Positions 1 through 64,000 of a stretch of DNA of 64,000 nt are shown in pieces (position 1 is the stretch's first letter; each line of letters starts with the position of its first letter). The notes beneath the pieces are model-generated. The model saw nothing but the letters and a program-made list of their open reading frames with translations, was not told the origin of the DNA and searched no databases. Source of the DNA: Thermoproteus uzoniensis 768-20 (lineage in GTDB: Archaea; Thermoproteota; Thermoprotei; Thermoproteales; Thermoproteaceae); the NCBI RefSeq assembly GCF_000193375.1, contig NC_015315.1, forward strand, positions 1,558,622 to 1,622,621, given 5' to 3'. A program made the position numbers and the translations under genes.

Positions 1-664
1 CTAGAAGGCCTTCCAAGCCCGCCATTCTGGTTATCGCCCTTATCGTGGTGCCGCCCGGCGTGGCCACGGCCTCCACTACGCCGTCGTATCCGAGCCTCTC
101 GACGAGCTGGGGGGCCGTCGAGAACAGGCCCGAAGCTATGCTTTTGGCTAGATCCCAGGGCACTCCCACGTTCACCGCGGCCTCCACATATGCGCGGAGG
201 AGCTTCGCCACCAGCGCGGGGCCGCTACCCAACACCACCGTTAGGGGATCGAGCAGTTTCTCCTCTACCCACAGAACTACGGGGGCCAGCGATTTGAGCA
301 AATTGTCTATCCCCTCGTCGTATTCGCCGGACACCGCAATGGCGGTGAGGCCTATATTTGTCATGGCTCTGTAGGGCCTCGTAGATAGGCCCGAGATCCT
401 CGCCAGAGGCACCCCGGCGACGAAGGACACCACGGGCTTGTCCGTCTTTATTGCCACCTCGGCCACGTTGTAGGGCTTGACCGAGAGGAACACCACGTCG
501 CTCTTGTCGACCACGAGGTTGTTGTCTAGGTGAACCTCGAAGCCCAGCTTGGAGGCCCTCTCGAGGGATCTATAGGTTTTGACAGACCCAATTACCCTAT
601 ATCCCCTCTCCCTAAGCCTCAGCCCGAGCGCGGAGCCCAGCTTGCCCAGACCTATAATCCCCAC
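1..664 (-). CDS. proC: Pyrroline-5-carboxylate reductase, C-terminus cut by window edge
   Basis: This gene should catalyse the last step of proline synthesis, the NAD(P)H-dependent reduction of 1-pyrroline-5-carboxylate, in the cytosol. About 221 residues are visible; the rest lies beyond base 1. A Rossmann loop GLGKLG sits at residues 5-10, followed by the P5CR-like pattern AMTNIGLTAIAVSG in the middle. The family signature TPGGTT is at residues 202-207, close to the window edge. I chose the GTG at 662-664 because it is the only start codon between the in-frame TAA at 698-700 and the dinucleotide-binding loop. A TATA-like TTTAAAT lies near 705-711, slightly further upstream than usual here, so a short leader is possible. 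The identification is firm from the two signatures; the C-terminus cannot be judged. Confidence 0.9.
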   Translation of the reverse strand, partial: MGIIGLGKLGSALGLRLRERGYRVIGSVKTYRSLERASKLGFEVHLDNNLVVDKSDVVFLSVKPYNVAEVAIKTDKPVVSFVAGVPLARISGLSTRPYRAMTNIGLTAIAVSGEYDEGIDNLLKSLAPVVLWVEEKLLDPLTVVLGSGPALVAKLLRAYVEAAVNVGVPWDLAKSIASGLFSTAPQLVERLGYDGVVEAVATPGGTTIRAITRMAGLEGLL

Positions 665-732
665 GGTTTGGGGGACTGATCTCCATGGGGCAGAGAATTA
701 ACCTATTTAAATCCTTTGGCTTCAAAACGTCG

Positions 733-819
733 GTGGGCTTGGACACGGCGATCGTGGCGTCGATATACGCGATAGTGATAGCGGTGACGGTGCTTAGGTT
801 CAGAAAACGCGCTTGCTAG
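733..819 (+). CDS. Candidate 28-residue single-pass membrane peptide
   Basis: This is a very short reading frame starting at GTG 733 and ending TAG at 817-819. It encodes VGLDTAIVASIYAIVIAVTV followed by LRFRKRAC, which is one hydrophobic helix with a basic C-terminal end. A TATA-like TTTAAAT at 705-711 lies about 26 bases before the GTG, the spacing used by leaderless genes throughout this window. An in-frame ATG at 685 would add 16 residues, but it lies upstream of the TATA box. The stop overlaps the last bases of the convergent oxidoreductase gene. I recognise no family. The helix plus the promoter spacing is the whole case for it being real. Confidence 0.4.
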   Translation: MGLDTAIVASIYAIVIAVTVLRFRKRAC

Positions 820-1805
820 ACCTCCACCACTTGCCTCCCTACGTGTTTCGCCTTAGGCATCTCGGCCAGCAACCGCGGCAACTCGGCGAACTTATGGAGA
901 GTGTACACGGGCCTCACCTTGCCCTCCGACAAGAGCCTCAACGCCTCCGCTAGATCGGCTCTCGTGCCCTGTAGCACTGGCAACACGTCTATCTCCTTAA
1001 GTATGTAAAGCCCCAGCTGAATCTGTTGCGGATTGGGGTCAACGTTGCCTATTAGGGCGATCTTGCCCCCGGGCTTCAGCGCCCTTGCGGATTGGCCTAT
1101 GGTGGGGCCTCCGACCGTCTCGATGACAACGTCGGCATAGCCCATCTTCTTCACCTCGTCGGCGAAGTCTTGTCTCGCCACCACGTAGTCGGCGTATTTG
1201 GCCACGTATTCGGCCTTCTCCGGCCTAGTCACGCCGACGGTTTTTGCCCCGTAGGCCTTCGCTATCTGCAACGCGTGGATCCCCACGCCGCCCGACGCGC
1301 CCGTCACCACGACGAGGTGGCCTTGTCCTATCCCCGTCCTCCTAGCCGCCCTTACGAGAGTCGAGAGGACGCAGGCGGCGAAAGACGCGGCGGCGAAGTC
1401 GACGTTGTCGGGGATCTTGACCAAAGACTTAGCGTCGGCCACTATATATTCGGCGAAGGCGCCCCACAGATCTTCGCCGAACACCTTCTTGTTTTTACAT
1501 AGATTTTCCCGCCCGGATCTGCAATACTCGCACTCACCGCAATACTCGTACATCATGCCGGCCACACGATCGCCGGGCGACACCGACGAGATTCCGGGGC
1601 CCACCTCCTCGACCACGCCGGCATATTCGTGGCCCGGAACTGTGGGGAACTTCACCCTCTGCCACCCGGTCCAAGCCAGATAGTCCCTATAGCATATCCC
1701 CGCCGCCTTCACCCTCACGAGGGCCTTTCCCGGACCCGGCCTAGGCCTCTCGACCTCTACGAGCTCGAGCTCGGCGCCGGGGCCGCGCGCCATGTACGCC
1801 TTCAT
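816..1805 (-). CDS. Zinc-containing MDR oxidoreductase (alcohol dehydrogenase / acryloyl-CoA reductase type)
   Basis: This is an NAD(P)H-dependent medium-chain dehydrogenase/reductase of 329 residues. An N-terminal GroES-like domain carries C38 and the GHEYAG motif (58-63). Structural zinc ligands are C89, C92, C95 and C103, and the nucleotide-binding loop GASGGVG is at 169-175. The segments CYRDYLAW, TGASGGVGIHALQIAK and IGNVDP resemble the crenarchaeal acryloyl-CoA reductase branch. Acyl-CoA or alcohol substrates are both possible. The frame is open 23 codons further upstream, but the ATG at 1805 fits: it starts MKAYMARG and has TTAAAAGG-type DNA about 25 bases before it. It is transcribed divergently from the TFB gene. 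The family is certain; the substrate is inferred. Confidence 0.85.
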   Translation of the reverse strand: MKAYMARGPGAELELVEVERPRPGPGKALVRVKAAGICYRDYLAWTGWQRVKFPTVPGHEYAGVVEEVGPGISSVSPGDRVAGMMYEYCGECEYCRSGRENLCKNKKVFGEDLWGAFAEYIVADAKSLVKIPDNVDFAAASFAACVLSTLVRAARRTGIGQGHLVVVTGASGGVGIHALQIAKAYGAKTVGVTRPEKAEYVAKYADYVVARQDFADEVKKMGYADVVIETVGGPTIGQSARALKPGGKIALIGNVDPNPQQIQLGLYILKEIDVLPVLQGTRADLAEALRLLSEGKVRPVYTLHKFAELPRLLAEMPKAKHVGRQVVEV

Positions 1806-1822
1806 GGAAAACGACGCACAGG

Positions 1823-1851
1823 GAGTTAAAAGGATTAGCTGCTTTAAAATC
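1823..1851. promoter_or_regulatory. Divergent promoter between MDR oxidoreductase and TFB paralogue
   Basis: The short gap holds AGTTAAAAGG (1824-1833), which read on the minus strand is a TATA box about 24 bases before the oxidoreductase ATG. It also holds CTTTAAAAT (1842-1850), a plus-strand TATA for the TFB gene. Both genes must therefore be controlled from fewer than 60 bases, and any regulator binding here would affect both. Confidence 0.55.
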
Positions 1852-1863
1852 TCGACGATCTTC

Positions 1864-2667
1864 GTGAGCCTCATAGTCGAGCTCGGCGTGTGTCCGGTCT
1901 GCGGAGGGCGCGACCTCTCGCTGAACTCCGAAGGCCTCGTCGTGTGCAGGAGCTGCGGGACCGTGCTGGGGCCGGCTGTTGCGGCGGGGCCCTCCGCCTC
2001 GAAGAAGCCCGCGGACTATCTGCCTCTTGAGGGCGGGACCGAGTACGATTGGAGAGACGTGAGAGGTATAGTAACGCCGAAGTTCAAGATCTATAGAGCT
2101 ATCGCCAAGAGGCCGGGCAACAGGATCTCCGCCGAGGTGGAGAGGCTCGGCTCGTACTTGGGCTTGCCCAAGGTCTGTATACATACGGGGGAGGCGCTGG
2201 CGGCGCGCGTGGGCAGAGCCGGCGACGTGGAGTACGCCGCCGCCGCGATCCTGTTCGTATCTTGCAGGCTCGCCAAGATATACGCCGATCATGTGTTTAA
2301 GGGCTACGACATTCGCCGTCTCGCCAGGGGGGCTTTGTGGGTCCAGAGGACGGCGGGGGTCTCGATGCCGCCGCCTCCGCCTAAATACTTCATGTTCAAA
2401 ATCGCGGAGGATCTAGGCGTTGATAAGGGCGTCGTCAAAAACGCGCTGGATATCCTTCGCCTGATAATGCCGGTTGTCGGACGGGGCAAGATAGCCCAGG
2501 CCGCGGCTTTTCTACTCTCAGCAAGGGCGCACGGATACAAGCTAGAGCCCAAGGACGTGGCCAACGCGGCGATGATTTCCGAAAAGTCGTTTCTGGAGGT
2601 CCTCGAGGAGATAGACGCGGCTTTCAGACCTTTAAGTCGAGGGAGAGACCGTCTAAGACGATCTTGA
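1864..2667 (+). CDS. tfb: Transcription factor B (TFIIB) paralogue, divergent and short
   Basis: TFB joins TBP at the promoter and recruits RNA polymerase. The protein has 267 residues. An N-terminal zinc ribbon has C10, C13, C28 and C31 (CPVCGG and CRSCG). After it come a charged linker and two cyclin-like repeats, roughly residues 80-165 and 170-255. It is shorter than the 300-330 residues usual for TFB, and the B-reader and linker stretch is weakly conserved to my eye, so this is probably a secondary TFB. The start is uncertain: GTG 1864 gives a nine-residue lead-in to the ribbon, but the TATA at 1842-1850 would suit the GTG at 1888 better. The 3' end overlaps the convergent gene by 44 bases. 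Confidence 0.82.
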   Translation: MSLIVELGVCPVCGGRDLSLNSEGLVVCRSCGTVLGPAVAAGPSASKKPADYLPLEGGTEYDWRDVRGIVTPKFKIYRAIAKRPGNRISAEVERLGSYLGLPKVCIHTGEALAARVGRAGDVEYAAAAILFVSCRLAKIYADHVFKGYDIRRLARGALWVQRTAGVSMPPPPPKYFMFKIAEDLGVDKGVVKNALDILRLIMPVVGRGKIAQAAAFLLSARAHGYKLEPKDVANAAMISEKSFLEVLEEIDAAFRPLSRGRDRLRRS

Positions 2668-2947
2668 TATGCCGTGTGGCCCTCTCCACCAGCCGCTTCG
2701 GCCTAAACTCGACGACGTACTCGCCGCTGTCCAGTTGCTCGTACCCAGACACGGCCCACTCCTCGCCGGCCTCATCGCCGAGCATGTAGGCGAAATCCTC
2801 GAAGTAGTCGTACGTGCCGCAAGTATAGCACATGTTACCGCCGAACTTCGCCTTGACGAAGTCCCGCCCTGCCTCTAATATCTCCACCTCGGCCTCAGCG
2901 CCGAAGATCTCCCTAAATCTGGCGACCGCCCTCTCGGCAAATTCCAT
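2624..2947 (-). CDS. Hypothetical protein with a CxxC motif
   Basis: This protein of 107 residues has no family I recognise. An N-terminal helix (MEFAERAVARFREIF) leads into a mixed alpha/beta stretch. It carries one CYTCG pair near the middle followed by an aromatic-acidic run (TYDYFEDFAYMLGDE), and ends in a beta-rich tail. A single CxxC could be a redox pair or half of a metal site shared by a dimer. ATG 2947 was chosen because TATTAATG-type DNA at 2969-2977 gives a minus-strand TATA about 26 bases before it. Its 3' end overlaps the TFB gene, which is convergent. Confidence 0.6.
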   Translation of the reverse strand: MEFAERAVARFREIFGAEAEVEILEAGRDFVKAKFGGNMCYTCGTYDYFEDFAYMLGDEAGEEWAVSGYEQLDSGEYVVEFRPKRLVERATRHIKIVLDGLSLDLKV

Positions 2948-2973
2948 AAAAGCGACCCGACTTGGCCTTATTA

Positions 2974-3022
2974 ATGATGACACCCCGATAGGGCGATAGG
3001 TGACCTCAATCGCATGGGCTGA
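2974..3022 (+). ncRNA. Candidate box C/D guide RNA (A)
   Basis: Box C ATGATGA (2974-2980) and box D CTGA (3019-3022) are both perfect and span 49 bases, the usual size of an archaeal C/D RNA. The internal D' and C' boxes are degenerate (the C' candidate is GTGACCT at 3000-3006). The 12 bases before box D (3007-3018, CAATCGCATGGG) would be the guide for 2'-O-methylation. A TATA-like CCATAAAAG lies about 26 bases upstream, overlapping the first codons of the divergent gene starting at 2947. The boxes and promoter spacing are seen; the function is inferred, and I could not place a target. Confidence 0.5.
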
Positions 3023-3213
3023 AAAATTCTTTAAGCCAGATACCGGCCATATCAACCCCCCGGTTCCCCGCCCGCCGACGCCTCCGTAGTCTCGGAGGAG
3101 TATGAGCGCGGAGCCGGACGGGCCCGTCATTTCTTCTTAAATCTGCCGCAGTTAAGGGAAGGGCGCCGTATGTGAACTGCGCCGCCGATTTTCGGCGTGT
3201 TTAGGGAATAGAA

Positions 3214-3301
3214 TGGTGCGGGGGGTGGGATTTGAACCCACGCAGGCCTACGCCACAGGGACCTCAACCCTGCCCCTTTGACCTGGCTCGGGCACCCCCG
3301 C
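3214..3301 (-). tRNA. tRNA-Leu(GAG), CCA encoded
   Basis: The acceptor stem is GCGGGGG paired with CCCCCGC, with discriminator A at 3217 and an encoded CCA at 3214-3216. The anticodon arm is CAGGG-TTGAGGT-CCCTG with anticodon GAG. It has the long variable arm expected of leucine tRNA and the T arm GTGGG-TTCAAAT-CCCAC. There is no intron. Its TATA box (CTTAAAAACC on the minus strand, 3322-3331) includes the TAA stop codon of the GGGP synthase gene just upstream. Confidence 0.95.
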
Positions 3302-3325
3302 CCGTTCTCGTTGATGTACCGGTTT

Positions 3326-4054
3326 TTAAGGCTTTACGGCGCTTCTTATGGAGCGCACTATTTCGCCCAGTTTTTCCGGCTGTTCTTCGGCTATTGTGCC
3401 CGTCACTATGACGTTGGGCCTCTCCCGCGCTATCTCCTCAGCGGCTTTGCCGGACCTTATGCCGCCGCCGACTATCAATACTCTGTCTAGGTACTTCCTG
3501 ACAGCCCTCACCATGGCTGTAGGGACGGGCTCGGGCGCGCCGCTACCGGCCTCTAGATACACGGCGTTGAACCCCATATACCTCGCGGCGAGCGCGTAGG
3601 CGACCGCTATGTCCGGCCTTCTCAGCGGGATGGGGCGAGCCGAGCTTATATATCCCGCCGCCCCGCCGTCGCCGACCAGCAGGTATGCGGTGGATATGAC
3701 CTCCAGCTGAGGGTAATGCTTTGCGAGTATGACGGCGCCTTGTAGTTGGGCGCCTACTATGAAGTACGGATCCTGCGAGTTCAGTACGCTTAGGAACAGT
3801 ATCGCGTCGGCCCTCGGCGTGATCTGGCATATGGTGCCCGGGAATAGAACCACCGGGACGTGCGCAACGGATTTCAGGTCCTTCACAACCTCGTCGAGCT
3901 CCTCCGATGGGATGCCCAGAGAGCCTCCGACGAGGAGGCCGTCAGTCCCGGCGTCCAACGCCGTCTTGGCTATCTTGAGGTAGTCGACGGATTTGTCGGG
4001 GTCGAGAAGCGTGAAGTGCTTAACCCCCTCCGATATGTATTCAAGGACCTTCAT
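3326..4054 (-). CDS. Geranylgeranylglyceryl phosphate synthase
   Basis: This enzyme makes the first ether bond of archaeal membrane lipids, joining geranylgeranyl diphosphate to sn-glycerol-1-phosphate. The 242-residue protein is a TIM barrel of the PcrB/GGGPS family. It starts with [10 protein letters not shown], then [23 protein letters not shown] and [16 protein letters not shown]. The phosphate-binding end has [16 protein letters not shown] and IVTGTIAE. The length is normal. It overlaps the upstream Elf1-like gene by 14 bases, so the two are one operon. The stop codon lies inside the TATA box of the tRNA-Leu gene that follows. CarS and a geranylgeranyl-reductase-like gene elsewhere in the window belong to the same pathway. 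Confidence 0.93.
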
Positions 4055-4394
4055 GGCCCTCGCCCTCCTCCTCGGCCCCGCCCTCGCCAGCCTCGCCCGG
4101 CTCCGCCTCGCCTTCGGCAGTAGTCTCGGCGCCGCCCCCTTGTTCGGCTTCGGGCGGCTTTATCTTGCCCTCGAGGAAGTGGTCCACGAAGGCGTTGTAG
4201 TAGTCCACGGCGGTCCAACGGGGATGCTCCTCGAACTCCTCCCTCAGCCCGCATGTGCCGCAGATGACGACGTATCTATCCCCCATCCTTTTGACGTTGA
4301 CCGTCTGCGCGCCGCAGTTGGGACATACAAATATCTTGGGTATGGTCCTCTTGGGCCTAACTATGATCTTCCTCCTCCTTCTCCGTCCTCCCAC
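4041..4394 (-). CDS. Transcription elongation factor Elf1-like zinc ribbon protein
   Basis: Elf1 is a small zinc protein that travels with RNA polymerase on the template. Here 117 residues begin with the basic stretch RRRRRK, followed by a zinc ribbon with C24, C27, C45 and C48 (CPNCG and CGTCG) and an Elf1-type [16 protein letters not shown] segment. Residues 82-117 form an unusually long tail made almost only of Glu, Gly and Ala, which is absent from the compact core and is probably disordered. A TATA (GATATATAACG region, 4411-4421) lies about 26 bases before the ATG. The gene overlaps GGGP synthase and leads that operon. Confidence 0.82.
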
Positions 4395-4531
4395 GTCGCC
4401 CCATACTGCCCGATATATAACGTTTCGTGGCGGATATCAAGCCGAGGTCGGCGCTCACCTCCTAGTCGTCACCGATCGGCGCGTCGCTCGTCCTCACCGT
4501 ATATATAAACCGAGGCGGTTTTTATTTCCAG

Positions 4532-4581
4532 ATGATGTAGTCAGGGTTACGGGCATAGATGGCCGGTGGCGCTTTGGCTGA
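4532..4581 (+). ncRNA. Candidate box C/D guide RNA (B)
   Basis: A near-consensus box C (ATGATGT, 4532-4538) and a perfect box D (CTGA, 4578-4581) span 50 bases. The 12 bases before box D (GTGGCGCTTTGG) would be the guide. Internal boxes are poor. A strong plus-strand TATA, CGTATATATAAACC (4498-4511), puts the transcription start at about 4531, exactly at box C, and no protein starts there. Box D runs straight into the TATA box of the inositol-phosphatase gene (4583-4591). The weak box C end and internal boxes keep confidence moderate. Confidence 0.4.
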
Positions 4582-4610
4582 ACTTTTTATACGGGCCGGC
4601 TATTTACGCC

Positions 4611-5381
4611 GTGCTCGGAAGGCTTGAGGCCATAGCGGCCAAGGCCTCTTGGATCTTGTGGAGCCACTTCAAGGACGGCAGAGGGATAGAGGTCGTGGCC
4701 CGCCGAGGCGACGACGTGACGAGGGCCGTGGACGCCCAGATGGAGGAGTACATATACACGGCGTTGCGGGGGGCCTTCGAGGGCGGGGTCCTCATAGCGG
4801 AGGAGGGCGGGATCTACAGATGGGGCGACGAGCGCTACGTCTTTGTGCTAGACCCCCTCGACGGCTCTCTAAACTACTCCCTCGGGATCCCCGTATTCAC
4901 GATCTCGATAGCGGCGGGCCGCAACCGCACAGGGAAGCTCGACGACTTGGAGTATGCCGTGTTGGCGGTTCCGTCCACCGGCGAGATATACTCTCTGGGG
5001 CCTGGATCGCCGCCGTCTAAAAACGGCGCACCTCTTAAGAGGGCTGAGACCGCGGCGAACGTGGCCTTCGTCGCCATGGGAGAGTCCGTGCCTCACGAGG
5101 TCTACTCGCTCATATCGTCAATGGGCCTCAAGGGGCGTAGCCTTGGATGCTCCAGCTACGAGCTCCTCCTGACAGGCCTCGGCGCCGCCGTGGGGTTCGC
5201 GGATCTAAGAGGCAAGCTGAGGGTGCTCGACGTGGCGGCGGCGTTGCTGATCGGCAGAGCTCTCGGCATGGAGTACATAATACTAGGAGATTACTCGCTG
5301 GAGGCGCGGGGGATATCTTTATTGGCAGGCACGAGGGAGTTCGTAGATGGGCTCGGCAGAGGCCTTGGAAGAAGGGGCTAG
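4611..5381 (+). CDS. Inositol monophosphatase / fructose-1,6-bisphosphatase family phosphatase
   Basis: This is a Mg2+-dependent sugar-phosphate phosphatase. Residues E64/E65 (IAEEGG), D81 and D84 in DPLDGSLNY, and the second motif LDVAAALLIG supply the expected metal ligands. Archaeal members often act on both inositol-1-phosphate and fructose-1,6-bisphosphate, so substrate choice is open. The frame is open upstream to 4566, but TTTTTATA at 4584-4591 lies 24 bases before GTG 4611, which gives a 256-residue protein starting at the first family helix. The 3' end overlaps the SWIM-domain gene by 35 bases, so the two are translated from one message. Confidence 0.86.
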   Translation: MLGRLEAIAAKASWILWSHFKDGRGIEVVARRGDDVTRAVDAQMEEYIYTALRGAFEGGVLIAEEGGIYRWGDERYVFVLDPLDGSLNYSLGIPVFTISIAAGRNRTGKLDDLEYAVLAVPSTGEIYSLGPGSPPSKNGAPLKRAETAANVAFVAMGESVPHEVYSLISSMGLKGRSLGCSSYELLLTGLGAAVGFADLRGKLRVLDVAAALLIGRALGMEYIILGDYSLEARGISLLAGTREFVDGLGRGLGRRG

Positions 5382-5739
5382 GCGCTTCCTTCTCGACCTC
5401 TCGGGAACCTTAGGCGTAAGGCTCTCTAAGATACTCGATCTCTACTTCTCGGTAGAGCCGAGGCGCGCCCGGATATTGGAGATCGTCGAGGAGAGGGGTA
5501 AGGTATTGGGCGTCCGCATGGCCGTCGAGTCCAGCAGCAGAAGAGGCGTGTGGCACTACGTCTCGGTGGGCCCCTACGGCGCTAAGTGCACTTGCGAGGC
5601 CAACACCATCAAGGGCCTTATATGCCGGCATATAATAATCGCGCTGATAACTTGGAACATGGTATCCCTCATAAAGACAGGACAGGGCGTGGATATAGGC
5701 TCGTTGGGCTGGCTCAAAAAACAACCTACAGAGGACTAA
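5347..5739 (+). CDS. SWIM zinc-finger protein
   Basis: The 130-residue protein has one clear SWIM motif, C81-x-C83-x9-C93-x-H95 (CTCEAN...LICRHI). SWIM fingers bind zinc and usually mediate DNA or protein contacts in recombination- and repair-associated proteins. The N-terminal 75 residues are helical then beta-rich, without another motif I know. In several crenarchaea small SWIM proteins are encoded near RadA paralogues, but here RadA is 15 kb away, so a recombination role is only a guess. The gene starts inside the end of the phosphatase gene. Confidence 0.75.
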   Translation: MGSAEALEEGARRFLLDLSGTLGVRLSKILDLYFSVEPRRARILEIVEERGKVLGVRMAVESSSRRGVWHYVSVGPYGAKCTCEANTIKGLICRHIIIALITWNMVSLIKTGQGVDIGSLGWLKKQPTED

Positions 5740-5832
5740 GCCGAACTCGCCGTGGCGAGCTCCTGTCCGCCCTCGTACGTTGTTATCTGCGTAGGGGATA
5801 CTAGGTATATTAATACGCCATAAACCGATACG

Positions 5833-6903
5833 GTGCGCGTCGCTGTAATCGGCGCGGGACCCGCGGGTTTATCCCTGGCCTCGCGGATCGACGCGGACGT
5901 CTACGAGGAGCACTCTGAGGTAGGGCTCCCGCGCCACTGCACCAGCCTGGTCAGCGGACGATCTGCCGAGGAGGTCGGCATACCGCCCGATACGGTTTTG
6001 AACAAATACAACGAACTTCTGGTGACGGATCTACAAGGACACTGGATATGGTTCAAGGTGAGAGACGGCGTCTACCTCCTCGATAGGCCGGGGCTAGAGA
6101 GGCGGCTCTCTGAGGGCGTCCCCTCGCTGAAGCTCGGCGTGAGGGTGGAGGCGATAAGGGGCCAATATGTATACACGTCGGCTGGCAGGCGCGGGCCTTA
6201 CGACTACGTAGCTATAGCTGAGGGGGCTGTCAGGAGGTTCTCGCATATTTACGGCGAGGTCACCAGATTGCCCGGCCTCCAGGTAGACGTGAAGAGCGAC
6301 ATAGGCCTCTCGGGTATAACCGTCGTGTATAACAAGAAGCTCTCGGAGGCCTACTTCTCTTGGATAGTCGAGATAGACAGAGGCGTATATAGGGTAGGGC
6401 TCGCAGACAGATGTTGCGTAGTGGACAAGCTACGCAAGTTAGTGAAGATGGTCGGAGGCACGCCTGTCGGCAAGCCTTTCGGCGGCGGCGTGTTGGCCGG
6501 ACCTCCTCTCAAGAGGCTCGTCTACGGCAACGTCGCGCTTCTAGGCGATGCGGCCGGCCTAACTAAACCGTTAAGCGGCGGCGGCATAATACTCGCTATA
6601 AAGAGCGGGGCGTCTTTCGGCGAGGCGTTGAGGACGGGGGACCCTTCGGCGTATGAGTACTCTATGCGGCCCACTATCTTGAGGCTCTCGGCGGCCAGGG
6701 CCGTCTACGAGCTTATGTATGTCAAGGGATTTGTTCACGAGGCCTTAAGGATATTCCACGGCTCCGAGTTCTTGGCGATAGACTACGACGACCACGTCAA
6801 GACGCTCGCGCTCGCCATGGCGACCTCAAGAAAGGCGCCGCGTGCGCTGGTCGGCGCGCTGAGGCTCTTGATATCGCGCGGTGCGGGCGGGCCTTCGACG
6901 TAG
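5833..6903 (+). CDS. FAD-dependent oxidoreductase, geranylgeranyl reductase family
   Basis: The 356-residue flavoprotein begins with the FAD-binding VIGAGPAG loop (residues 5-12). It continues with GLPRHCTSLV, the cysteine-containing segment typical of geranylgeranyl reductases, and has a second FAD motif LLGDAAGLTKPLSGGGI about two thirds along. Relatives saturate the isoprenoid chains of archaeal lipids or related prenyl groups. The length is slightly below that of the characterised di-geranylgeranylglycerophospholipid reductases, so a prenyl-quinone substrate is a real alternative. GTG 5833 has TATATTAATA about 26 bases upstream. Confidence 0.8.
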   Translation: MRVAVIGAGPAGLSLASRIDADVYEEHSEVGLPRHCTSLVSGRSAEEVGIPPDTVLNKYNELLVTDLQGHWIWFKVRDGVYLLDRPGLERRLSEGVPSLKLGVRVEAIRGQYVYTSAGRRGPYDYVAIAEGAVRRFSHIYGEVTRLPGLQVDVKSDIGLSGITVVYNKKLSEAYFSWIVEIDRGVYRVGLADRCCVVDKLRKLVKMVGGTPVGKPFGGGVLAGPPLKRLVYGNVALLGDAAGLTKPLSGGGIILAIKSGASFGEALRTGDPSAYEYSMRPTILRLSAARAVYELMYVKGFVHEALRIFHGSEFLAIDYDDHVKTLALAMATSRKAPRALVGALRLLISRGAGGPST

Positions 6904-6955
6904 GCCGCGTCATCTCGGCCTCGACTGCCTTTTAAACACTCGACGTTCTGTTATC

Positions 6956-8386
6956 GTGCAGTACAAGAAGGCGGTTAGGGATCCAGTACACGGCTTCATC
7001 AAGCTCACAGAGGAGGAGGTCAAGCTCATCGACGGCGAGCCGATCATACAGAGGCTCCGCTACGTCAAACAGCTCGGTTTCGTCTACCTGGTCTACCCCG
7101 CGGCGACCCACACGCGCTTCGACCACAGCCTAGGCGTCATGCACGTGGCCACCCTCATAGGGGAAAGGGTCATGCAACAGATCGGCGAGACGGACCCACG
7201 GCTTCTCAAACACCTGAGGGTCTCCGCACTGCTACACGATCTGGGCCATCTGCCCTTCTCCCACTCGTTCGAGGCGCTTTCGAGAGATCTGCTCCACATG
7301 GCGATCAAAAACAAGTGCGTCGACGTGGACCTCGCCCTATTCGACAGGGGAAAGCCGCATGAGGCCACCACAAGATTGCTCGTAGATAGGCTGGCGCCCA
7401 AGCTTTCCGAGCTGGGCTACGATCCCGACATAGTCAAGTCTCTTCTATTCGAGAGGGGGGGCAAGCTCAAGCTCTTCAGCAACATCCTCTCCGGATCTTT
7501 CGACGCTGATAGGCTCGACTACATAATGCGCGATATGTTCTTCACCGGGGCCGCCGTCGGCACGAGCTTCACCCACATCGATCTCGAGAGAGTCGTGGAG
7601 AACTTAGAGGTCGTGGAGGGGAGGTTCCAGTTCAACGAAAAGGCGAGGGTCAACCTAGAGGGGTATCTGATAACCCGCTACAACCTATACAGGCATGTCT
7701 ACCTCCATCACAAGACTGTGTTGTTTACAGAAATAGCCCGCAATATACTCGCGGACAACATATACAAATGCGCCGAGGGTTCCGGCGATGGGGAAATCTG
7801 CGAATACTTATGCGACCTAGCCAGATTTGCGGCAGGTCAAGTCGATGGGGAAAACGTCTGGAAGGCGACCGACGACTACTTCACGTCTGTGATGGTGAGG
7901 GATAGGAGATTTAGGGATTTACTGTCCCGCAAACCGCCCGAGTACGCGACGTTGTGGAAGAGGGAGAAGGATTTCCTCGAGGTGTTCAAGGACCCGACCC
8001 GTATCAACGAGGCGGTGGATAGGCTGGGGCCCCTCCACTGGGCGGTCATGGACGAGGTGAAGAAGAAGCTCGTGGAGCGCCTGAACGTGGAGCTAGGCGA
8101 GGCGGCCGGCGGTTGTAGGCTGTCGCCGGACGACCTCATAATCTCCTACGTCAGTTTCGACCCATACGCCGAGGATCTCTACATATCGACGTCCATGGGC
8201 CCGCTACCGCTTTCCAGAATTTCGCCGCTTGCGGAGGCTGTCAACGAGGCTTGGAGGAGGGCCCCCCACATATTCGTCTACATCAAGAAGAGCGCCGTGG
8301 AGAGGTGCGGCGAGGACGTTGTAGCTGTGCTCAAGTCGGTATTAGAGCCCCTTATGGATCTCGCGGTGAGGAGGATCTCAGCCTAG
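6956..8386 (+). CDS. HD-domain phosphohydrolase (SAMHD1 / dGTPase-like)
   Basis: The 476-residue protein has the full HD signature: H57 in FDHSLG, the H94-D95 pair in LLHDLGHLPFSH, and a later aspartate in SFDADRLDYIMRD. The opening KAVRDPVHGFIKL is typical of the SAMHD1/YdhJ branch, which includes dNTP triphosphohydrolases. Nucleotide hydrolysis is therefore the likely activity; the substrate is not shown. GTG 6956 is preceded by CTTTTAAACA at the leaderless distance, whereas the frame open to 6881 lies upstream of that promoter. The 3' end overlaps the convergent next gene by 9 bases. Confidence 0.85.
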   Translation: MQYKKAVRDPVHGFIKLTEEEVKLIDGEPIIQRLRYVKQLGFVYLVYPAATHTRFDHSLGVMHVATLIGERVMQQIGETDPRLLKHLRVSALLHDLGHLPFSHSFEALSRDLLHMAIKNKCVDVDLALFDRGKPHEATTRLLVDRLAPKLSELGYDPDIVKSLLFERGGKLKLFSNILSGSFDADRLDYIMRDMFFTGAAVGTSFTHIDLERVVENLEVVEGRFQFNEKARVNLEGYLITRYNLYRHVYLHHKTVLFTEIARNILADNIYKCAEGSGDGEICEYLCDLARFAAGQVDGENVWKATDDYFTSVMVRDRRFRDLLSRKPPEYATLWKREKDFLEVFKDPTRINEAVDRLGPLHWAVMDEVKKKLVERLNVELGEAAGGCRLSPDDLIISYVSFDPYAEDLYISTSMGPLPLSRISPLAEAVNEAWRRAPHIFVYIKKSAVERCGEDVVAVLKSVLEPLMDLAVRRISA

Positions 8387-8674
8387 CGCCACTCCCAACG
8401 TCCTCCTCACGTATTCGGCCACCACATCTCTAGTCGTCTTGAGGAGCCACCTCCCCTCGTCGGTCAGCTCGGCCACGCCGTCCCTCACCGCCACCTCGCG
8501 CCTCAAGAGCTCGGGCCATATCCTCCAGTCGTACCTCACCCCGACCCGCTCCACGGCCCTCTTGGCGAGCTCGTCCACCTCCTCGACGCGCGCCGGCCCT
8601 TGGGCCAGCCTCTGCATAATCAACAGGCGCAGGTACTCCCCCACTGGGCTGTACCGTGTAGACTGAACGTACAT
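8378..8674 (-). CDS. Hypothetical small protein, possibly winged-helix
   Basis: This 98-residue protein has no name I recognise. The pattern of helices (GEYLRLLIMQRLAQG, VEEVDELAKRAVERVG, WPELLRREVAV) followed by a short hairpin (RDGVAELTDEGRWLL) is what a winged-helix DNA-binding fold looks like. That is a structural guess only. ATG 8674 is 26 bases after a TATA shared with the divergent methyltransferase gene. The frame stays open further upstream, but past the promoter. Confidence 0.6.
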   Translation of the reverse strand: MYVQSTRYSPVGEYLRLLIMQRLAQGPARVEEVDELAKRAVERVGVRYDWRIWPELLRREVAVRDGVAELTDEGRWLLKTTRDVVAEYVRRTLGVALG

Positions 8675-8691
8675 GAGGCCATGGGACTTCT

Positions 8692-8704
8692 CCGTATATA
8701 AGGT
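8692..8704. promoter_or_regulatory. Shared bidirectional TATA element
   Basis: CCGTATATAAGG is close to symmetric. Read on the minus strand it lies about 25 bases before ATG 8674, and read on the plus strand about 26 bases before GTG 8724. One element therefore appears to serve two leaderless genes. Confidence 0.6.
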
Positions 8705-8723
8705 CGGCAAGTAAAAAACGTGA

Positions 8724-9605
8724 GTGGAGGGTGAGGGCTCTGAAAGTAAGCTCCGGCCTATAGCTGTGCCTGTGCTGTCGAAGTGGCAGATAGAGGACCT
8801 TCTACGCGGCAAGTCCGAGGTCTCCTTCGATCTTGAAATAAGCAGAACTAGGGTGATCTACGGCGGCAATGGCACCGCCAGCTTCGAGTACGGCCCCAAC
8901 GTATACGAGATATCGCTGGATGAGCTCCCCGAGATCTCGGAGGAGAGCTGTGAGGTGTATGCGCTGATCGACGGAAGCTGGCGGGAGCTTTCGATCGCCG
9001 GCGCCCGCTTCTATAAACTGTGCGTGTTCGGGCGGGGGTGGGCCCCCACCTTGATGATAGACGGCATAACCATGCACAGCGTGTTGGAGAACCCCCTGTT
9101 GGTGACCAGACGTAAGGTGCGTTTCGTTAGGGGGAGGGTATTCGAATGTTGCACCGGGCTGGGCTACACGGCGATTGAGGCGACGAGGAGGGGGGCGCGC
9201 CAGGTGGTCACAGTGGAGGCCGACCCCAACGTGTTGTTGTTGGCGTCTTACAACCCCTACAGCAGAGGGCTCTTCTCGGGGGGAGTAGATCTGATACTCG
9301 ACGACGCGACTAGATTCGTCGAGGCGCTGAAAGACGCCGCGTTCGACTACGTAATACACGACCCGCCGAGGCTCAGCCACGCGACCCAGGTCTTGTACTC
9401 CGAAGGCCTCTATAGGGAGTACGCGAGGATTCTGAAGCCCGGCGGAGGGCTGTTCCACTACACAGGCGCCTCTGGCTCTAAGTACAGAGGCGTCTCGGTA
9501 TGGCGAGGCGTAGCCGAAAGGCTTAGGTCCTCCGGCTTTATAGTGAAGGCAGTAGAGAGAGGGTTCGGCGTATATGCCGTGAGGGCTTCCCCACGCCGCC
9601 GCTAG
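8724..9605 (+). CDS. Predicted archaeal SAM-dependent methyltransferase (COG2521-like)
   Basis: The 293-residue protein has an N-terminal beta-rich half and a C-terminal Rossmann methyltransferase domain. Motif I is VFECCTGLGYTA (139-150), motif II is VEADPN (164-169), and DPPR at 213-216 sits where the catalytic DPPY or NPPY of N-methyltransferases is found. The LKPGGGLFHYTG segment follows. This layout matches the uncharacterised archaeal methyltransferases grouped as COG2521. An RNA base is the likely target given DPPR, but this is inference. GTG 8724 shares the divergent TATA. Confidence 0.78.
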   Translation: MEGEGSESKLRPIAVPVLSKWQIEDLLRGKSEVSFDLEISRTRVIYGGNGTASFEYGPNVYEISLDELPEISEESCEVYALIDGSWRELSIAGARFYKLCVFGRGWAPTLMIDGITMHSVLENPLLVTRRKVRFVRGRVFECCTGLGYTAIEATRRGARQVVTVEADPNVLLLASYNPYSRGLFSGGVDLILDDATRFVEALKDAAFDYVIHDPPRLSHATQVLYSEGLYREYARILKPGGGLFHYTGASGSKYRGVSVWRGVAERLRSSGFIVKAVERGFGVYAVRASPRRR

Positions 9606-10627
9606 ACAATATAGGGTAGCCTGTTCATGACCACGGCGCCCGACAGAGATACGTACACCATATTCTCTATCCTCACGCCGCCTATGCCGGGTATGTAGAC
9701 GCCGGGCTCCACGGTGACCACCATGCCCTCTTTTAACACGTCGTCCGAGGCGGCGGACAGCCTAGGCGGCTCGTGGACCTCCACGCCGACTCCGTGGCCT
9801 GTCGAGTGGATGAAATATTGCCCGAAGCCGTAGTCCTCGAGCACTTTCCTAGCCGATAGATCTACCTCCCGCGCCGACACGCCTGCCCTAATGGCCTTCT
9901 CGGCCGCCCTAGACGCCTCGTAGACGGCGTACACCGCATCCTTCAGTTGCCTCGGCACATCGCCTACTAGGTAGGTCCTGGTCATGTCGGCGCAGTAGAA
10001 CCTATATCTGGCCCCTACGTCGATAACCACAACGTCGCCGTACGTCACGCGCCTATCCCCGTAGTTGTAGTGGGGCCATGCGGAGTGGGGGCCCGAGCCC
10101 ACTATGGGCTCGAACGCCACGCCGTCGGACCCGAGCTCTATCATGTGCCTGTATATCTCCGCCGCGATCTCCCGCTCTCTACGTCCCTCCAGACGATGCA
10201 GAGACGATAGGGCCTCCTCGGTTATCTCCAAGGCCTTTCTCATCCTCCCGACCTCCTCCTCGGTCTTGATGGACCTGACCTCCAGAATCTTTCCGGATAC
10301 GTCCTCGCCGACCTCTCTACTATCCGACGCCACCCGTCCTCCCAGCGTCTCCTTCAGCTTCTCGAGGAGGTTCTTGGCAATAAGGAGCTCCTCGCCCGGG
10401 CCTCTCGGCGGTATTTCGGCCGTCGCGAAGGCGACGACTCTATCCGCCGCGACGGATGCCAGGGCCCTCCTATAATCCAGACGGGAGACGTACAGCGTGG
10501 TCCCGCCGGTCTTTACGTCGACCACTAGAGCCAGGCCGTCGGGGAAGCCTATGGCGTAGGCGAGATTGCTGGGTTTTGTCAACACCACGTAGTCGTAGTC
10601 CTTAAGGGCCTCGAGGAGGCGCCTCAT
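9602..10627 (-). CDS. Xaa-Pro aminopeptidase / dipeptidase (M24 family)
   Basis: This metallopeptidase removes residues next to proline. The C-terminal pita-bread fold holds all five metal ligands: D203, D214, H278, E307 and E321 (IDVGAR, CADMTRTY, STGHGVG, TVEPG, RIEN). The N-terminal creatinase-like domain is present, and 341 residues is normal for archaeal PepQ-like enzymes. The ATG overlaps the stop of the ASCH-domain gene by four bases (ATGA), so both are translated from one message. Confidence 0.9.
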   Translation of the reverse strand: MRRLLEALKDYDYVVLTKPSNLAYAIGFPDGLALVVDVKTGGTTLYVSRLDYRRALASVAADRVVAFATAEIPPRGPGEELLIAKNLLEKLKETLGGRVASDSREVGEDVSGKILEVRSIKTEEEVGRMRKALEITEEALSSLHRLEGRREREIAAEIYRHMIELGSDGVAFEPIVGSGPHSAWPHYNYGDRRVTYGDVVVIDVGARYRFYCADMTRTYLVGDVPRQLKDAVYAVYEASRAAEKAIRAGVSAREVDLSARKVLEDYGFGQYFIHSTGHGVGVEVHEPPRLSAASDDVLKEGMVVTVEPGVYIPGIGGVRIENMVYVSLSGAVVMNRLPYIV

Positions 10628-10977
10628 GTCCTCTTTATCGCGTTTATAGATATTGGCTTCTCGTAGCGCCTGATCAACGAAAAACGTATTACCGAGACCA
10701 CGTCGTCTAGGTCGATCCTCGGATATAGGCCTCTCAGCTCCGACAAGGCCTCCTCCAGGCTCCCGAAGCCCTCCTCCCTCAACACGTCTTCGCCGATATC
10801 CCTCAGCCTTAGGTACTCCACCTTAGTTATTACAGCCTCGCCGTAGAGCATGCCGCAACACGCTATGTACACTAACTGGAAGCGAGGTCTCAAGGCGCCT
10901 AGCCTGATAGTCACGCGCTTCTCCCCGCTCAACACCCTCTCCAGATATTTCTCCTTGAAGCTCAAAATCGGCCCCAT
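10624..10977 (-). CDS. ASCH-domain protein
   Basis: The 117-residue protein has the ASCH pattern: an N-terminal basic strand-helix (ILSFKEKYLERVLSGEKRVTIRLG), a middle strand with YIACCG, and GEAVITKVEYLRLRDIGEDV near the centre. ASCH domains are PUA-like folds that bind RNA, and some hydrolyse modified nucleosides. ATG 10977 was chosen because TATAAATATAAAGG (about 11003-11016 read on the minus strand) is the right distance away. It is the first gene of a two-gene operon with the peptidase. Confidence 0.72.
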   Translation of the reverse strand: MGPILSFKEKYLERVLSGEKRVTIRLGALRPRFQLVYIACCGMLYGEAVITKVEYLRLRDIGEDVLREEGFGSLEEALSELRGLYPRIDLDDVVSVIRFSLIRRYEKPISINAIKRT

Positions 10978-11032
10978 CTCCTCCCGCACGCACAAGCCGT
11001 AAACCTTTATATTTATACGGTGCGCCCTCTCC

Positions 11033-11518
11033 GTGTGTCTGGCGTATAGGGACGGAGACGCTTTGGTCTTCGAGGCCCCCGAGCTGGAAAGAGTCGTCGC
11101 CTACCTCTCCTTGAGGAGTCTGGCTGAGAAAGTCGAGGAAGAGGGGGAGCGCATAAGGGCGACTCCCTACATTGACGGAGTCGAGGAGTCTCTGAGATCT
11201 CTGTGTGCGACGATGCCTAGCGATCTGAGGCTAGATCTCCTATACGCGCTGGCCAGCGACGGGTGGATAGTCGACAGGGATCTTTCCAGGATGCGTAAGT
11301 CTGTATCCTCGGGCGCCCGCGTAACGGTCGTGGAATGCGACTGCGTCAATAGGCGCCTCCAGCTCTTCTCCACGGCAGACTGCCGCGACTACCTTAAACA
11401 GCTCGGCTTCTCGGTGCGGGCGGTGGGAATGGGCATCGAGGCGGAGAGAGGCTTCAAGACCTTGATAGAGGCGCTGGACATCTCCGACTCCGTTCTGCAG
11501 AAGGCCGGCACATGTTAG
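11033..11518 (+). CDS. Hypothetical protein
   Basis: This protein of 161 residues starts at GTG 11033, which lies about 22-26 bases after a TATA shared with the ASCH gene. It shows an N-terminal beta segment (LVFEAPELERVVAYLSLRSL), a helical middle, and a strand-helix pair VTVVECDCVNRRLQLFSTAD with two close cysteines. No family is recognised. It overlaps the next gene by seven bases, and that gene is a membrane-anchored DNA-binding protein, so a regulatory partnership is possible but unproven. Confidence 0.6.
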   Translation: MCLAYRDGDALVFEAPELERVVAYLSLRSLAEKVEEEGERIRATPYIDGVEESLRSLCATMPSDLRLDLLYALASDGWIVDRDLSRMRKSVSSGARVTVVECDCVNRRLQLFSTADCRDYLKQLGFSVRAVGMGIEAERGFKTLIEALDISDSVLQKAGTC

Positions 11519-11844
11519 GCTATCTGCTGTTGGCGTTGGAACTCGCCCTCCTAGTCTTTGCGATGTACACCGGGCGGAGGCGCGTCTTAAAGGCGCTCAA
11601 CAACTCGTCGAATGGAGAAGATGTAGAGGGCCCGGCCGACGTCGATGAGCAGATAATCAAGTACTTAAGGAGCCGCGGCGGCTTGGCCTACCAAGGAGAT
11701 ATAGTGAAGGACCTAGATCTGCCCAAAAGCACGGTGCATAAGGCTATTAGGAGGCTCGCCGAGAGAGGCCTCGTAGAGGTGAGGCGGCAGGGCCGGATCA
11801 ATATAGTCACGCTTAGAGAGCCGGCCCAACAACAGCCCTCCTAG
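11512..11844 (+). CDS. Membrane-anchored winged-helix transcription regulator
   Basis: The 110-residue protein opens with one transmembrane helix (LGYLLLALELALLVFAMY) and a basic stop-transfer stretch. A short linker precedes a winged helix-turn-helix at about 45-103. LPKSTVHKAIRRLAERGL is the recognition helix and VEVRRQGRINIVTL the wing, as in MarR/IclR-type archaeal regulators. The HTH would face the cytosol. The gene overlaps the upstream hypothetical gene, and its 3' end overlaps the convergent gene by 32 bases. Confidence 0.72.
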   Translation: MLGYLLLALELALLVFAMYTGRRRVLKALNNSSNGEDVEGPADVDEQIIKYLRSRGGLAYQGDIVKDLDLPKSTVHKAIRRLAERGLVEVRRQGRINIVTLREPAQQQPS

Positions 11845-12526
11845 GGCTGGACAGGAATAGGTCCAACAGCATGGACGGCGATAGGGCCAGCAACCTGCCC
11901 ATATATGCCCAATGCACGCCGTAGGCCTCCTTGAAGAGGCCGGTCGTTATTTCCCTGAAATCCTCGGCCTTCTGGGCCGAGGCGGCTATCTCGACTATCG
12001 TGTTCGATCTCCCCCTAGTGTCCACGTACACGGCGAGTCCAGGAGCGTGATATATCTTTCCCCGGCGCTCGAACGCGCCGTCCGGAAGCGGTATCCCGGA
12101 GACACCCGCCAGCGCCATCGAGGCGAGGCACCCAAACACGCAGCCGGACGCGTACTCCCTCACGTAGTTCTCGAACGCCTTCTCCACGACTCTGTATTCG
12201 CCGGACTTGACGAAGCCGTTGAAGAGATCTACGTCGTGGATGCGCCTTAGCGAGGCCCGCCCATTCCTCACGAGGATTCTGTATCTGCTCAGACCGAAGC
12301 CGCCGACAATATAGAAGTCGAGGAACTCCGCCTCGCCGTTGCTGAACGGGCTGGCCGGGACGGCGCGCCGCGACACGCCCTTATACGGCTCCACTACTAG
12401 GTAGTCGATATCTGCACAATCTCTCCTAATTACGGGGCCGCCGCGCTCGTACTCGACACAGACGCCTCCGCCGGCGTCTATTTGTAGGCGCGGGAACATC
12501 TCTACTATCAGATAAGACGGCAACAC
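11813..12526 (-). CDS. Hypothetical protein
   Basis: The 237-residue protein is beta-rich at the N-terminus, with several short strands and glycine turns (VVEPYKGVSRRA, DFYIVGGFGLSRYRILVRNG). The C-terminal half is helical. Two cysteines stand close together in ASGCVFGCLAS. No catalytic motif is visible and I do not recognise a family. A minus-strand TATA (GCGTTAAATTAG) sits just upstream. The frame is intact and its codon use matches its neighbours, so it is probably a real lineage-specific gene. Confidence 0.6.
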   Translation of the reverse strand: MLPSYLIVEMFPRLQIDAGGGVCVEYERGGPVIRRDCADIDYLVVEPYKGVSRRAVPASPFSNGEAEFLDFYIVGGFGLSRYRILVRNGRASLRRIHDVDLFNGFVKSGEYRVVEKAFENYVREYASGCVFGCLASMALAGVSGIPLPDGAFERRGKIYHAPGLAVYVDTRGRSNTIVEIAASAQKAEDFREITTGLFKEAYGVHWAYMGRLLALSPSMLLDLFLSSPRRAVVGPAL

Positions 12527-12562
12527 GCACTTTCTTGGACTCCTCTAATTTAACGCCTATGG

Positions 12563-12979
12563 TTACTTCAGGGGCTTCAGCAACTTCACCTCGCCGTATT
12601 TCTCGAGGATGTCCATGATCAGCGGGAGCGGGGCCTCGTCGAGCGACGAGAAACCAGCTATCTTCACCCCTTCGACGAGCCTTATAAAACCCTTCCCCAC
12701 CCTTATGGTGGCCTCTCTAGGGCCGAACACGACCTTGAACGCAAGCTTGTTCTCGGCAAGCCTTCTGGCTATCTCGCCGGCGGTCTCCAGCTGTTTTTTG
12801 GTAGGCCCGCCCCTCGGCTTTCTCTTCTTCAAGTCGGCGAGCTCGTCAGCGGATATATCGCCCTTCACAACCCCCCTGACCTTGTCGACCACGGCGTACT
12901 CTCCCTCGTAGCCGCTGACCTCTAAATTCTCGCCAGCCTTTATTCTCTCCACCAACGCCGACAGCGGGATCTTCTCCAT
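12563..12979 (-). CDS. Hypothetical conserved-looking protein
   Basis: The 138-residue protein has a small N-terminal domain (residues 1-50), a basic linker KKRKPRGGPTKK, then a helix and strand region ending in a leucine-rich helix. The basic linker hints at nucleic acid binding. I do not recognise the family. ATG 12979 has CTTAAATAA about 25 bases before it. The gene is in the same direction as the previous one but has its own promoter. Confidence 0.6.
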   Translation of the reverse strand: MEKIPLSALVERIKAGENLEVSGYEGEYAVVDKVRGVVKGDISADELADLKKRKPRGGPTKKQLETAGEIARRLAENKLAFKVVFGPREATIRVGKGFIRLVEGVKIAGFSSLDEAPLPLIMDILEKYGEVKLLKPLK

Positions 12980-13047
12980 GAACCTCCCTACAGTGGGCGT
13001 TATTTAAGCTCACATGAACCTTTTAATAGGGCCCATATGGTGATACC

Positions 13048-13221
13048 GTGGCCGTAGACCTAGAGTACCTATTGATATGCCCGTCGTGCGGAAAGCCCAT
13101 GAACGAGGATAGCAGGATCATGAGAATCGAGCACCTGACAGGGAACAAAGTGCTGGAGCGGTTGCTCATATGCCCCCACTGCAAGGTGAAGATACGCGAA
13201 ATAATCTACCTATCAAGATGA
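13048..13221 (+). CDS. Small zinc-ribbon protein, 57 residues
   Basis: The frame runs from GTG 13048 to TGA 13221. The protein has two CxxC pairs, CPSCGK near residue 11 and CPHCKV near residue 43, about 30 residues apart, which forms a complete zinc ribbon. TTTTAATAGG at 13021-13030 is 24-26 bases before the GTG, so it would be leaderless. The stop overlaps the ATG of the following membrane protein (ATGA), which strongly supports a real two-gene operon. Small ribbons like this often bind RNA, DNA or ribosomes; which one cannot be said. Confidence 0.72.
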   Translation: MAVDLEYLLICPSCGKPMNEDSRIMRIEHLTGNKVLERLLICPHCKVKIREIIYLSR

Positions 13222-13775
13222 GCAGGGCGCGTACCCTGAAGGAGATAGAGGATAGGAGGGCGCAGTACAGCAGATATATATGGGCCGCCGTGGCCCTCTC
13301 CATGTCGGCCGCTGTGGCCGGCATAGCGATATACATGGCGTTTGGGCTACCCAGCTATTTCCTCTTCGGCGAGTTGCCGAGCGCTATGTTGATAACTTCC
13401 TACTTCCTATCCATCTTGGCGGCCATAACCGGCTACCTGTCTAAATCCGGCGTGTTGAGGGGCGAATACGGATCTGCCGCTAAGTTGCTTCTGGCGGCTT
13501 TGGCGTTCTCGGCGGTAGCGATAGCGCTGTCGGCCGTAGCCTTCACTCCGTTGATGGACAACATAGTCCAGATGATCTGCCAGACCCAGACCGCGGCCGT
13601 ATCGCAGATCTCGATCTGCATATCTAGCTTTAAAATAAATATGTATATCGCATTTGGAGTATATCTTATTATAAATATAATTGCTATGGTTATGTATATA
13701 CTATCTCGAAGAATCCTTGGATTGCTTTTCGCGTACTACGCGCCGAGGGCGGCTCGGCATAGCCGTCAGGCGTAG
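13218..13775 (+). CDS. Hypothetical membrane protein
   Basis: The 185-residue protein has a charged N-terminal helix (ARTLKEIEDRRAQYSRY) and four to five transmembrane segments. The last one lies in a very AT-rich patch (about 13,625-13,700) whose codons differ sharply from the rest of the gene. The ATG overlaps the stop of the zinc-ribbon gene. No family is recognised. Translational coupling to a soluble zinc ribbon suggests the two work together. The end is convergent with the next gene and overlaps it slightly. Confidence 0.65.
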   Translation: MSRARTLKEIEDRRAQYSRYIWAAVALSMSAAVAGIAIYMAFGLPSYFLFGELPSAMLITSYFLSILAAITGYLSKSGVLRGEYGSAAKLLLAALAFSAVAIALSAVAFTPLMDNIVQMICQTQTAAVSQISICISSFKINMYIAFGVYLIINIIAMVMYILSRRILGLLFAYYAPRAARHSRQA

Positions 13776-14332
13776 TTAAAGTAGCGAGACGGGTCGGCGA
13801 CGCCTTCTATCAACGACAAGCTCAATATAGAGGCTAGGAGGTTGGATAGGGGGATCTCGAGGCCGCGGCAACCGAACTCGGCGCAGAACCACTTGAACTC
13901 CTCGTAGAAATCCCCGGCGAACACATACGGCGTACGCGCCAACTTCGCCACAACATCGCGCCTCAAGATGGCGGCCACCCATGCGGGGAAGGCCGCCTGC
14001 GGCGGCGCGCTCCTTAATGCCTTCACGAGCCCCATGAGCGACTTCATGAAGGCCACCGCTATGTCGATCCTCCCGTACTTCTCCGCCTTGCTCACCACCC
14101 TCCGCGACACGTCCACGAACACGTCAAGCTGGGGCTCAAGCGATTTGACGAACCTCAGACCTTCTAGGGCCGAGTCGCACCGGGATCTCTCGGGACATCT
14201 GGCGCATGTATCCCCTAGGGCCTTGCGGGCGCACTCGACGCATGTGCCCGTCAGCTCACATATATCTAGGCCAGGCATAGCGAACCCGCAAGAGGGGCAC
14301 ATGGCAACGCCACTACTCGCGCGCAGCCTCAC
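13766..14332 (-). CDS. Hypothetical cysteine-rich protein
   Basis: From GTG 14332 the protein has 188 residues. The first 60 hold seven to eight cysteines in pairs (MCPSCG, ICELTGTCVEC, CARCPERSRC), which is enough for two zinc sites or a treble-clef plus ribbon. The remainder is helical with an FVDVSRRVV segment and a Trp/Cys-rich end. The GTG is 24-26 bases after the palindromic CTTATATAAG shared with the divergent ligase gene. No family is recognised; a zinc-dependent nucleic-acid or protein contact is the natural guess. Confidence 0.6.
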   Translation of the reverse strand: MRLRASSGVAMCPSCGFAMPGLDICELTGTCVECARKALGDTCARCPERSRCDSALEGLRFVKSLEPQLDVFVDVSRRVVSKAEKYGRIDIAVAFMKSLMGLVKALRSAPPQAAFPAWVAAILRRDVVAKLARTPYVFAGDFYEEFKWFCAEFGCRGLEIPLSNLLASILSLSLIEGVADPSRYFNYA

Positions 14333-14350
14333 TAGAGGTATGTCGTCTAT

Positions 14351-14362
14351 CCTTATATAAGC
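14351..14362. promoter_or_regulatory. Palindromic TATA shared by two divergent genes
   Basis: CTTATATAAG is a perfect palindrome. It lies about 25 bases from GTG 14332 on one side and about 24 from GTG 14380 on the other. Because it reads the same on both strands, orientation must come from flanking TFB-recognition bases. Confidence 0.6.
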
Positions 14363-14379
14363 TGAACTACGGCCCCTCC

Positions 14380-15255
14380 GTGGAGGTGCTCGTAGTCGCC
14401 GAGTCGTCAATACCAGACGAGCCTACTAGGGACGTCCTGCTGGAGCTAAAGAAGAGGGGGATCAGCAGTAGGTACGCGCCGATCCAAAGGCTGTCGGTCA
14501 GGATGTCCCAAGACGGCGTCTTCGTGGAGACGCGGAGAGGCCCGATAAGGCCCGACGTGGTGGTCATCCGAGGCATCGGCTTCCTCCTGGACGCCAACAC
14601 TATGATAAGGCGGGTCACCACGCTCGAGATCTTGGAGGAGGAGGGCGCCACAGCTATAAACCCCGTCCGCGGCCTTATGGCCTCCAGAGACAAGCTGATG
14701 AGCCTCTACATACTTAGAAAGGCAAAGATACCGGTGCCTCCCACCGTAGTCACGGAGGATCTCTTCTACGCGTACAACGCAACTAAGGCCCTCGAGACCG
14801 TGGTAGTCAAGCCCATACAGGGCAGTAGGGGCTTCGGCGCAATGCTCTTCTCAGATCCCGATCTGGCTTTCCAGGTCATGAGAACCCTCTTGATATCTCA
14901 CAACCCGCTTTATATCCAGAAATATGTCGAGAAGCCCAACAGAGACATACGCGTTATAGTGGTCGACGGCAGGGCCATCGGCTGTATGTACAGGATCTCC
15001 ACCATGTGGAAGACCAATATTGCTCAGGGCGCGAGGGCGGAGCCCTGCGCCTTGAACCCGGAGCTCGAGGATATAGCTGTGAGGGCCACCAAGGCCCTCG
15101 GCCTCGTCTACGCCGGCATCGACGTAGGCGAGGCCAAGGACGGATACGTGGTGTTTGAGGTCAACGCCTCCCCCGACTGGAGAGGCTTCAAGTCCAGCAC
15201 AGGCATAAACCCGGCCCAGTATATAGTTGAATATATCGCCTCGCTCAAGAAATGA
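14380..15255 (+). CDS. RimK/LysX-type ATP-grasp ligase
   Basis: The 291-residue ATP-grasp enzyme joins an amino acid (usually glutamate) to a carboxyl group using ATP. Visible are the MASRDKL segment, the ATP-binding VVVKPIQGSRGFGAML loop, the RDIRVIVVDGRAIGCMYR strand, and metal ligands in VFEVNASPDW. The last of these is the RimK-family EVN motif. Candidates are LysX or ArgX (lysine or arginine synthesis on the carrier LysW), MptN/CofF-like cofactor ligases, and RimK itself. The only neighbour is a small zinc protein with an overlapping start, which lacks the acidic tail of LysW. The substrate is therefore undecided. Confidence 0.8.
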   Translation: MEVLVVAESSIPDEPTRDVLLELKKRGISSRYAPIQRLSVRMSQDGVFVETRRGPIRPDVVVIRGIGFLLDANTMIRRVTTLEILEEEGATAINPVRGLMASRDKLMSLYILRKAKIPVPPTVVTEDLFYAYNATKALETVVVKPIQGSRGFGAMLFSDPDLAFQVMRTLLISHNPLYIQKYVEKPNRDIRVIVVDGRAIGCMYRISTMWKTNIAQGARAEPCALNPELEDIAVRATKALGLVYAGIDVGEAKDGYVVFEVNASPDWRGFKSSTGINPAQYIVEYIASLKK

Positions 15256-15458
15256 CGAAGTGGCTACTCCGTTGCACTGCCTGCGGCAACGAGCGCGTGC
15301 TGGACGTCGGCTTTAACTTAACAGCCTTCAAGGGCCGCATCTACATATATTGCAGAAAATGTAGGGCGAATAGGGAACACGCGGTGCTCGGGTACTACGA
15401 CGACGACGGACGCCTCACACCGCCGAGCGACTTTGCCGGGGTGGATATAGCCGACTAG
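15252..15458 (+). CDS. Small zinc-binding protein, 68 residues
   Basis: The protein has CTACGN at residues 8-13 and CRKCRA at about 34-39, a two-pair zinc site on a compact beta scaffold, and ends in a short acidic tail (DFAGVDIAD). Its ATG overlaps the TGA of the ATP-grasp ligase gene, so the pair is translationally coupled. This recalls LysX and LysW, but LysW ends in a conserved EDWGE and this protein does not. It may be a carrier or partner of the ligase, or an unrelated ribbon. Confidence 0.65.
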   Translation: MTKWLLRCTACGNERVLDVGFNLTAFKGRIYIYCRKCRANREHAVLGYYDDDGRLTPPSDFAGVDIAD

Positions 15459-16111
15459 CAGACCAGCCTCAACTGCAACAATAAGGTGTTCAGCATCTGC
15501 TCTATCGACATTATGTTGGTTCTCAGAGCTATTAAATTGGCCAGCATGTCTTCCTCGTCCCTATCGAGCCTGTCTAGGAGCCTTTTGGCCTCCAGCGCCT
15601 CCCTCTTCGACTCCACGTCGCCGAGGAGCCTCTTCAGGTCGTCGTTTATCTTCACGAAGCTCCTCTCGGCCTCCATGCAGGAGGCTATCAGCCTCTTCTC
15701 CTTCTCCGCGATCCTCTTCTTGGAGTCCTCATATATCTGCATGCTGATGGAGCCCCTTATCAACGCCTCTTCGAGCTTCCTGTACGAGTCCTCTATGTTT
15801 CTCCTCTCGTCGCCGAGCCTCTTCACAATATCGTTGAGCTCTCTTATCTTTACCTCGAAGAACTTGGGCACCGCCGATATCTCTAGGTCTATGCTCTCTT
15901 TAGATATCTTGACCCTCACGTCGCTGGTGTCGAGCTTGTACTGAAGGCCTGAGCTGTCCCTTATGTGTAGGGCCACCAGCTTATGCCTCCGCACGTCGAA
16001 CTCGCCGCGCTCCGCAGTGCCCAAGAACAACATGCCCCCTATATATACGGGCTTCCCCCCAACTTTGGGCAACTCCTTCTGCTTCTGGGGCGAGAACAGC
16101 CGCCAGAACAC
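15455..16111 (-). CDS. Coiled-coil protein with PRC-barrel-like N-terminus, possibly CdvA-like
   Basis: The first 75 residues of this 218-residue protein are beta strands around GGKPVYIGGMLFLGT and HKLVALHI, resembling a PRC barrel. From about residue 80 to the end is almost continuous helix with heptads (IRELNDIVKRLGDERRNIED, YRKLEEALIRG, IYEDSKKRIAEKEKRL). A PRC barrel followed by coiled coil is the layout of CdvA, the membrane adaptor of crenarchaeal cell division, though Thermoproteales are generally said to lack Cdv. The similarity I see is of layout, not of firm sequence motifs. A minus-strand TATA lies about 26 bases before the ATG. Confidence 0.5.
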   Translation of the reverse strand: MFWRLFSPQKQKELPKVGGKPVYIGGMLFLGTAERGEFDVRRHKLVALHIRDSSGLQYKLDTSDVRVKISKESIDLEISAVPKFFEVKIRELNDIVKRLGDERRNIEDSYRKLEEALIRGSISMQIYEDSKKRIAEKEKRLIASCMEAERSFVKINDDLKRLLGDVESKREALEAKRLLDRLDRDEEDMLANLIALRTNIMSIEQMLNTLLLQLRLVC

Positions 16112-16173
16112 GATACCGGCGCGCGTCGACTATAAAAAGAGTAATAGTTAATTGTCGGTATTAAACGGCGTCC

Positions 16174-16770
16174 GTGGACGACAAGTTGCTGGAGATAGCC
16201 GAGCGGATACGCGGATGTACCAGATGCAGACTTCACGAGACCAGGCGGCTGGCGGTTCCGGGGGAGGGGAGGGCCGAGAAGGGCATCATGATAGTGGGCG
16301 AGGCTCCTGGCGAGAAGGAGGACGAGGAGGGCAGGCCCTTCGTGGGGCCTGCTGGCAGGCTCTTGACAAGTATATTGACTAGATACGGCATAGATAGAGG
16401 GCGCGACGTCTTCATAACCAACGTAGTCAAGTGCCGGCCCCCGGGCAATAGGGAGCCTCTGGAGGACGAGATAGCCGCGTGCACGCCGTACTTGGTGGAG
16501 CAGATCGCGGCGATTAGGCCACGGCTAATAGTCGCCCTCGGCGTGCACAGCGCCAGGACGTTGATGTCCTTCGCCGGCCGTAGAGTAGCCAAGATCACCG
16601 ACGTGAGGGGGAAGTGCTTCAAGGTCCGCATAGCCGGCGTCGAGACCACTCTATGCGTAACGTATCACCCGGCCGCCGCGCTTTACAACCCAAGGCTGAG
16701 GACCACCCTCGAGGAAGACTTGAGAAGATTCCTCGGCGGTAGCGAGGGAGGCCTTTTAAAATACATATAG
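16174..16770 (+). CDS. udg: Uracil-DNA glycosylase, family 4 (iron-sulfur)
   Basis: The enzyme removes uracil from DNA, which matters at high temperature where cytosine deaminates fast. The 198-residue protein has the four 4Fe-4S ligands of the family: C15 and C18 (CTRC), then C87 and C103. The water-activating motif GEAPGE is at 42-47 and the leucine-loop motif HPAAAL at 165-170. Length is normal. GTG 16174 is about 26 bases after TAATAGTTAATT. The last codons contain the TATA of the guide RNA that follows. Confidence 0.94.
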   Translation: MDDKLLEIAERIRGCTRCRLHETRRLAVPGEGRAEKGIMIVGEAPGEKEDEEGRPFVGPAGRLLTSILTRYGIDRGRDVFITNVVKCRPPGNREPLEDEIAACTPYLVEQIAAIRPRLIVALGVHSARTLMSFAGRRVAKITDVRGKCFKVRIAGVETTLCVTYHPAAALYNPRLRTTLEEDLRRFLGGSEGGLLKYI

Positions 16771-16781
16771 AGGGACTCCAC

Positions 16782-16832
16782 GTGATGATTTATCCCCGGC
16801 TGGACCCCGGTGAAGAGCGCTCGATTGTCTGA
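16782..16832 (+). ncRNA. Box C/D guide RNA (C), 23S peptidyl-transferase-region guide
   Basis: All four boxes are present: C GTGATGA (16782-16788), D' CTGG (16800-16803), C' GTGAAGA (16810-16816) and D CTGA (16829-16832). Guides are TTTATCCCCGG before D' and GCGCTCGATTGT before D. The D' guide is complementary over ten bases to CCGGGGAUAA, a near-universal 23S rRNA segment of the peptidyl transferase region (around E. coli 2442-2451, from memory). The plus-five rule would place the methyl group on a G in it. The TATA CCTTTTAAAATAC is 25-30 bases upstream. Box D runs into the TATA of the next gene. Confidence 0.75.
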
Positions 16833-16858
16833 AAATTTATTAAAGGACTTGTGGTTCC

Positions 16859-17731
16859 GTGGACTTGCTCTGCGCCGAGAAGCTCTCGTGTACTCCCGCC
16901 GATCATAGGGCCGAGGCCGAGAGGGCCGGCGAGCTCTATCCCCTAGAAAAAATACTCGAGAAAGTAGTAGACGTGCCCGGCGATGCGCTGAAGGCGCTTG
17001 CCTCGTTAAGGAGCAACAACATAAAGAATAGGGCTTTCAGCTTCCTCTCGGGGAGTCTCTTGATAGACTGCTCCAGCAGGGCCAGTCCATGCCCGTCGCT
17101 CCAAGCCATGGCGAGAGCCGGGCTGGCGGAGAGCTTGGGCGACTTCTACTACGTGCCCTACACCGCGTTGAGCGAGCGGTTGCTCGAATATCTGCCCATA
17201 GAGGACGAAGAGACACAACAGATCAAGAGGCCCTACGTCGTGAGCCTCTCCGGCATCGGCGGAGGGGACGTCGTAGAGGCGTTGTCGGGATACATAAGCT
17301 CGGCAGGATATTTCCTATGGGGCAAGGTAGAGAAGATACTAACTAAAATATCATTTATACCTCAATTAATAAATAAATATAATACACAAATAGATATTTT
17401 AATAAAATTAGAAAATAAATATATTATTGGCATTAAGTATCTAGACATTACAAGGACGGTGCATATGGGTTTCTCGGCCATCAACGACTATTTGAGGTAC
17501 GGCTTAGACTACGCGATACTCCTCCACCCTCACGTAAATCCCAGAGTCCATAGATCTGTCGCTAATAGGATCGGCGAGTTGGAGATCTCGCCGAGCGGAT
17601 ACATGGCACTGGATCTCCTTAATGAAACATTATACATATATAGATTCCCTAAACACAACACATATCTAAGTAAATATATCTCATCTCATTCACAATCAAT
17701 GGCTTTACGCTCATATATTGAAAGTCTATGA
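16859..17731 (+). CDS. Hypothetical protein with nuclease-like core
   Basis: The 290-residue protein has a helical N-terminal half and, at about 170-205, the strand-turn-strand QIDILIKLENKYIIGIKYLD. This is shaped like the core of PD-(D/E)xK nucleases, but the glutamate of the ExK half is replaced by glycine, so catalysis is doubtful. The core lies in a very AT-rich patch (17,340-17,450). GTG 16859 follows TTTATTAAAGG at the leaderless distance and is 27 bases after box D of guide RNA C. Its stop overlaps the start of the DUF2070 gene, so both are in one operon. Confidence 0.6.
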   Translation: MDLLCAEKLSCTPADHRAEAERAGELYPLEKILEKVVDVPGDALKALASLRSNNIKNRAFSFLSGSLLIDCSSRASPCPSLQAMARAGLAESLGDFYYVPYTALSERLLEYLPIEDEETQQIKRPYVVSLSGIGGGDVVEALSGYISSAGYFLWGKVEKILTKISFIPQLINKYNTQIDILIKLENKYIIGIKYLDITRTVHMGFSAINDYLRYGLDYAILLHPHVNPRVHRSVANRIGELEISPSGYMALDLLNETLYIYRFPKHNTYLSKYISSHSQSMALRSYIESL

Positions 17732-19323
17732 AGAGAACGTTCGAGGAAGTATACAGCAATGTCTTCAATGAGGCGCCAAGTATACTGTCATATATTTTAT
17801 TTACAGTTATATTAATTACTATTATTATTAAAAGAAATGCATTATATATAATATCATTTTTACTATTTTACCTATTTTTCTTTTTTGTCGGACGCCGCCT
17901 GTGGACGCGGGCCGGCGTGTTCAAGGTCACCTCGTTCGCCCTGGGCCTCGGCGCTCTGTTTGATCTAATCCTCGAAAAGCCGCCTCTGCATTATCTACTC
18001 ATCTCTTCCGTCGTGGCCTCTTCCATGTCTATGTCTCTGCGTTGCAAAGATAGAGTATATCTAGTGCCCATGGTACTGACGCCTCTATACTACCTTTACC
18101 TGCACGACTACGCGCTAGCCACAGTTGCCGCGGCCTACGCCGTGTCTATGCCCTTGTTGAAGAGATATCTAGCGGGTAGAATTAAAGGCGGCGATGCGCT
18201 GTGCATGTTGAACAGCTTTCTTTACTCCTCGGTCTCCGCCGAGGGCATGTTCGACCACGTCTTCAAGCCTCTGGGAGTTAGAGACCGCGGAAAAATCCAT
18301 CTATATCTCATAGAGGGCGGGAGGAGGCATTTGATAGTCGTCTCCGACTTTCATCCCGGGCCCTTTAGGAATGTCGGAGGAGGTATCCTTGTGGAGAAGC
18401 TGGTGGCTAGGGGGCTCAGAAGCGGCTACGATGTGGTGTTTATTCACGGCGTCGGTAGCCACGAGCGGGACCCCGTATCGTCGGATGACGTCGAGAAGAT
18501 AGTCGGCGAGATATTTAGGGTAGCCTCCTCGATGCGGGCGGAGGACGCGTTAAGGGGCGTGAGGCCTCAGAGGCTGGAAGTCGGCGATGTGAGGCTGACT
18601 ACCTACTCGCTGGGCGTCGGCCCGCCGTTGGCGATAATATCTAGAGTTAGCTCGGCCTCCGACGACGTGCCGCTGGACGTGGCGCAGAAGGTGGACGCAA
18701 AGGGCTATGTTATCGTAGACGCCCAGAACAAGTTCGACGGTCCCCTCAAATGGAGCGACGAGGATGTGTCGTCTCTCCAGAAGGCGCTTGATATTGTTGC
18801 GAAGCCCGAGAGTTGCCGAGAATTCAAGGTAGGTATAGGCAGGGCCGACTCCTCGCTTGTGGACCCGCTAAGGCTTGAGTTAGGAGCGGGCGGAGTCGCC
18901 GCAGTGGTCGCCGAGTGCGACGGGCAGAAGAGCCTTCTGCTGATATTCGACGGAAACAACATGGACGGCTCGTTCTATAGGGAACTACAGGACAGATTCG
19001 GCAAAGCCTACGCTCTCGTCGAGGCGATTACTACGGATACGCACGCGTCGACCGGCATGGGCGTAGGCGGGAGCGGCTACAGAGTGGTCGGCTCTGGCAT
19101 AAGGCGCGAGGAGCTCTTCAGGCTAGTCAACAAGGCCGTCGCCGCCGCCGAGAGCTCTCTCGGGGCTAAGAGAGTGGCCTATAGAGAGGTAGAGGTCGAG
19201 GCGGACGTGTTCGGGCCTAATTTCGCCAAAATAAGAAGCGTCGTGGAGAGCTACAAGAGGCTGGGCGTGTTGATGGTGGCCTATTTAATATTGGCCCCTC
19301 TATTGTTTGCCTCGCTCCTTTAA
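17728..19323 (+). CDS. DUF2070 family membrane protein
   Basis: The 531-residue protein has an N-terminal membrane domain (about residues 20-155, five or six helices), a long soluble domain, and a C-terminal transmembrane helix (LMVAYLILAPLLFASLL). The soluble part holds VVSDFHPGPFRNVGGG and a later TDTHAST, a pattern of Asp and His residues typical of DUF2070. It suggests a metal-dependent hydrolase facing the cytosol or outside. The biological role of the family is unknown. Bases 17,790-17,880 (second helix) are very AT-rich. The gene is coupled to the nuclease-like gene upstream and followed closely by DUF2153. Confidence 0.82.
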   Translation: MKRTFEEVYSNVFNEAPSILSYILFTVILITIIIKRNALYIISFLLFYLFFFFVGRRLWTRAGVFKVTSFALGLGALFDLILEKPPLHYLLISSVVASSMSMSLRCKDRVYLVPMVLTPLYYLYLHDYALATVAAAYAVSMPLLKRYLAGRIKGGDALCMLNSFLYSSVSAEGMFDHVFKPLGVRDRGKIHLYLIEGGRRHLIVVSDFHPGPFRNVGGGILVEKLVARGLRSGYDVVFIHGVGSHERDPVSSDDVEKIVGEIFRVASSMRAEDALRGVRPQRLEVGDVRLTTYSLGVGPPLAIISRVSSASDDVPLDVAQKVDAKGYVIVDAQNKFDGPLKWSDEDVSSLQKALDIVAKPESCREFKVGIGRADSSLVDPLRLELGAGGVAAVVAECDGQKSLLLIFDGNNMDGSFYRELQDRFGKAYALVEAITTDTHASTGMGVGGSGYRVVGSGIRREELFRLVNKAVAAAESSLGAKRVAYREVEVEADVFGPNFAKIRSVVESYKRLGVLMVAYLILAPLLFASLL

Positions 19324-19369
19324 CCCCGGCGGAAACATAACTTTATTAATGTCGGACGAGGTGGCATAC

Positions 19370-19843
19370 ATGTCGGATGTACCGGCCTCAGAGCCGATAA
19401 TGGACTACCTGGAGAGCATGATGGAGCGGCTGGAGCAGTGGGTCAAGGAGCAGAGACGGATAGTGAACGATCTGGAAGCCCACGGCAAGGTCATGGAGGC
19501 TGCTGATAGGCTGACTCTGCTCTACTCGGCCCAGGCCATGCTGGGGTACATAGGCCGCGTGCTGAAGGACTTCGAGTCGTGGCTGAACAACCCCCTCGTG
19601 ACCGCGATAATGCCGCTGGACATGCTCAGGCGCCTAGAGGGCATGTTGCGCGAAGTTGCCGTGAAGTTCATACAAGTAGATATAGACCACACGTCGGAGT
19701 ACCGCGATCTGTTGGCCAAATACGCTAAGGAGGGCAGAGTCCCCGAGGTCATGACCCTATACATAATGCAGAGGGGCGGGCAAGGACAGGGCGAGGGCGG
19801 AGAGAGGAGGAGAGGAGGGCAGGAGACTCCTAGGTTCTTCTGA
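19370..19843 (+). CDS. DUF2153 family protein
   Basis: The 157-residue protein is almost entirely helical (MDYLESMMERLEQWVKEQRR, LTLLYSAQAMLGYIGRVLKDFESWL) with a Gly/Gln/Arg-rich tail. The helix pattern fits the archaeal DUF2153 family, whose function is unknown. I prefer ATG 19370, which is about 26 bases after ACTTTATTAATG. An in-frame ATG at 19349 lies inside that promoter element. The tail overlaps the convergent trm5 gene by 14 bases. Confidence 0.72.
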   Translation: MSDVPASEPIMDYLESMMERLEQWVKEQRRIVNDLEAHGKVMEAADRLTLLYSAQAMLGYIGRVLKDFESWLNNPLVTAIMPLDMLRRLEGMLREVAVKFIQVDIDHTSEYRDLLAKYAKEGRVPEVMTLYIMQRGGQGQGEGGERRRGGQETPRFF

Positions 19844-20657
19844 CCTTCACGTCGATCCTTATTTTGTATATATGGGGGGCGTAGTCCCTCACGATCTTCC
19901 TACCCACAATAGAACATCCGGTGCACAACGACTTGACCAGCTCCTCGGCCTCGCGGAACGGGTCCTCCTCGGGGCCGGTATGGTAGAAATGTAAATATCC
20001 TCCGTCCTCGACGCAACGGAGAGCCGCGTCTAGGTAGTCCTTTGCGCCCAGCGGCAACGTCATCAACACCCTATCCGCCTTCGCGGCGAAGGCTGAGCAG
20101 AAGTCGGCCACATCGGCCCTGATAGGCACCACCGAGGTCAGCTTGTTTATCCTGACATTATCGACCATGTACTTGAGGCCCCACGGGTTCAGCTCCACTG
20201 CGTATATCCAGCGCACTTTCCGCCTCTTGGCTATGGCCACCGCGTACGGCCCGACGCCGGCGAAGAGGTAGAGCACCCGCTCGCCGTCCTGGACCATATC
20301 GGCCAGCTCGGCCCTGTCGCTTTGATCTCTGGGGGAGAAATATACCTTAGTAGGATCTACCTTTATAAAATATCCATGTTCCTTGTGTATGACCTCGGTA
20401 GGGCCTTCTATCAATATCTCGTAATTGTATAGCCTGTAGGGCCCCGATCTCGCCCCCCTCCGCCTTATCACGGCGCCTATGTTCTTGTTCAGCTTCCTAA
20501 TGGCCTCGGCTATCTCGACCTTGTACGGCTCAAGCTCGTCCGGTATCTCTATTATCGCCACGGCCCCCTGTCTAGATCCTATTATGTCGAAGGACGAAGG
20601 CACCAAAGTCAATAAATCCTCCGGTATCACGCCCCTGAGGAGATTTCTGAGCGCCAC
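19830..20657 (-). CDS. trm5: tRNA (guanine-37-N1) methyltransferase, Trm5 type
   Basis: The enzyme methylates G37 next to the anticodon and prevents frameshifting; in archaea it also starts wyosine synthesis. The 275-residue protein has an N-terminal recognition domain and a class I methyltransferase domain. The latter shows LYLFAGVGPYAVAIAK (SAM binding), VELNPWGLKYMVDNVRINK, and MTLPLG in place of the usual NLP/NPP catalytic loop. It is shorter than Trm5b, consistent with a reduced D1 domain. A Taw2-type transferase is the alternative. GTG 20657 has AATATATTACGG about 25 bases upstream, directly after box D of guide RNA D. Confidence 0.82.
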   Translation of the reverse strand: MALRNLLRGVIPEDLLTLVPSSFDIIGSRQGAVAIIEIPDELEPYKVEIAEAIRKLNKNIGAVIRRRGARSGPYRLYNYEILIEGPTEVIHKEHGYFIKVDPTKVYFSPRDQSDRAELADMVQDGERVLYLFAGVGPYAVAIAKRRKVRWIYAVELNPWGLKYMVDNVRINKLTSVVPIRADVADFCSAFAAKADRVLMTLPLGAKDYLDAALRCVEDGGYLHFYHTGPEEDPFREAEELVKSLCTGCSIVGRKIVRDYAPHIYKIRIDVKVRRT

Positions 20658-20683
20658 GTACTGGAGTAGTCCGTAATATATTG

Positions 20684-20734
20684 TCAGTCCCTGACCCCGG
20701 CCTCACCTATCGGCGCCAGCAGGCTCTCCATCAA
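20684..20734 (-). ncRNA. Candidate box C/D guide RNA (D)
   Basis: Read on the minus strand: box C TTGATGG (one or two bases off consensus), D' CTGG, C' GGTGAGG and a perfect D box CTGA at 20684-20687, spanning 51 bases. The stretch before D is CCGGGGTCAGGGA. A TATA read on this strand (CTTAAATATTGG, 20751-20762) lies about 26 bases before box C. It has no other gene to serve on this strand, and is too close to the radA start to serve that. Box D is followed at once by the TATA of trm5. The imperfect C box limits confidence. Confidence 0.5.
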
Positions 20735-20764
20735 GTTTATATTATTAGGACCAATATTTAAGAC

Positions 20765-21778
20765 GTGCCGAGGCCGAGGAGGAGAGAGGAGGCGCCGGAG
20801 GAGGCTGAGGTGGAGGTAGTGGAGCGGCCCTCGGAGAAACAGGCCGAGCTAGACGTAGAGGAGCTGGAGGGTATCGGCAAGGTGACTGGCCAGAAGCTTA
20901 AAGAGAGGGGTTATTACACAGTGAGGGATCTCGCCTTCGCGTCCGTCAAGGAGATCGCCGATATTATAGGCAACGAGGAGAGGGCGGCCCAGATAATAGA
21001 GGCCGCCAGGAGCATGCTGGGGCTGTCCAGCTTCATATCGGCTCTAGACGTGTATAGAAAACGCGTCAATATAAAGCGCATATCCACGGGGGTCCGCTCC
21101 CTCGACGAGTTGTTGAACGGAGGCGTGGAGACGGGCGCGGTGACCGAGGTAGCGGGCGAGTTCGGCGCTGGGAAGACGCAGTTCTGCCACCAGCTGGCCG
21201 TCATGGTGCAACTGCCGGAGGATAGGGGCGGGCTCAACGCCAAGGCCATATACATAGATACGGAGAACACCTTCCGCCCGGAGCGCATAACCCAGATGGC
21301 CAGAGCGCGCGGGCTCGACCCCGACCAGGCGCTCAAGAACATATACTACGCCAGGGCCTACTCGTCCGACCACCAGATGATCCTGGTCGAGCAGGCGAGG
21401 CGTATCATAAAACAAGATAACGTAAAGCTACTGGTGGTCGATTCTATAGTGGCGCATTTCCGCGCCGAGTTTCCGGGCAGGGAGAACCTCGCAGAGAGGC
21501 AACAGAAGCTCAACAAACACATAGCGGATCTCCTTAAGATAGCCGACGCCTACGACGTGGCGGTGGTGGTGACCAACCAAGTGATGGCTCAGCCCGACGT
21601 GTTCTTCGGCAACCCGCTGAGGCCCGCCGGAGGCAACGTGCTGGCCCACGGAGCGACCTACCGCATATGGCTTAGGAAGAGCAAGGAGAATATAAGAATA
21701 GCAAAAATCTTCGACTCGCCTTACCACCCCGAGCGCGAAGCCACGTTCAAGATAACTGAGGAGGGCCTAACGGACTAA
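20765..21778 (+). CDS. radA: DNA repair and recombination protein RadA
   Basis: RadA forms filaments on single-stranded DNA and catalyses strand exchange. The 337-residue protein has an acidic N-terminus, a helix-hairpin-helix domain (about 30-85: [19 protein letters not shown]), the polymerisation segment around [12 protein letters not shown], and the ATPase core. Walker A is GEFGAGKT (131-138), Walker B is [11 protein letters not shown], and the L2 region is [14 protein letters not shown]. Length and motifs are those of the main RadA, not a paralogue. GTG 20765 has TTTATATTATTAGG about 25 bases upstream. Confidence 0.97.
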
Positions 21779-22398
21779 ATAAGGGATAAATAATTATATA
21801 TATATTCGAATTTAAAGTTGTTTATAACGAAATTTCTAAATCTACTGTAAAGATCATATATCGGGACTCTCTTGGCGCGCAGGTAGAGCTCCTCGGCGAG
21901 GCTTCTAAAGCCGGCAACCGCGATGCTGACGGTGGCGTCTAGGGCCAGCGTGTACACGAGAGATCTCTTCACGTCGTCGGCCTCCACCGGTATGTCCTGC
22001 GGATTGAAGGAGCCCGCCAGCAGCTGGACGTCCCTCCGCGCTATATATAGGTCCACCACGCGCCTATATAGTGCTATCGACAACAACTCCGCGAGCTCGC
22101 CGCCTACGTGTTCAGGCCGCGCCCATATGGACGCCGCATCTACGTCGTTCAACGCGCTTATGGCGGCCAGCTCGCGCCATAGAGATAGCTTGTCGGGCCT
22201 CACCACAACCAACGCGTAGTGGCCCTCGCGCTCGATAGCCCTGGCTGTCTCCACATCGGCTCCCGCCAGCTCTCTTGCAGAATCCCTGTCGGCGAATATG
22301 AGGACGACGTCGACCGGCATCGCGCCGAACTCCCTCAACGCCGCCAGCACCTCCTCCATCTCTCTCCTATCCACAGGGCGTAGCTCCAGCACATCCAC
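21775..22398 (-). CDS. Hypothetical protein
   Basis: This protein of 207 residues starts at GTG 22398, about 26 bases after a minus-strand TTTAAAG box. It shows alternating strands and helices ([36 protein letters not shown]) followed by a helical half, with a terminal AT-rich stretch coding [17 protein letters not shown]. No family is recognised. Its stop overlaps the radA stop by four bases in convergent orientation. Confidence 0.6.
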
Positions 22399-22446
22399 CG
22401 CGATCCGTGCCAGTAATGCTTTAAATCATCACATCGGCATGCGGTT

Positions 22447-24033
22447 ATGGGCTTTGACGTGATATTGACCACGGACAGAGGCATGATGAGCAACTACCAC
22501 GGGAAGGAGTTTTTGGGGTTCGGCACCACTGGGCCCGTATTCGTAGAGCTCCCCTTCGGCCTCTCCGAGAAGTTCCACACTTTTCTCTTCGCCCCCAAGA
22601 TTAAGACGGACAAGATGGGGAGGCCCATACAGGCGCCCTACGGCATGAGGAAAATAGAGGCGAAGTTGCTCGACGCAGGGATAAACGCCGCCATAATAGA
22701 TCCCGACTACGTCCCGCGATATCTTAAGAGCGCCAAGATCTTGATGTTGAGCCACCACGACTACTTCGGAGTAAATCCGCCGTCAAGCACATGGGGGGTG
22801 ATATTGGGCAAGGAGACCCTCAACGCGTATCTCTTCAGGAAGTTCATGGAGCGGATAGAGAAAGATATATGGGAGGCCAAGAGGGCGAGCGGCCTAAAGG
22901 TTATGGTCGGAGGGCCGGCAGCCTGGCAGTGGCTCTACTACCCCGACCTAGTAGAGCGTTGGGGTATAGACACGATATTCGACGGGGAGGGGGAGAAGCT
23001 AATAGTCGAGGTCGTCAAGAACACGCTGGAGGGGAAGACCCCGCCTAGATATATCTACGTGGGGGCCTCCGAGGCTCCGAGCGTGGACGAGATCTCCACG
23101 ATCAAGGGAGCCTCTATAAACGGCCTGGTCGAGATAGGCAGGGGTTGCCCCAGAGGTTGCGCCTTCTGCTCAGTCACTCTGAGGCCTCTGAGGTGGTACC
23201 CCCTCAGCAAGATCGAGGAGGAGTTGAAGGTGAACGCGAGAGCCGGCGTCGTCGACGGCATACTGCACTCGGACGAGGTGCCGCTTTACGGCTCTAACGG
23301 GGTGGAGCTGAACCCCACGGCGCTTATAGAGCTGCACAAGTTGGCCAAGAAGTACTACAGAAAAGTGGGGTGGAGCCACACGACCTTCGTAGCCGTCTTG
23401 TTGGCCGAGAAGAAGTACGGAAAGCTCATGACGAAGATCGCCGACATAATAAAAGACGAGCATCAGGACTGGTGGGGCGCCGAAATAGGGCTAGAGACCG
23501 GCTCTATTAGGGTGGCCAAACAGATAATGCCCGGCAAGGCAGCGCCCTATAAGATAGAGCAGTGGCACGACATAGTTGAAGAGTCCATGGCCATAATGCA
23601 CGAGCTCAAGCTAATACCTGCAGTGACCCTCATAGTCGGCCTCCCCGGCGAGCAGCCGGACGACGTGATCCAGACAATAGAGCTGATAGAAAGGCTTAAG
23701 CCCTACAGATCTCTGATAGTCCCGTTGTTCTACGTGCCCATGAGCCACGTCAAGGCCGAGAAGACGGGGTGGCTGGACAAGATGAACCTCTACCCAGAAC
23801 ACATAGACCTCTTGAAGGTGGTCGCCAAACACTCTATCTTCTGGGCTCGCGATATAGTCAACAAGTTCTACTTTAAGGGCATCCACTACGCGCCTATTAG
23901 ATTATTAACCAATTACTTCATAAATTATGTCGAGAAGAGGCTTGATAAGGCCGAGGCCGACATCGAGCGCTATAAGGAGATGTTGAGGGCTAAGTGGAGC
24001 GAGAAACGCCTAGAGGTTCTGAGATATGCCTAA
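22447..24033 (+). CDS. B12-binding radical SAM protein, GDGT ring synthase (Grs)-like
   Basis: The 528-residue protein has an N-terminal B12-binding-like domain (to about residue 190, with VMVGGPAAWQW and DTIFDGEGEKLI). The radical SAM core follows, with its 4Fe-4S ligands C234, C238 and C241 in GRGCPRGCAFCSV. Downstream are EIGLETGS, VTLIVGLPGE and a C-terminal helical domain. The opening TTDRGMMSNYHGKEFLGFG and the RGCPRGCAFCSVTLRPLRWYP stretch look like the Sulfolobus GrsA/GrsB proteins that insert cyclopentane rings into tetraether lipids. That comparison is from memory. Tetraether synthase or another lipid radical SAM enzyme is the alternative. Confidence 0.75.
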   Translation: MGFDVILTTDRGMMSNYHGKEFLGFGTTGPVFVELPFGLSEKFHTFLFAPKIKTDKMGRPIQAPYGMRKIEAKLLDAGINAAIIDPDYVPRYLKSAKILMLSHHDYFGVNPPSSTWGVILGKETLNAYLFRKFMERIEKDIWEAKRASGLKVMVGGPAAWQWLYYPDLVERWGIDTIFDGEGEKLIVEVVKNTLEGKTPPRYIYVGASEAPSVDEISTIKGASINGLVEIGRGCPRGCAFCSVTLRPLRWYPLSKIEEELKVNARAGVVDGILHSDEVPLYGSNGVELNPTALIELHKLAKKYYRKVGWSHTTFVAVLLAEKKYGKLMTKIADIIKDEHQDWWGAEIGLETGSIRVAKQIMPGKAAPYKIEQWHDIVEESMAIMHELKLIPAVTLIVGLPGEQPDDVIQTIELIERLKPYRSLIVPLFYVPMSHVKAEKTGWLDKMNLYPEHIDLLKVVAKHSIFWARDIVNKFYFKGIHYAPIRLLTNYFINYVEKRLDKAEADIERYKEMLRAKWSEKRLEVLRYA

Positions 24034-24483
24034 GGCCTCAGCCAATTTCCTCGTCAGATCCACCACAACCCCGCGCCGCATATGCGCCTCCAGCTTTGCC
24101 AGTTCGCACAAGGCGCCGCAACTAGACCTGCAACACGACAGCTTGACCTCGCCGTCGCATTGAGCCGAGTCGATCCCGCCACAGATATGCTTGGATAGAT
24201 AGGACCACGCCTCGTTAAAGAGAGTAGAACGGCTTATGCCGCTTTTCAACGCTATCTTATTTACTATTCCATAGATATCTGTAATATATATTATTGATTC
24301 ATATCGATAATTTCTTAAAAGAGTTTCTATACATGATAGTTTATATCTAGGCAACTCCGCTATATTTAGGGTAGAAACCCCGCACGACGACATTATGTAT
24401 CTGACCGCGTCGTCCACGGACTCGTCCGCCTTGACTACTGCTATTACGCCGTCTCTCCAGTCGGGCATGGCTATACCGAACAC
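24010..24483 (-). CDS. Hypothetical cysteine-rich protein
   Basis: From GTG 24483 the protein has 157 residues, beginning VFGIAMPDWRDGVIAVVKAD. Its middle (24,230-24,345) lies in an AT-rich patch encoding RYKLSCIETLLRNYRYESII. The C-terminal part has CGG, CDG, CCRSSCGALC: seven cysteines in 35 residues, enough for an iron-sulfur or zinc site. No family is recognised. ATG 24468 is an alternative start. It shares an AT-rich promoter region with the divergent zinc-finger gene, and its 3' end overlaps the radical SAM gene. Confidence 0.55.
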   Translation of the reverse strand: MFGIAMPDWRDGVIAVVKADESVDDAVRYIMSSCGVSTLNIAELPRYKLSCIETLLRNYRYESIIYITDIYGIVNKIALKSGISRSTLFNEAWSYLSKHICGGIDSAQCDGEVKLSCCRSSCGALCELAKLEAHMRRGVVVDLTRKLAEALGISQNL

Positions 24484-24492
24484 GTAAGGCCG

Positions 24493-24511
24493 GGCGTCAA
24501 ATTTAATAAAA
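24493..24511. promoter_or_regulatory. Divergent promoter of cysteine-rich gene and zinc-finger gene
   Basis: CAAATTTAATAAAAG provides a TATA for the plus-strand ATG at 24530 (about 26 bases away). On the minus strand it provides one for the start at 24483. The gap between the two starts is only 46 bases. Confidence 0.5.
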
Positions 24512-24529
24512 GCTCCTCCCTCTGCCCGC

Positions 24530-24850
24530 ATGCCCGGCGAGGTCTGCTTAATATGTCAAGGTAAGGGGGATGGGTATCTCGCGGCGTCCACCGAATATAA
24601 ATGCACCATATGCGGCGCCCGGATAACTTGGGACGACGCGGTGTCGCACTACATGAAGCACGTGAAGTTCTCGGGAAACGACGCCATCTGCGGGATATGT
24701 AATGCTAAAGTAAAGAAAACCGATATAAGAAACCACATACGTAGCCACTTCGCGATAGGCGAGGGCAGTAGGTATTTCTGCGGCGTCTGCGGCAGGGAGT
24801 TCGTCGACCGCGAGAGCTTGTCCGTGCATATAATGAGGACACACGAATGA
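24530..24850 (+). CDS. Triple C2H2 zinc-finger protein
   Basis: The 106-residue protein is three C2H2 fingers in a row: C25-C28-H40-H44, C54-C57-H69-H73 and C84-C87-H100-H105. Spacings are C-x2-C-x11-H-x3-H or close to it. An extra CLIC pair is near the N-terminus. Such tandem arrays bind DNA in eukaryotes; single fingers are more usual in archaea. ATG 24530 is 26 bases after the divergent TATA. The stop overlaps the ATG of carS, so the finger protein and a lipid enzyme are made from one message. Function is inferred. Confidence 0.78.
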   Translation: MPGEVCLICQGKGDGYLAASTEYKCTICGARITWDDAVSHYMKHVKFSGNDAICGICNAKVKKTDIRNHIRSHFAIGEGSRYFCGVCGREFVDRESLSVHIMRTHE

Positions 24851-25350
24851 GTATACTGCAGCTACTGGCATATTCACTAGTGCTTATATGGCCTCCCTAC
24901 GTGGCCAACGGGCTGGCCGTGCTGGCCTCGGCTCTGCCGAGAAGACATCCGATAGACTTCGGCAGGAGTTGGCGCGGCTCTAGAATATTTGGCGACGGGA
25001 AGACCTTCGAGGGCTTTGCGATAGGGCTCGCGCTAGGCACTACCATAGGGTGGTTGCCCAATCTGCTGTACAGCGTCCTTAGCGTGGGAGATGCGGCGGT
25101 GCTCTCGGCGTCGGCCCTTGTAGGGGATCTGGTCGGCGCCTTTATAAAAAGGAGGCTGTGCCTTCCGCGCGGACACCCTGCATTTCCCCTAGACCAGCTG
25201 GACTTCCTGCTCATGTCTCTATTAGTCTACTCTCTATACGCGCAGATACCGACAACAGCTATATTTATTTCCGTGATAATTACGCCGGCCATCCACAGAG
25301 CGACCAATATAGTGGCTTATAGGCTGAGGCTGAAGAAAGAACCTTGGTAA
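24847..25350 (+). CDS. carS: CDP-archaeol synthase
   Basis: CarS activates unsaturated archaetidic acid with CTP, forming the CDP-archaeol from which all polar head groups are added. The 167-residue membrane protein has about five helices. The family motifs are WPPYVANGLAV at the start, SRIFGDGKTFEGF in the first loop, and GDLVGAFIKRRLCLPRGHP followed by LDQLDFL. These Asp and Lys residues hold the metal-nucleotide. It is translationally coupled to the zinc-finger gene. GGGP synthase, two steps earlier in the pathway, is at 3.3 kb. Confidence 0.92.
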   Translation: MSILQLLAYSLVLIWPPYVANGLAVLASALPRRHPIDFGRSWRGSRIFGDGKTFEGFAIGLALGTTIGWLPNLLYSVLSVGDAAVLSASALVGDLVGAFIKRRLCLPRGHPAFPLDQLDFLLMSLLVYSLYAQIPTTAIFISVIITPAIHRATNIVAYRLRLKKEPW

Positions 25351-25379
25351 TCCTTTAAAATCTGTGCAGGCGAGCCGAC

Positions 25380-25670
25380 ATGTCTATAGTCCTCGGCGAT
25401 AGGTACACTGTAGATTTATTTAAGTTAATGGGGTTCGACGGACGAGCTTTTACTGATGCGAAAGAGCTATATGAATATATATTGAAAAATATTAATATTT
25501 ATAATGTATTTTTTATTTCATCTAACTTTGCTAAACAACTTAGAAAAGAGCTGGATGAACTTAGACTTAGAAATACAAATAAGATATTCGTGGAGATACC
25601 CAGCGTGTTGGAGAATATGGAGAAGGAGGTCAACTATCTTCAGCTAGTCCGCCAAATACTAGGCGGATAG
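25380..25670 (+). CDS. atpF: A-type ATP synthase subunit F
   Basis: Subunit F is part of the central stalk of the archaeal A1Ao ATP synthase. The 96-residue protein has the expected start (MSIVLGDRYTVDLFKLMGF) and a C-terminal VEIPSVLENMEKEVNYL. ATG 25380 has CCTTTAAAATC about 26 bases upstream. The middle (25,440-25,580) is an AT-rich patch in which Asn, Ile and Phe codons switch to AAT, ATT and TTT. Subunits E and A follow in the same direction; other ATPase subunits are not in the window. Confidence 0.85.
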   Translation: MSIVLGDRYTVDLFKLMGFDGRAFTDAKELYEYILKNINIYNVFFISSNFAKQLRKELDELRLRNTNKIFVEIPSVLENMEKEVNYLQLVRQILGG

Positions 25671-25711
25671 CGGCGCCGAAAACACTTTAAAAATAGGCCT
25701 TTGAGGCTTCC

Positions 25712-26272
25712 ATGAGTCTTTTCGAGGATCTCATAAACCAACACATAAGAGAATTGGAAGAACTAAAACAGAGGCTTCTCAGCGACCTTGAAACTAAGAT
25801 TAGACAAAGATCCTATGAATTATTATCTAAATACTCTGAAGAAATAAGCAATGCTCAAAGCCAAGTTACGCTGGAGCGGGAAAGAATCCTCTATGAAGCC
25901 CTTATTGAGAATAGAAAAATAATATCAAATACATATGAAGATATATTAAGAGAAATTAAAAAAGATATAACTGACTATATTGATAAGAATAGAACAAATG
26001 AAAAATATATAAAATTTTTAGAGAACGCCCTTCTTAAGGCCAGAGAAGTAATTGGGGAGGACTTGATAGTGTACTCCTCCCCCAAGGATAGGAATACCTT
26101 GACCATATTGATGAGGAAGCACGGCTTAAAGGGCGAGGTAGTCGATAGAGATATGTCGGGAGGGCTCGTCGCGTCCTCGCGCGATGGGGCAATAGTGCTC
26201 GATATGACACTGGATACCCTATTGGAGACCAACGTAGAGGAGATAAAGAAGGCCGTCGCGTCGGTGCTATGA
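25712..26272 (+). CDS. atpE: A-type ATP synthase subunit E
   Basis: Subunit E is part of the peripheral stalk linking A1 to Ao. The 186-residue protein has a long N-terminal helix (roughly residues 1-100, heptads of Leu, Ile and Glu/Lys) and a globular C-terminal domain containing GLKGEVVDRDMSGGLVASSRDGAIVLDMT, typical of the family. The helix part is coded in an AT-rich patch (25,740-26,020); the globular part returns to normal GC. Its own TATA (CTTTAAAAATAGG) is upstream, and its stop overlaps atpA (ATGA). Confidence 0.9.
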   Translation: MSLFEDLINQHIRELEELKQRLLSDLETKIRQRSYELLSKYSEEISNAQSQVTLERERILYEALIENRKIISNTYEDILREIKKDITDYIDKNRTNEKYIKFLENALLKAREVIGEDLIVYSSPKDRNTLTILMRKHGLKGEVVDRDMSGGLVASSRDGAIVLDMTLDTLLETNVEEIKKAVASVL

Positions 26273-28053
26273 GCGGGCGCATAGAGTACATATCGGGACC
26301 CGTAGTTAAGGCCGATCTGCCTGGCGCCAGGCTCTACGAGCTCGTGTTCGTCGGCGAGCTTAAGCTGTTCGGCGAGGTTGTCAGGATACAGGGAGACAAG
26401 GCGTTTATACAAGTGTATGAGGACACTACGGGGATAAAGCCCGGAGAGCCGGTGGTCAGAAGCGGCGAGCCCTTAAGCGCCTGGCTTGGGCCGGGCATTC
26501 TGGGAAGGATATACGACGGCGTCCAGAGGCCTCTAAAGGTCATATTCGAGATGACAAATACGCCGTTTGTGGCCAGGGGTATAGGCTACGACCGAGCCCC
26601 GCCTCTAGATCTCAAGGCCGAATACGACTTCAAGCCGCTCGTCAAGGCGGGGGAGGAGGTACAACCGGGCGACGTATTGGGGGCCGTCCAGGAGACCTCA
26701 TTAATAGAACACAGAATTATGTACCCGCCTCTGCCTGGCAACGGGCCGGGCGTGGTCGAGTGGATAGCCGAGGGTAAATACAAGGTCGACGACGTCATAG
26801 CCAGGATCCGGACGAAGTCGGGCGTCGTGGAGGTCAAGATGTGGCATAAATGGCCGGTGCGCAGGCCCAGGCCCTTCCGCGAGAAGCTTCCGCCAGTGGA
26901 GCCCTTGATCACCGGCGTGCGCACCATAGACACCATGTTCCCCATAGCTAAGGGCGGCGCCGCGGCCATACCGGGGCCCTTCGGCTCGGGGAAGACCGTG
27001 ACCATACGCACGCTTTTCCTATACGCCCAAAGTAGGGTCATAGTGCCTGTGCTCTGCGGCGAGAGGGGGAACGAGGCGGCCGACGCGCTTCAGGGCTTGC
27101 TGAAGCTGAAGGACCCCTACACGGGCAAGTCGTTGCTTGAGAGGACCACGATAATAGTGAACACCTCCAACATGCCCGTGGCGGCGAGGGAGGCGTCCAT
27201 ATACACCGGCGCCGCTATAGGCGAGTACTTCCGCGATATGGGCTACGACGTGTTGGTCTCGGCCGACTCTACGAGCAGATGGGCGGAGGCCATGAGGGAG
27301 GTGGCCCTACGTATAGGCGAAATGCCGAGCGAGGAGGGCTACCCCGCCTATCTGCCGACGCGTCTGGCCGAGTTCTACGAGCGCGCAGGCCGCGTGGTCC
27401 TCATAGGTAGCAAGGAGCGCGTCGGCTCGCTGACCATAGCAGCGTCCGTGAGCCCGCCCGGAGGCGACTTCACCGAGCCCGTCACCTCCAATACTCTGCG
27501 CTTCATAGGGGCTTTCTGGCCGCTGTCCCCCCGCCTCGCCTATTCGCGCCACTATCCGGCGATAGACTGGCTGATGGGGTTCTCCCGCTACGTGGAGACC
27601 GTACAGGAGTGGTGGGCTAAGAACGTCGACCCCGACTGGCGCCGTATCAGAGACGTCTTCCAGTCCATACTGAGCAGAGAGGCCGAGCTACAGGAGGTCG
27701 TCAGGATCCTCGGCACAGAGGCCCTTAGCGAGCAGGAGAAGCATATACTGAACACAGCCTTCTTGATAAGAGAGGGCTTCTTGAAACAAGACGCTTTCAA
27801 CCCCATCGACACCCCGTCTATGCCCAAAAAACAGGCCCTATTAATGAGGGCCATCTACACATACTACGAGGCCGGAATGAAGGCCATAGAGGCCGGAGTG
27901 CCTGCATCGGCCCTCAGAGAACTCGAGCTGGTCAAACGCCTCCCCAGGCTGAGGATGGAGATCAAGAACGACGATGTAGAGAAGGAGCTCGGCAAATTCA
28001 TAGAGAGCCTCAAGGCAGAGATCGACGCCCTTATCGCAAAGGCCAAGAGCTGA
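26269..28053 (+). CDS. atpA: A-type ATP synthase catalytic subunit A
   Basis: This is the nucleotide-binding catalytic subunit, a hexamer ring partner of subunit B. The 594 residues include the N-terminal beta barrel, the non-homologous insertion typical of A subunits, Walker A GPFGSGKT at about 236-243, the catalytic GERGNEAADAL, and the SADSTSRWAEAMRE segment. The C-terminal helical domain is complete. No intein interrupts the P-loop. Translation is coupled to atpE. It acts at the cytoplasmic face of the membrane. Confidence 0.97.
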   Translation: MSGRIEYISGPVVKADLPGARLYELVFVGELKLFGEVVRIQGDKAFIQVYEDTTGIKPGEPVVRSGEPLSAWLGPGILGRIYDGVQRPLKVIFEMTNTPFVARGIGYDRAPPLDLKAEYDFKPLVKAGEEVQPGDVLGAVQETSLIEHRIMYPPLPGNGPGVVEWIAEGKYKVDDVIARIRTKSGVVEVKMWHKWPVRRPRPFREKLPPVEPLITGVRTIDTMFPIAKGGAAAIPGPFGSGKTVTIRTLFLYAQSRVIVPVLCGERGNEAADALQGLLKLKDPYTGKSLLERTTIIVNTSNMPVAAREASIYTGAAIGEYFRDMGYDVLVSADSTSRWAEAMREVALRIGEMPSEEGYPAYLPTRLAEFYERAGRVVLIGSKERVGSLTIAASVSPPGGDFTEPVTSNTLRFIGAFWPLSPRLAYSRHYPAIDWLMGFSRYVETVQEWWAKNVDPDWRRIRDVFQSILSREAELQEVVRILGTEALSEQEKHILNTAFLIREGFLKQDAFNPIDTPSMPKKQALLMRAIYTYYEAGMKAIEAGVPASALRELELVKRLPRLRMEIKNDDVEKELGKFIESLKAEIDALIAKAKS

Positions 28054-28063
28054 CGGGGACGGG

Positions 28064-28080
28064 CAAAAAAGTTTTAAATC
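28064..28080 (+). promoter_or_regulatory. Promoter of the RNA polymerase operon
   Basis: AAAAAAGTTTTAAATCGG has a purine-rich stretch (a likely TFB-recognition element) followed by a TATA box centred about 26 bases before GTG 28099. It is the only clear promoter ahead of rpoH and rpoB. Confidence 0.6.
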
Positions 28081-28098
28081 GGCGGGTGGAGGAGGCGT

Positions 28099-28338
28099 GT
28101 GAGCAAGAAGATATTAGAGCACGTGCTGGGCCCCGTAGAGGTTTCTATCCTCACCAAGGAGGAGGCCAGAGCGCTTCTGAGGAGGCTCCACGTAAGGCCT
28201 TGGCAGATACCTTGGATTAGGTCGAGCGATCCCTTGGTTAAAGCCGTCGGGGCGAAGCCCGGCGACGTGTTGAGGATAGTGAGGCGTTCGGAGACCGCGG
28301 GAGAATCAGTTATATACCGCCTCGTGGTGCCGGGCTAA
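28099..28338 (+). CDS. rpoH: RNA polymerase subunit H (Rpb5 C-terminal homologue)
   Basis: RpoH stabilises the jaw of RNA polymerase near downstream DNA. The 79-residue protein equals the conserved C-terminal domain of eukaryotic Rpb5: LGPVEVSILTKEEARALL, RPWQIPWIRSSDPLVKAVGAKPGDVLRI and YRLVV. GTG 28099 follows a TATA at the leaderless distance. The stop (TAA) shares bases with the ATG of rpoB, so the two are translated together, the usual archaeal order. Confidence 0.96.
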   Translation: MSKKILEHVLGPVEVSILTKEEARALLRRLHVRPWQIPWIRSSDPLVKAVGAKPGDVLRIVRRSETAGESVIYRLVVPG

Positions 28339-31300
28339 TGGTAGATCTGCTCCCGTTGCCGATAAGGTATAGGGCCGGGGACGGCGGGTTCCCCACCTCA
28401 GACGACAGGTGGGCCCTGGTCAAGGCCTTTATAAGAGACCGAGGAATAGTCGACCACCAGATAAGGGCCTTCAACGACTTCATCGACAGGAAGTTGCCCA
28501 AGATAATAGAGGAGATGGGCGTGGTCGAGACCGAGATAAAGGGTCTGAAAGTCGCCATAGAGCGCGTCGAGATAGGGTGGCCGAGGATAAAGGAGCCGGA
28601 CGGCTCGGAGACGGTCATATACCCCATGGAGGCCCGGCTGAGGAACGCCACGTACAGCGCCCCGATGTATCTGACCGTGACTCTCTACGTCGACGACGAG
28701 CCGTACGCTACCGAGACCATATATGCCGGCGAGTTGCCCATAATGGTCAAGTCCAAGAAGTGCAACTTGACGAGGCTGAAGCCGGAGGAGTACCCTAAGC
28801 GTTTCGAGGATCCCGAAGATCCCGGCGGCTACTTCATAATAAACGGGAGCGAGCGGGTCGTCATAAGCCAGGAGGACCTAGTCACCGATCGGCCCATATA
28901 CGACGTCGGCGATAAGCCGACGATCAGATATTTAGCTAAGGTCATATCGACCGGGCCCGGCTACCGCGCCACGATGACGGTCGAGTACCACAAAGACGGC
29001 GTCATCTACGTGACTCTATCCGCCATACCGGTCAGGATCCCGTTCACGGTATACATGCGCGCCATGGGCCTAGAGAGCGACCAAGACATCGTGCTCGCCG
29101 TCTCGGACGACCCGGACATACAGAAGGAGCTCTTGCCCTCGTTGCTGGCCGGCCAGGAGATCGCCGCCACTAGGGACGACGCCCTCGATTTCGTAGGCGG
29201 AAAGATCGCCGTGGGCCAGCCGAGGCCTATAAGGATAGAGAGAGCCCTCCAGATATTGGACAAATACTTCTTGCCCAACCTCAACCCGCAGAAGCCCGAC
29301 GAGAAGGCAATGGAGGAGGCCAGGATAAAGAAGGCGTTGCTGTTGGGCCAAGTGGTCAAGGGGCTTATAGAGATGCAGTTAGGCAGGAGGAAGCCCGACG
29401 ACAAGGACCACGTGGCCAACAAACGCGTGAGGCTCGTGAACGACCTCCTGGCCCAGCTGTTCAGGACTGTCATGAAGCAGTTCCTCCAGGAGCTCAAGAA
29501 CCAGCTTGAGAAGTACTACGCGAGGGGCAAGATACCGCACCTGCAGACAATAGTCAGACCCGACATAATAACCGAGCGCGTCAAGCAGGCGCTGGCGACC
29601 GGCAACTGGGTCGGCGGCAAGACCGGCGTCTCGCAGATATTGGACAGAACGAACTACCTCTCGACCCTCAGCTATCTGAGGAGGGTCGTCTCCTCGCTCA
29701 GCAGGACCCAACCCCACTTCGAGGCCCGCGATCTCCACCCGACGCAGTGGGGCCGGCTGTGCGCCGTCGAGACGCCCGAGGGGCAGAACGTAGGGCTTGT
29801 CAAGAACTTGGCTCTGCTGGCCGAGATAACCATCGGCGTCGACGAGGCCGTCGTTGAGAAGACGCTGAACGAGCTGGGCGTAGTGCCGGTGCTCGAGGCG
29901 AGGAGGGGAGGGCTTGAGGGCGCGGAGGTCTACCTAAACGGGCGGCTCATAGGCATTCACCAGAACCCTGAGGAGCTCGTCAAGACTCTACGCAAGATGA
30001 GGCGGCAGGGCAAGATATCTGATGAGGTCAACGTGGCGCATCTGGGCGACGCGGTCTACGTGAACTGCGACGGAGGCCGTATCAGGAGGCCTCTGCTGGT
30101 AATCGAGGACGGCAAGTTGAAGCTCACGAAGGAGCACGTCCAGAAGCTCGCATCGGGCGAACTGACTTGGAACGACTTAGTCAAGATGGGCGTCGTGGAG
30201 TACCTAGACGCCGACGAGGAGGAAAACGCCTACATAGCGGTGGGGCCTGAGCCCGATATGAGCAAGTACACACACATGGAGATAGTGCCTTCCTCTATCC
30301 TGGGCGCAATAGCGTCTATAATACCCTATCTAGAGCACAACCAATCGCCCAGGAACCAGTACGAGGCCGCTATGGCCAAGCAGTCGCTGGGGTTGCCGCA
30401 GGCCAACTTCATGTACAAGCTGGACTCGCGCGGCCATATGCTCTACTACCCTGAAAGGCCTATAGTGACGACCAGAGGGCTCGAACTAATTGGCTACTCG
30501 AGAAAGCCTGCGGGCCAGAACGCCGTAGTGGCGCTGTTGACATATACAGGCTATAACATAGAGGACGCCGTTATCATGAACAAGTCCTCGGTCGATCGCG
30601 GCCTCTTCCGTTCGAACTTCTATCGCACCTACGAGACCGAGGAGCAGAAATATCCGGGGGGCGAGGAGGACAGGATAGAGGTCCCCGACTCCTCGGCCAG
30701 AGGATATAGGGGGCCGGAGGCCTACAGCCACCTGGACGAGGACGGGATAGCCCCTCCTGAGGTCTACGTGACGGGCGGAGAGGTCATAATAGGCAAAACC
30801 GCTCCGCCGCGCTTCTATATGACCCTCGAGACTGAGAAAATCTTGAAGGAGAGACGCGACGCCTCAATCCCCGTGAGGAGGGGCGAAAGAGGCATAGTCG
30901 ATAGGGTCGTCATAACAGAATCGCCTGAGGGTAACAAACTCGTCAAGGTGAGATTAAGGGAACTACGTGTGCCCGAGCTAGGCGACAAGTTCGCCTCGCG
31001 CCACGGCCAGAAGGGCGTCATAGGCATGTTGTTGAGGCAAGAGGACATGCCCTTCACGGAGGACGGGATAGTCCCCGATATAATCGTTAACCCCCACGCC
31101 ATGCCCTCGCGCATGACGGTCGGCCAGCTGTTGGAGTCCATAGCGGGCAAGGCCGGCGCGTTGACAGGTCAGCTTATCGACGCCACCCCCTTCGAGGGAG
31201 TCACTGAGGGGGAGCTGAGGGAGCTCCTCATGAAGCTGGGGTTCAGGTGGGACGGCAAGGAGGTCATGTACAGCGGCATAACCGGCGAGAAGCTCGTCGC

Positions 31301-31721
31301 CGACATATTCATAGGGATAGTGTATTACCAGAAGCTACACCACATGGTCGCGGATAAGATACACGCCCGCTCCAGAGGGCCTGTCCAGATATTGACTAGG
31401 CAACCCACAGAGGGCAGATCCCGCGAGGGCGGGCTGAGGCTCGGCGAGATGGAGCGCGACGTGCTCATAGCCCATGGGGCTTCCGCCCTCCTCTACGAGA
31501 GGATGGTCGAGTCGAGCGACAAATACACCATGTACGTCTGCGAGCTGTGCGGGCTTCCGGCCTACCTAGACGCGAAGACGAACAGACCGAAATGCCCCAT
31601 ACATGGCGAGTCGGGCCAGTTCGCCAAAGTCGTCGTGCCTTATGCATTTAAGCTACTGCTACAAGAGCTGATCGCGCTAGGGATTTACCCGAAGTTGGAG
31701 CTGGCGGAAATCTTAGAGTAA
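28338..31721 (+). CDS. rpoB: DNA-directed RNA polymerase subunit B
   Basis: This is the second largest catalytic subunit, one continuous chain of 1127 residues, as in crenarchaea (euryarchaeal methanogens split it). Conserved landmarks include RNQYEAAMAKQSLG, GYNIEDAVIMNKSS, ELGDKFASRHGQKGVIG and the C-terminal clamp zinc site CELCG...CPIHG near the end. No intein or frameshift is seen. Its start overlaps the stop of rpoH. The following 171-base gap separates it from rpoA1, which has its own promoter. Confidence 0.98.
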   Translation: MVDLLPLPIRYRAGDGGFPTSDDRWALVKAFIRDRGIVDHQIRAFNDFIDRKLPKIIEEMGVVETEIKGLKVAIERVEIGWPRIKEPDGSETVIYPMEARLRNATYSAPMYLTVTLYVDDEPYATETIYAGELPIMVKSKKCNLTRLKPEEYPKRFEDPEDPGGYFIINGSERVVISQEDLVTDRPIYDVGDKPTIRYLAKVISTGPGYRATMTVEYHKDGVIYVTLSAIPVRIPFTVYMRAMGLESDQDIVLAVSDDPDIQKELLPSLLAGQEIAATRDDALDFVGGKIAVGQPRPIRIERALQILDKYFLPNLNPQKPDEKAMEEARIKKALLLGQVVKGLIEMQLGRRKPDDKDHVANKRVRLVNDLLAQLFRTVMKQFLQELKNQLEKYYARGKIPHLQTIVRPDIITERVKQALATGNWVGGKTGVSQILDRTNYLSTLSYLRRVVSSLSRTQPHFEARDLHPTQWGRLCAVETPEGQNVGLVKNLALLAEITIGVDEAVVEKTLNELGVVPVLEARRGGLEGAEVYLNGRLIGIHQNPEELVKTLRKMRRQGKISDEVNVAHLGDAVYVNCDGGRIRRPLLVIEDGKLKLTKEHVQKLASGELTWNDLVKMGVVEYLDADEEENAYIAVGPEPDMSKYTHMEIVPSSILGAIASIIPYLEHNQSPRNQYEAAMAKQSLGLPQANFMYKLDSRGHMLYYPERPIVTTRGLELIGYSRKPAGQNAVVALLTYTGYNIEDAVIMNKSSVDRGLFRSNFYRTYETEEQKYPGGEEDRIEVPDSSARGYRGPEAYSHLDEDGIAPPEVYVTGGEVIIGKTAPPRFYMTLETEKILKERRDASIPVRRGERGIVDRVVITESPEGNKLVKVRLRELRVPELGDKFASRHGQKGVIGMLLRQEDMPFTEDGIVPDIIVNPHAMPSRMTVGQLLESIAGKAGALTGQLIDATPFEGVTEGELRELLMKLGFRWDGKEVMYSGITGEKLVADIFIGIVYYQKLHHMVADKIHARSRGPVQILTRQPTEGRSREGGLRLGEMERDVLIAHGASALLYERMVESSDKYTMYVCELCGLPAYLDAKTNRPKCPIHGESGQFAKVVVPYAFKLLLQELIALGIYPKLELAEILE

Positions 31722-31892
31722 GGAGATTTTAATAGCCAATATTATTTTTACTATTATAAAATTATATTGGAGTTTATAATATTTGAGGTGGATCTATATT
31801 TGCTAGCTTTATACGACCATTCGGCGAGGATCCGGCTCAGACGGAGGAAATATCCTTAATAAAAATTTATATAGCGACTTCCACCGGTTGGC
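31722..31892 (+). promoter_or_regulatory. AT-rich spacer and promoter before rpoA1
   Basis: This is the longest gap in the polymerase cluster. The first 75 bases are extremely AT-rich (about 31,730-31,800) and could act as a T-rich terminator for rpoB. A second block, AATAAAAATTTATATAGCG (31,858-31,876), has a purine-rich element and a TATA about 26 bases before GTG 31893. I found no reading frame or C/D boxes in it. Confidence 0.55.
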
Positions 31893-34547
31893 GTGGCCGT
31901 TCAACAACAGGCCGATGTAGTCCCTACTAAGGTTATCAAAGATATCAAGTTCGGGATTCTCAGCCCCGATCTAATAAGGCGATATTCTGTTTTGGAAATC
32001 ACGACATCCGAGATATACGACGAAGGTGGGTTGCCTATCCGCGGCGGCTTGATGGACCGCAGACTCGGCGTGGCGGAGCCGGGCGCCAGGTGCGAGACTT
32101 GCGGACAACCCTACGACGTATGTCCTGGCCACTTCGGCCATATAGAGCTCGCGAAGCCGGTGATCCACGTCGAGTTCGCCAGGTTCATATACGACGTGTT
32201 GAGGGCCACTTGCCCCAACTGCGGCAGGATAATGCTGAAGGACGAGGAGATAAAGAGATACAGCGAGCGCCTTCAGAGGCTCAAGGGCAGGTGGAAGCTC
32301 TTGGCCACCAACCTCCACGAGAAGATCCTCAGGAAAGCCGCCGAGAGGACCACATGTCCTCACTGCGGATATAAACGCAACAAGGTGAGGTTCGAGCGGC
32401 CTTACAACTTCTACGAGGAGACAGAGACGGGCGCCCTGGTAAAGCTGGATCCTGAGACTATATTGGAGCGGCTGGTCAAGGTGCCTAACAGCGACCTCGA
32501 GCTACTAGGAGTCGATCCGACCGTCGCCCGCCCAGAGTGGGGCATACTCAGAACTCTCCCAGTCCCGCCTCCCCACGTTAGGCCCTCCATACAGCTCGAG
32601 ACGGGCATAAGGAGCGAGGACGATCTGACGCACAAGCTTGTCGACATAATGAGGATGAATGAGAAGTTGAAAATAGCGCTAGAGACAGGCGCGCCGACTA
32701 ATGTAATAGACAACCTCTGGGACTTGCTCCAGTACCACACGGCGACCTACTTCGACAACGAGTTGCCCGGCATCCCGCTAGCGAAACATAGAGGGGGCAG
32801 ACCCCTAAAGGGCATAGCGCAGAGGCTTAAGGGCAAGGAGGGGAGGTTCAGAGGGAGCCTCTCGGGCAAGCGCGTCAACTTCTCGGCCCGCACCGTGATA
32901 AGCCCCGATCCCAATCTGAGCATAAATGAGGTCGGAGTGCCCATAGACATAGCCAAGATATTGACGGTGCCCGAGAGAGTCACCGAGTGGAACATAGACG
33001 ATCTCAGGCAAGCCGTGATGAGGGGGCCAGAGACTTGGCCGGGGGCCAACTACGTGATAACGCCGGAGGGCAGGCGCGTCGATCTGCGATACGTCAAGGA
33101 CAGGAAACAGCTCGCCGAGAAGCTGGCCCCCGGCTGGATCGTAGAGCGCCACATAAGGGACGGCGATATAGCCCTCTTCAACAGACAGCCGTCGCTGCAC
33201 AGAGTGTCCATGATGGGCCACATAGTCAGAGTTCTGCCGGGCAGGACGTTCAGGATACATCTGGCCGTATGCCCGCCCTACAACGCCGACTTCGACGGCG
33301 ACGAGATGAACCTACACATACCGCAGACGGAGGAGGCGAGGGCCGAGGCGAGAACTCTAATGTTGGTCCAAGAACATATAGTGACGCCGCGCTACGGCGG
33401 CGCCATAATAGGCGCTAGACAGGACTATATAATAGGCGCCTACCTACTCTCCCGCAAAACCACGTTGCTCACGAAGAAGGAGGCGGCATATTTAGCCGGC
33501 GCCATGAAGCTGGAGGGAGATCTGCCCGAGCCGGCCATAATGCACCCCGTCGAGCTGTGGACGGGGAAGCAGATAATCAGCATGGCGTTGCCTAAGGACC
33601 TCAACTGGGTGCAACCCACAGCGTTTAAGTCGGCTTGTAAGGAACCCTACACGTGCGAGACCGACGAGTGGATAATAATAATAAACGGCAATATGGTGAC
33701 GGGCACCTTGGACAAGAAATCCATAGGTGCCGAGCAGGTAGACTCGCTCTGGCACCGCATAGCTAGGGATTACCCGTCGGATGTGGCCAGGAAATGGTTA
33801 GATTCCTCGCTAAGAGTGTTCTTGAGATTCCTAGATCTCAGAGGCTTCTCCATAGGCCTGGACTCGCTCTATATACCCAGCGAGGCCGTTAGAGAAGTCG
33901 GCAAGATAATTGATAGCGGTATAAATAAGGCCTTAGAGCTCATAGAGCTCTACAGAGAGGGCAAGCTGGAGGCCATGCCGGGCTACACTGTGCAGGAAAC
34001 TCTGGAGAACAGACTGGCCGAGGTGCTCTCAAAGGTGCGTAGCGATGCTGAGGGAGTAGTGGAGAGGTATATAGATAAGAACTCCGAGGCCTATCTAATG
34101 GCCAAGACGGGGGCGCGCGGAAGCTTGACCAACATAGTCCAAATGGTGGCTACCTTAGGCCAACAGACCATAAGAGGCGAGAGGATCAAGAGAGGGTATA
34201 GGACCAGGACTCTGCCCCACTTCCCTGTAGGCGATATAGGGCCGTTCTCGGGAGGTTTCGTATCCTCCTCATTCGTCAAGGGACTTACGCCTGTAGAGTA
34301 CTTCTTCCATGCGGCCGGCGGGAGGGACGGCTTGATAGATACAGCCGTCCGCACGGCGCAGAGCGGATACATGCAACGTAGGATAATAAACGCGCTACAA
34401 GACGCGTATGTCGCCTACGACGGCACCGTGCGTTACGGCTCCGGGCTTCTCTTGCAACCTCTGTACGGCGACGACGGCACCGACGTATCTAAGTCGGATC
34501 ACGGCAAGCCGGCAAACGTAAATATAATGAGGCTCTACATAAGGTGA
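31893..34547 (+). CDS. rpoA1: DNA-directed RNA polymerase subunit A'
   Basis: This is the larger part of the split beta'-like subunit. The 884-residue protein has the N-terminal zinc sites (CETCGQPYDVCPGHFGH, then CPNCG and CPHCG). The catalytic Mg2+ loop NADFDGDEMN is at about 464-473. The C-terminal segment reaches the bridge region (GEDIG-type KTGARGSLTNIVQM). GTG 31893 is 26 bases after the TATA. The stop overlaps the rpoA2 start, as expected for the split pair. Confidence 0.98.
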   Translation: MAVQQQADVVPTKVIKDIKFGILSPDLIRRYSVLEITTSEIYDEGGLPIRGGLMDRRLGVAEPGARCETCGQPYDVCPGHFGHIELAKPVIHVEFARFIYDVLRATCPNCGRIMLKDEEIKRYSERLQRLKGRWKLLATNLHEKILRKAAERTTCPHCGYKRNKVRFERPYNFYEETETGALVKLDPETILERLVKVPNSDLELLGVDPTVARPEWGILRTLPVPPPHVRPSIQLETGIRSEDDLTHKLVDIMRMNEKLKIALETGAPTNVIDNLWDLLQYHTATYFDNELPGIPLAKHRGGRPLKGIAQRLKGKEGRFRGSLSGKRVNFSARTVISPDPNLSINEVGVPIDIAKILTVPERVTEWNIDDLRQAVMRGPETWPGANYVITPEGRRVDLRYVKDRKQLAEKLAPGWIVERHIRDGDIALFNRQPSLHRVSMMGHIVRVLPGRTFRIHLAVCPPYNADFDGDEMNLHIPQTEEARAEARTLMLVQEHIVTPRYGGAIIGARQDYIIGAYLLSRKTTLLTKKEAAYLAGAMKLEGDLPEPAIMHPVELWTGKQIISMALPKDLNWVQPTAFKSACKEPYTCETDEWIIIINGNMVTGTLDKKSIGAEQVDSLWHRIARDYPSDVARKWLDSSLRVFLRFLDLRGFSIGLDSLYIPSEAVREVGKIIDSGINKALELIELYREGKLEAMPGYTVQETLENRLAEVLSKVRSDAEGVVERYIDKNSEAYLMAKTGARGSLTNIVQMVATLGQQTIRGERIKRGYRTRTLPHFPVGDIGPFSGGFVSSSFVKGLTPVEYFFHAAGGRDGLIDTAVRTAQSGYMQRRIINALQDAYVAYDGTVRYGSGLLLQPLYGDDGTDVSKSDHGKPANVNIMRLYIR

Positions 34548-35683
34548 TGTCGGTCGCGAAACTGCTCGAAGATCTGTCGTCTGTTATTCCCAAGACCTTA
34601 TACGAAGATCTCAAGAAAGCCGTAGAGGGCCTCGACGAGGAGACTGCGTTACGAATAATCTACAGAGCTCTGAGACTCTACGCCTTGTCTCTAATAGATG
34701 CAGGCGAGGCCATAGGCATAATAACGGCGCAGTCTATAGGCGAGCCGTCGACCCAGATGATCTTGAGGTCGTTCCACTTCGCCGGTTTGAGGGAGTTCTC
34801 AATGGCGCGCGGTCTGCCTAGGATGATAGAGATAGTCGACGCCAGGAGGAAGCCCTCGACGCCGCTTATGTATGTATATTTAAAGCCTCCCTACAATAAA
34901 TCTAAAGAGTCTGCTACTGAAGTTGCTAAAAAGATACAATTGACTACTATAGAAAATCTGGCTAAATCTGTTGATATAGATTATATAACATATAGCGTCG
35001 TAATAGAGCTTGACCCAGAGCAGATGAAATATAGAGAAATAAATATAAAAGATATTGAGAAGATACTTTCAAGAATGCGGGGTAAAGGCGTTTCTATAGA
35101 AATAGAAGGGTATACTATAACTATTAGGCTTGCAACCCCCGATATGTTGAAGCTAAGGAAGCTACGCGATAAGGTGCTTCAGACGAGGATAAGCGGCATA
35201 AAAGGCGTTAGGAAGGTCTTGGTCGATCAGGACAGGAATACGGGGGAGTGGTACATCATAACCGAAGGCAGTAATCTGGAGGGAGTCCTGCAACTGGACG
35301 AGGTCGACCACACGAGGACCTACAGCAACGATCTCCACGAGGTGGCCGAGGTATTAGGGATAGAGGTGGCTAGGACGTTGATAGCGCTCGAGATTAGGAG
35401 AGTCCTCGCCGAACAAGGCCTAGACGTTGATAGCAGACACATGTATACTGTAGCCGACGCAATGACTTGGCTAGGCAAAGTGAGGCCCATCGGCAGACAC
35501 GGCGTTGTGGGTTCCAAGGAGTCGCCGCTGGCTAAGGCCGCGTTTGAGGTGACCGTAAAGACGTTAGTCGAGGCGTCGGTGAGGGGCGAGGTGGAGCCGT
35601 TTAGGGGCGTCTTCGAGAACATAATAGCAGGCCGCCATATACCCATAGGGACGGGCATGGTTAGACTGCTGATGCGCCTCTAG
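34544..35683 (+). CDS. rpoA2: DNA-directed RNA polymerase subunit A''
   Basis: This is the C-terminal part of the split largest subunit. The 379-residue protein has the trigger-loop region [16 protein letters not shown] near residue 65 and the terminal cleft segment with [13 protein letters not shown] and [14 protein letters not shown]. The insertion between them, bases 34,870-35,110, is an AT-rich patch coding a Lys, Ile, Asn and Tyr-rich stretch ([20 protein letters not shown]). GTG 34544 and ATG 34547 are both usable starts. It is coupled to rpoA1. Confidence 0.97.
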
Positions 35684-35720
35684 GCCTAAAACTTATATAT
35701 GCATCTCAATCCCAAGGGCC

Positions 35721-36035
35721 GTGAGTTCGTCGATAGATCTAGCTAGAGAGCTCCAGGTGGCTATCGCGACGGGCAAGGTGTCTATCGGCTACAAAAGCGT
35801 CAAGAACGCCGTGCTTAGCGGACGCGCCAAGATGGTCGTCCTAGCGGCCAACGCCCCGCCGAGGATAAGAGGAGATCTCGAGTATTATTCGAAAATTGCG
35901 GGCACTCCCATCTTAGTATTTCCGGGCTCCAGCCTAGAGCTGGGCGCGGCTGCGCGAAAGCCCTTCAAGATCTCGGCCATAGCGATTGTAGATCCGGGCC
36001 AGAGCGAGATATTGAAGTTGGCTGGACATGCCTGA
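35721..36035 (+). CDS. rpl30e: 50S ribosomal protein L30e
   Basis: The 104-residue RNA-binding protein belongs to the L7Ae/L30e fold. Features are [24 protein letters not shown] at 23-46, [16 protein letters not shown], and the final [14 protein letters not shown]. The position right after rpoA2 and before nusA is the standard archaeal order. GTG 35721 has ACTTATATATGC about 26 bases before it, so this gene opens a new transcript. It overlaps nusA by eight bases. Confidence 0.95.
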
Positions 36036-36462
36036 TATAAGGCTTACAGACGAAGAGATAAGATACGCTACGCTTTTCGAGTCGATGACAGGCGTTACTC
36101 CACTCGATGTGGTTGTCGATAGCGACTACAATAGAATAATTTTCGTAGTGGGCAAAAACCAAGCCGCGTTGGCGGTAGGCAAGGGCGGCAACAACGTGAG
36201 GATGTTGAGGCAGATAATAGGGAGGGATGTAGAGGTCGTCGAATACGCTGAAACTCCAGAAGAGCTTATAAAGAACAGCCTATACCCCGCGAGAGTTATA
36301 GCCGTCAAGGTGACCAAGTCGCCCTCCGGCAACTTGGTCGCGATAACCACGGTCGTGCCCGAGGATAAGGGCTTGGCTATAGGCAAGAACGGGAGGAATA
36401 TAGCCAAGGCTAAGTTGTTGGCCAAGAGGTATTACGACGTAGATAGGGTCGTGTTGACTTAG
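36028..36462 (+). CDS. nusA: Transcription factor NusA-like protein (two KH domains)
   Basis: Archaeal NusA is reduced to its RNA-binding KH domains. Here 144 residues show two GxxG loops: [11 protein letters not shown] in the first half and [14 protein letters not shown] near the end. It lacks the bacterial S1 domain and acidic repeats. It probably binds RNA during transcription or antitermination. It sits between L30e and S12, the conserved archaeal order, and overlaps the L30e end. Confidence 0.93.
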
Positions 36463-36505
36463 CGGCTCCGCATCAAACTTTATATACGGGCAGAAACAAG
36501 GGCTA

Positions 36506-36949
36506 GTGCCCGGCAAGAAGTCCCCTGTCGGCTTATTCGCAGCGAGGAAGTTGAAGGAGAAAAGGCAGAGGTTTAGGTGGAACGACATAACCTATAAGAG
36601 AAGGGTTCTGAGGCTCGCCGAGCGGTTCGACCCCCTCGAGGGCGCCCCGATGGCTAGAGGCATCGTGCTCGAGAAGGTGGGCGTCGAGGCGCGGAAGCCC
36701 AACGCGGCCGTGCGGAAGTGCGTCAGGGTCCAGTTGGTGAAGAACGGCAAGGTGGTGACGGCGTTCGTCCCCTACGACGGCGGGCTTAATCTAATCAACG
36801 AGCACGACGAGGTGATAATAGAGCGTATCGGCGGGCCCGAGGGCAGATCCCTCGGCGACATTCCGGGCATAAGGTTCAAGGTCACTAAGGTCAACGGGGT
36901 CTCGATCCTGGCCGTGTTGCGCGGCAAAAAGCAGAAGCCCACGCGTTAA
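36506..36949 (+). CDS. rps12: 30S ribosomal protein S12
   Basis: S12 lies at the decoding centre. The 147-residue protein has the archaeal N-terminal extension and the conserved core with [19 protein letters not shown] and [17 protein letters not shown], then [15 protein letters not shown] 36506 has CTTTATATACGGG about 26 bases upstream. The TAA stop shares its A with the ATG of rpoD, coupling ribosomal and polymerase genes. Confidence 0.97.
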
Positions 36950-37788
36950 TGCCGTCTGCAAAGGTCCTTGAACGGGACAACCTCCATTTAAAACTGTATA
37001 TAGAGGGCGTAAAGCCTTCTTTGATAAATTCCATAAGGCGAATTATCATATCGGAGGTGCCTGTCTTCGCTATAGATCAAGTATTGATAGTGAACAACAC
37101 GTCGTCGATGTACGACGAGATGTTGGCGCACAGGCTTGGGCTAATTCCGCTTACTACTCCTCTCGATCTTTTTCCGAAGATAGAGGAATGCGAAACCGGT
37201 ATGGTGGACCCCGCCGAGTGCACCGTCAGATTTACCCTACAAGTTACTGCCGACGATGCCAAGACTGTGTATTCCGGCGATCTGGTGTCAGACCACCCAG
37301 ATGTGAAGCCCGTGTATCCAGACATACCCATAGTTAAGCTCGTTAAAGGCCAGTCCATTTCGCTTGAGGCATATGCCAGGCTCGGCCGCGCAAAGGAACA
37401 CGCCAAGTGGCAGGCAGGTCTAGCTACCTACTATTACTTTCCCAAGCTAATTGTCAAAGGCGAAGATCCTCAATGCCTAGCTCAATGTAAGTCCATATGT
37501 CCAGATGCCTTTGGAAATAGCCTAAACGAATTCAACCCATATAAATGCACATTTGGCAAGCTTAAGACTTGTGAAAATCTCTGCGGAGGCCTACTGGCAG
37601 TTGACTGGGATCGGTTTAAGTATATAATGAATATTGAGTCCTATGGCAACATGGATGTTGATAAGATGTTAAGTGAGGCTTTTCGCATCTTCAAAGTTAA
37701 ATTGAATACATTCCTAGAGACACTAGAAAGAGAGGTCTATAGATCGGCCAGCGCTGAGTCTGGAGAACCCAAGGCCGAGAACGTTTAA
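36949..37788 (+). CDS. rpoD: RNA polymerase subunit D with iron-sulfur-type cysteine domain
   Basis: RpoD is the alpha-like platform that pairs with RpoL to start polymerase assembly. The 279-residue protein has the conserved NSIRRIIISEVPVFAIDQV and HRLGLIPL segments. Its inserted domain holds six cysteines, C176, C180, C184, C200, C208 and C212, more than a single four-ligand cluster needs. Related RpoD proteins bind one or two Fe-S clusters there. Codons become more AT-rich towards the 3' end. The stop TAA lies inside the TATA box of the L18e gene. Confidence 0.96.
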   Translation: MPSAKVLERDNLHLKLYIEGVKPSLINSIRRIIISEVPVFAIDQVLIVNNTSSMYDEMLAHRLGLIPLTTPLDLFPKIEECETGMVDPAECTVRFTLQVTADDAKTVYSGDLVSDHPDVKPVYPDIPIVKLVKGQSISLEAYARLGRAKEHAKWQAGLATYYYFPKLIVKGEDPQCLAQCKSICPDAFGNSLNEFNPYKCTFGKLKTCENLCGGLLAVDWDRFKYIMNIESYGNMDVDKMLSEAFRIFKVKLNTFLETLEREVYRSASAESGEPKAENV

Positions 37789-37810
37789 ATACGGCTAGAG
37801 AAGAGGCGGC

Positions 37811-38179
37811 GTGCCGCCTAATCCCACAGGCCCTACTAACATACAGCTGAGGATGTTGATCAGATTTCTTAGGAAAGCCGCAAAGTCCAACGAGGCGCCT
37901 ATCTGGGCATACGTGGCCGACTTGCTAGCCAGACCGCGAAGACAAAGGGTAGCCGTAGGTCTGGGGAAGCTGAATAGGCTTGTCAATGACGGCGATGTGG
38001 TCGTAATACCGGGGAAGTTGTTGGGAAACGGCAGATTGCAGAAGAGGGTGACGGTGGCCGCTCTGGCCGCCTCTAGATCAGCTGCCGAGGCCGTAGTCAA
38101 ATCAGGCGGCCGATTAGTTCCTATATCGAATCTGGTGAGGGAGAATCCGAAAGGCACCAATGTCAAGATAGTGATATGA
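37811..38179 (+). CDS. rpl18e: 50S ribosomal protein L18e
   Basis: The 122-residue protein has PTGPTNIQLRMLIRFLRKAA at the start, VNKSRLARPRRQR-type LLARPRRQRVAVGLGKLNRL, and GKLLGNGRLQKRVTVAALAAS. These define the archaeal and eukaryotic L18e. GTG 37811 is about 25 bases after GTTTAAATACGG, which contains the rpoD stop codon. The end overlaps the ATG of L13. Confidence 0.95.
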   Translation: MPPNPTGPTNIQLRMLIRFLRKAAKSNEAPIWAYVADLLARPRRQRVAVGLGKLNRLVNDGDVVVIPGKLLGNGRLQKRVTVAALAASRSAAEAVVKSGGRLVPISNLVRENPKGTNVKIVI

Positions 38180-38706
38180 GCAAGCCGTTACCTCAACGGA
38201 TAGAGAAGGGGACTATCGTCATCGACGCCACAAATCACGTGGTCGGGAGGCTGGCCTCGGCAGTTGCCAAGATCCTCCGCGACAATAGGAACGTGAACGT
38301 CGTGGTGGTCAATATAGATAAGGCGCTCATACTGGGCAGTAGAAAGATGGTGGTGAACTGGTACATGAGAAAGATATCTCTGTGGAGGACCCACTACAAT
38401 CCGGAGAAAGTGGGGCCTAAGATACCTAGGAGGCCGGATCGCATATTCAAGAGAATCGTCCGGGGCATGTTGCCGTATAAGCAAAAAGAGGGACGATATG
38501 CGTTAAAAAGGCTTAGGGTATTCATGTCGACGCCTCCTGACCTAGGCGGGGAGCTCTATTACATCCCTGAGGCTTTGATAAGGCCCAAGCCTCTATATAA
38601 GGCGGTGACGTTGGAGGAGCTCTGGAGGCATATAGATCCCAAGGCTTGGAATAAGTGGAAGGAGGCGCAGATGTTGTCGGAAAAGATAAAATCCACAACT
38701 AAATAG
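38176..38706 (+). CDS. rpl13: 50S ribosomal protein L13
   Basis: The 176-residue protein has VIDATNHVVGRLASAVAKIL near residue 15 and the central IPRRPDRIFKRIVRGMLPYK. Both are invariant landmarks of the L13/L16 family. It has the longer C-terminal end usual in crenarchaea. It is coupled to L18e by a four-base overlap and followed by S9 within a few bases, the standard archaeal cluster. Confidence 0.95.
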   Translation: MSKPLPQRIEKGTIVIDATNHVVGRLASAVAKILRDNRNVNVVVVNIDKALILGSRKMVVNWYMRKISLWRTHYNPEKVGPKIPRRPDRIFKRIVRGMLPYKQKEGRYALKRLRVFMSTPPDLGGELYYIPEALIRPKPLYKAVTLEELWRHIDPKAWNKWKEAQMLSEKIKSTTK

Positions 38707-38711
38707 GGGCC

Positions 38712-39161
38712 ATGACAGAGGCCGCTACTAGGGCCTCCGGCGCCTACGTAGCACAGGAATCGCCGCGCGTAGTTCTCGCTGTTGGGAGGAAGAAGACCGC
38801 GATCGCTAGGGCCGTGATAAGGCCCGGCATAGGCCGTGTCAGGATAAATGGGTACCCCTTGGAGCTCTGGCCCATCGAGATGGCGCGCCAGAAGATCGTC
38901 GAGCCGCTATTGCTGGCCGGAGATCTAGTGAACAAAGTCGACATAGATGTAGAGGTCCACGGCGGCGGCTATATGGGCCAAGCCGTCGCGGCTAGAATGG
39001 CGATAGCGAGAGGGCTCGTGAAATATTTCGAGGACCAGAAATTGAGGGAGCTATACATGCAATACGATCCGTACATGCTTAAGGGCGACCCTAGGAGGAC
39101 AGAGCCCAAGAAGCCCGGCCTCAAACACGCGCGCTCCAAAAGGCAAAAGGCGTATCGTTAA
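38712..39161 (+). CDS. rps9: 30S ribosomal protein S9
   Basis: The 149-residue protein has [24 protein letters not shown] and the C-terminal basic end [17 protein letters not shown] that reaches the P-site tRNA. The N-terminal 15 residues are an extension of uncertain use. The ATG is six bases after the L13 stop. RpoN follows five bases after its own stop. Confidence 0.95.
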
Positions 39162-39165
39162 GGCC

Positions 39166-39363
39166 ATGATGGCGCCAATTCGATGCTTCACTTGCGGAAG
39201 GCCTCTGGGCCATCTCTGGGAGCCCTTCAAGCGGAGAGTGCTGGCGGGCGAGGACCCCGGCAAAGTGCTCGACGAGTTGGGCGTGACTAGGTATTGTTGT
39301 CGCAGGACTCTATTGGCCCACGTCGATTGGATCGACGACGTCCTCAAGTTCGAGGCCCGCTGA
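39166..39363 (+). CDS. rpoN: RNA polymerase subunit N (Rpb10)
   Basis: RpoN is a small zinc protein that joins RpoD and RpoL in the assembly platform. The 65-residue protein has the Rpb10 ligands C7 and C10 (CFTCGRPLG) and the adjacent pair C44-C45 (RYCCRR). It is translated from either of two adjacent ATGs. Last gene of the L18e-L13-S9 cluster. Confidence 0.96.
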
Positions 39364-39407
39364 CACATCTCCGTAAAATTTTATTAACGGGCTTGAGGGG
39401 CTTAGCA

Positions 39408-39668
39408 ATGTCGAACAAAGCCCAGCAGTTGAAACTGCCCTCGCCGTTGAAGGTGCTCTCGAAGATGGTGAACAAAGTGGTCGTGGCTAGGCTTAAGGGC
39501 GATGTGGTCGTGCGAGGGATCTTGAGCATATACGACTCCTGTATGAATTTAGTTCTCGACGAGGCCGAGGAGCTCGACAAGAACGGCGCTACGAAGATGA
39601 AATACGGCAGAATCCTCATAAGAGGAAGCCAGATAATTTATATCTCCAGCGAGGAGGCGGCGGCATGA
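39408..39668 (+). CDS. Sm-like archaeal protein (LSm)
   Basis: Archaeal LSm proteins form rings that bind U-rich RNA ends. The 86-residue protein has the Sm1 motif VVVRGILSIYDSCMNLVLDEAEE and the Sm2 motif YGRILIRGSQIIYI. ATG 39408 is about 26 bases after TTTTATTAACG, whereas the frame remains open further upstream through that promoter. The stop overlaps the ATG of the AdoMet synthetase gene, so both are on one transcript. Confidence 0.93.
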   Translation: MSNKAQQLKLPSPLKVLSKMVNKVVVARLKGDVVVRGILSIYDSCMNLVLDEAEELDKNGATKMKYGRILIRGSQIIYISSEEAAA

Positions 39669-40876
39669 TAACGGTAACGAAAGCCAACAGGATACCTGTA
39701 GAGGAGCAGAACGTCGAGATCGTAGAGCGGAAGGGGCAGGGACATCCGGACTATATCGCAGACGGCATCTCGGAATACGTCAGCCTGTACTTATCTAGGT
39801 ACTATCTACAGAAATACGGCGTAATACTCCACCACAACGTCGACAAGACGTTGGTAGTCGGAGGACAAGCAAGGCCGGTGTTCGGAGGCGGAGAGGTTAT
39901 CCAGCCCATATACATACTCGTCTCGGGACGTGCCACAGTGGAGGTTAGACGAGGGGGCGAGGTCGAGCGCATACCTGTAGGGCCTTTGGTATTAGAGGCG
40001 GCTAGGAGATGGATTAGGGAGAACTTCAGATATCTAGATCCAGATAAACACGTGATAATAGACTACAGAATCGGGCAAGGCTCCGCCGACCTTACAGGAG
40101 TCTACGACCTGGGGGCTAAGTCGATACCTCTCGCAAACGATACGTCTATCGGCGTAGGCTACGCTCCTCTATCGCCGCTGGAGAACTTGGTATATAGGGT
40201 CGAGCGCGCCTTGAACTCCGTGGAGCTTAAATCGAGGTTGCCCGAGGTCGGCGAGGATATCAAGGTCATGGGCATAAGGATAGGCCGAGACGTAAAGCTC
40301 ACTATTGCGGCCGCCATGATAAGCCAGCTTGTGAAGGATAAAGACCACTATATATCGGTCAAGGAAGAGGTGAAGAGATACGTCGAGGACCTTGCGGCGA
40401 AGATAGCGCCGGGATACAACGTGTCGGTGGACGTAAACACCGCGGACAAGCCGGAGTACAACATATTCTATCTGACAGTTACCGGCACCAGCGCGGAGCA
40501 CGGCGATGACGGCATGACGGGCAGAGGCAACAGGGCCAACGGCCTCATAACCCCCATGAGAGTTATGTCCATGGAGGCCGCCGCCGGCAAGAATCCCGTA
40601 TCGCACGTAGGCAAGATATATAACATACTCGCCCAGAAGGTGGCGGATCGAATATATGCAGAGGTGAAGGGAGTTAGAGAGGTCTCCGTTGAGGTGGTTA
40701 GCCAGATAGGGAAACCCATAACTGAGCCGAGAATACTCAACATCGAGATTATTACCGACGGCGGCGAGCTGACGGGCGAGGTGAAGAGAGAGGCTGAGGC
40801 AATAGCGTCTGAGGAATTGAGCCGCGTGACGTCGATAACGCAACTAGTCCTGGAGGGCAAGGTCAGACTGTTCTAG
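39665..40876 (+). CDS. mat: S-adenosylmethionine synthetase, archaeal type
   Basis: The enzyme makes AdoMet from methionine and ATP. It is the archaeal form (403 residues), only distantly related to bacterial MetK. Visible landmarks are ERKGQGHPDYIADGISEYVS near the start, VDKTLVVGGQARPVFGGG, and TGTSAEHGDDGMTGRGNRANGL. Many AdoMet users are in this window (Trm5, several radical SAM proteins, SAM hydrolase). It is coupled to the LSm gene. Its end overlaps the convergent DUF460 gene by four bases. Confidence 0.96.
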   Translation: MITVTKANRIPVEEQNVEIVERKGQGHPDYIADGISEYVSLYLSRYYLQKYGVILHHNVDKTLVVGGQARPVFGGGEVIQPIYILVSGRATVEVRRGGEVERIPVGPLVLEAARRWIRENFRYLDPDKHVIIDYRIGQGSADLTGVYDLGAKSIPLANDTSIGVGYAPLSPLENLVYRVERALNSVELKSRLPEVGEDIKVMGIRIGRDVKLTIAAAMISQLVKDKDHYISVKEEVKRYVEDLAAKIAPGYNVSVDVNTADKPEYNIFYLTVTGTSAEHGDDGMTGRGNRANGLITPMRVMSMEAAAGKNPVSHVGKIYNILAQKVADRIYAEVKGVREVSVEVVSQIGKPITEPRILNIEIITDGGELTGEVKREAEAIASEELSRVTSITQLVLEGKVRLF

Positions 40877-42633
40877 CCCGGCAACCGCCTTCTATATTCG
40901 TCCAATAGTTTCTTTAAATCGATCCTTCTTTCGGTTAATGCGTTTCTTATCCTCTCGGCCAGCTCCCGCCTCTTAAATTCATCAATTATATAATAGCCTT
41001 TAGATCTATATCTAGTGACAAGCCCTACAGGGACGCCGAGTACGCCGTTGTTTACAGCCTCCTCTACTGTAGAGATGTCGCTGCAGAGGATGCCGCCGGC
41101 TTTCCTACATTCGGATATCTCGTCTTCCCTATACAGCTTGTATCTGCCCGATACCAAACCCAAAACAATTTCCATGAGCTCCTCTGCAAACTTCTCCTTC
41201 TCTTCCATACAAGCCTTGAGGGAGGCGGAAAGATCCTCAACACGCCTCTGTAGCTCCCTATACTTGGCATCCCTCCACAACGAGTCGTTGAGGGCGCGGG
41301 ACAACGAGGATACTCTGGATCTAAGCTCCTCTATTTCCTTCTCAAGCTGATTTTTTTCATATTCTAATGCATTTATCATCATTTTATTATATTCATCTAT
41401 ATTTTTACAGGGTTTCTCTATCGGTATATATACAACCTTTGTATAGCCCATATCCTTATTTCCTTTTAAAACCTCCGCGACCGCTTGTGCTATCGATTTG
41501 CCTCTCGCCACAAGCGCCTTAGCCTCGGCGAGCTGCCGCCTTGTCAATATCGCCCCGAAATCTCTCTCAAGCCTCTCGAACTTAGTCCTATACTCCGCAA
41601 AAGCCTTATAGGCGGCCGCCAGGGCGTCCCTCTCGTGACTCGTCTCGACGGGATACCCTATCTTCTCGGCTATTGAGCTCTTCTCGCTCACAGAAAGATC
41701 TTTTTCAGGCTTGTACAGAACCGCGCCGCTCATAGCGGCCAGCTTCTTGACGTAGTCGGGAACGTCGGAGACGTCGGTGGCTATTATGACGGGCACCCCC
41801 CATTGGTATATCCTCCTGAGCGATTCGCCCCTCGACAGATTCCTCCTGGCCTCGGTATGAAGCACTTTGCCCTCTAGGTCCATTATGGCGATCCCCGTCA
41901 CTATTCCGGGATCTACCCCGACTATCAGGTACTGGTCGCCCCTCTCCGACTCGTAGGATTTTACGGGTTCTGAGAAGACCCTTATCACCACGTCGGAGCT
42001 CTTGAGGGGCTTGACGTACCTCCTGACCAGATCCCTCCTGGCGTAGACCACAAACTTCGCAGATGTTATGTCGCCCGACTCCTCCTTGAAGAAGAGGTCG
42101 TAGTCTAGCCCGACCTCGTTGAGCCGTCTAGATATGCGGTCGGCCAGATCCCTTATCCTGTGCTTAACATTACGCATATACCTATTACGGCTCATCCCGC
42201 CGGGGCTCGTGGAGGAGACGCGTTTTATCAGGATAACGGTTTCCTCCTCATACAGCTTAATCCTCGCCCCAAGCCCCCTCTCGGCTAACAACGCCGCGAA
42301 GAGGGACGTCTCCAGTGGGTCTAGATGGCTTCGGGATACCTTGAAATACTTCTCAGCCAACACCTCCATTGGAATGCTCGTGTTGTCCTCCGTCCGCGTC
42401 ACCTCGACGACCTCTACGTTGAAGGGCAACCTGCCCAACGCCTTGACGACGATCTTTCCGTGCTCCATCAGCTCCGATATGCTGTCCACCGCGAGCACCT
42501 CGGGCTTGTATTTCTTTATGACCTTGAGTAGATCGGTAGCCGAGGCGGTGCCCTGCTCTAATGCAGATCCGGCCTCCACTACAGTGTAGGCGAATTTATC
42601 TCTGCCGCTTATATCTAGCCCCAATACTCTCAT
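40873..42633 (-). CDS. DUF460 family RNase H-fold protein
   Basis: The 586-residue protein has an RNase H-like N-terminal region. Near residue 243 it has VGVDPGIVTGIAIMDLEGKV and near 340 SHERDALAAAYKAF, the Asp/Asp pattern of RuvC/YqgF-like folds. A long coiled coil follows (about 425-485). The family (COG2433) is archaeal and uncharacterised; a nuclease or RNA-processing role is inferred. An AT-rich patch at 41,355-41,420 falls in the coiled coil. It is downstream of the Rio2 kinase gene with a four-base overlap, so both are in one operon. Confidence 0.82.
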   Translation of the reverse strand: MRVLGLDISGRDKFAYTVVEAGSALEQGTASATDLLKVIKKYKPEVLAVDSISELMEHGKIVVKALGRLPFNVEVVEVTRTEDNTSIPMEVLAEKYFKVSRSHLDPLETSLFAALLAERGLGARIKLYEEETVILIKRVSSTSPGGMSRNRYMRNVKHRIRDLADRISRRLNEVGLDYDLFFKEESGDITSAKFVVYARRDLVRRYVKPLKSSDVVIRVFSEPVKSYESERGDQYLIVGVDPGIVTGIAIMDLEGKVLHTEARRNLSRGESLRRIYQWGVPVIIATDVSDVPDYVKKLAAMSGAVLYKPEKDLSVSEKSSIAEKIGYPVETSHERDALAAAYKAFAEYRTKFERLERDFGAILTRRQLAEAKALVARGKSIAQAVAEVLKGNKDMGYTKVVYIPIEKPCKNIDEYNKMMINALEYEKNQLEKEIEELRSRVSSLSRALNDSLWRDAKYRELQRRVEDLSASLKACMEEKEKFAEELMEIVLGLVSGRYKLYREDEISECRKAGGILCSDISTVEEAVNNGVLGVPVGLVTRYRSKGYYIIDEFKRRELAERIRNALTERRIDLKKLLDEYRRRLPG

Positions 42634-43565
42634 GTACCTACAAATGTTCTCAGTACTTTTTTATATATATCTTCAATATCTATATTTTTATATTTGTGAT
42701 TATATATAATATTAAATAATCTATCTTTATCTATAGTTATATTAAGTTGCGAAAAGAACTCCTCTATACGTGCCAGATCCCTCGATAAAATCTCGAGCGA
42801 GTTGGGGTGAGACGCCGGGATCCACTGGGGCCAGTCTATGACGTATGCCCTATCGCCTATCAGTATATTGTACGGCGATAGATCGCCGTGGATTATGCCG
42901 TTCTCCAACGCCACTTTTACCGTCTCAATGACGTCCCTAGCCACCGACGGAGCATCCTCTGGCCTGACCCTGTACGCGTCTACGCCCTCGATATACCTCA
43001 TCACAACCACATGCCTATTTACGGCGATGGGCTCCGGCACAAGGCCGCCTCCGTCGAACACGGCGCTGAGCGCCGCGAACTCCGCATGGGCCGAAAGCCT
43101 GGCCTCGTACAGCTTAGTCAAATGCCTCCTCTTGCCTAGGAAGGCCCGCACCTTCCTGGCTCTGATAAACGAAGAGGTCCCCGTTCTGTGGAACTTCACA
43201 GCCACCTTAACGCCGCTCGGAGTCTCCCCGGAGTAGACCACAGACTCCTTCCCGACCCCTATAGGCGTTGGAGATATGCTGACTAGTTTGCCCGATTTCC
43301 TTAATGTGTGTAAGGCCAACACGTCATAGGCGCCGAATGTTAGACGGAAGCCCTCGTAGGGGCCTCTGAATCGTTGAATCAGCTTGAGCCTATTCAACTT
43401 AGAAAGCGATCTCCCAACAGCCTCTTCGTCTACTCCAGCCCAGTTCACGACCAATCTATAGGGTACATACTCGCGCCTGGCGTGCGCCACCTCGAGCAGT
43501 CTGAGAACTCTGAGGTCGAGTTTATCTAAGGCGTTGTACGCCTCTACCAAAGACCTAATGGACAC
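42630..43565 (-). CDS. rio2: RIO-type serine kinase/ATPase Rio2
   Basis: Rio2 acts in maturation of the small ribosomal subunit. The 311-residue protein has the Rio2 winged-helix N-terminus, the glycine loop PIGVGKESVVY, the lysine strand VAVKFHRTGTSSF, the catalytic loop HGDLSPYNIL and the metal loop VIDWPQW. GTG 43565 lies about 25 bases after an ATTTTATTT box; a TTG further upstream is inside that box. The last 40 codons (42,640-42,760) are a very AT-rich patch. The start of DUF460 overlaps its stop. Confidence 0.93.
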   Translation of the reverse strand: MSIRSLVEAYNALDKLDLRVLRLLEVAHARREYVPYRLVVNWAGVDEEAVGRSLSKLNRLKLIQRFRGPYEGFRLTFGAYDVLALHTLRKSGKLVSISPTPIGVGKESVVYSGETPSGVKVAVKFHRTGTSSFIRARKVRAFLGKRRHLTKLYEARLSAHAEFAALSAVFDGGGLVPEPIAVNRHVVVMRYIEGVDAYRVRPEDAPSVARDVIETVKVALENGIIHGDLSPYNILIGDRAYVIDWPQWIPASHPNSLEILSRDLARIEEFFSQLNITIDKDRLFNIIYNHKYKNIDIEDIYKKVLRTFVGT

Positions 43566-43664
43566 CGGAAGATATATCCGCAAATAAAATTATCGTAACG
43601 TCGCACAGCCGCCTCGGCACCAAGTCGGCGCAAATATTTTATCGCTAATACTAGCTCGGCCGTT

Positions 43665-44090
43665 GTGGGGAGGACCGTAGTTACTCTGGTATCCAAGGAG
43701 CAAGCCGAGGTTGGCCATAGATTTAGGGTTGTAAGGATACCGGACGAGTGCTCCAGCTGTAGGCTGTATCAAGTCTGCATGGGAAGGCTTAGGCCGGGTA
43801 GATCCTACGTGATAACCGAGGTGCGCCCTTCGTTGGGCCAGAGGTGCAAGATCACGGGCGGCGAGATGACGCCGGTAGTCGTCGAGGAGGTCCCCCTTAG
43901 GCTTCTACTGCCTAGAAAAAAGGCGCTTGAAGGCGTCATCGTGACGTACGAGGGCGAGTGTAGGGGATGCCGGGACTGCCCCGACGAGAGCACGTTAAGT
44001 CCTGGCGAGAAGATCTTGGTGGAAAAAGTACTCGGCACGACTATGTGTAATGGGCGCGAGTTCTTCGTCGTCGAGGTTAGTCCCGTATGA
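43665..44090 (+). CDS. UPF0179 family protein
   Basis: The 141-residue protein matches the archaeal UPF0179 pattern. It has six to seven cysteines in CSSCRLYQVCMGRLRPGRSY and CRGCRDCPDE, plus a central beta domain (RCKITGGEM). The cysteine pairs suggest a zinc or iron-sulfur site. The function of the family is not known. GTG 43665 has CAAATATTTTATCG at the leaderless distance. The end overlaps the convergent small gene by 14 bases. Confidence 0.8.
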   Translation: MGRTVVTLVSKEQAEVGHRFRVVRIPDECSSCRLYQVCMGRLRPGRSYVITEVRPSLGQRCKITGGEMTPVVVEEVPLRLLLPRKKALEGVIVTYEGECRGCRDCPDESTLSPGEKILVEKVLGTTMCNGREFFVVEVSPV

Positions 44091-44271
44091 GCCTCTCGAC
44101 TTTCCTAAAAAGACCGGCGAAGCCCTTGTAAAGCCTCTTCTCAAGCGCCTGCTTCTTCAGCTCTCTATAGAGCTTTTTGGCCTCTTCCTTTTTGCCCTGC
44201 CTTATCAGCTCCTCAGCTTGCCTCAAGCCGGTCACTATGGACTTAGCCGCTTCCTGGAGCTCCTCGGCCAT
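44077..44271 (-). CDS. Hypothetical 64-residue helical protein
   Basis: The protein is wholly helical and highly charged (AEELIRQGKKEEAKKLYREL, ALEKRLYKGFAGLFRKVERL), like a short helical hairpin or coiled coil. It matches no family I know. ATG 44271 is about 25 bases after a minus-strand CTTAAATATAG box, which supports expression. Confidence 0.6.
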   Translation of the reverse strand: MAEELQEAAKSIVTGLRQAEELIRQGKKEEAKKLYRELKKQALEKRLYKGFAGLFRKVERLIRD

Positions 44272-44339
44272 CGATTGGGCTATTCGCGCTATATTTAAGT
44301 ATTGACCAAAGGCTTTTAATAGGCTGGGGCCTTCGCCTT

Positions 44340-45029
44340 GTGGAGCGGGCGGAGATATACGTGAGGAATCTGGAGCGGGCTCTAGGAACCCTCAAGGTTC
44401 TCGACGATAGGGCCAGAGAGGTGGTCGAGCTGGCCGAGGCTTATTTAAGGGATTCGAAATACTATCTCTCCAGAGGCGATGTGTTCACGTCGGTGGCCGC
44501 GGCGTCATATGCCGAGGGGTTGCTCGACGCCTTGAGGCTTTTGGGCTACGCCGACTTCGTGTGGAGCAGGCCGAGCGAGATCGAGAAGAACTACAAGAAG
44601 GTCTTGATAGCTGGGACCTTCGAGCTACTGCATCCTGGCCATATAAGCTATATGGAGCAGGCTTGGCGCCTCGGCCGCGTTGTCGCCGTCGTCTCCCGAG
44701 ACACAAACGCGGCGAAGATAAAGGGCCGTAGCATATCCGTACCTGCCGAGAATAGGGCCAGGGTTGTGTCGAGCATCTACTACGTGCATAAGGCGAGGAT
44801 AGGCTACGAGGACGACATGTTGAGAGTGGTCGAGGAGGAGAGGCCCGACGTCGTTCTGTTGGGCGCCAACCAGCCGTTCGACGAGAGATCCCTCGCCGAG
44901 AAGTTCAGGCGTAGAGGCATAGAGGCCCAGATACTGCGCGCGGAGCCCTACGAGTGCGACCTATGCTCCACCACGAGGATAATAAATAAAATACTGGAGA
45001 CTTTCTGTGAAGGTTCCAGAAGGGTTTAG
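44340..45029 (+). CDS. DUF357-nucleotidyltransferase fusion
   Basis: The 229-residue protein is a fusion. The N-terminal 75 residues are a DUF357 helical domain. From about residue 88 there is a cytidylyltransferase-like Rossmann fold with GTFELLHPGHISY (the HxGH active site) and VVSRDTNA. The C-terminal end has CDLCSTTRI. Relatives include archaeal FAD synthase RibL and glycerol-phosphate cytidylyltransferases, so FAD or a CDP-alcohol are candidate products. GTG 44340 has CTTTTAATAGG upstream. The end overlaps the endonuclease V gene. Confidence 0.78.
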   Translation: MERAEIYVRNLERALGTLKVLDDRAREVVELAEAYLRDSKYYLSRGDVFTSVAAASYAEGLLDALRLLGYADFVWSRPSEIEKNYKKVLIAGTFELLHPGHISYMEQAWRLGRVVAVVSRDTNAAKIKGRSISVPAENRARVVSSIYYVHKARIGYEDDMLRVVEEERPDVVLLGANQPFDERSLAEKFRRRGIEAQILRAEPYECDLCSTTRIINKILETFCEGSRRV

Positions 45030-45672
45030 AATAGATCTAGCGAGGAGGGTCCAGAGCAGGCTAGCCGAGAGAGTCGTGGAGGAGCCGCTGGGCGAGTTCG
45101 ACGTAGTGGTGGGGCTCGACGTAGCCTATAGAGGGGACCTAGGCGTCTCGGTGGCCGCAGCATACTCCGTCCGCGAGGGCAAGGCTGTGGGCTATAGCTG
45201 TTCCGTAAACAGAGTGGTGTTCCCCTACGTGCCGACTCTCTTGTCGTTCAGAGAGCTCATGCCGATGGTCAGAGCTCTGAAGAGGCTGGCGATCAGCTAC
45301 GACGTAGTTATGGTGGACGGACAAGGGATAGCGCATCCATACGGTCTAGGGATAGCGGCGCATCTAGGGGTTGTCCTGGGGGTGCCCACGATAGGGGTCG
45401 CGAAATCCAGACTATTCGGGGATGTGGTAGGCGATAGGTTGGTCGATCCCCGTAGCGGGAAGGTGATAGGCGCGGTGGTGAGGTGCCGAAAGCCTCTCTA
45501 CGTCTCGATAGGCAATAGGATCACCTTGGACGACGCCGTCAAGGTAGTGAAGGAGCTATGCGCGGACAGCTCCATGCCGCTACCAATACTTCTGGCCCAC
45601 AACAAGGCCAACGAACTTAAGAGGAGGGCCGCAACTACGGCCTTCGACAAGTGGGGCGAAGCTAGCTGTTAG
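45007..45672 (+). CDS. nfi: Endonuclease V
   Basis: The enzyme cuts DNA one base past hypoxanthine (deaminated adenine), and in some organisms RNA. The 221-residue protein has D38 in GLDVAY, E83 in [10 protein letters not shown], and [18 protein letters not shown] (104-121) with the second aspartate and two histidines. The family's lysine-containing GVAKSRLFG follows. Together with the family-4 uracil glycosylase at 16 kb it covers repair of both common deaminations. It starts inside the upstream fusion gene. Confidence 0.93.
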
Positions 45673-46283
45673 CCCACGACGGCGGATACTTTTATCTCCT
45701 CCTCGCTAACGCCGTCGGCGGTCACAGTCACTAAATCTATTCCGCCGCCCGAGACGGGGTCTCTCTCCAACGCGGCCCTTATTGCGTTTATGGCCAGTTT
45801 CCTGGCCCCAGACACATCGACGTCCTTGCTGTAGTTGGCGTCTAGTATGCTTATGGCCATCTTAGCCCCAGTCCCCAGAGCCGCGTAGTCGTCCTCTATC
45901 AAGCTACCCACGGGGTCGAGGACGAAGATATGGGGACCCTCCTCGTCGTAGCCCCCCACTAATACCTCTGCTATAAACGGCATGATCCTCCTGTTGAACA
46001 TGATGACCGACAGCAGTTTCGCCATAGCGGCGATGCTCGGCTTTCTCCTAGACTCGAGCTCGTACATCTTGGCGTTTACTCTCAATATCTTCGCTATCGT
46101 CTGCATATCGGCGATCACTCCGGCGGAGGCCAACGCCATCCTGTCGTTCACTACGTACACTTTCTTTCCCGACGAGCTTAGAGAGTAGAAGCCGTAAGTT
46201 ATGCGCTTCTCCGCCGCAAGGACGACGCCGTCCTTGGCCTTTATGCCGACAGCTGTGGCGCCGATGCCGTATTCCTCCGACAT
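45669..46283 (-). CDS. psmB: Proteasome beta subunit lacking the catalytic Thr1
   Basis: This is a 20S proteasome beta-type subunit of 204 residues. Aligning the family core ([16 protein letters not shown]) places residue A9 at the processing site, where active subunits have the nucleophile Thr1: here it is GIGATAVG instead of GTTTVG. Glu17 and Lys33 equivalents are kept (EKR, SGKKV). This resembles the non-catalytic beta paralogue known in Sulfolobus, so a second, active beta gene is expected elsewhere. The TATA at 46301-46311 contains the stop codon of the upstream amrS gene. Confidence 0.88.
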
Positions 46284-46305
46284 GGCCCTATCTCCGTGCT
46301 GTCTT

Positions 46306-47436
46306 TTAAATATTAGGCCCGCTCTGAGGAGCTGGCGCGTCGGTCCGCCTCACGTATCTGGCCACGAGGTTTATGGGCACGTAGGCGAAGCGGCTCTCGA
46401 GCCTCCACGTGGGTAAGATCTTGCCCGCTATGTTTATCTTGGCGCCGCAGAACTTACACCGATACTCTCCGCCCCGCTCCACTAAGTTGACCTCGACTAT
46501 ATCGAAGCCGTACCTCTTGATGACAGGCCTCCCGCACTCTGGACAGTAGGTGTGCTCGTACTTGTGCCCCGGCACGTTGCCCACGTACACGTACTTCATC
46601 CCCTCGGATTTCGCCAGCTCCACGTGCCTCTCTAGGACCTCTACCGGAGTGGGGGGCACGTCCAACATCCTGTAGTCGGGGTGGAAGCGGAGGAAGTGTA
46701 TCGGCACCTCGGGCCCCAGTATGTCGATTATGCGCCTCACCATGTTCCTTGCGTCCTCCAGGCTGTCGCCGTACTTAGGCACGACCAAATCCGTTATCTC
46801 GACCCAAATGCCCCTCCTCTTCATCTCCTCCAACGTCTGATATATCGGCTCCACGTCGGGCACCATGGAGAATCTGGCCAGGAACTTTCTATTGCCGTTG
46901 CCCTTGAAGTCGACAGTGGCGGCGTCCAGGAACTCCGAGGCGTACTCGACGGCCTCCGGCGTCATGAAGCCGTTTGTGACGAACGTGTTGAAGAGGCCTC
47001 TCTTGCGCGCGAGCACGCCTATGTCGTGCGCGTATTCTATGAATATAGTTGGTTCGTTGTAGGTATAGGTAATCCCGTGAGCCCCGTAAGTCTCGGCGAG
47101 CTCCACCACCTTCTCCGGCGCAACTTCGAACCCCTCGACCCTCCTCCTCTGACTTAGGTCGAAGTTCTGGCAATATTGACAAGCCCAGTTACAGCCGAAC
47201 GTCGACAGAGAAAGCACCATGGCGCCTGGATAGAAATGCGTGAGGGGCTTCTTCTCGATGGGGTCTACTGCTATAGCTGAGATGAGGCCGTATACCGATA
47301 GATACAGCTTGCCTCCTACGTTGGACCTAACGCCGCAGAACCCCCAATAGCCTTTAGGGATCTTGCAGTATCTGGCGCACGCCGTACAGACCACGCGGCC
47401 GTCGGCCAGAGGCTTGTAGAGGACAGCCTCCTTCAC
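46306..47436 (-). CDS. amrS: AmmeMemoRadiSam-type radical SAM enzyme (AmrS)
   Basis: The 376-residue protein has the radical SAM ligands C82, C86 and C89 ([12 protein letters not shown]). It also has an N-terminal cysteine cluster (C17, C20, C24, C34) and a C-terminal zinc-ribbon-like end (CPECGR, CKFCGA). This matches AmrS, found with the AMMECR1 and Memo partners whose joint product is unknown; neither partner is in the window. The frame is open to 47475, but GTG 47436 gives the family start [10 protein letters not shown]. The stop TAA lies in the psmB TATA box. Confidence 0.85.
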
Positions 47437-47473
47437 GAGAGGTCGACACGACCATCTATAGAAACTTATCCCC

Positions 47474-47487
47474 ACACTTTTTAACCG
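47474..47487. promoter_or_regulatory. Shared TATA between amrS and the DUF47 gene
   Basis: CTTTTTAACCGG serves the plus-strand GTG at 47505 (about 25 bases away). Read as GGTTAAAAAG it serves the minus-strand amrS start, with a short leader. The intergenic gap is about 70 bases. Confidence 0.5.
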
Positions 47488-47504
47488 GCTTTGTACCGGG
47501 CTAT

Positions 47505-48164
47505 GTGAGTATTCTAAGGCGTTGGTTCACCTCGGGATGGGACGCCATGATAGATCGCTTAAAGGCGCACGTAGGCTATTCGCTTCAGGCTCTGGAGCTA
47601 ATACAGCAAGTTATAGCCAAGCCCGATCTAACCGAGGACTATCTAGACGAGGTTGTCAGGAAGATAGCCGCCATAGAGCGGGAAGGCGACGAGATTATTA
47701 GGCGGCTGGACGACAACATATCCAAGGGGGCCCTGGTCCCTAGCGTAATAGGCAACGCGGAGCTGTTGCTCGATAGAATAGATAATATACTTGATAATCT
47801 TTATTATATATCGAAAGAAATAAGACGGGGATATATCGTGTGGAAAAACGATAATATTAGAAAGATAGTTGAGGGCAAGTTTAGGGAGATGTTAGACCTC
47901 GACAAGACGATAATTGAGTACGTCGGCGCTATGCTTGAGAAGACCAGGGACTTGGAGTTCTGTAGCAGATATGCGAGGATGGTCAGCACGCTTGAGGAGG
48001 AGGTAGACGAGGTGAAGGAGTATATACTGGACGAGGTGTACAAGCTGAGCCTATCCGCAGTGGAGTTCAACCATATAATATCGCTGATATATAGCGCGGA
48101 CCGCATAGCGGATAACGCGCAAGACGCCGTGCAGTTGTTGCTGTCGATAATTTCTGCGATCTAG
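47505..48164 (+). CDS. DUF47/PhoU-like helical protein
   Basis: The 219-residue all-helical protein starts RWFTSGWDAMIDRLKAHVGYS and continues through two PhoU-like repeats with acidic metal-binding runs (VVRKIAAIEREGDEIIRRLD, VSTLEEEVDEVKEYILDEVY). DUF47 proteins are related to PhoU and often accompany phosphate transporters, but none is next to it here. An AT-rich patch is at 47,780-47,870. A GC-rich hairpin follows the stop. Confidence 0.8.
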   Translation: MSILRRWFTSGWDAMIDRLKAHVGYSLQALELIQQVIAKPDLTEDYLDEVVRKIAAIEREGDEIIRRLDDNISKGALVPSVIGNAELLLDRIDNILDNLYYISKEIRRGYIVWKNDNIRKIVEGKFREMLDLDKTIIEYVGAMLEKTRDLEFCSRYARMVSTLEEEVDEVKEYILDEVYKLSLSAVEFNHIISLIYSADRIADNAQDAVQLLLSIISAI

Positions 48165-48165
48165 C

Positions 48166-48180
48166 CGGGGCGCGGCCCCG
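48166..48180 (+). terminator. GC-rich hairpin just after the DUF47 stop
   Basis: CGGGGC-GCG-GCCCCG is a perfect six-pair stem with a three-base loop, one base past the stop codon. No T-run follows, so a role in 3'-end formation or message stability is only suggested. Confidence 0.35.
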
Positions 48181-48217
48181 CCATCCAATTGTTATATAAC
48201 TAGCTCCAGACAGCCCC

Positions 48218-48409
48218 ATGATCTCGGTGGAGAGAGCAGGCGGCTCGATCAAGCTGAAGGCGGTTGTCTCGGGCAAGGAATACGTGGCAATAGGCCTACG
48301 TTCGGACTACCCGACAGTGTTAGGCTTGCTGGTCATACAAATGTTGAAAGACGGCGTTTCTCCAGACCATATCTGCCAAGCTGTGAAAGAGGCGCTTCAG
48401 CACTTGTAG
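48218..48409 (+). CDS. Hypothetical 63-residue protein
   Basis: This short protein starts with a beta hairpin (ISVERAGGSIKLKAVVSGKE) and has a C-terminal helix pair (TVLGLLVIQMLKDG, HICQAVKEALQHL). ATG 48218 is about 24 bases after the palindromic GTTATATAAC, a good leaderless promoter. Its end overlaps the convergent SAM hydrolase gene by 13 bases. No family is recognised. Confidence 0.55.
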   Translation: MISVERAGGSIKLKAVVSGKEYVAIGLRSDYPTVLGLLVIQMLKDGVSPDHICQAVKEALQHL

Positions 48410-49173
48410 ACCTCCACCTGCTCGCCTACTTTAAGGCCGAGCTTCTCGGCGGCGTTGCCTCTGTTCACCGCTATCTCGAGAAACCCCTCGCTGTTTATTA
48501 GGAGGATGGGCTCGCCGACCTCCGAGTACCCATAAGATCTCAAGAACCTCATCTCGTACACCCTCCCGGAAATTTTCACGCACAAGCGGTCGCCGAATTC
48601 CGCAATCTCCTTTACAAGTTTCTCGTCTATGGATGTAAATACATTTCCAAACCTATCAATATATATTAATTGACCCCTCAAGACCCCGCCGTCCTTAACG
48701 GCCTCGGGCCTCTCAAGCCTTACATAGTCGGCTATCCTCACGCCGAGATAGCCCGGGGGCACGCCCTTGGATAGGAGCGCCGCCGTATAGGCGAACACGT
48801 CGCGTCCGTGGAACGTGCTTGAGGCCGACGGTAGCTGTGCAGTTATTCTATACGCCTCCTCCACACCGTCCTCCTCGGCGGCGAGGCTCAGCAAGCCGTT
48901 GTCCGGCCCCACGAAGAAGTAGTTCCTTGTCCTCAACAAGATGGGCGCACGCGCCGTGCCGACGCCGGGATCCACCACGGCGACGAAAATGGTACCTCTC
49001 GGAAACCACTTGTAGGCTCTCCACAACACGAAGGCGCCTGAACGTATGTCTTGTGGCGGTATCTCGTGCGTTATGTCGACTACAACCTCGTCCTTATTTA
49101 TAGAGAGTATTACGGCCTTCATCTCGGCAACGAAGTAGTCCTTAGTCCCGAAGTCTGTGAGGAGAGCTATCAT
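48397..49173 (-). CDS. SAM hydrolase / S-adenosyl-L-methionine hydroxide adenosyltransferase (DUF62)
   Basis: The enzyme splits AdoMet with water into adenosine and methionine. The 258-residue protein has the two-domain layout of the fluorinase-like family. The N-terminal LLTDFGTKDYFVAEMK contains the conserved Asp, VVVDITHEIPPQDIRSGAFVL follows, then VVDPGVGTAR. The C-terminal beta domain contains IDRFGNVFTSI and FLEIAVNRGNAAEKLGL. The residue pattern is that of the hydrolase, not the halogenase. Its ATG overlaps the stop of the acyl-CoA synthetase gene upstream. Confidence 0.9.
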   Translation of the reverse strand: MIALLTDFGTKDYFVAEMKAVILSINKDEVVVDITHEIPPQDIRSGAFVLWRAYKWFPRGTIFVAVVDPGVGTARAPILLRTRNYFFVGPDNGLLSLAAEEDGVEEAYRITAQLPSASSTFHGRDVFAYTAALLSKGVPPGYLGVRIADYVRLERPEAVKDGGVLRGQLIYIDRFGNVFTSIDEKLVKEIAEFGDRLCVKISGRVYEMRFLRSYGYSEVGEPILLINSEGFLEIAVNRGNAAEKLGLKVGEQVEVYKC

Positions 49174-50561
49174 GTAGGCGTAGATCTACCCCGTTTTATT
49201 TCTGAGTACCTATACAAGGCCCACAGAGCCCGCGCGGCTCTTCTAGGCGAGTTGTATACGGGGACCTTGCCCTTGAGCCGCCTCTCTAGCTCCTTCACGG
49301 CGGGCGAGTTGCCTATGCTCACCACAACGATGGGCTTCCCCCGGCGCGTCGACTCTATTATATAGTCGGCCAGCCTCTCGTCGAGGCCGGGGGGATGTAT
49401 CAAAGCCGCGACCAGCACCATGTCGAAGTAATCGAGCGCGCGTTCCAGCGCGTTGGCGAAGTCCTCGTTGGTCGCGCCGCCTGTGAGATCTATGGGATTC
49501 CCCAAAGAGGCCAGAGGCGGGAGGACTCGTCTGAGCTCTTCTTCGAGGGCTTGCGGCGTCTTCGGCACCTTGAGCCCCTGCTCAAGCAAGAAGTCGGTCG
49601 CCTGCACGCCTATGCCGCCCGACGACGTCACGACGAGCGTGTTCGGCCCCTTCGGCAAAGGCAGGAGGGCCAGCGCTTGCGCCATGTCGAAGAGATCCAG
49701 TAGATCCTCCGCCTCGATAGCCCCCGCTTGTCTGAACAACGCCTTGTAGTACTCGTAGTTGCCCGCCAAAGCCGCCGTGTGTGACTTGGCGGCCCTCGCC
49801 GAATCCGCGCCGCGGCCCGCCTTGTAGACCAGGACAGGCTTATCTCTGGAGAACTCCTTAGCGGACCTCAAGAACTCCTCGACCTCCCTACGTCTCCTAA
49901 ACCCCTCGATGTACAGCGCCGCGACCTTCACGTAGTCGAGCCTCCTCAAGAGCCCTAGGATCTCCCCCTCGCCTATATCGGCCCTATTGCCCACGTTGAC
50001 AGCTAAACCTATGCCGATACCCTCTGCAGCCGCCCAATCCAAGATGGCCGTCATGACGGCGCCGCTCTGGCTTATAAAGGCGATGGGCCCTCCCGCAGGC
50101 CTTGCGGCCTTCTCCTCAGGCAAGAACATGGTGTCCAGCCCAACCTCGGCGTTGTAGACGCCGACGCAGTTGGGGCCCAGGACGCGCACTCCATATACGC
50201 CCGCGACGCGCGCGACCTCGGCCTCCAGCTCGGCGTTGCCCGCCTCCGCGAAGCCGCCGCTGACTATTACGGCGACCTTGACCCCCTTACGTCCGGCCTC
50301 CTCCAACACCCCCGGCACGGCCTTCGCCGGCACGGCAACTACGGCCATATCCACCTCATCCTCTATGTCCAGAACCGATCTGTAGAACTTCACGGTTCTT
50401 CCCTCTATTACTCCCTCGCCGTAGTTCGGATTTACTAGGTAGACCCTTCCCCTAAATCTCTTGATCAACTGCGCCGAGATCGTATAGCCTATGGTCCTAG
50501 GCTTTGCCGAGGCCCCAATCACCGCCACGGAGCCCGGCGATATAAGCGCCTGGAGCGTCAC
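49170..50561 (-). CDS. Acyl-CoA synthetase (ADP-forming), alpha subunit
   Basis: ADP-forming synthetases make ATP from acyl-CoA at the end of archaeal sugar and amino-acid breakdown. The 463-residue protein has a CoA-binding N-terminal domain (SVAVIGASAKPRTIGY) and an SQSGAVMTAILDW segment. The phosphorylated histidine is H261 in KSHTAALAG. The chain has only the alpha-type domains, so a separate ATP-grasp beta subunit must be encoded elsewhere. GTG 50561 has a TTAAAATAAAC box about 22-25 bases upstream. The SAM hydrolase gene is coupled to its end. Confidence 0.92.
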   Translation of the reverse strand: MTLQALISPGSVAVIGASAKPRTIGYTISAQLIKRFRGRVYLVNPNYGEGVIEGRTVKFYRSVLDIEDEVDMAVVAVPAKAVPGVLEEAGRKGVKVAVIVSGGFAEAGNAELEAEVARVAGVYGVRVLGPNCVGVYNAEVGLDTMFLPEEKAARPAGGPIAFISQSGAVMTAILDWAAAEGIGIGLAVNVGNRADIGEGEILGLLRRLDYVKVAALYIEGFRRRREVEEFLRSAKEFSRDKPVLVYKAGRGADSARAAKSHTAALAGNYEYYKALFRQAGAIEAEDLLDLFDMAQALALLPLPKGPNTLVVTSSGGIGVQATDFLLEQGLKVPKTPQALEEELRRVLPPLASLGNPIDLTGGATNEDFANALERALDYFDMVLVAALIHPPGLDERLADYIIESTRRGKPIVVVSIGNSPAVKELERRLKGKVPVYNSPRRAARALWALYRYSEIKRGRSTPT

Positions 50562-50573
50562 TGATGCGCCTAA

Positions 50574-50592
50574 TCAGTTTATTTTAACGTTG
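50574..50592. promoter_or_regulatory. Divergent promoter between acyl-CoA synthetase and rtcA
   Basis: GTTTATTTTAACG lies between starts only 41 bases apart. Each strand reads a TATA-like element at the leaderless distance, so the two transcripts must compete for overlapping factor sites. Confidence 0.5.
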
Positions 50593-50602
50593 ATTTAACA
50601 GC

Positions 50603-51658
50603 GTGCAGGCAGTTACCATAGACGGATCCTACGGAGAGGGGGGAGGACAGATCTTGAGGACGTCTCTGGCGCTATCCAGCCTGCTCTTGAGGCCCGTCGA
50701 GATATATAACATAAGGGCCAAGAGGCGCAACCCGGGCCTGCAACACCAACACCTGACAGCGGTGAGGGCGGCCGCCGCGTTGACAGACGCCGAAGTCGCC
50801 GGAGCCGAGATAGGATCCACCAGGCTCGTGTTCTCTCCGCGTAGCCGCAAATGCGGCGAGTTCTCCTTCGATATAGGGACGGCGGGAAGCGTCGGCCTCG
50901 TCGTACAGACCGTGTTGCCCGTCTTAATGTTTTCTCGGTGTAGATCCAAGATTACCATAAGAGGGGGCACCGACGTCCCCATGGCCCCTCCCGTGGACTA
51001 TTTGGCCAACGTCATGTTCAAGCTTCTGGCCCGTATGGGCGTGAGGGCCTCCATCAACCTAATAAGGAGGGGGCACTACCCGAGAGGGGGCGGGCTCGTC
51101 GAGTTGTCCGTAGAGCCGGTGGAGCGGCTCGCGCCAGTGTCGTGGAGGGAGAGGGGAGATATAAGGAGGGTCGCCGGGATCTCCCACGCGGTGAATCTGC
51201 CGCGCCACGTGGCGGAGAGACAGGCGAAGGCCGCCGAGGAGGCCTTGAGAGGGCTGGGCGTGCCCGTAGAGATAGCCGTGGAGCATCGACAGGACGGTCT
51301 AGGGCCCGGCTCTGGCGTGGTTCTGTGGGCTGAGACAGACAGAGGCTTAGTGTTGGGGGCGGACGCGCTGGGCGAGAGAGGAAAGCCTGCGGAGGCGGTC
51401 GGCAGAGAGGCCGCCGAGAAGCTCTTGAGGGAGATCTCGTCGGGCGCCGCCTTGGACGCCCATATGGGCGACATGATTATGCTCTACATGGCTCTGGCCG
51501 AAGGGCCCAGCGAGGCGTCGGTGTCAGAGATCACATCCCATTCGAGGACCAACGCCTATATAATAGAGAGGTTTCTGCCGGTTAAGTTCTCGCTAAAAGA
51601 CGGAAGGCCTGCGATTATCTCGGTCAACGGCGTAGGCTTTAGGGCCGGCCCATATTGA
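50603..51658 (+). CDS. rtcA: RNA 3'-terminal phosphate cyclase
   Basis: RtcA converts an RNA 3'-phosphate into a 2',3'-cyclic phosphate through an adenylated histidine. The 351-residue protein starts with [19 protein letters not shown] and has the substrate loop [16 protein letters not shown]. Its nucleophile is probably H287 in LDAHMGDMI, followed by [14 protein letters not shown]. Length is typical. GTG 50603 is about 22-25 bases after the divergent promoter. A guide RNA follows directly. Confidence 0.94.
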
Positions 51659-51688
51659 TGATTTATAAGGATGTGGATCGTCCCCTAC

Positions 51689-51736
51689 GTGACGACGCTG
51701 AGCTACGCTGATCTGTGAAGAGTGGACACATGCTGA
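51689..51736 (+). ncRNA. Box C/D guide RNA (E)
   Basis: This has the best box set in the window: C GTGACGA (51689-51695), D' CTGA (51708-51711), spacer TCT, C' GTGAAGA (51715-51721) and D CTGA (51733-51736). Guides are CGCTGAGCTACG before D' and GTGGACACATG before D. The complement of the first, CGTAGCTCAGCG, looks like the D-arm region of a tRNA (GUAGCUCAGC). The plus-five rule would then mark a G at about tRNA position 10. TTTATAAGG (51662-51670) is the TATA, just after the rtcA stop. Box D runs into the TATA of the GTPase gene. Confidence 0.75.
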
Positions 51737-51760
51737 TTTATATAGGGACCATGTAGATCC

Positions 51761-52795
51761 GTGCGTTTCAACACGCCGTATGTATATTCGCCGGAGGAGC
51801 TGAAGAGCTACTTCTTCGGAGTGTACAAGTCCGCGGAGGCTAAAAGCCCCTCGACGGAGCCGGGCCTGGAGAGGTTGAGGCGGCTCGAGGCGGTGAGGAT
51901 CAAGAAATCGGCGAGGGGGCTGGCCGACGCTCTCAGGGAGATGGCCGTCTCTATGCCCTTCGTCAACGACCTGCACCCGTTCTATAGGGAGCTCTTGGAG
52001 CTGGGAGTGGGGATCGCAAAGTACAAACACGCGTTGGGCAAGATAGGCAATGCGGCCGTGGCGATTAAGTCGATCTCCGGAGAGGCCCTTATGGCTCTGA
52101 GAACAGCGTACTCAAAGGAACAGATATACCGGATCAGGAAAGCCTACATAGCGAGGGTAGTCGACTTGATAGAGGACTTGGCGCCCGAGCTGGAGACAGC
52201 TAAATCCGCCGCGGCTTTTCTGAGGAGACTGCCCGACGTGGATCCAGATCTATTCACAGTCGTGGTGGCGGGCGCCCCCAACGTGGGCAAGAGCAGCTTG
52301 GTGGGCTGCCTCTCGACCGCGAAGCCTAAGGTAGCCGAATACCCGTTCACCACGAGACAGATCCACGTGGGCCACATATTCGTCAGAGGAGACAGAATTC
52401 AGGTAATCGATACGCCGGGCCTGCTGGACAGACCCTTCGACGAGATGAACAAGATAGAGCTACAGGCCGTGCTGGCCTTGAGATATCTCGCCAAGGTCGT
52501 GGTGTTTCTCGTAGATCCCACCCACTACGGCGGCTTCGATCTCTCTATTCAGATAAATATTTTTAATAGTATTAAAAATAATTTTAATATACCTATTATA
52601 ATAGTTATAAATAAAATAGATTTGGCTAATGACGACGATATAAAGAAAGCCGAGGAGCTGTTCGGGGAGATCCGCATAAGGATCTCCGCCAAGACGTGCT
52701 CGGGCGTCGAGGAGCTGAAAGCGAGGATCTTGGAGGACTACTACGTGCCCTATATGTTGCAGAAGCTGAGACAGATCCGCGCCGCCGAGCGGTGA
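51761..52795 (+). CDS. NOG1-like GTP-binding protein
   Basis: Nog1 acts in large ribosomal subunit assembly. The 344-residue protein has a long helical N-terminal domain (1-160) and a GTPase domain: G1 GAPNVGKSS (171-179), G2 FTTRQIHVG, G3 DTPGLLDRP and G4 NKID. The stretch between G3 and G4 (52,545-52,625) is coded by an AT-rich patch in which only 5 of 60 bases are G or C. All six Asn codons there are AAT, although AAC is used elsewhere in the gene. GTG 51761 is 25 bases after box D of guide RNA E. Confidence 0.9.
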   Translation: MRFNTPYVYSPEELKSYFFGVYKSAEAKSPSTEPGLERLRRLEAVRIKKSARGLADALREMAVSMPFVNDLHPFYRELLELGVGIAKYKHALGKIGNAAVAIKSISGEALMALRTAYSKEQIYRIRKAYIARVVDLIEDLAPELETAKSAAAFLRRLPDVDPDLFTVVVAGAPNVGKSSLVGCLSTAKPKVAEYPFTTRQIHVGHIFVRGDRIQVIDTPGLLDRPFDEMNKIELQAVLALRYLAKVVVFLVDPTHYGGFDLSIQINIFNSIKNNFNIPIIIVINKIDLANDDDIKKAEELFGEIRIRISAKTCSGVEELKARILEDYYVPYMLQKLRQIRAAER

Positions 52796-52798
52796 GCT

Positions 52799-52848
52799 TC
52801 AGCAGTTCCAGCGTCGGCGATATGGCGCCCCTAATGCCTTGTCATCAC
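52799..52848 (-). ncRNA. Candidate box C/D guide RNA (F)
   Basis: On the minus strand a perfect box C GTGATGA (52842-52848) and a perfect D CTGA (52799-52802) span 50 bases. GCTGGAACTG precedes box D and CAAGGCATTAGG follows box C. Inner boxes are not clear. The TATA read on this strand (ATAATTAATTTA, 52866-52877) is about 26 bases upstream, inside the last codons of the gene that ends at 52855. Confidence 0.5.
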
Positions 52849-52854
52849 CAGAGC

Positions 52855-53175
52855 CTATCTGCCCGCAACTAAATTAATTATATCGCCGAGGCTCCGCACC
52901 TCGTAGGTCGAACACTTCTCCATAGCGGCCGCCTCCTCCACGCTTATGTCGTTATACATACGCACTGGGAAGTCCATGTTATCGGCCGACAGAGCTCTCA
53001 AATCTGCGAGAAACACAGAGGCGGAGCCGCCTCTGGCCAAGACCACGAGCTTCCGCGAGCGGATCCTGGCGTACCTCAAAACTTGCTTGGTCCAATCGTT
53101 CGGCCTATCCCGCGAGTAGTCCACCTCGAGTATTAGGCAATCGGCCTTCTTAGACCCTTCTGCCCTTACGGCCAT
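52855..53175 (-). CDS. Hypothetical protein downstream of S11
   Basis: The 106-residue protein shows alternating strands and helices like a small Rossmann-like fold ([40 protein letters not shown]). It overlaps the end of the S11 gene by 26 bases, so it is translated from the ribosomal-protein message. I do not recognise the family. The AT-rich codons at its 3' end double as the promoter of guide RNA F. Confidence 0.6.
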
Positions 53176-53575
53176 GCGGAGGCCTTATGGTGTCGTGCGG
53201 TATCGGCGTTACGTCCTCTATCCTGCCGATCACTAGACCGGCTCTGGCCAACGCCCTTATGGCCGCACTAGCGCCGGGCCCCGGCACCTTCATGCCGTAG
53301 CCGCCGGGCCCCCTCACCTTTATATGCACCGCGTTGATGCCTCTAGCCAGAGCCAGCTGGGCCGCCTTGTAGGCCGCTTGCATCGCGGCCCAAGGAGATG
53401 GCTTGTCCTTGTCGGCCTTGACCACCTGGCCTCCGCTGACTCTCGCCACCGTCTCGGCCCCCGTCAGATCCGTTATGGTTATGATTGTGTTATTGCTACT
53501 GGAGTATATCCAAGCTATGCCCCAGCGCAATTTCTGGGGCTTGGCCTCCGTGGTTGGCTGCTCGCCGGCAGACAC
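53150..53575 (-). CDS. rps11: 30S ribosomal protein S11
   Basis: S11 sits on the platform of the small subunit. The 141-residue protein has [22 protein letters not shown] and the conserved [28 protein letters not shown], then [12 protein letters not shown] at the end. In many archaea S11 is with S13, S4 and rpoD; here it stands apart from rpoD (37 kb). GTG 53575 is about 25 bases after a TATA, with an inverted repeat between them. Confidence 0.96.
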
Positions 53576-53579
53576 AAAG

Positions 53580-53593
53580 GGGGGTTATCCCCC
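53580..53593 (-). promoter_or_regulatory. Inverted repeat between the TATA and start of rps11
   Basis: On the minus strand the order is GTATATTAACG (TATA), then GGGGG-ATAA-CCCCC, then GTG. The repeat occupies the space between TATA and transcription start, where a bound repressor would block polymerase. It could also simply be chance in a short sequence. Confidence 0.4.
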
Positions 53594-53623
53594 GTTAATA
53601 TACTTTGCTACCGCTACTGCGCG

Positions 53624-53956
53624 TCAAGACTGGGCCCAACTGGGCGCCTCGGACGCAACTGCCGACGCCGCTATCGCGGCCACCACCTTCTCGTAGTCGC
53701 CCCTCACCCTAAAGACCTTGACCCTCGACGACTCTCCGTATATCAGCTCGGCGCTCAGCCCAATCCTCTCGAAAAATCTATAGGCAGCCGCCACGTCTCT
53801 GAGAGGCACCTCCTCGCACGCGTATAGGACCAGGTCGGCGCCCTCGACGGCCAGCCTCTCCTCGCCGTCGGGACAGCCCTTGACCACGACAAGCCTTAGA
53901 TATATCCCCTCCGGCGTGTGCCACGCGTTGTGCTCTACGACAGTCCTTACGTCCAT
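53624..53956 (-). CDS. Hypothetical protein coupled to the eight-CBS gene
   Basis: The 110-residue protein is an alpha/beta protein (IYLRLVVVKGCPDGEERLAV, ADLVLYACEEVPLRDVAAAY, SRVKVFRVRGDYEKVVAAI) with no motif I can name. Its ATG shares a base with the stop of the CBS gene, so the two are made together. It may be the partner or target of the CBS sensor. Confidence 0.6.
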   Translation of the reverse strand: MDVRTVVEHNAWHTPEGIYLRLVVVKGCPDGEERLAVEGADLVLYACEEVPLRDVAAAYRFFERIGLSAELIYGESSRVKVFRVRGDYEKVVAAIAASAVASEAPSWAQS

Positions 53957-55896
53957 TACGCCTTCTCCTCCACCTTCTTGGCCGTCTCCGACTTAAACGC
54001 AACGTAGGACCTCGCCAGATCGCGAACTATGTCGAAGCCAGTCAAGACGCCGACCAGCCGACCTTGTTGGTCGAGTACAGCCAGCACTCCGTGTTGCAAC
54101 AGCAGTCTGGCGGCTTCCTTGGACTTTAGCGTAGGCGGCACCGACGGCGGCGGGTCGTCGGCTATGTCGAGCGCCGTGAGCGTGCCCGCCTTGGGGTATC
54201 TCAACCTGCCCGATCCCTCCCTCCTCGACCCGCTTTTGGTGACCACGAAGACGCGCTCGCCTCTGAGGCTCTCCTCTATCGGCGTCAACGACAGCTTGTT
54301 GTCGACCACGGCGCCCTTTATGTCGCCGCCCTCGGCGACTAGCACGCCGTCTAGCTCGTATTTCTTCATTACCTCCACAACGTGGGATACGCTGTGCATG
54401 GGGTTGACGACCGCTATGTCGGCAGGCGTCATCAGCTCGGCCACCGTGGCGTCCTCCCTCCCCCTATCGGCGTAGGCCTTGACCAAGTCGTCCCTAGTCA
54501 CTATGCCCAGAGGCTCGCCCGATCCGCCCACCACGAGGACGTAGTCCAGCCCAGATGAGAGCATGGCGTACGCGATCTCCTCGGCCGATGCATCGGCGGC
54601 AAGCTTCGGCACGTCCACCTTCATGAGCTCGGACGCCGTCCCCTCCTCTCTCAACACCTTGGCCTGTTCGCCGGGCATCACGCTCTCCTTCAACACGAGC
54701 CTCTTCCCCTTCTGGACTTTCCAATATCCCAGAGACCTCTCGGCGAGGTAGAACAACAGATCGCGCCTGGAGATGAAGCCAACGGTGTTTCCGTCCTCGT
54801 TCGCCACGGCGACGACAGGGGCCCCAGTCCTCACCATCACGCGCCTCACGTGCGATACGCTGTCCAGGAGGCCTACGGTAGGTATGTCGGTCCTCACGAG
54901 CTCGCGGGCTCTGATGCCGGTCGCGAACTTGACGGGCTTCGCGGCGGCCTCCCTCGGCCTAGCCTCGACGGCCTCAGATATGGGCCTCTCGGGCTCCACG
55001 TCTTCTCTGCCCTCCTTAGGCCCCTCGAAATACGCTCTGAGGACGTCCCAAGCCGTCACAGCCCCGACGGGCCTCCCATCCTTGTCCACGACCGGAAGCA
55101 CGTACACGCCTAGAGACGCCATTGCGTTGGCGACGTCCTCCACAGACGTCCTGGGAGACGCGGCGGGCACGCCGGTCGACTCTAGAGCCCTCACATTCAG
55201 CTGTTGGGACCCCTCGGAGGACCCCCTGCTGGCCCCCTTGCCGAAAAGGGGGCGGGGCTCCCTTCTGGGCCTCAGCCATATAGAGGACTTGACGAAATCC
55301 CACACTGTCAACACGCCTGAAACCACGCCGTTGACGTTGGCGACCACAGCCCCCTCTATCTCGCCTCCCGCGAGCTTCTTCGCCGGCTTATCCACGGGAT
55401 CTCCCTCCTTCGCCAAGACGACGGATTCCCCAAATGCGCTGTACACCGCATTTACGGATCTCGCCTTGGGCTTCATGTGCCTTACGGCCTCGAGGAGCCC
55501 GCGGAGGGTCGCTATACCTAGATATTTCCCGTCCTTATCCACCACGACGGCCCCAGGGGCTTTCCTCTCCTTCAGCAGTTTGTACAGATCCTCGACAGAC
55601 GCATCCGCCTGCACGAAGACGGCGTTGTTGACTATATCGCCCACTCTTCTGTCGTCGGACCTATCCTTAAGCAGGAGGATCGACTGTGGGTATACGACTC
55701 CTTCCACCACGTCGACAAACGCGTTCTTGAATACCGGGAACATGTCGTGCGGAAACTCCCGGAAGTAGCGCCACACGGCCTTCAGAGTGTGGGTCGGGAC
55801 TATCCTGACGGCGGGGAACTCGATTATATCCTTGACGAGCTTCGGGGGCGCGACCTCGGCGCCCCTCTCGGCGAGCTTCGCTTCGATCTTCTCCAT
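53956..55896 (-). CDS. Protein with eight CBS modules
   Basis: By eye I count eight CBS repeats (four Bateman pairs) in 646 residues and no effector domain. Good examples are VEDLYKLLKERKAPGAVVVD, VEDVANAMASLGVYVLPVVD, VSHVRRVMVRTGAPVVAVAN, AEEIAYAMLSSGLDYVLVVG and VSHVVEVMKKYELDGVLVAE, each followed by a VGxxT-type turn. The first two repeats are degenerate. CBS pairs bind adenine nucleotides, so this looks like a multi-site energy or AdoMet sensor. It is coupled to a small hypothetical gene downstream. Confidence 0.82.
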   Translation of the reverse strand: MEKIEAKLAERGAEVAPPKLVKDIIEFPAVRIVPTHTLKAVWRYFREFPHDMFPVFKNAFVDVVEGVVYPQSILLLKDRSDDRRVGDIVNNAVFVQADASVEDLYKLLKERKAPGAVVVDKDGKYLGIATLRGLLEAVRHMKPKARSVNAVYSAFGESVVLAKEGDPVDKPAKKLAGGEIEGAVVANVNGVVSGVLTVWDFVKSSIWLRPRREPRPLFGKGASRGSSEGSQQLNVRALESTGVPAASPRTSVEDVANAMASLGVYVLPVVDKDGRPVGAVTAWDVLRAYFEGPKEGREDVEPERPISEAVEARPREAAAKPVKFATGIRARELVRTDIPTVGLLDSVSHVRRVMVRTGAPVVAVANEDGNTVGFISRRDLLFYLAERSLGYWKVQKGKRLVLKESVMPGEQAKVLREEGTASELMKVDVPKLAADASAEEIAYAMLSSGLDYVLVVGGSGEPLGIVTRDDLVKAYADRGREDATVAELMTPADIAVVNPMHSVSHVVEVMKKYELDGVLVAEGGDIKGAVVDNKLSLTPIEESLRGERVFVVTKSGSRREGSGRLRYPKAGTLTALDIADDPPPSVPPTLKSKEAARLLLQHGVLAVLDQQGRLVGVLTGFDIVRDLARSYVAFKSETAKKVEEKA

Positions 55897-55915
55897 AGAA
55901 TCTTACGAAGCACCA

Positions 55916-57232
55916 CTATAAATATCCATGGACCGGCGACCCGGCGACATATCCTACATATTCATATTTATTGATCTTATCTATATATTTATCGAGAAAG
56001 TTCGAGAAACGCCCACTAATAGGGCCCACTACTATATACGATTCCCCTTTTATTATATCTATAGTTTTAGTTATTAATATAATATTATTAACCTCAAGTT
56101 CTTTTAATATATTAAATATTTTTCTAGAGTAGGTTATGATAAAACCACCATATTTTAGGTACAACAGATACGAGATCAGCACAGACTTCGGATCGTCGCC
56201 GAGCACCACCGGGTACCTCAGATCCGGCCACGAGCTCAACCCGCCCACCAAATCCCTCAAAACCGGCGCGCCCGGTATCTGAGGATCTATGCGCCGGGCG
56301 CCGCCCGACTTGATATATGTATACACCTCTTCAAACACCTCGCGGCTCGCGAGCCCGTAGAGCCCCATGACGGCGGCCACGGCCCTAGCCGCCTTGTCGG
56401 CGGGCGCGTCGAAGAGGTTAGCGGTCGTCGAGGGGGCGCCGCGCGGCGACAGTATATACGTCTTGCCCAGCCTATTCGCGATCCTCTCGGCGATCTCGTC
56501 ATTCGTCACGACCACAAGCGGCGTCTCCACAGATCCCAGCTCCGGGAACAGTAGGTACAGATACTCGTCGAGCAACTTCTCGAACTCTCTCCGCGCGCTG
56601 TCCCCTGTTTTGACCGATAGGGGCAGACACCGGAGGGCCCTACAGCGGTACAGCAAGGCCTCGCTCGGCGAGAAGAAGACTAGTTCGCCGTCTGCCGCGG
56701 CGCCTCCGCGGGCCAGCGCGTAGAACGAGTCGGGCCCCTTAACTATCACCTTATGCCCCGCTAGGGCCTTAAGCGCCTCTGCGGGGCTGGTCGCCGTTGT
56801 ATATATCCTCACCAAGCCGCCTCTGCTTGCCTTAAGTCCAGCGAGGTAGCCTAGTGCTATAGCCGCCGCCAGCGCCAGGAGCCTTGGAGCGCCAGCTATA
56901 GGCAACTCGACCGCCAGCCCGAACAAGGAGAGCGACAGCGCTATTTGGGGATAGAACGGCGCCAACATAACGGAGGCGATACCCAACAGCAGGGCGAACA
57001 CCTTAGCCGCAGACACCGCGCGTATCAGGATAATGGCGATCAGCGACAGCAGTGCGGCGGCTACGGCCTCTCTTTCTATTCCGCTATATATCCTGTACAG
57101 CTTTATGTATATTCTTATTCTATTAAAAAATAAAATAATAAACAAAATTAAAATTATTAAAAATATATTATGAAATATTATAAATAATATAAGTAGAAGT
57201 AATGAAATTAGCAACAAGCGCCTTACGCCCAC
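55916..57232 (-). CDS. Hypothetical membrane protein
   Basis: The 438-residue protein has four to five transmembrane helices in the first 135 residues and a soluble alpha/beta C-terminal domain. Both ends lie in very AT-rich patches: 57,100-57,230 codes the first helices (LILFIIFHNIFLIILILFII), with 2 of 60 bases G or C in one stretch, and 55,960-56,130 codes the last 60 residues. The middle has normal GC. GTG 57232 is about 25 bases after CGATATATACGG, a TATA that crosses the promoter of the divergent GTPase gene. No family is recognised. Confidence 0.6.
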   Translation of the reverse strand: MGVRRLLLISLLLLILFIIFHNIFLIILILFIILFFNRIRIYIKLYRIYSGIEREAVAAALLSLIAIILIRAVSAAKVFALLLGIASVMLAPFYPQIALSLSLFGLAVELPIAGAPRLLALAAAIALGYLAGLKASRGGLVRIYTTATSPAEALKALAGHKVIVKGPDSFYALARGGAAADGELVFFSPSEALLYRCRALRCLPLSVKTGDSARREFEKLLDEYLYLLFPELGSVETPLVVVTNDEIAERIANRLGKTYILSPRGAPSTTANLFDAPADKAARAVAAVMGLYGLASREVFEEVYTYIKSGGARRIDPQIPGAPVLRDLVGGLSSWPDLRYPVVLGDDPKSVLISYLLYLKYGGFIITYSRKIFNILKELEVNNIILITKTIDIIKGESYIVVGPISGRFSNFLDKYIDKINKYEYVGYVAGSPVHGYL

Positions 57233-57262
57233 ATATTAAAATACTGAGCCGTATATATCGTC
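57232..57262. promoter_or_regulatory. Crossed divergent TATA boxes
   Basis: The gap between GTG 57232 (minus) and GTG 57266 (plus) is 33 bases. The plus-strand box (CATATTAAAATAC, 57232-57245) lies at the minus-strand start codon. The minus-strand box (about 57250-57262) lies just before the plus-strand start. Each promoter therefore occupies the other gene's start, so the two are unlikely to fire at once. Confidence 0.55.
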
Positions 57263-57265
57263 TAC

Positions 57266-58465
57266 GTGGTAGTACAGGCGAGGGTACAAATAGGCATAGT
57301 GGGCAAGCCCAACGCGGGCAAGTCGACCTTCTTCGCGGCGGCCACCATGAAGGACGTCAAGATAGGGCCCGTGCCCTTCACGACCGTGGAGCCGAACGTC
57401 GGCATCGGCTACGTGAGGAGGGACTGCCCGTGCAAGAACCTCAAATGCAACCCCGTGAGCTATTTGGTCCTCGACGGAGTCTGCTACATACCTGTGGAGC
57501 TAGTAGACGTGGCGGGCCTAGTCCCCGGCGCTTGGCAGGGCAGAGGGCTCGGCAATCAATTCCTGGACCACATAAGGAGGGCCCCCGTGCTGATACACAT
57601 AGTGGACGCGTCTGGATCCACCGACGAGGAGGGGCGGATGGTCAAGCCCGGCACCAGGAACCCTGTGGAGGACGTGGAGTTCTTGGAGAGGGAGATCGAC
57701 ATGTGGCTTGTGTCGATCGTGAGGAAGGACTGGGACAAAGCGATAAGGTTCTCCGAGTACGGCAAGAGGCCTCTCGCCGAGCTCCTCATGGAGAAGCTGG
57801 GAGGGCTCGGCTACAGGAGGACACAGGTGGAGGACGTGCTGGAGTCCACAGGGCTCTCGAAGAAGCCGCCCAGCAAGTGGACGGACAACGATTTCCTCGA
57901 CTTCGTGAGCAGATTGAGGACGTACAAGCCCATAGTGATAGCCGCAAACAAGGTGGATCTTCCCGAGGGCGAGGAGGGCTACAAGGCGCTCAAGAAGGCC
58001 TTCCCCGACAGAATTGTGGTCCCCACCAGCGCCGAGGCGGAGCTGGCGTTGAGGAGGGCGGCCAACAAAGGGCTAATACGCTACAAGCCGGGCGACCCCG
58101 ACTTCGAGGTGGTGGGCCAACTAACGCAACAACAGCTGGCCGCTCTGGAGAGGATCAGAGACGTCATGAAGAAGTTCGAAGGCACCGGCGTAGTCGCCGC
58201 CGTAAACGCCGCCGTTTTCGACGCGTTGAGGTACGTAGTGGTCTACCCCGTCGAGGACGAACACCGCCTCACCGACAAGAACGGCAACGTTCTGCCAGAC
58301 GCGCTGTTGGTCCCCGGCGACGCCACGGCCAGAGACGTGGCATATATGATACATACGGAGATCGGGGAGAGGTTCGTCTCGGCCGTCGAGGCCACTACAG
58401 GCAAGAGGCTAAGCGCCGAGAGCAAAGTTAGGGACGGGCTAATCCTGAAGATAATCACCCGGTGA
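57266..58465 (+). CDS. YchF/OLA1-family ATP/GTP-binding protein
   Basis: The 399-residue Obg-type NTPase begins with G1 GKPNAGKS (13-20), then FTTVEPNVGIGYV, LVDVAGLVPGAWQGRGLGNQ and ANKVD. A C-terminal TGS domain contains VYPVEDEHRLTD and HTEIGERFVSA. Two CxxC-type cysteines (CPCKNLKC) early in the chain are an archaeal feature of this branch. YchF proteins bind ribosomes and respond to stress. GTG 57266 is leaderless. Confidence 0.9.
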   Translation: MVVQARVQIGIVGKPNAGKSTFFAAATMKDVKIGPVPFTTVEPNVGIGYVRRDCPCKNLKCNPVSYLVLDGVCYIPVELVDVAGLVPGAWQGRGLGNQFLDHIRRAPVLIHIVDASGSTDEEGRMVKPGTRNPVEDVEFLEREIDMWLVSIVRKDWDKAIRFSEYGKRPLAELLMEKLGGLGYRRTQVEDVLESTGLSKKPPSKWTDNDFLDFVSRLRTYKPIVIAANKVDLPEGEEGYKALKKAFPDRIVVPTSAEAELALRRAANKGLIRYKPGDPDFEVVGQLTQQQLAALERIRDVMKKFEGTGVVAAVNAAVFDALRYVVVYPVEDEHRLTDKNGNVLPDALLVPGDATARDVAYMIHTEIGERFVSAVEATTGKRLSAESKVRDGLILKIITR

Positions 58466-58510
58466 CGCGGCTCCGCCGGCGCTAGGAACTTACGCCCTAT
58501 CCAGCAACCT

Positions 58511-58948
58511 TCACTGGAACGACCTCCCCCTAAGTAGCTTCACCCACGCGTTGCGCCTTATGAAGTCGGGAGCCCCGTCAGCAGGCTCCGGAGCCTCTGC
58601 CGCTTTGCTCTCGACTATCTGCTTGCCGTCAAGCAACTTCTCCAGCCTCTCCAGGACGTACTCGAGCCTCTTGACCAAAGGCTCCAAGTCGTCGACGCGC
58701 GGCGTCTGTGGAGGGGCAAAGCTGTATATGACAGAGGAGCTGGCCATGGGCATCACCACAGCGTAGTAGTTGTAGCTAAGCCTTTGCTCGCCGTCCTCAG
58801 GCCCGGGCGTCTCCGCAATCCTCCTATGCTTGGATAGGGCCTTGTAGACTGTGTTGATGGAGATCCCCAGCCTGTTGGCTATATCTCTAGGCTTCAGCCC
58901 TGAGTTGTAGAGCTCCACAACGCGTTGCTCAGTAGCGGTCAGCTTCAC
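58511..58948 (-). CDS. HTH regulator, LuxR/sigma-region-4-like
   Basis: The 145-residue protein has an N-terminal helix-turn-helix (TATEQRVVELYNSGLKPRDIANRLGISINTVYKAL in part, residues 4-38). It resembles sigma-70 region 4 and LuxR DNA-binding folds. A helical dimerisation stretch follows (LEPLVKRLEYVLERLEKLLD, about 86-108) and a basic C-terminal end. The ligand and targets are unknown. ATG 58948 is about 24 bases after a TATA (58,967-58,976) that also faces the noncoding region. Confidence 0.75.
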   Translation of the reverse strand: MKLTATEQRVVELYNSGLKPRDIANRLGISINTVYKALSKHRRIAETPGPEDGEQRLSYNYYAVVMPMASSSVIYSFAPPQTPRVDDLEPLVKRLEYVLERLEKLLDGKQIVESKAAEAPEPADGAPDFIRRNAWVKLLRGRSFQ

Positions 58949-58995
58949 GGCACTCAGTACATGGTGGCTATTAAAGGTGCTGAGGTATTACGTAC

Positions 58996-59090
58996 GGCGC
59001 TGACATGCCGACTCCATAATCCGAGGTCGGAGGTATGCGATCCCGCGGTTGGAGCGCCGCTCATCGAGGCCCACGCGGGCCGACTCCGGC
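58996..59090. ncRNA. Candidate structured noncoding region, strand uncertain
   Basis: This GC-rich gap between two genes holds several stems: GGCGCT paired with AGCGCC over 62 bases (58,996-59,057), CCGAC with GTCGG inside it, and GGCCC-ACGC-GGGCC nearby (59,069-59,082). On the plus strand a TATA (58,967-58,976) would start a transcript at 58,996-58,998. On the minus strand CTTATATATATAGG (59,108-59,120) would start one near 59,087. Neither direction has a convincing protein start. I could not fit it to a tRNA or to C/D boxes; a single-hairpin H/ACA-like RNA is one possibility. Confidence 0.3.
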
Positions 59091-59153
59091 TCCGATTAAC
59101 GCCGGGCCTATATATATAAGCTTTCCGCCGAGGCGATCCCGCGGCGCCGCGGG

Positions 59154-59813
59154 CTATTCCGGCAAGACGAGCGAGCCGGGATTGGCGCCGTTCCTCAACA
59201 CCTCCAACAACAACGCAGGCCTCCTCCCGTCAACGATATACATAGGTATCCTCGACCTCTTCAAGATCTCGAGGCTCCAGAGATCGGCCAGCTCATAGGT
59301 GCCGGGGAGGGCGCCCGATCTCAGGAACGTAGCGAGCTCCGACGCCTTTATCACCTGTATCTTCCTGGCGTTGGGGTTCCTTCTGGGATCGTCGTCGTAT
59401 ATGCCGTCCACGTTGGCGCAGTTTATCAAAGCCCTAGCCCCCACGGCCTCGGCGGCCAGCGCCGCCACCGTGGCCGTCGACTGCCCCGGCTGGAGGCCGC
59501 CCATGACCACCTTCCTCTTGTACCCCAAAGCGGTTAGCAATTCGCCGAGAGACTCGGCGGGTTTGGGGTACGCATCCTCGCCGAGTCCGGCTATCATAAG
59601 CCAGGCGTTCAACCTGCTCGCCTCTATCCCGATCACGTCAAGCACGTAGTTACCGGCGCCTAGCTCCCGCGCCGCCTCTATGTAAGACCTAGCGACCGTC
59701 CCGCCGCCGGTGATTATGACGGCCTTCTCCTCGACCGACTTGAGGATGGAGGCGTATTCCTTGACCAGCGACCTATCGTCGAAGACCCTCCCGCTGAGCT
59801 TCACCGCTATCAT
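59154..59813 (-). CDS. pyrH: UMP kinase
   Basis: The enzyme phosphorylates UMP in pyrimidine nucleotide synthesis. The 219-residue archaeal-type protein has VKLSGRVFDD, VIITGGGTVARSYIEAARELG, MGGLQPGQSTATVAALAAE and INCANVDGIYDDDPRRNP. These are the UMP kinase/amino-acid kinase motifs. It overlaps the upstream hypothetical gene by four bases (ATGA), so both are co-translated. Confidence 0.93.
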   Translation of the reverse strand: MIAVKLSGRVFDDRSLVKEYASILKSVEEKAVIITGGGTVARSYIEAARELGAGNYVLDVIGIEASRLNAWLMIAGLGEDAYPKPAESLGELLTALGYKRKVVMGGLQPGQSTATVAALAAEAVGARALINCANVDGIYDDDPRRNPNARKIQVIKASELATFLRSGALPGTYELADLWSLEILKRSRIPMYIVDGRRPALLLEVLRNGANPGSLVLPE

Positions 59814-60319
59814 TGCCTGGCCAGAAACCTCTCGACGCCCTTCTTTATGCCCTCCTTGACGTAGGACGGCATCTCGAGACCCTCGAGCTGTGGAGACACG
59901 CCGTCACATACCTTGGAGAGCTCGTCCATATGCCTAACCGCGTACTCTATGGCGTCTCTGTCGTTGGTCGCATACACCGGCTCCAACACAGCCTGGTCAG
60001 AGCAGTCTGACTGCAGCCAAGCCGCCCTCGACCGCGCCTGCGAGATCTTTGTTAGGAACTCGTTCGGGTCGACCTCCTCGCCGCGGTACACGACCTTGAT
60101 AGATTTACCCAAGAGCTTCCTCCTGACCTCTACCTTGACGGGGCCGGCCTCAACAGGCCGCTCCTCGGCGATGGCCCTCATTACAACATCGGCTACCGAG
60201 GCCAGCTCAAGGTCGGCCGAGTACTCCCTCCTCAGCCTCGCACACTCGCAGAGCCTCGCCAACATCGAGTAGTACCCCTCGGCTATGGCGCCTATCGCTA
60301 TCTCTAAAGGCGTAGGCAC
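59810..60319 (-). CDS. Hypothetical protein coupled to UMP kinase
   Basis: From GTG 60319 the protein has 169 residues. The N-terminal half is helical (LEIAIGAIAEGYYSMLARLC, VADVVMRAIAEERP) with a short beta segment (KSIKVVYRGEEVDPNEFL) and a long C-terminal helical part. The GTG is about 25 bases after an ATATATTTATTG box, while an upstream TTG is next to that box. I do not recognise it; its coupling to pyrH suggests a shared need. Its start region also carries the promoter of guide RNA G on the other strand. Confidence 0.6.
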   Translation of the reverse strand: MPTPLEIAIGAIAEGYYSMLARLCECARLRREYSADLELASVADVVMRAIAEERPVEAGPVKVEVRRKLLGKSIKVVYRGEEVDPNEFLTKISQARSRAAWLQSDCSDQAVLEPVYATNDRDAIEYAVRHMDELSKVCDGVSPQLEGLEMPSYVKEGIKKGVERFLARQ

Positions 60320-60347
60320 GCCTTTAATTACCTGCAATAAATATATT

Positions 60348-60395
60348 GTGATGAGAACAGGCTAGCCTACAGGTGACGAGGGATCTAAGCGCTGA
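60348..60395 (+). ncRNA. Box C/D guide RNA (G)
   Basis: Boxes: C GTGATGA (60348-60354), D' CCTA (degenerate, 60366-60369), spacer CAG, C' GTGACGA (60373-60379) and D CTGA (60392-60395). Guides are GAACAGGCTAG and GGGATCTAAGCG. TTTAATTA (60323-60330) is the TATA. Box D and the bases after it also form a hairpin (GGATCT...AGATCC), which is unusual for this RNA class. Confidence 0.65.
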
Positions 60396-60397
60396 GA

Positions 60398-60651
60398 TCC
60401 TTCGCAGACCGCAACTTATGCGACCGCAACCTGGTCTGGGACCGCCGTGAGGCACGCCCACGCCGGGGGCTGGGGAGCTCGCCGGTTGTTCCAGGCCGCT
60501 CGCTCTACGACGTCCCAGTGGCTCCAGATGCTTTAGTAGCTCTTGAAGCGATGACCGCCATTACGCCGGCCGACCGCGCGCCTAGGGCAGACCTCGAGGA
60601 GGATAGGCCGCTTGGAGACCCCACTGCGCGATGAATACATCGCCAGATCGC
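60398..60651. other. Noncoding or decayed stretch without an intact gene
   Basis: About 250 bases lie between the guide RNA and the MFS gene. The base composition is gene-like, and on the minus strand a frame of about 45 codons (ending at an in-frame TAG near 60,522) continues in the same frame past the stop. It reads MAVIASRATKASGATGTS before the stop and SERPGTTGELPSPRRGRASR after it. This looks like the remains of a coding end, possibly from a transposon protein, but I found no family match, target duplication or terminal repeat. Confidence 0.3.
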
Positions 60652-61830
60652 CTAATTAGCGGAGGAGTCCCCTGGGGGTTTCTGGCTTAACTGGCGATTT
60701 GCTAGTAAGAGTGCCGCGGCGCCTATTCTCGTCAACGTGGCTACTAATAGAATAGCCAAGGGCGGATTTAGCGTCGCCCACAAGGCGGCAACTACCGGCG
60801 TAGCGATGCCTGGGAGGTTGGCCATAAGGACCGCGTTTAACGCCACGAGCAAGCCTCTATGAGTTTTAAAGATGTCGGATGTGTAAATATTAAGAGCCGC
60901 TCTGTAAATTGACGCCAGAGAGACGCTTCCCAATATGGCATATGCAAACACCGGAGCGACGGGGCTTAACAACGCAAACGTAGCAACAAAGGGGGAGTCG
61001 ATGAGGAGAAGCACCGCCAGAAATTTAGGAATAGAGTCTTTATACTTGTCCATCAAGTGGCCTAAAATCAGCGAAAAGGGTATGGGCACAAGGTTGTAAA
61101 ACGTGAAGAATAGCGCAATTTCGTAATCCGACATGCCAATTACGTCTTTTAGAAACGGGGCTAAAAACGGCGAGATAGCGAAAGAAATGCCTAAGAGCGC
61201 CATCACGGCGACTATTCTGGCATATTCACGCGACGTAAGGACATATTTCAACTCTTTTAGATAGCTCAGTGAGGTGGAGGTGGAGACTCTCCTCAAAGTC
61301 TCGATTAGGAAAAACCGCGCCATAAGCCCGGCGATGGAAATCACAAGTACCACGTAAACAGCCGACGTACGTCCATATAAGGCGGCGATTAGCCCCAAGG
61401 CGAAGGAGCCCGCCGCGTATGACGCGTAGGAGAGCGCCGGGCCGATTGATATAATCTTTCCCCTCCAGTTCTCTGGGACGGACTCGATACGCATGACAAA
61501 AGAGGCCGAGGTGGGCAAGCCGTCTGCAACGAAAAACAAAACCACGGCTAGGGGGAGGAGCTCCGGCCTCAACAGACAGAGAATAGACGATATGTATACA
61601 GCATCTGAGATAATTAGCGTGGGCTTTCTGCCTATCTTGTCCGCTAGATAGCCCCCCGCAAAATTGGCCAGAGAGTCCAGAACTTGCGACACGAGCCTGA
61701 CGACGGCGAAAACCCCCAACCCCCAGTCGTACAACCTAAGCGAGAGATACCACGATAAGAACCCGTTTATAAAGCCCTTGCTATACCCAACGCCGTAGAG
61801 TATTGCGACATTTCGCTTAATCCACGTCAT
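60652..61830 (-). CDS. MFS transporter
   Basis: The 392-residue protein with about 12 transmembrane helices belongs to the major facilitator superfamily. After the second helix comes the loop GYLADKIGRKPTLII, the family's conserved motif A (usually G-x3-D-x-x-G-R-K). A related LGHLMDKYKDSIPK is in the second half. The substrate cannot be told. ATG 61830 is preferred over 61851 because of a TATA near 61867. Codons are plainer and more AT-rich than in neighbouring genes, and it lies between decayed stretches, which hints at transfer. Confidence 0.82.
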   Translation of the reverse strand: MTWIKRNVAILYGVGYSKGFINGFLSWYLSLRLYDWGLGVFAVVRLVSQVLDSLANFAGGYLADKIGRKPTLIISDAVYISSILCLLRPELLPLAVVLFFVADGLPTSASFVMRIESVPENWRGKIISIGPALSYASYAAGSFALGLIAALYGRTSAVYVVLVISIAGLMARFFLIETLRRVSTSTSLSYLKELKYVLTSREYARIVAVMALLGISFAISPFLAPFLKDVIGMSDYEIALFFTFYNLVPIPFSLILGHLMDKYKDSIPKFLAVLLLIDSPFVATFALLSPVAPVFAYAILGSVSLASIYRAALNIYTSDIFKTHRGLLVALNAVLMANLPGIATPVVAALWATLNPPLAILLVATLTRIGAAALLLANRQLSQKPPGDSSAN

Positions 61831-62050
61831 CGTCGCATGCGCGCCCATCAACTAACACGACCTTTATAGCAGGTTTTTCATATGTATTATTCACCAGCCT
61901 CTTCATGATTTTTGCAGAAAAAAGGTTTAAAAATTTTTCTCAGAGGTTTTGCGCCGCCAGGCCGGAGCGTGTAATAAAGCCGGCGTTCCCCCAACTGCAA
62001 ATTCGTGACAAGTCGCTGTGTCTGTCGGACAGCATGCGTAAAAATGCCGG
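61831..62050. other. Spacer upstream of the MFS gene
   Basis: The spacer holds the MFS promoter (ACCTTTATAGCAGG at about 61,861) and an AT-rich stretch (61,905-61,945). It also has a small palindrome, CTGTCGGACAG (62,023-62,033). I see no intact reading frame or RNA gene. Confidence 0.4.
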
Positions 62051-62224
62051 CTAAGTGCGAAAGCTGGAATAAAGCCGCACGGCCTCCCTCCTCAACTCTC
62101 TCATCCAGGGACTGTCGCTCTGCCACTCCGCGGGAGTATACACTATGAGCTCTATATTTAGCAACTACGGGGACGCTCCCCACAAGGCCGTTACCACGAT
62201 CATCTCGAGGATCCCCCGCTTCAT
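62051..62224 (-). pseudogene. Broken minimal nucleotidyltransferase gene
   Basis: The frame starts MKRGILEMIVVTALWGASP, hits a TAG (62165-62167), then continues in the same frame as LLNIELIVYTPAEWQSDSPW and ends after 57 codons. The two halves match the first strand and the VELIVYTPEEW part of minimal nucleotidyltransferases (the MNT half of HEPN/MNT pairs). The segment between them that should hold the GSxxRG and DxD catalytic residues is missing. It therefore carries a stop and probably a deletion. Its ATG overlaps the stop of the upstream gene, showing a former two-gene operon. Confidence 0.6.
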
Positions 62225-62505
62225 ACCTTCTTGAAGACGAGGACGTGGGTTCCGCTCCCCCACTTCCCCGGCCCCGTGGAGTAGACCTTGTAGTGGCTCA
62301 ACAACCTCAGCCCGCGCTCTGCCGCCTCGTCTACAAACCTGACGGCCGACGTCCTCCTCTCCTCTATATTGGCTATGCCAAGTAGCAACGCAGAGAGCTC
62401 TAGGTAGAAGAAGTTAAGAAACGCCTCTTCTGCGCCGATGCCCAGCTCGCCGATTTTTCGTATACTTCTGCAGTTATAATCAAGATCGCACAAAGCGGCG
62501 AACAC
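62221..62505 (-). CDS. Hypothetical protein upstream of the broken nucleotidyltransferase
   Basis: The 94-residue protein is mainly helical in its first 70 residues (FLNFFYLELSALLLGIANIE) and ends in a strand (GSGTHVLVFKKV). Its four-base overlap with the broken nucleotidyltransferase suggests it was the HEPN-like or substrate-binding partner, but I see no HEPN RxxxxH motif. It has two early cysteines. The gene may itself be shortened. GTG 62505 is the assumed start; a TATA-like CAATATTA sits rather close. Confidence 0.5.
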   Translation of the reverse strand: MFAALCDLDYNCRSIRKIGELGIGAEEAFLNFFYLELSALLLGIANIEERRTSAVRFVDEAAERGLRLLSHYKVYSTGPGKWGSGTHVLVFKKV

Positions 62506-62592
62506 CTCGTCTAATATTGAAGTAGCCTATCTAGTTGAGACATAGAAGAAAGATTGAAAGTGCGAACATATTTGGTGGGGCCGCCGGGATTT

Positions 62593-62608
62593 CTGGGCGG
62601 CTACGCCC
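62593..62608 (-). other. tRNA-Pro intron in the T loop
   Basis: Sixteen extra bases interrupt TTC...AAAT of the T loop and fold into GGGCG-TAGC-CGCCC. The exact cut may shift by one base. T-loop introns are known in Thermoproteales tRNAs and support the taxonomic assignment. Confidence 0.8.
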
Positions 62609-62627
62609 GAACCCGGGATCTCGCGGG

Positions 62628-62648
62628 CCTGCTCGCGGCCGACGCCGC
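62628..62648 (-). other. tRNA-Pro intron at the canonical 37/38 site
   Basis: The 21 bases between A37 and C38 form an internal GCGGC/GCCGC stem with a four-base loop. With the anticodon stem this gives the bulge-helix-bulge outline cut by archaeal splicing endonuclease. Confidence 0.8.
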
Positions 62649-62714
62649 TCCAAGCCGCGCATCTTACCAGGCTCGACTACGGCCCCGGATCAAAAGTATG
62701 TCGATTTTAAAAAA

Positions 62715-63107
62715 TTAAGAGGGCGCCTCCGCCAGCCTCTCGAGCGCTATCTTCTCGGCCAAGAAATCCCTGATGCTGATCACTCCGTAGATCTCGTCGC
62801 CCCTCATCACCACCATATGCCTAATTCCCATCTCCCTCATGAGGCTCCAGACCGCCTCGACGTCGTCGTTGAAGTTGACCGTGACCACCTCGCGCCTCAT
62901 GATCTCCTCGACGGGGGCCTTCGGCGAGGCCCCCGAAGCGACGGCCCTAACTATATCCCTCTCCGAAATCACGCCCACCAATCTGCCGGAGGACACCACG
63001 GGGAGGAAGCCGATGCGCCTCTCCGCCATTATTCTGGCCGCCTCCTCTATCGTCGCGCTGGGCTCGACAGTTATCACCGGCCTTTTAGCTATAGCCCCAG
63101 CCTTCAC
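62715..63107 (-). CDS. CBS-domain pair protein
   Basis: The 130-residue protein is one Bateman pair. The first repeat has ATIEEAARIMAERRIGFLPV followed by LVGVISERDIV, and the second has DDVEAVWSLMREMGIRHMVV followed by IYGVISIRDFL. It probably binds an adenine nucleotide or AdoMet. GTG 63107 is about 24 bases after a TTTTTAAAATT box; the frame is open upstream to another GTG inside the promoter. Its stop is just before the TATA of the tRNA-Pro gene. Confidence 0.85.
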   Translation of the reverse strand: MKAGAIAKRPVITVEPSATIEEAARIMAERRIGFLPVVSSGRLVGVISERDIVRAVASGASPKAPVEEIMRREVVTVNFNDDVEAVWSLMREMGIRHMVVMRGDEIYGVISIRDFLAEKIALERLAEAPS

Positions 63108-63168
63108 GACAATATTACACACAGAATTTTAAAAATATTGACTCCGAAAATCGTGAAAAAGTTTATAT

Positions 63169-63951
63169 TTATGAGAAATATGTATATATGCCAAGTCCTA
63201 TTAAGAAAAATCCTAAAATCAATAAGCTAAGTCTACCAGCTCTAACTAGTATTTGAGGAGCCCTAACCAAGCTGACCAAGCCCCTGTAGGCCAGCATCAC
63301 TATACCCAACTGGCCTAGGAAGGAGCCGAAGCCGAAGAGGAAACCCACGAGCGCGGCCGGGAACCAGGGCGCGGCCGCCTTAACCGTCAGCGCCAGGAGG
63401 AGGACCACGAAGAAATCCCCGCCGAAGGCGGCGCCGAGGCCGTGTATCCATATCGCCTTGTAGTCGGGCGCCGCCTCCCCGCCCTCCTCGCGGCTTTTCC
63501 TCAAATATATAGCGGCTATCGCGATCATGGTGACCCCCACCAACACGTCCACAAGCCAGTCGTAGACGCCTCGGAACAGGGCTTCGGGGAGAAGGCCCAC
63601 CAAGGCGCTCATGGCCGTCCACACGAGCGTCAAGGCGCCTGTGAAGGTCGCGGTGGCCAGCACAGCTCTGGCGGTATCCCTCTGCATCATGGCGTAGGAG
63701 ATCGTTATAGGCCACGTATGCTCGTCCGGCTTGAGCCCGTGCACCACGCCTATCGCCAGCATGGCCGCCGGCAGTACGTAGCCGAGAGACGAGAGGATAG
63801 CCCTAGCTACCGGCTCAAGTATATCGGGCATGGAGAGTATGGCTATGATTATCGCCGTCGCGATAACCACGGCCAAGACCACGTCGAGCCTAAGGCCGTT
63901 GTGCACTCCGTCCTCCGTACCACCGGCGGGATTCCTCGTCGCTCTGTGCAT
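63169..63951 (-). CDS. Membrane protein resembling NiCoT/NicO metal permeases
   Basis: The 260-residue protein has six to seven transmembrane helices. In the second helix region it has GVVHGLKPDEHTWPITISYA, reminiscent of the H-x4-D-H motif of nickel/cobalt transporters and UreH-like permeases. Later HGLGAAFGGDFFVVLL and FLFGFGSFLGQLGI also fit. Metal transport is therefore likely but the metal is unknown; a sulfite or thiol exporter is an alternative. ATG 63951 has CTTAAATATGC about 26 bases upstream. Confidence 0.65.
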   Translation of the reverse strand: MHRATRNPAGGTEDGVHNGLRLDVVLAVVIATAIIIAILSMPDILEPVARAILSSLGYVLPAAMLAIGVVHGLKPDEHTWPITISYAMMQRDTARAVLATATFTGALTLVWTAMSALVGLLPEALFRGVYDWLVDVLVGVTMIAIAAIYLRKSREEGGEAAPDYKAIWIHGLGAAFGGDFFVVLLLALTVKAAAPWFPAALVGFLFGFGSFLGQLGIVMLAYRGLVSLVRAPQILVRAGRLSLLILGFFLIGLGIYTYFS

Positions 63952-64000
63952 TGCGTAACTCAGCATCCTGCATATTTAAGCTTTTCGCCTACGCTATTAG

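Follow-up and report, generated by a model that had tools for sequence, protein, structure and literature searches.

The window analysed here is a 64,000-nucleotide stretch of the genome of Thermoproteus uzoniensis 768-20, which is a single contig of 1,936,063 bp. At positions 22447-24033 its forward strand carries an intact open reading frame that runs from ATG to stop and encodes 528 amino acids. Given that orthologues in other Thermoproteus genomes are 87-94% identical and begin at approximately the same position, we conclude that this is a real gene rather than a chance reading frame and that its start is sound. The gene, its internal features and its neighbours are as follows:

21775..22398, minus strand: 207-aa ORF, the divergent neighbour, with no Pfam match; found beside grsA across the Thermoproteaceae examined
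22447..24033, plus strand: probable grsA orthologue, 528 aa, with an N-terminal Rossmann-type (B12-binding-like) region, a radical SAM core and a C-terminal helical domain
22447..23040, plus strand: residues 1-198, alpha/beta region at the position of the cobalamin domain of B12 radical SAM enzymes; the resemblance is at fold level only
23146..23169, plus strand: codons of CPRGCAFC, residues 234-241 (CX3CX2C), the motif binding the radical SAM [4Fe-4S] cluster
24010..24531, minus strand: 173-aa ORF, its 3' end sharing 24 bases with the end of grsA
24847..25350, plus strand: CarS, CDP-archaeol synthase (PF01864), the lipid gene of a conserved block

The sole Pfam match in the protein is Radical_SAM (PF04055, 4.8e-13, residues 228-414), and no GrsA-specific model fired in the Pfam and NCBIfam searches. 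The protein contains exactly three cysteines, C234, C238 and C241, all of them within CPRGCAFC, which indicates that the protein has no second cysteine-ligated cluster. The CX3CX2C cysteines are invariant in 58 of 58 relatives; no other cysteine is conserved across the whole family.

The initial annotation had named unassigned genes, a C2H2 zinc-finger protein and CarS as the only neighbours. The immediate genes were correctly described, and Pfam confirmed both the zinc finger (PF00096) and CarS (PF01864) near grsA; "only" does not hold, since there are also radA, a TYW2/Trm5-type methyltransferase gene and the genes of the A-type ATPase within 2-4 kb. A DUF2070-radA-grsA-carS-atpA block is conserved as a whole in the genomes examined from Thermoproteus and from its sister genus, which we take to be Pyrobaculum (its genomes taken as P. 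aerophilum, P. calidifontis, P. islandicum and P. neutrophilum), and the DUF2070-to-atpA block is lost in Vulcanisaeta, Caldivirga and Sulfolobus. Because the whole block reflects Thermoproteaceae synteny, the linkage of grsA to carS is weak evidence of function, and we rejected the reading of the pair as a functional lipid cluster.

The 207-aa ORF adjoins grsA in Thermoproteus, in Pyrobaculum and in two Vulcanisaeta-group genomes (28-30%) despite the rearrangement of the block there; we claim no joint action with GrsA. The 173-aa ORF, whose C-terminal part is cysteine-rich, is conserved in Thermoproteaceae.

Placement among the archaeal lipid radical SAM enzymes

Sulfolobus genetics led to the identification of GrsA and GrsB, and our reference was a genome (G077) that we take to be S. 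acidocaldarius DSM 639. It contains just two full-length relatives that carry the cysteine motif, at 1,353,522-1,355,039 and 199,508-200,860, and these are 50-51% and 32-34% identical to the T. uzoniensis protein, respectively. The gene at 1,354 kb lies two genes away from a TFS gene. With TFS2 being Saci_1587 (PMC10653856), and with Saci_1585 and Saci_0240 being the locus tags of GrsA and GrsB (PMC8473941), this two-gene distance makes the radical SAM gene at 1,354 kb Saci_1585. The naming draws on gene order and on the presumed identity of the genome, and it assumes that the TFS gene is TFS2 and no other paralogue; the spacing of tags along the genome agrees with it. The position of the other gene, at 199 kb, is consistent with Saci_0240, GrsB. 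By our own comparison the two reference proteins are 32% identical, next to a published value of 31% (PMC8473941). The C-7 rings of GDGT-1 to -4 come from GrsA, after which C-3 rings are added by GrsB (PMC10465181).

When compared with S. acidocaldarius GrsA, the T. uzoniensis protein aligned at 50% identity over 508 residues (3-509) with a score of 534 bits, versus 32% and 235 bits for S. acidocaldarius GrsB and 32% for the GrsB of its own genome. The best match with Saci_1585 is reciprocal, as S. acidocaldarius GrsA scores 534 bits against the target and 193 against T. uzoniensis GrsB. An IQ-TREE analysis of 42 proteins recovered a GrsA clade with 100/100 support, whose 22 rows include the target and S. 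acidocaldarius GrsA, and a separate 100/100 GrsB clade composed of Sulfolobales and Thermoproteus; a 74-row tree agrees. The initial annotation had proposed a GDGT ring synthase-like radical SAM enzyme with opening and cluster-binding sequences like those of GrsA/GrsB. Both points are borne out: target and Saci_1585 share full-length homology, the position of CX3CX2C and the N-terminal signature TTDRxxMxNxHGKEFLGF, and the 50% identity together with the 100/100 clade sharpens the proposal to a GrsA orthologue. Nor did the tree refute it by drawing the target toward Tes or unrelated B12 radical SAM enzymes, since it falls inside the GrsA clade and apart from GrsB. Collectively, these comparisons indicate that the gene is very probably the grsA of T. 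uzoniensis, whose product, by orthology with Saci_1585, would close the C-7 rings of GDGTs.

The two enzymes differ in several respects. Compared with Saci_1585, T. uzoniensis GrsA has a short stretch inserted around residues 31-36 and extends further at its C-terminus, and its gene sits in a radA/carS/atp block, as opposed to the his genes, serS and TFS that neighbour the Sulfolobus gene. The insertion (residues about 31-36, VFVEL-P) is specific to the family in Thermoproteales GrsA, in which the C-terminus is longer than in Sulfolobales GrsA. These features lend something to the idea that the protein is GrsA by descent with an activity shifted in Thermoproteales, toward another ring position or toward diethers rather than GDGTs, and 50% identity across orders leaves the ring position unfixed for Thermoproteales GrsA. 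However, the T. uzoniensis protein retains every near-invariant column of the family, and nothing we saw pointed to a new substrate; a shifted activity is thus improbable in our judgement.

GrsB shares the superfamily layout and whole-length homology with the target but is only 32% identical to it and belongs to the other 100/100 clade. A GrsB orthologue is encoded elsewhere in the T. uzoniensis genome, at positions 1,205,587-1,207,218 (L002:1168-2802, minus strand); this 544-aa protein shares 53% identity with S. acidocaldarius GrsB and 31% with S. acidocaldarius GrsA. We therefore rejected GrsB as the identity of the target, which lies outside the GrsB clade and whose genome holds the Saci_0240 counterpart at this separate position.

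We also considered Tes, the tetraether synthase, given that both are radical SAM enzymes of archaeal lipids with similar length and that the target's family is widespread in the phylum. T. uzoniensis encodes a distinct and clear Tes at ~436 kb (1.4e-135 to the MJ0619 structure, 7tol; NCBIfam Tes 3.5e-191), with which GrsA aligns only around the shared cysteine motif (BLAST E = 0.043). The two act on the same lipids, yet Tes carries extra cysteines and a zinc ribbon, with 12 cysteines in Tes versus 3 in GrsA. On these grounds we rejected Tes, and the chance that the target is a tetraether synthase is vanishingly small.

In S. acidocaldarius, two candidates for Saci_1785 were seen by position, of 584 aa and 399 aa. 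A Grs-like protein of 385-399 aa occurs in S. acidocaldarius (L098:2319-3518, minus strand) and a sister genome (L079) in which CX3CX2C is entirely lost, the 399-aa form having cysteines only at 290 and 345; its sequence suggests a GrsB-like paralogue that is catalytically dead.

Fold and putative reaction of GrsA

An AlphaFold2 model of T. uzoniensis GrsA built from the 58 relatives reached a mean pLDDT of 91.2 and a pTM of 0.91. A Foldseek search of this model against the PDB returned MgmA, MiaB, TsrM, AprD4, RimO, OxsB, CysS and TokK as top matches, a mixture of cobalamin-dependent radical SAM enzymes and MiaB-type enzymes that have a similar N-terminal Rossmann-like domain. The best matches over most of the chain were MgmA (PDB 9ccb, TMt 0.63) and TsrM (6wte, TMt 0.48). 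Given these matches, the B12-binding plus radical SAM layout assigned to the gene initially is right as a statement about fold, with TsrM, OxsB, CysS and TokK as the cobalamin-dependent counterparts. At the level of sequence, the Pfam B12-binding model (PF02310) had no match in T. uzoniensis GrsA and matched weakly in 29 of the 58 relatives, and the DxHxxG motif is absent from the T. uzoniensis sequence. From the predicted fold only, we consider the N-terminal domain a putative cobalamin binder.

The same results bear on whether the protein could belong to another pathway as a cobalamin-dependent radical SAM methyltransferase, MgmA/TsrM-like or MiaB-like, and merely resemble Grs. MgmA and MiaB are the closest solved structures, and the best NCBIfam models are the B12-SAM families MJ_1487 and MJ_0865. 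However, all NCBIfam scores fall far under the cut-offs (74.7 versus 251 and 50.7 versus 360), and S. acidocaldarius GrsA and GrsB themselves show the same sub-threshold profile. MgmA and TsrM, which are cobalamin radical SAM methyltransferases, have a fold like that of GrsA but share only ~14-18% identity with it, act on another substrate class and are not orthologous. Together with the 50% full-length identity to GrsA and the 100/100 clade, this makes a methyltransferase of another pathway highly improbable, and an MgmA/MiaB-type identity was rejected on sequence and tree.

As a GrsA orthologue, the protein would be soluble and would use radical SAM chemistry on GDGT tetraethers once Tes has linked the archaeol chains. 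By homology, the [4Fe-4S] cluster would reduce SAM to yield a 5'-deoxyadenosyl radical, which may then take a hydrogen off the biphytanyl chain at an unactivated carbon. Formation of a C-C bond would close the cyclopentane at C-7, so that each ring formed removes two hydrogens overall. Because its three cysteines all belong to the SAM-cluster motif, GrsA cannot follow Tes in using an auxiliary cluster held by cysteines. The second step would thus have to run through the cobalamin-type N-terminal domain, through another SAM molecule or by direct radical chemistry, and completion of the oxidation with the help of cobalamin or of another SAM appears likeliest.

Distribution of Grs-type genes and predicted ring number

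Among 200 sampled genomes of Thermoproteota, 180 contain a match at E <= 1e-20, and approximately 95 contain a match of GrsA grade (E < 1e-120). GrsA-type genes also occur in Thermoplasmata, Bathyarchaeota and others. No GrsA-type gene was found in two genomes that we take to be those of Aeropyrum pernix and Ignicoccus hospitalis, both of which keep Tes. The GDGT of I. hospitalis is ring-free. A. pernix makes few GDGTs (PMC9905601). The absence of the gene from these two organisms therefore agrees with their lipids. This coincidence of gene absence with lineages making few or no ringed GDGTs argues further against a shifted activity in Thermoproteales, an idea to which the reliance of Pyrobaculum-type genomes on a single GrsA copy would otherwise lend some weight. 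A GrsA-type gene is present in a genome that is presumably that of Ignisphaera aggregans. This species is a ring maker, and its homologue lies outside GrsA in a published tree (PMC8473941).

GrsB is much rarer, being found in 28 of 299 genomes at E <= 1e-90, mostly of Sulfolobaceae or the genus Thermoproteus, and the sampled relatives of Thermoproteus GrsB are mainly from Sulfolobales. Both GrsA and GrsB are encoded in all four Thermoproteus genomes (4/4), versus GrsA only in nine of ten Pyrobaculum genomes, the exception being a fragmented draft. With GrsA responsible for C-7 rings and GrsB for C-3 rings, this gene content predicts GDGT-5 and above only in Thermoproteus. We tentatively propose, at somewhat less than even chance, that gene content sets ring number in Thermoproteaceae, such that Thermoproteus with GrsA and GrsB would exceed four rings and Pyrobaculum with GrsA would stop at four, the difference having arisen by lateral transfer of GrsB into Thermoproteus or by its loss from Pyrobaculum. 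Our literature search returned no lipid ring profile for T. uzoniensis and no usable ring counts for Thermoproteus or Pyrobaculum.

Two further groups of Grs-type genes were observed. Genomes of the Vulcanisaeta/Caldivirga type (family f2; L119, L122, L126, L133 and L135) carry a third, divergent Grs-type clade in place of GrsB, with VLTGEIATMSDTHG... and CGRGCxFC, that is about 30-37% identical to GrsA and GrsB. A small Thermoproteota genome (G190, 1,577,284 bp) encodes six Grs-type paralogues (L069, L075, L077, L082, L087 and L090), two of them in tandem, and several of these group with homologues of a family that is probably Nitrosopumilaceae (f8). If this organism is an ammonia oxidiser, its paralogues are possible candidates for the cyclohexane-ring step of crenarchaeol.

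T. uzoniensis GrsA is an ordinary, well-conserved member of an already known family. The rings of GDGTs help archaeal membranes to withstand heat and acid, and proxies for past temperature are built on them. The three-cysteine count narrows the mechanism of ring closure, for which it rules out a cysteine-ligated auxiliary cluster. Thermoproteus, with GrsA and a separate GrsB, and its GrsA-only relatives form a hyperthermophile pair whose predicted ring positions would be checkable by lipid analysis alone.
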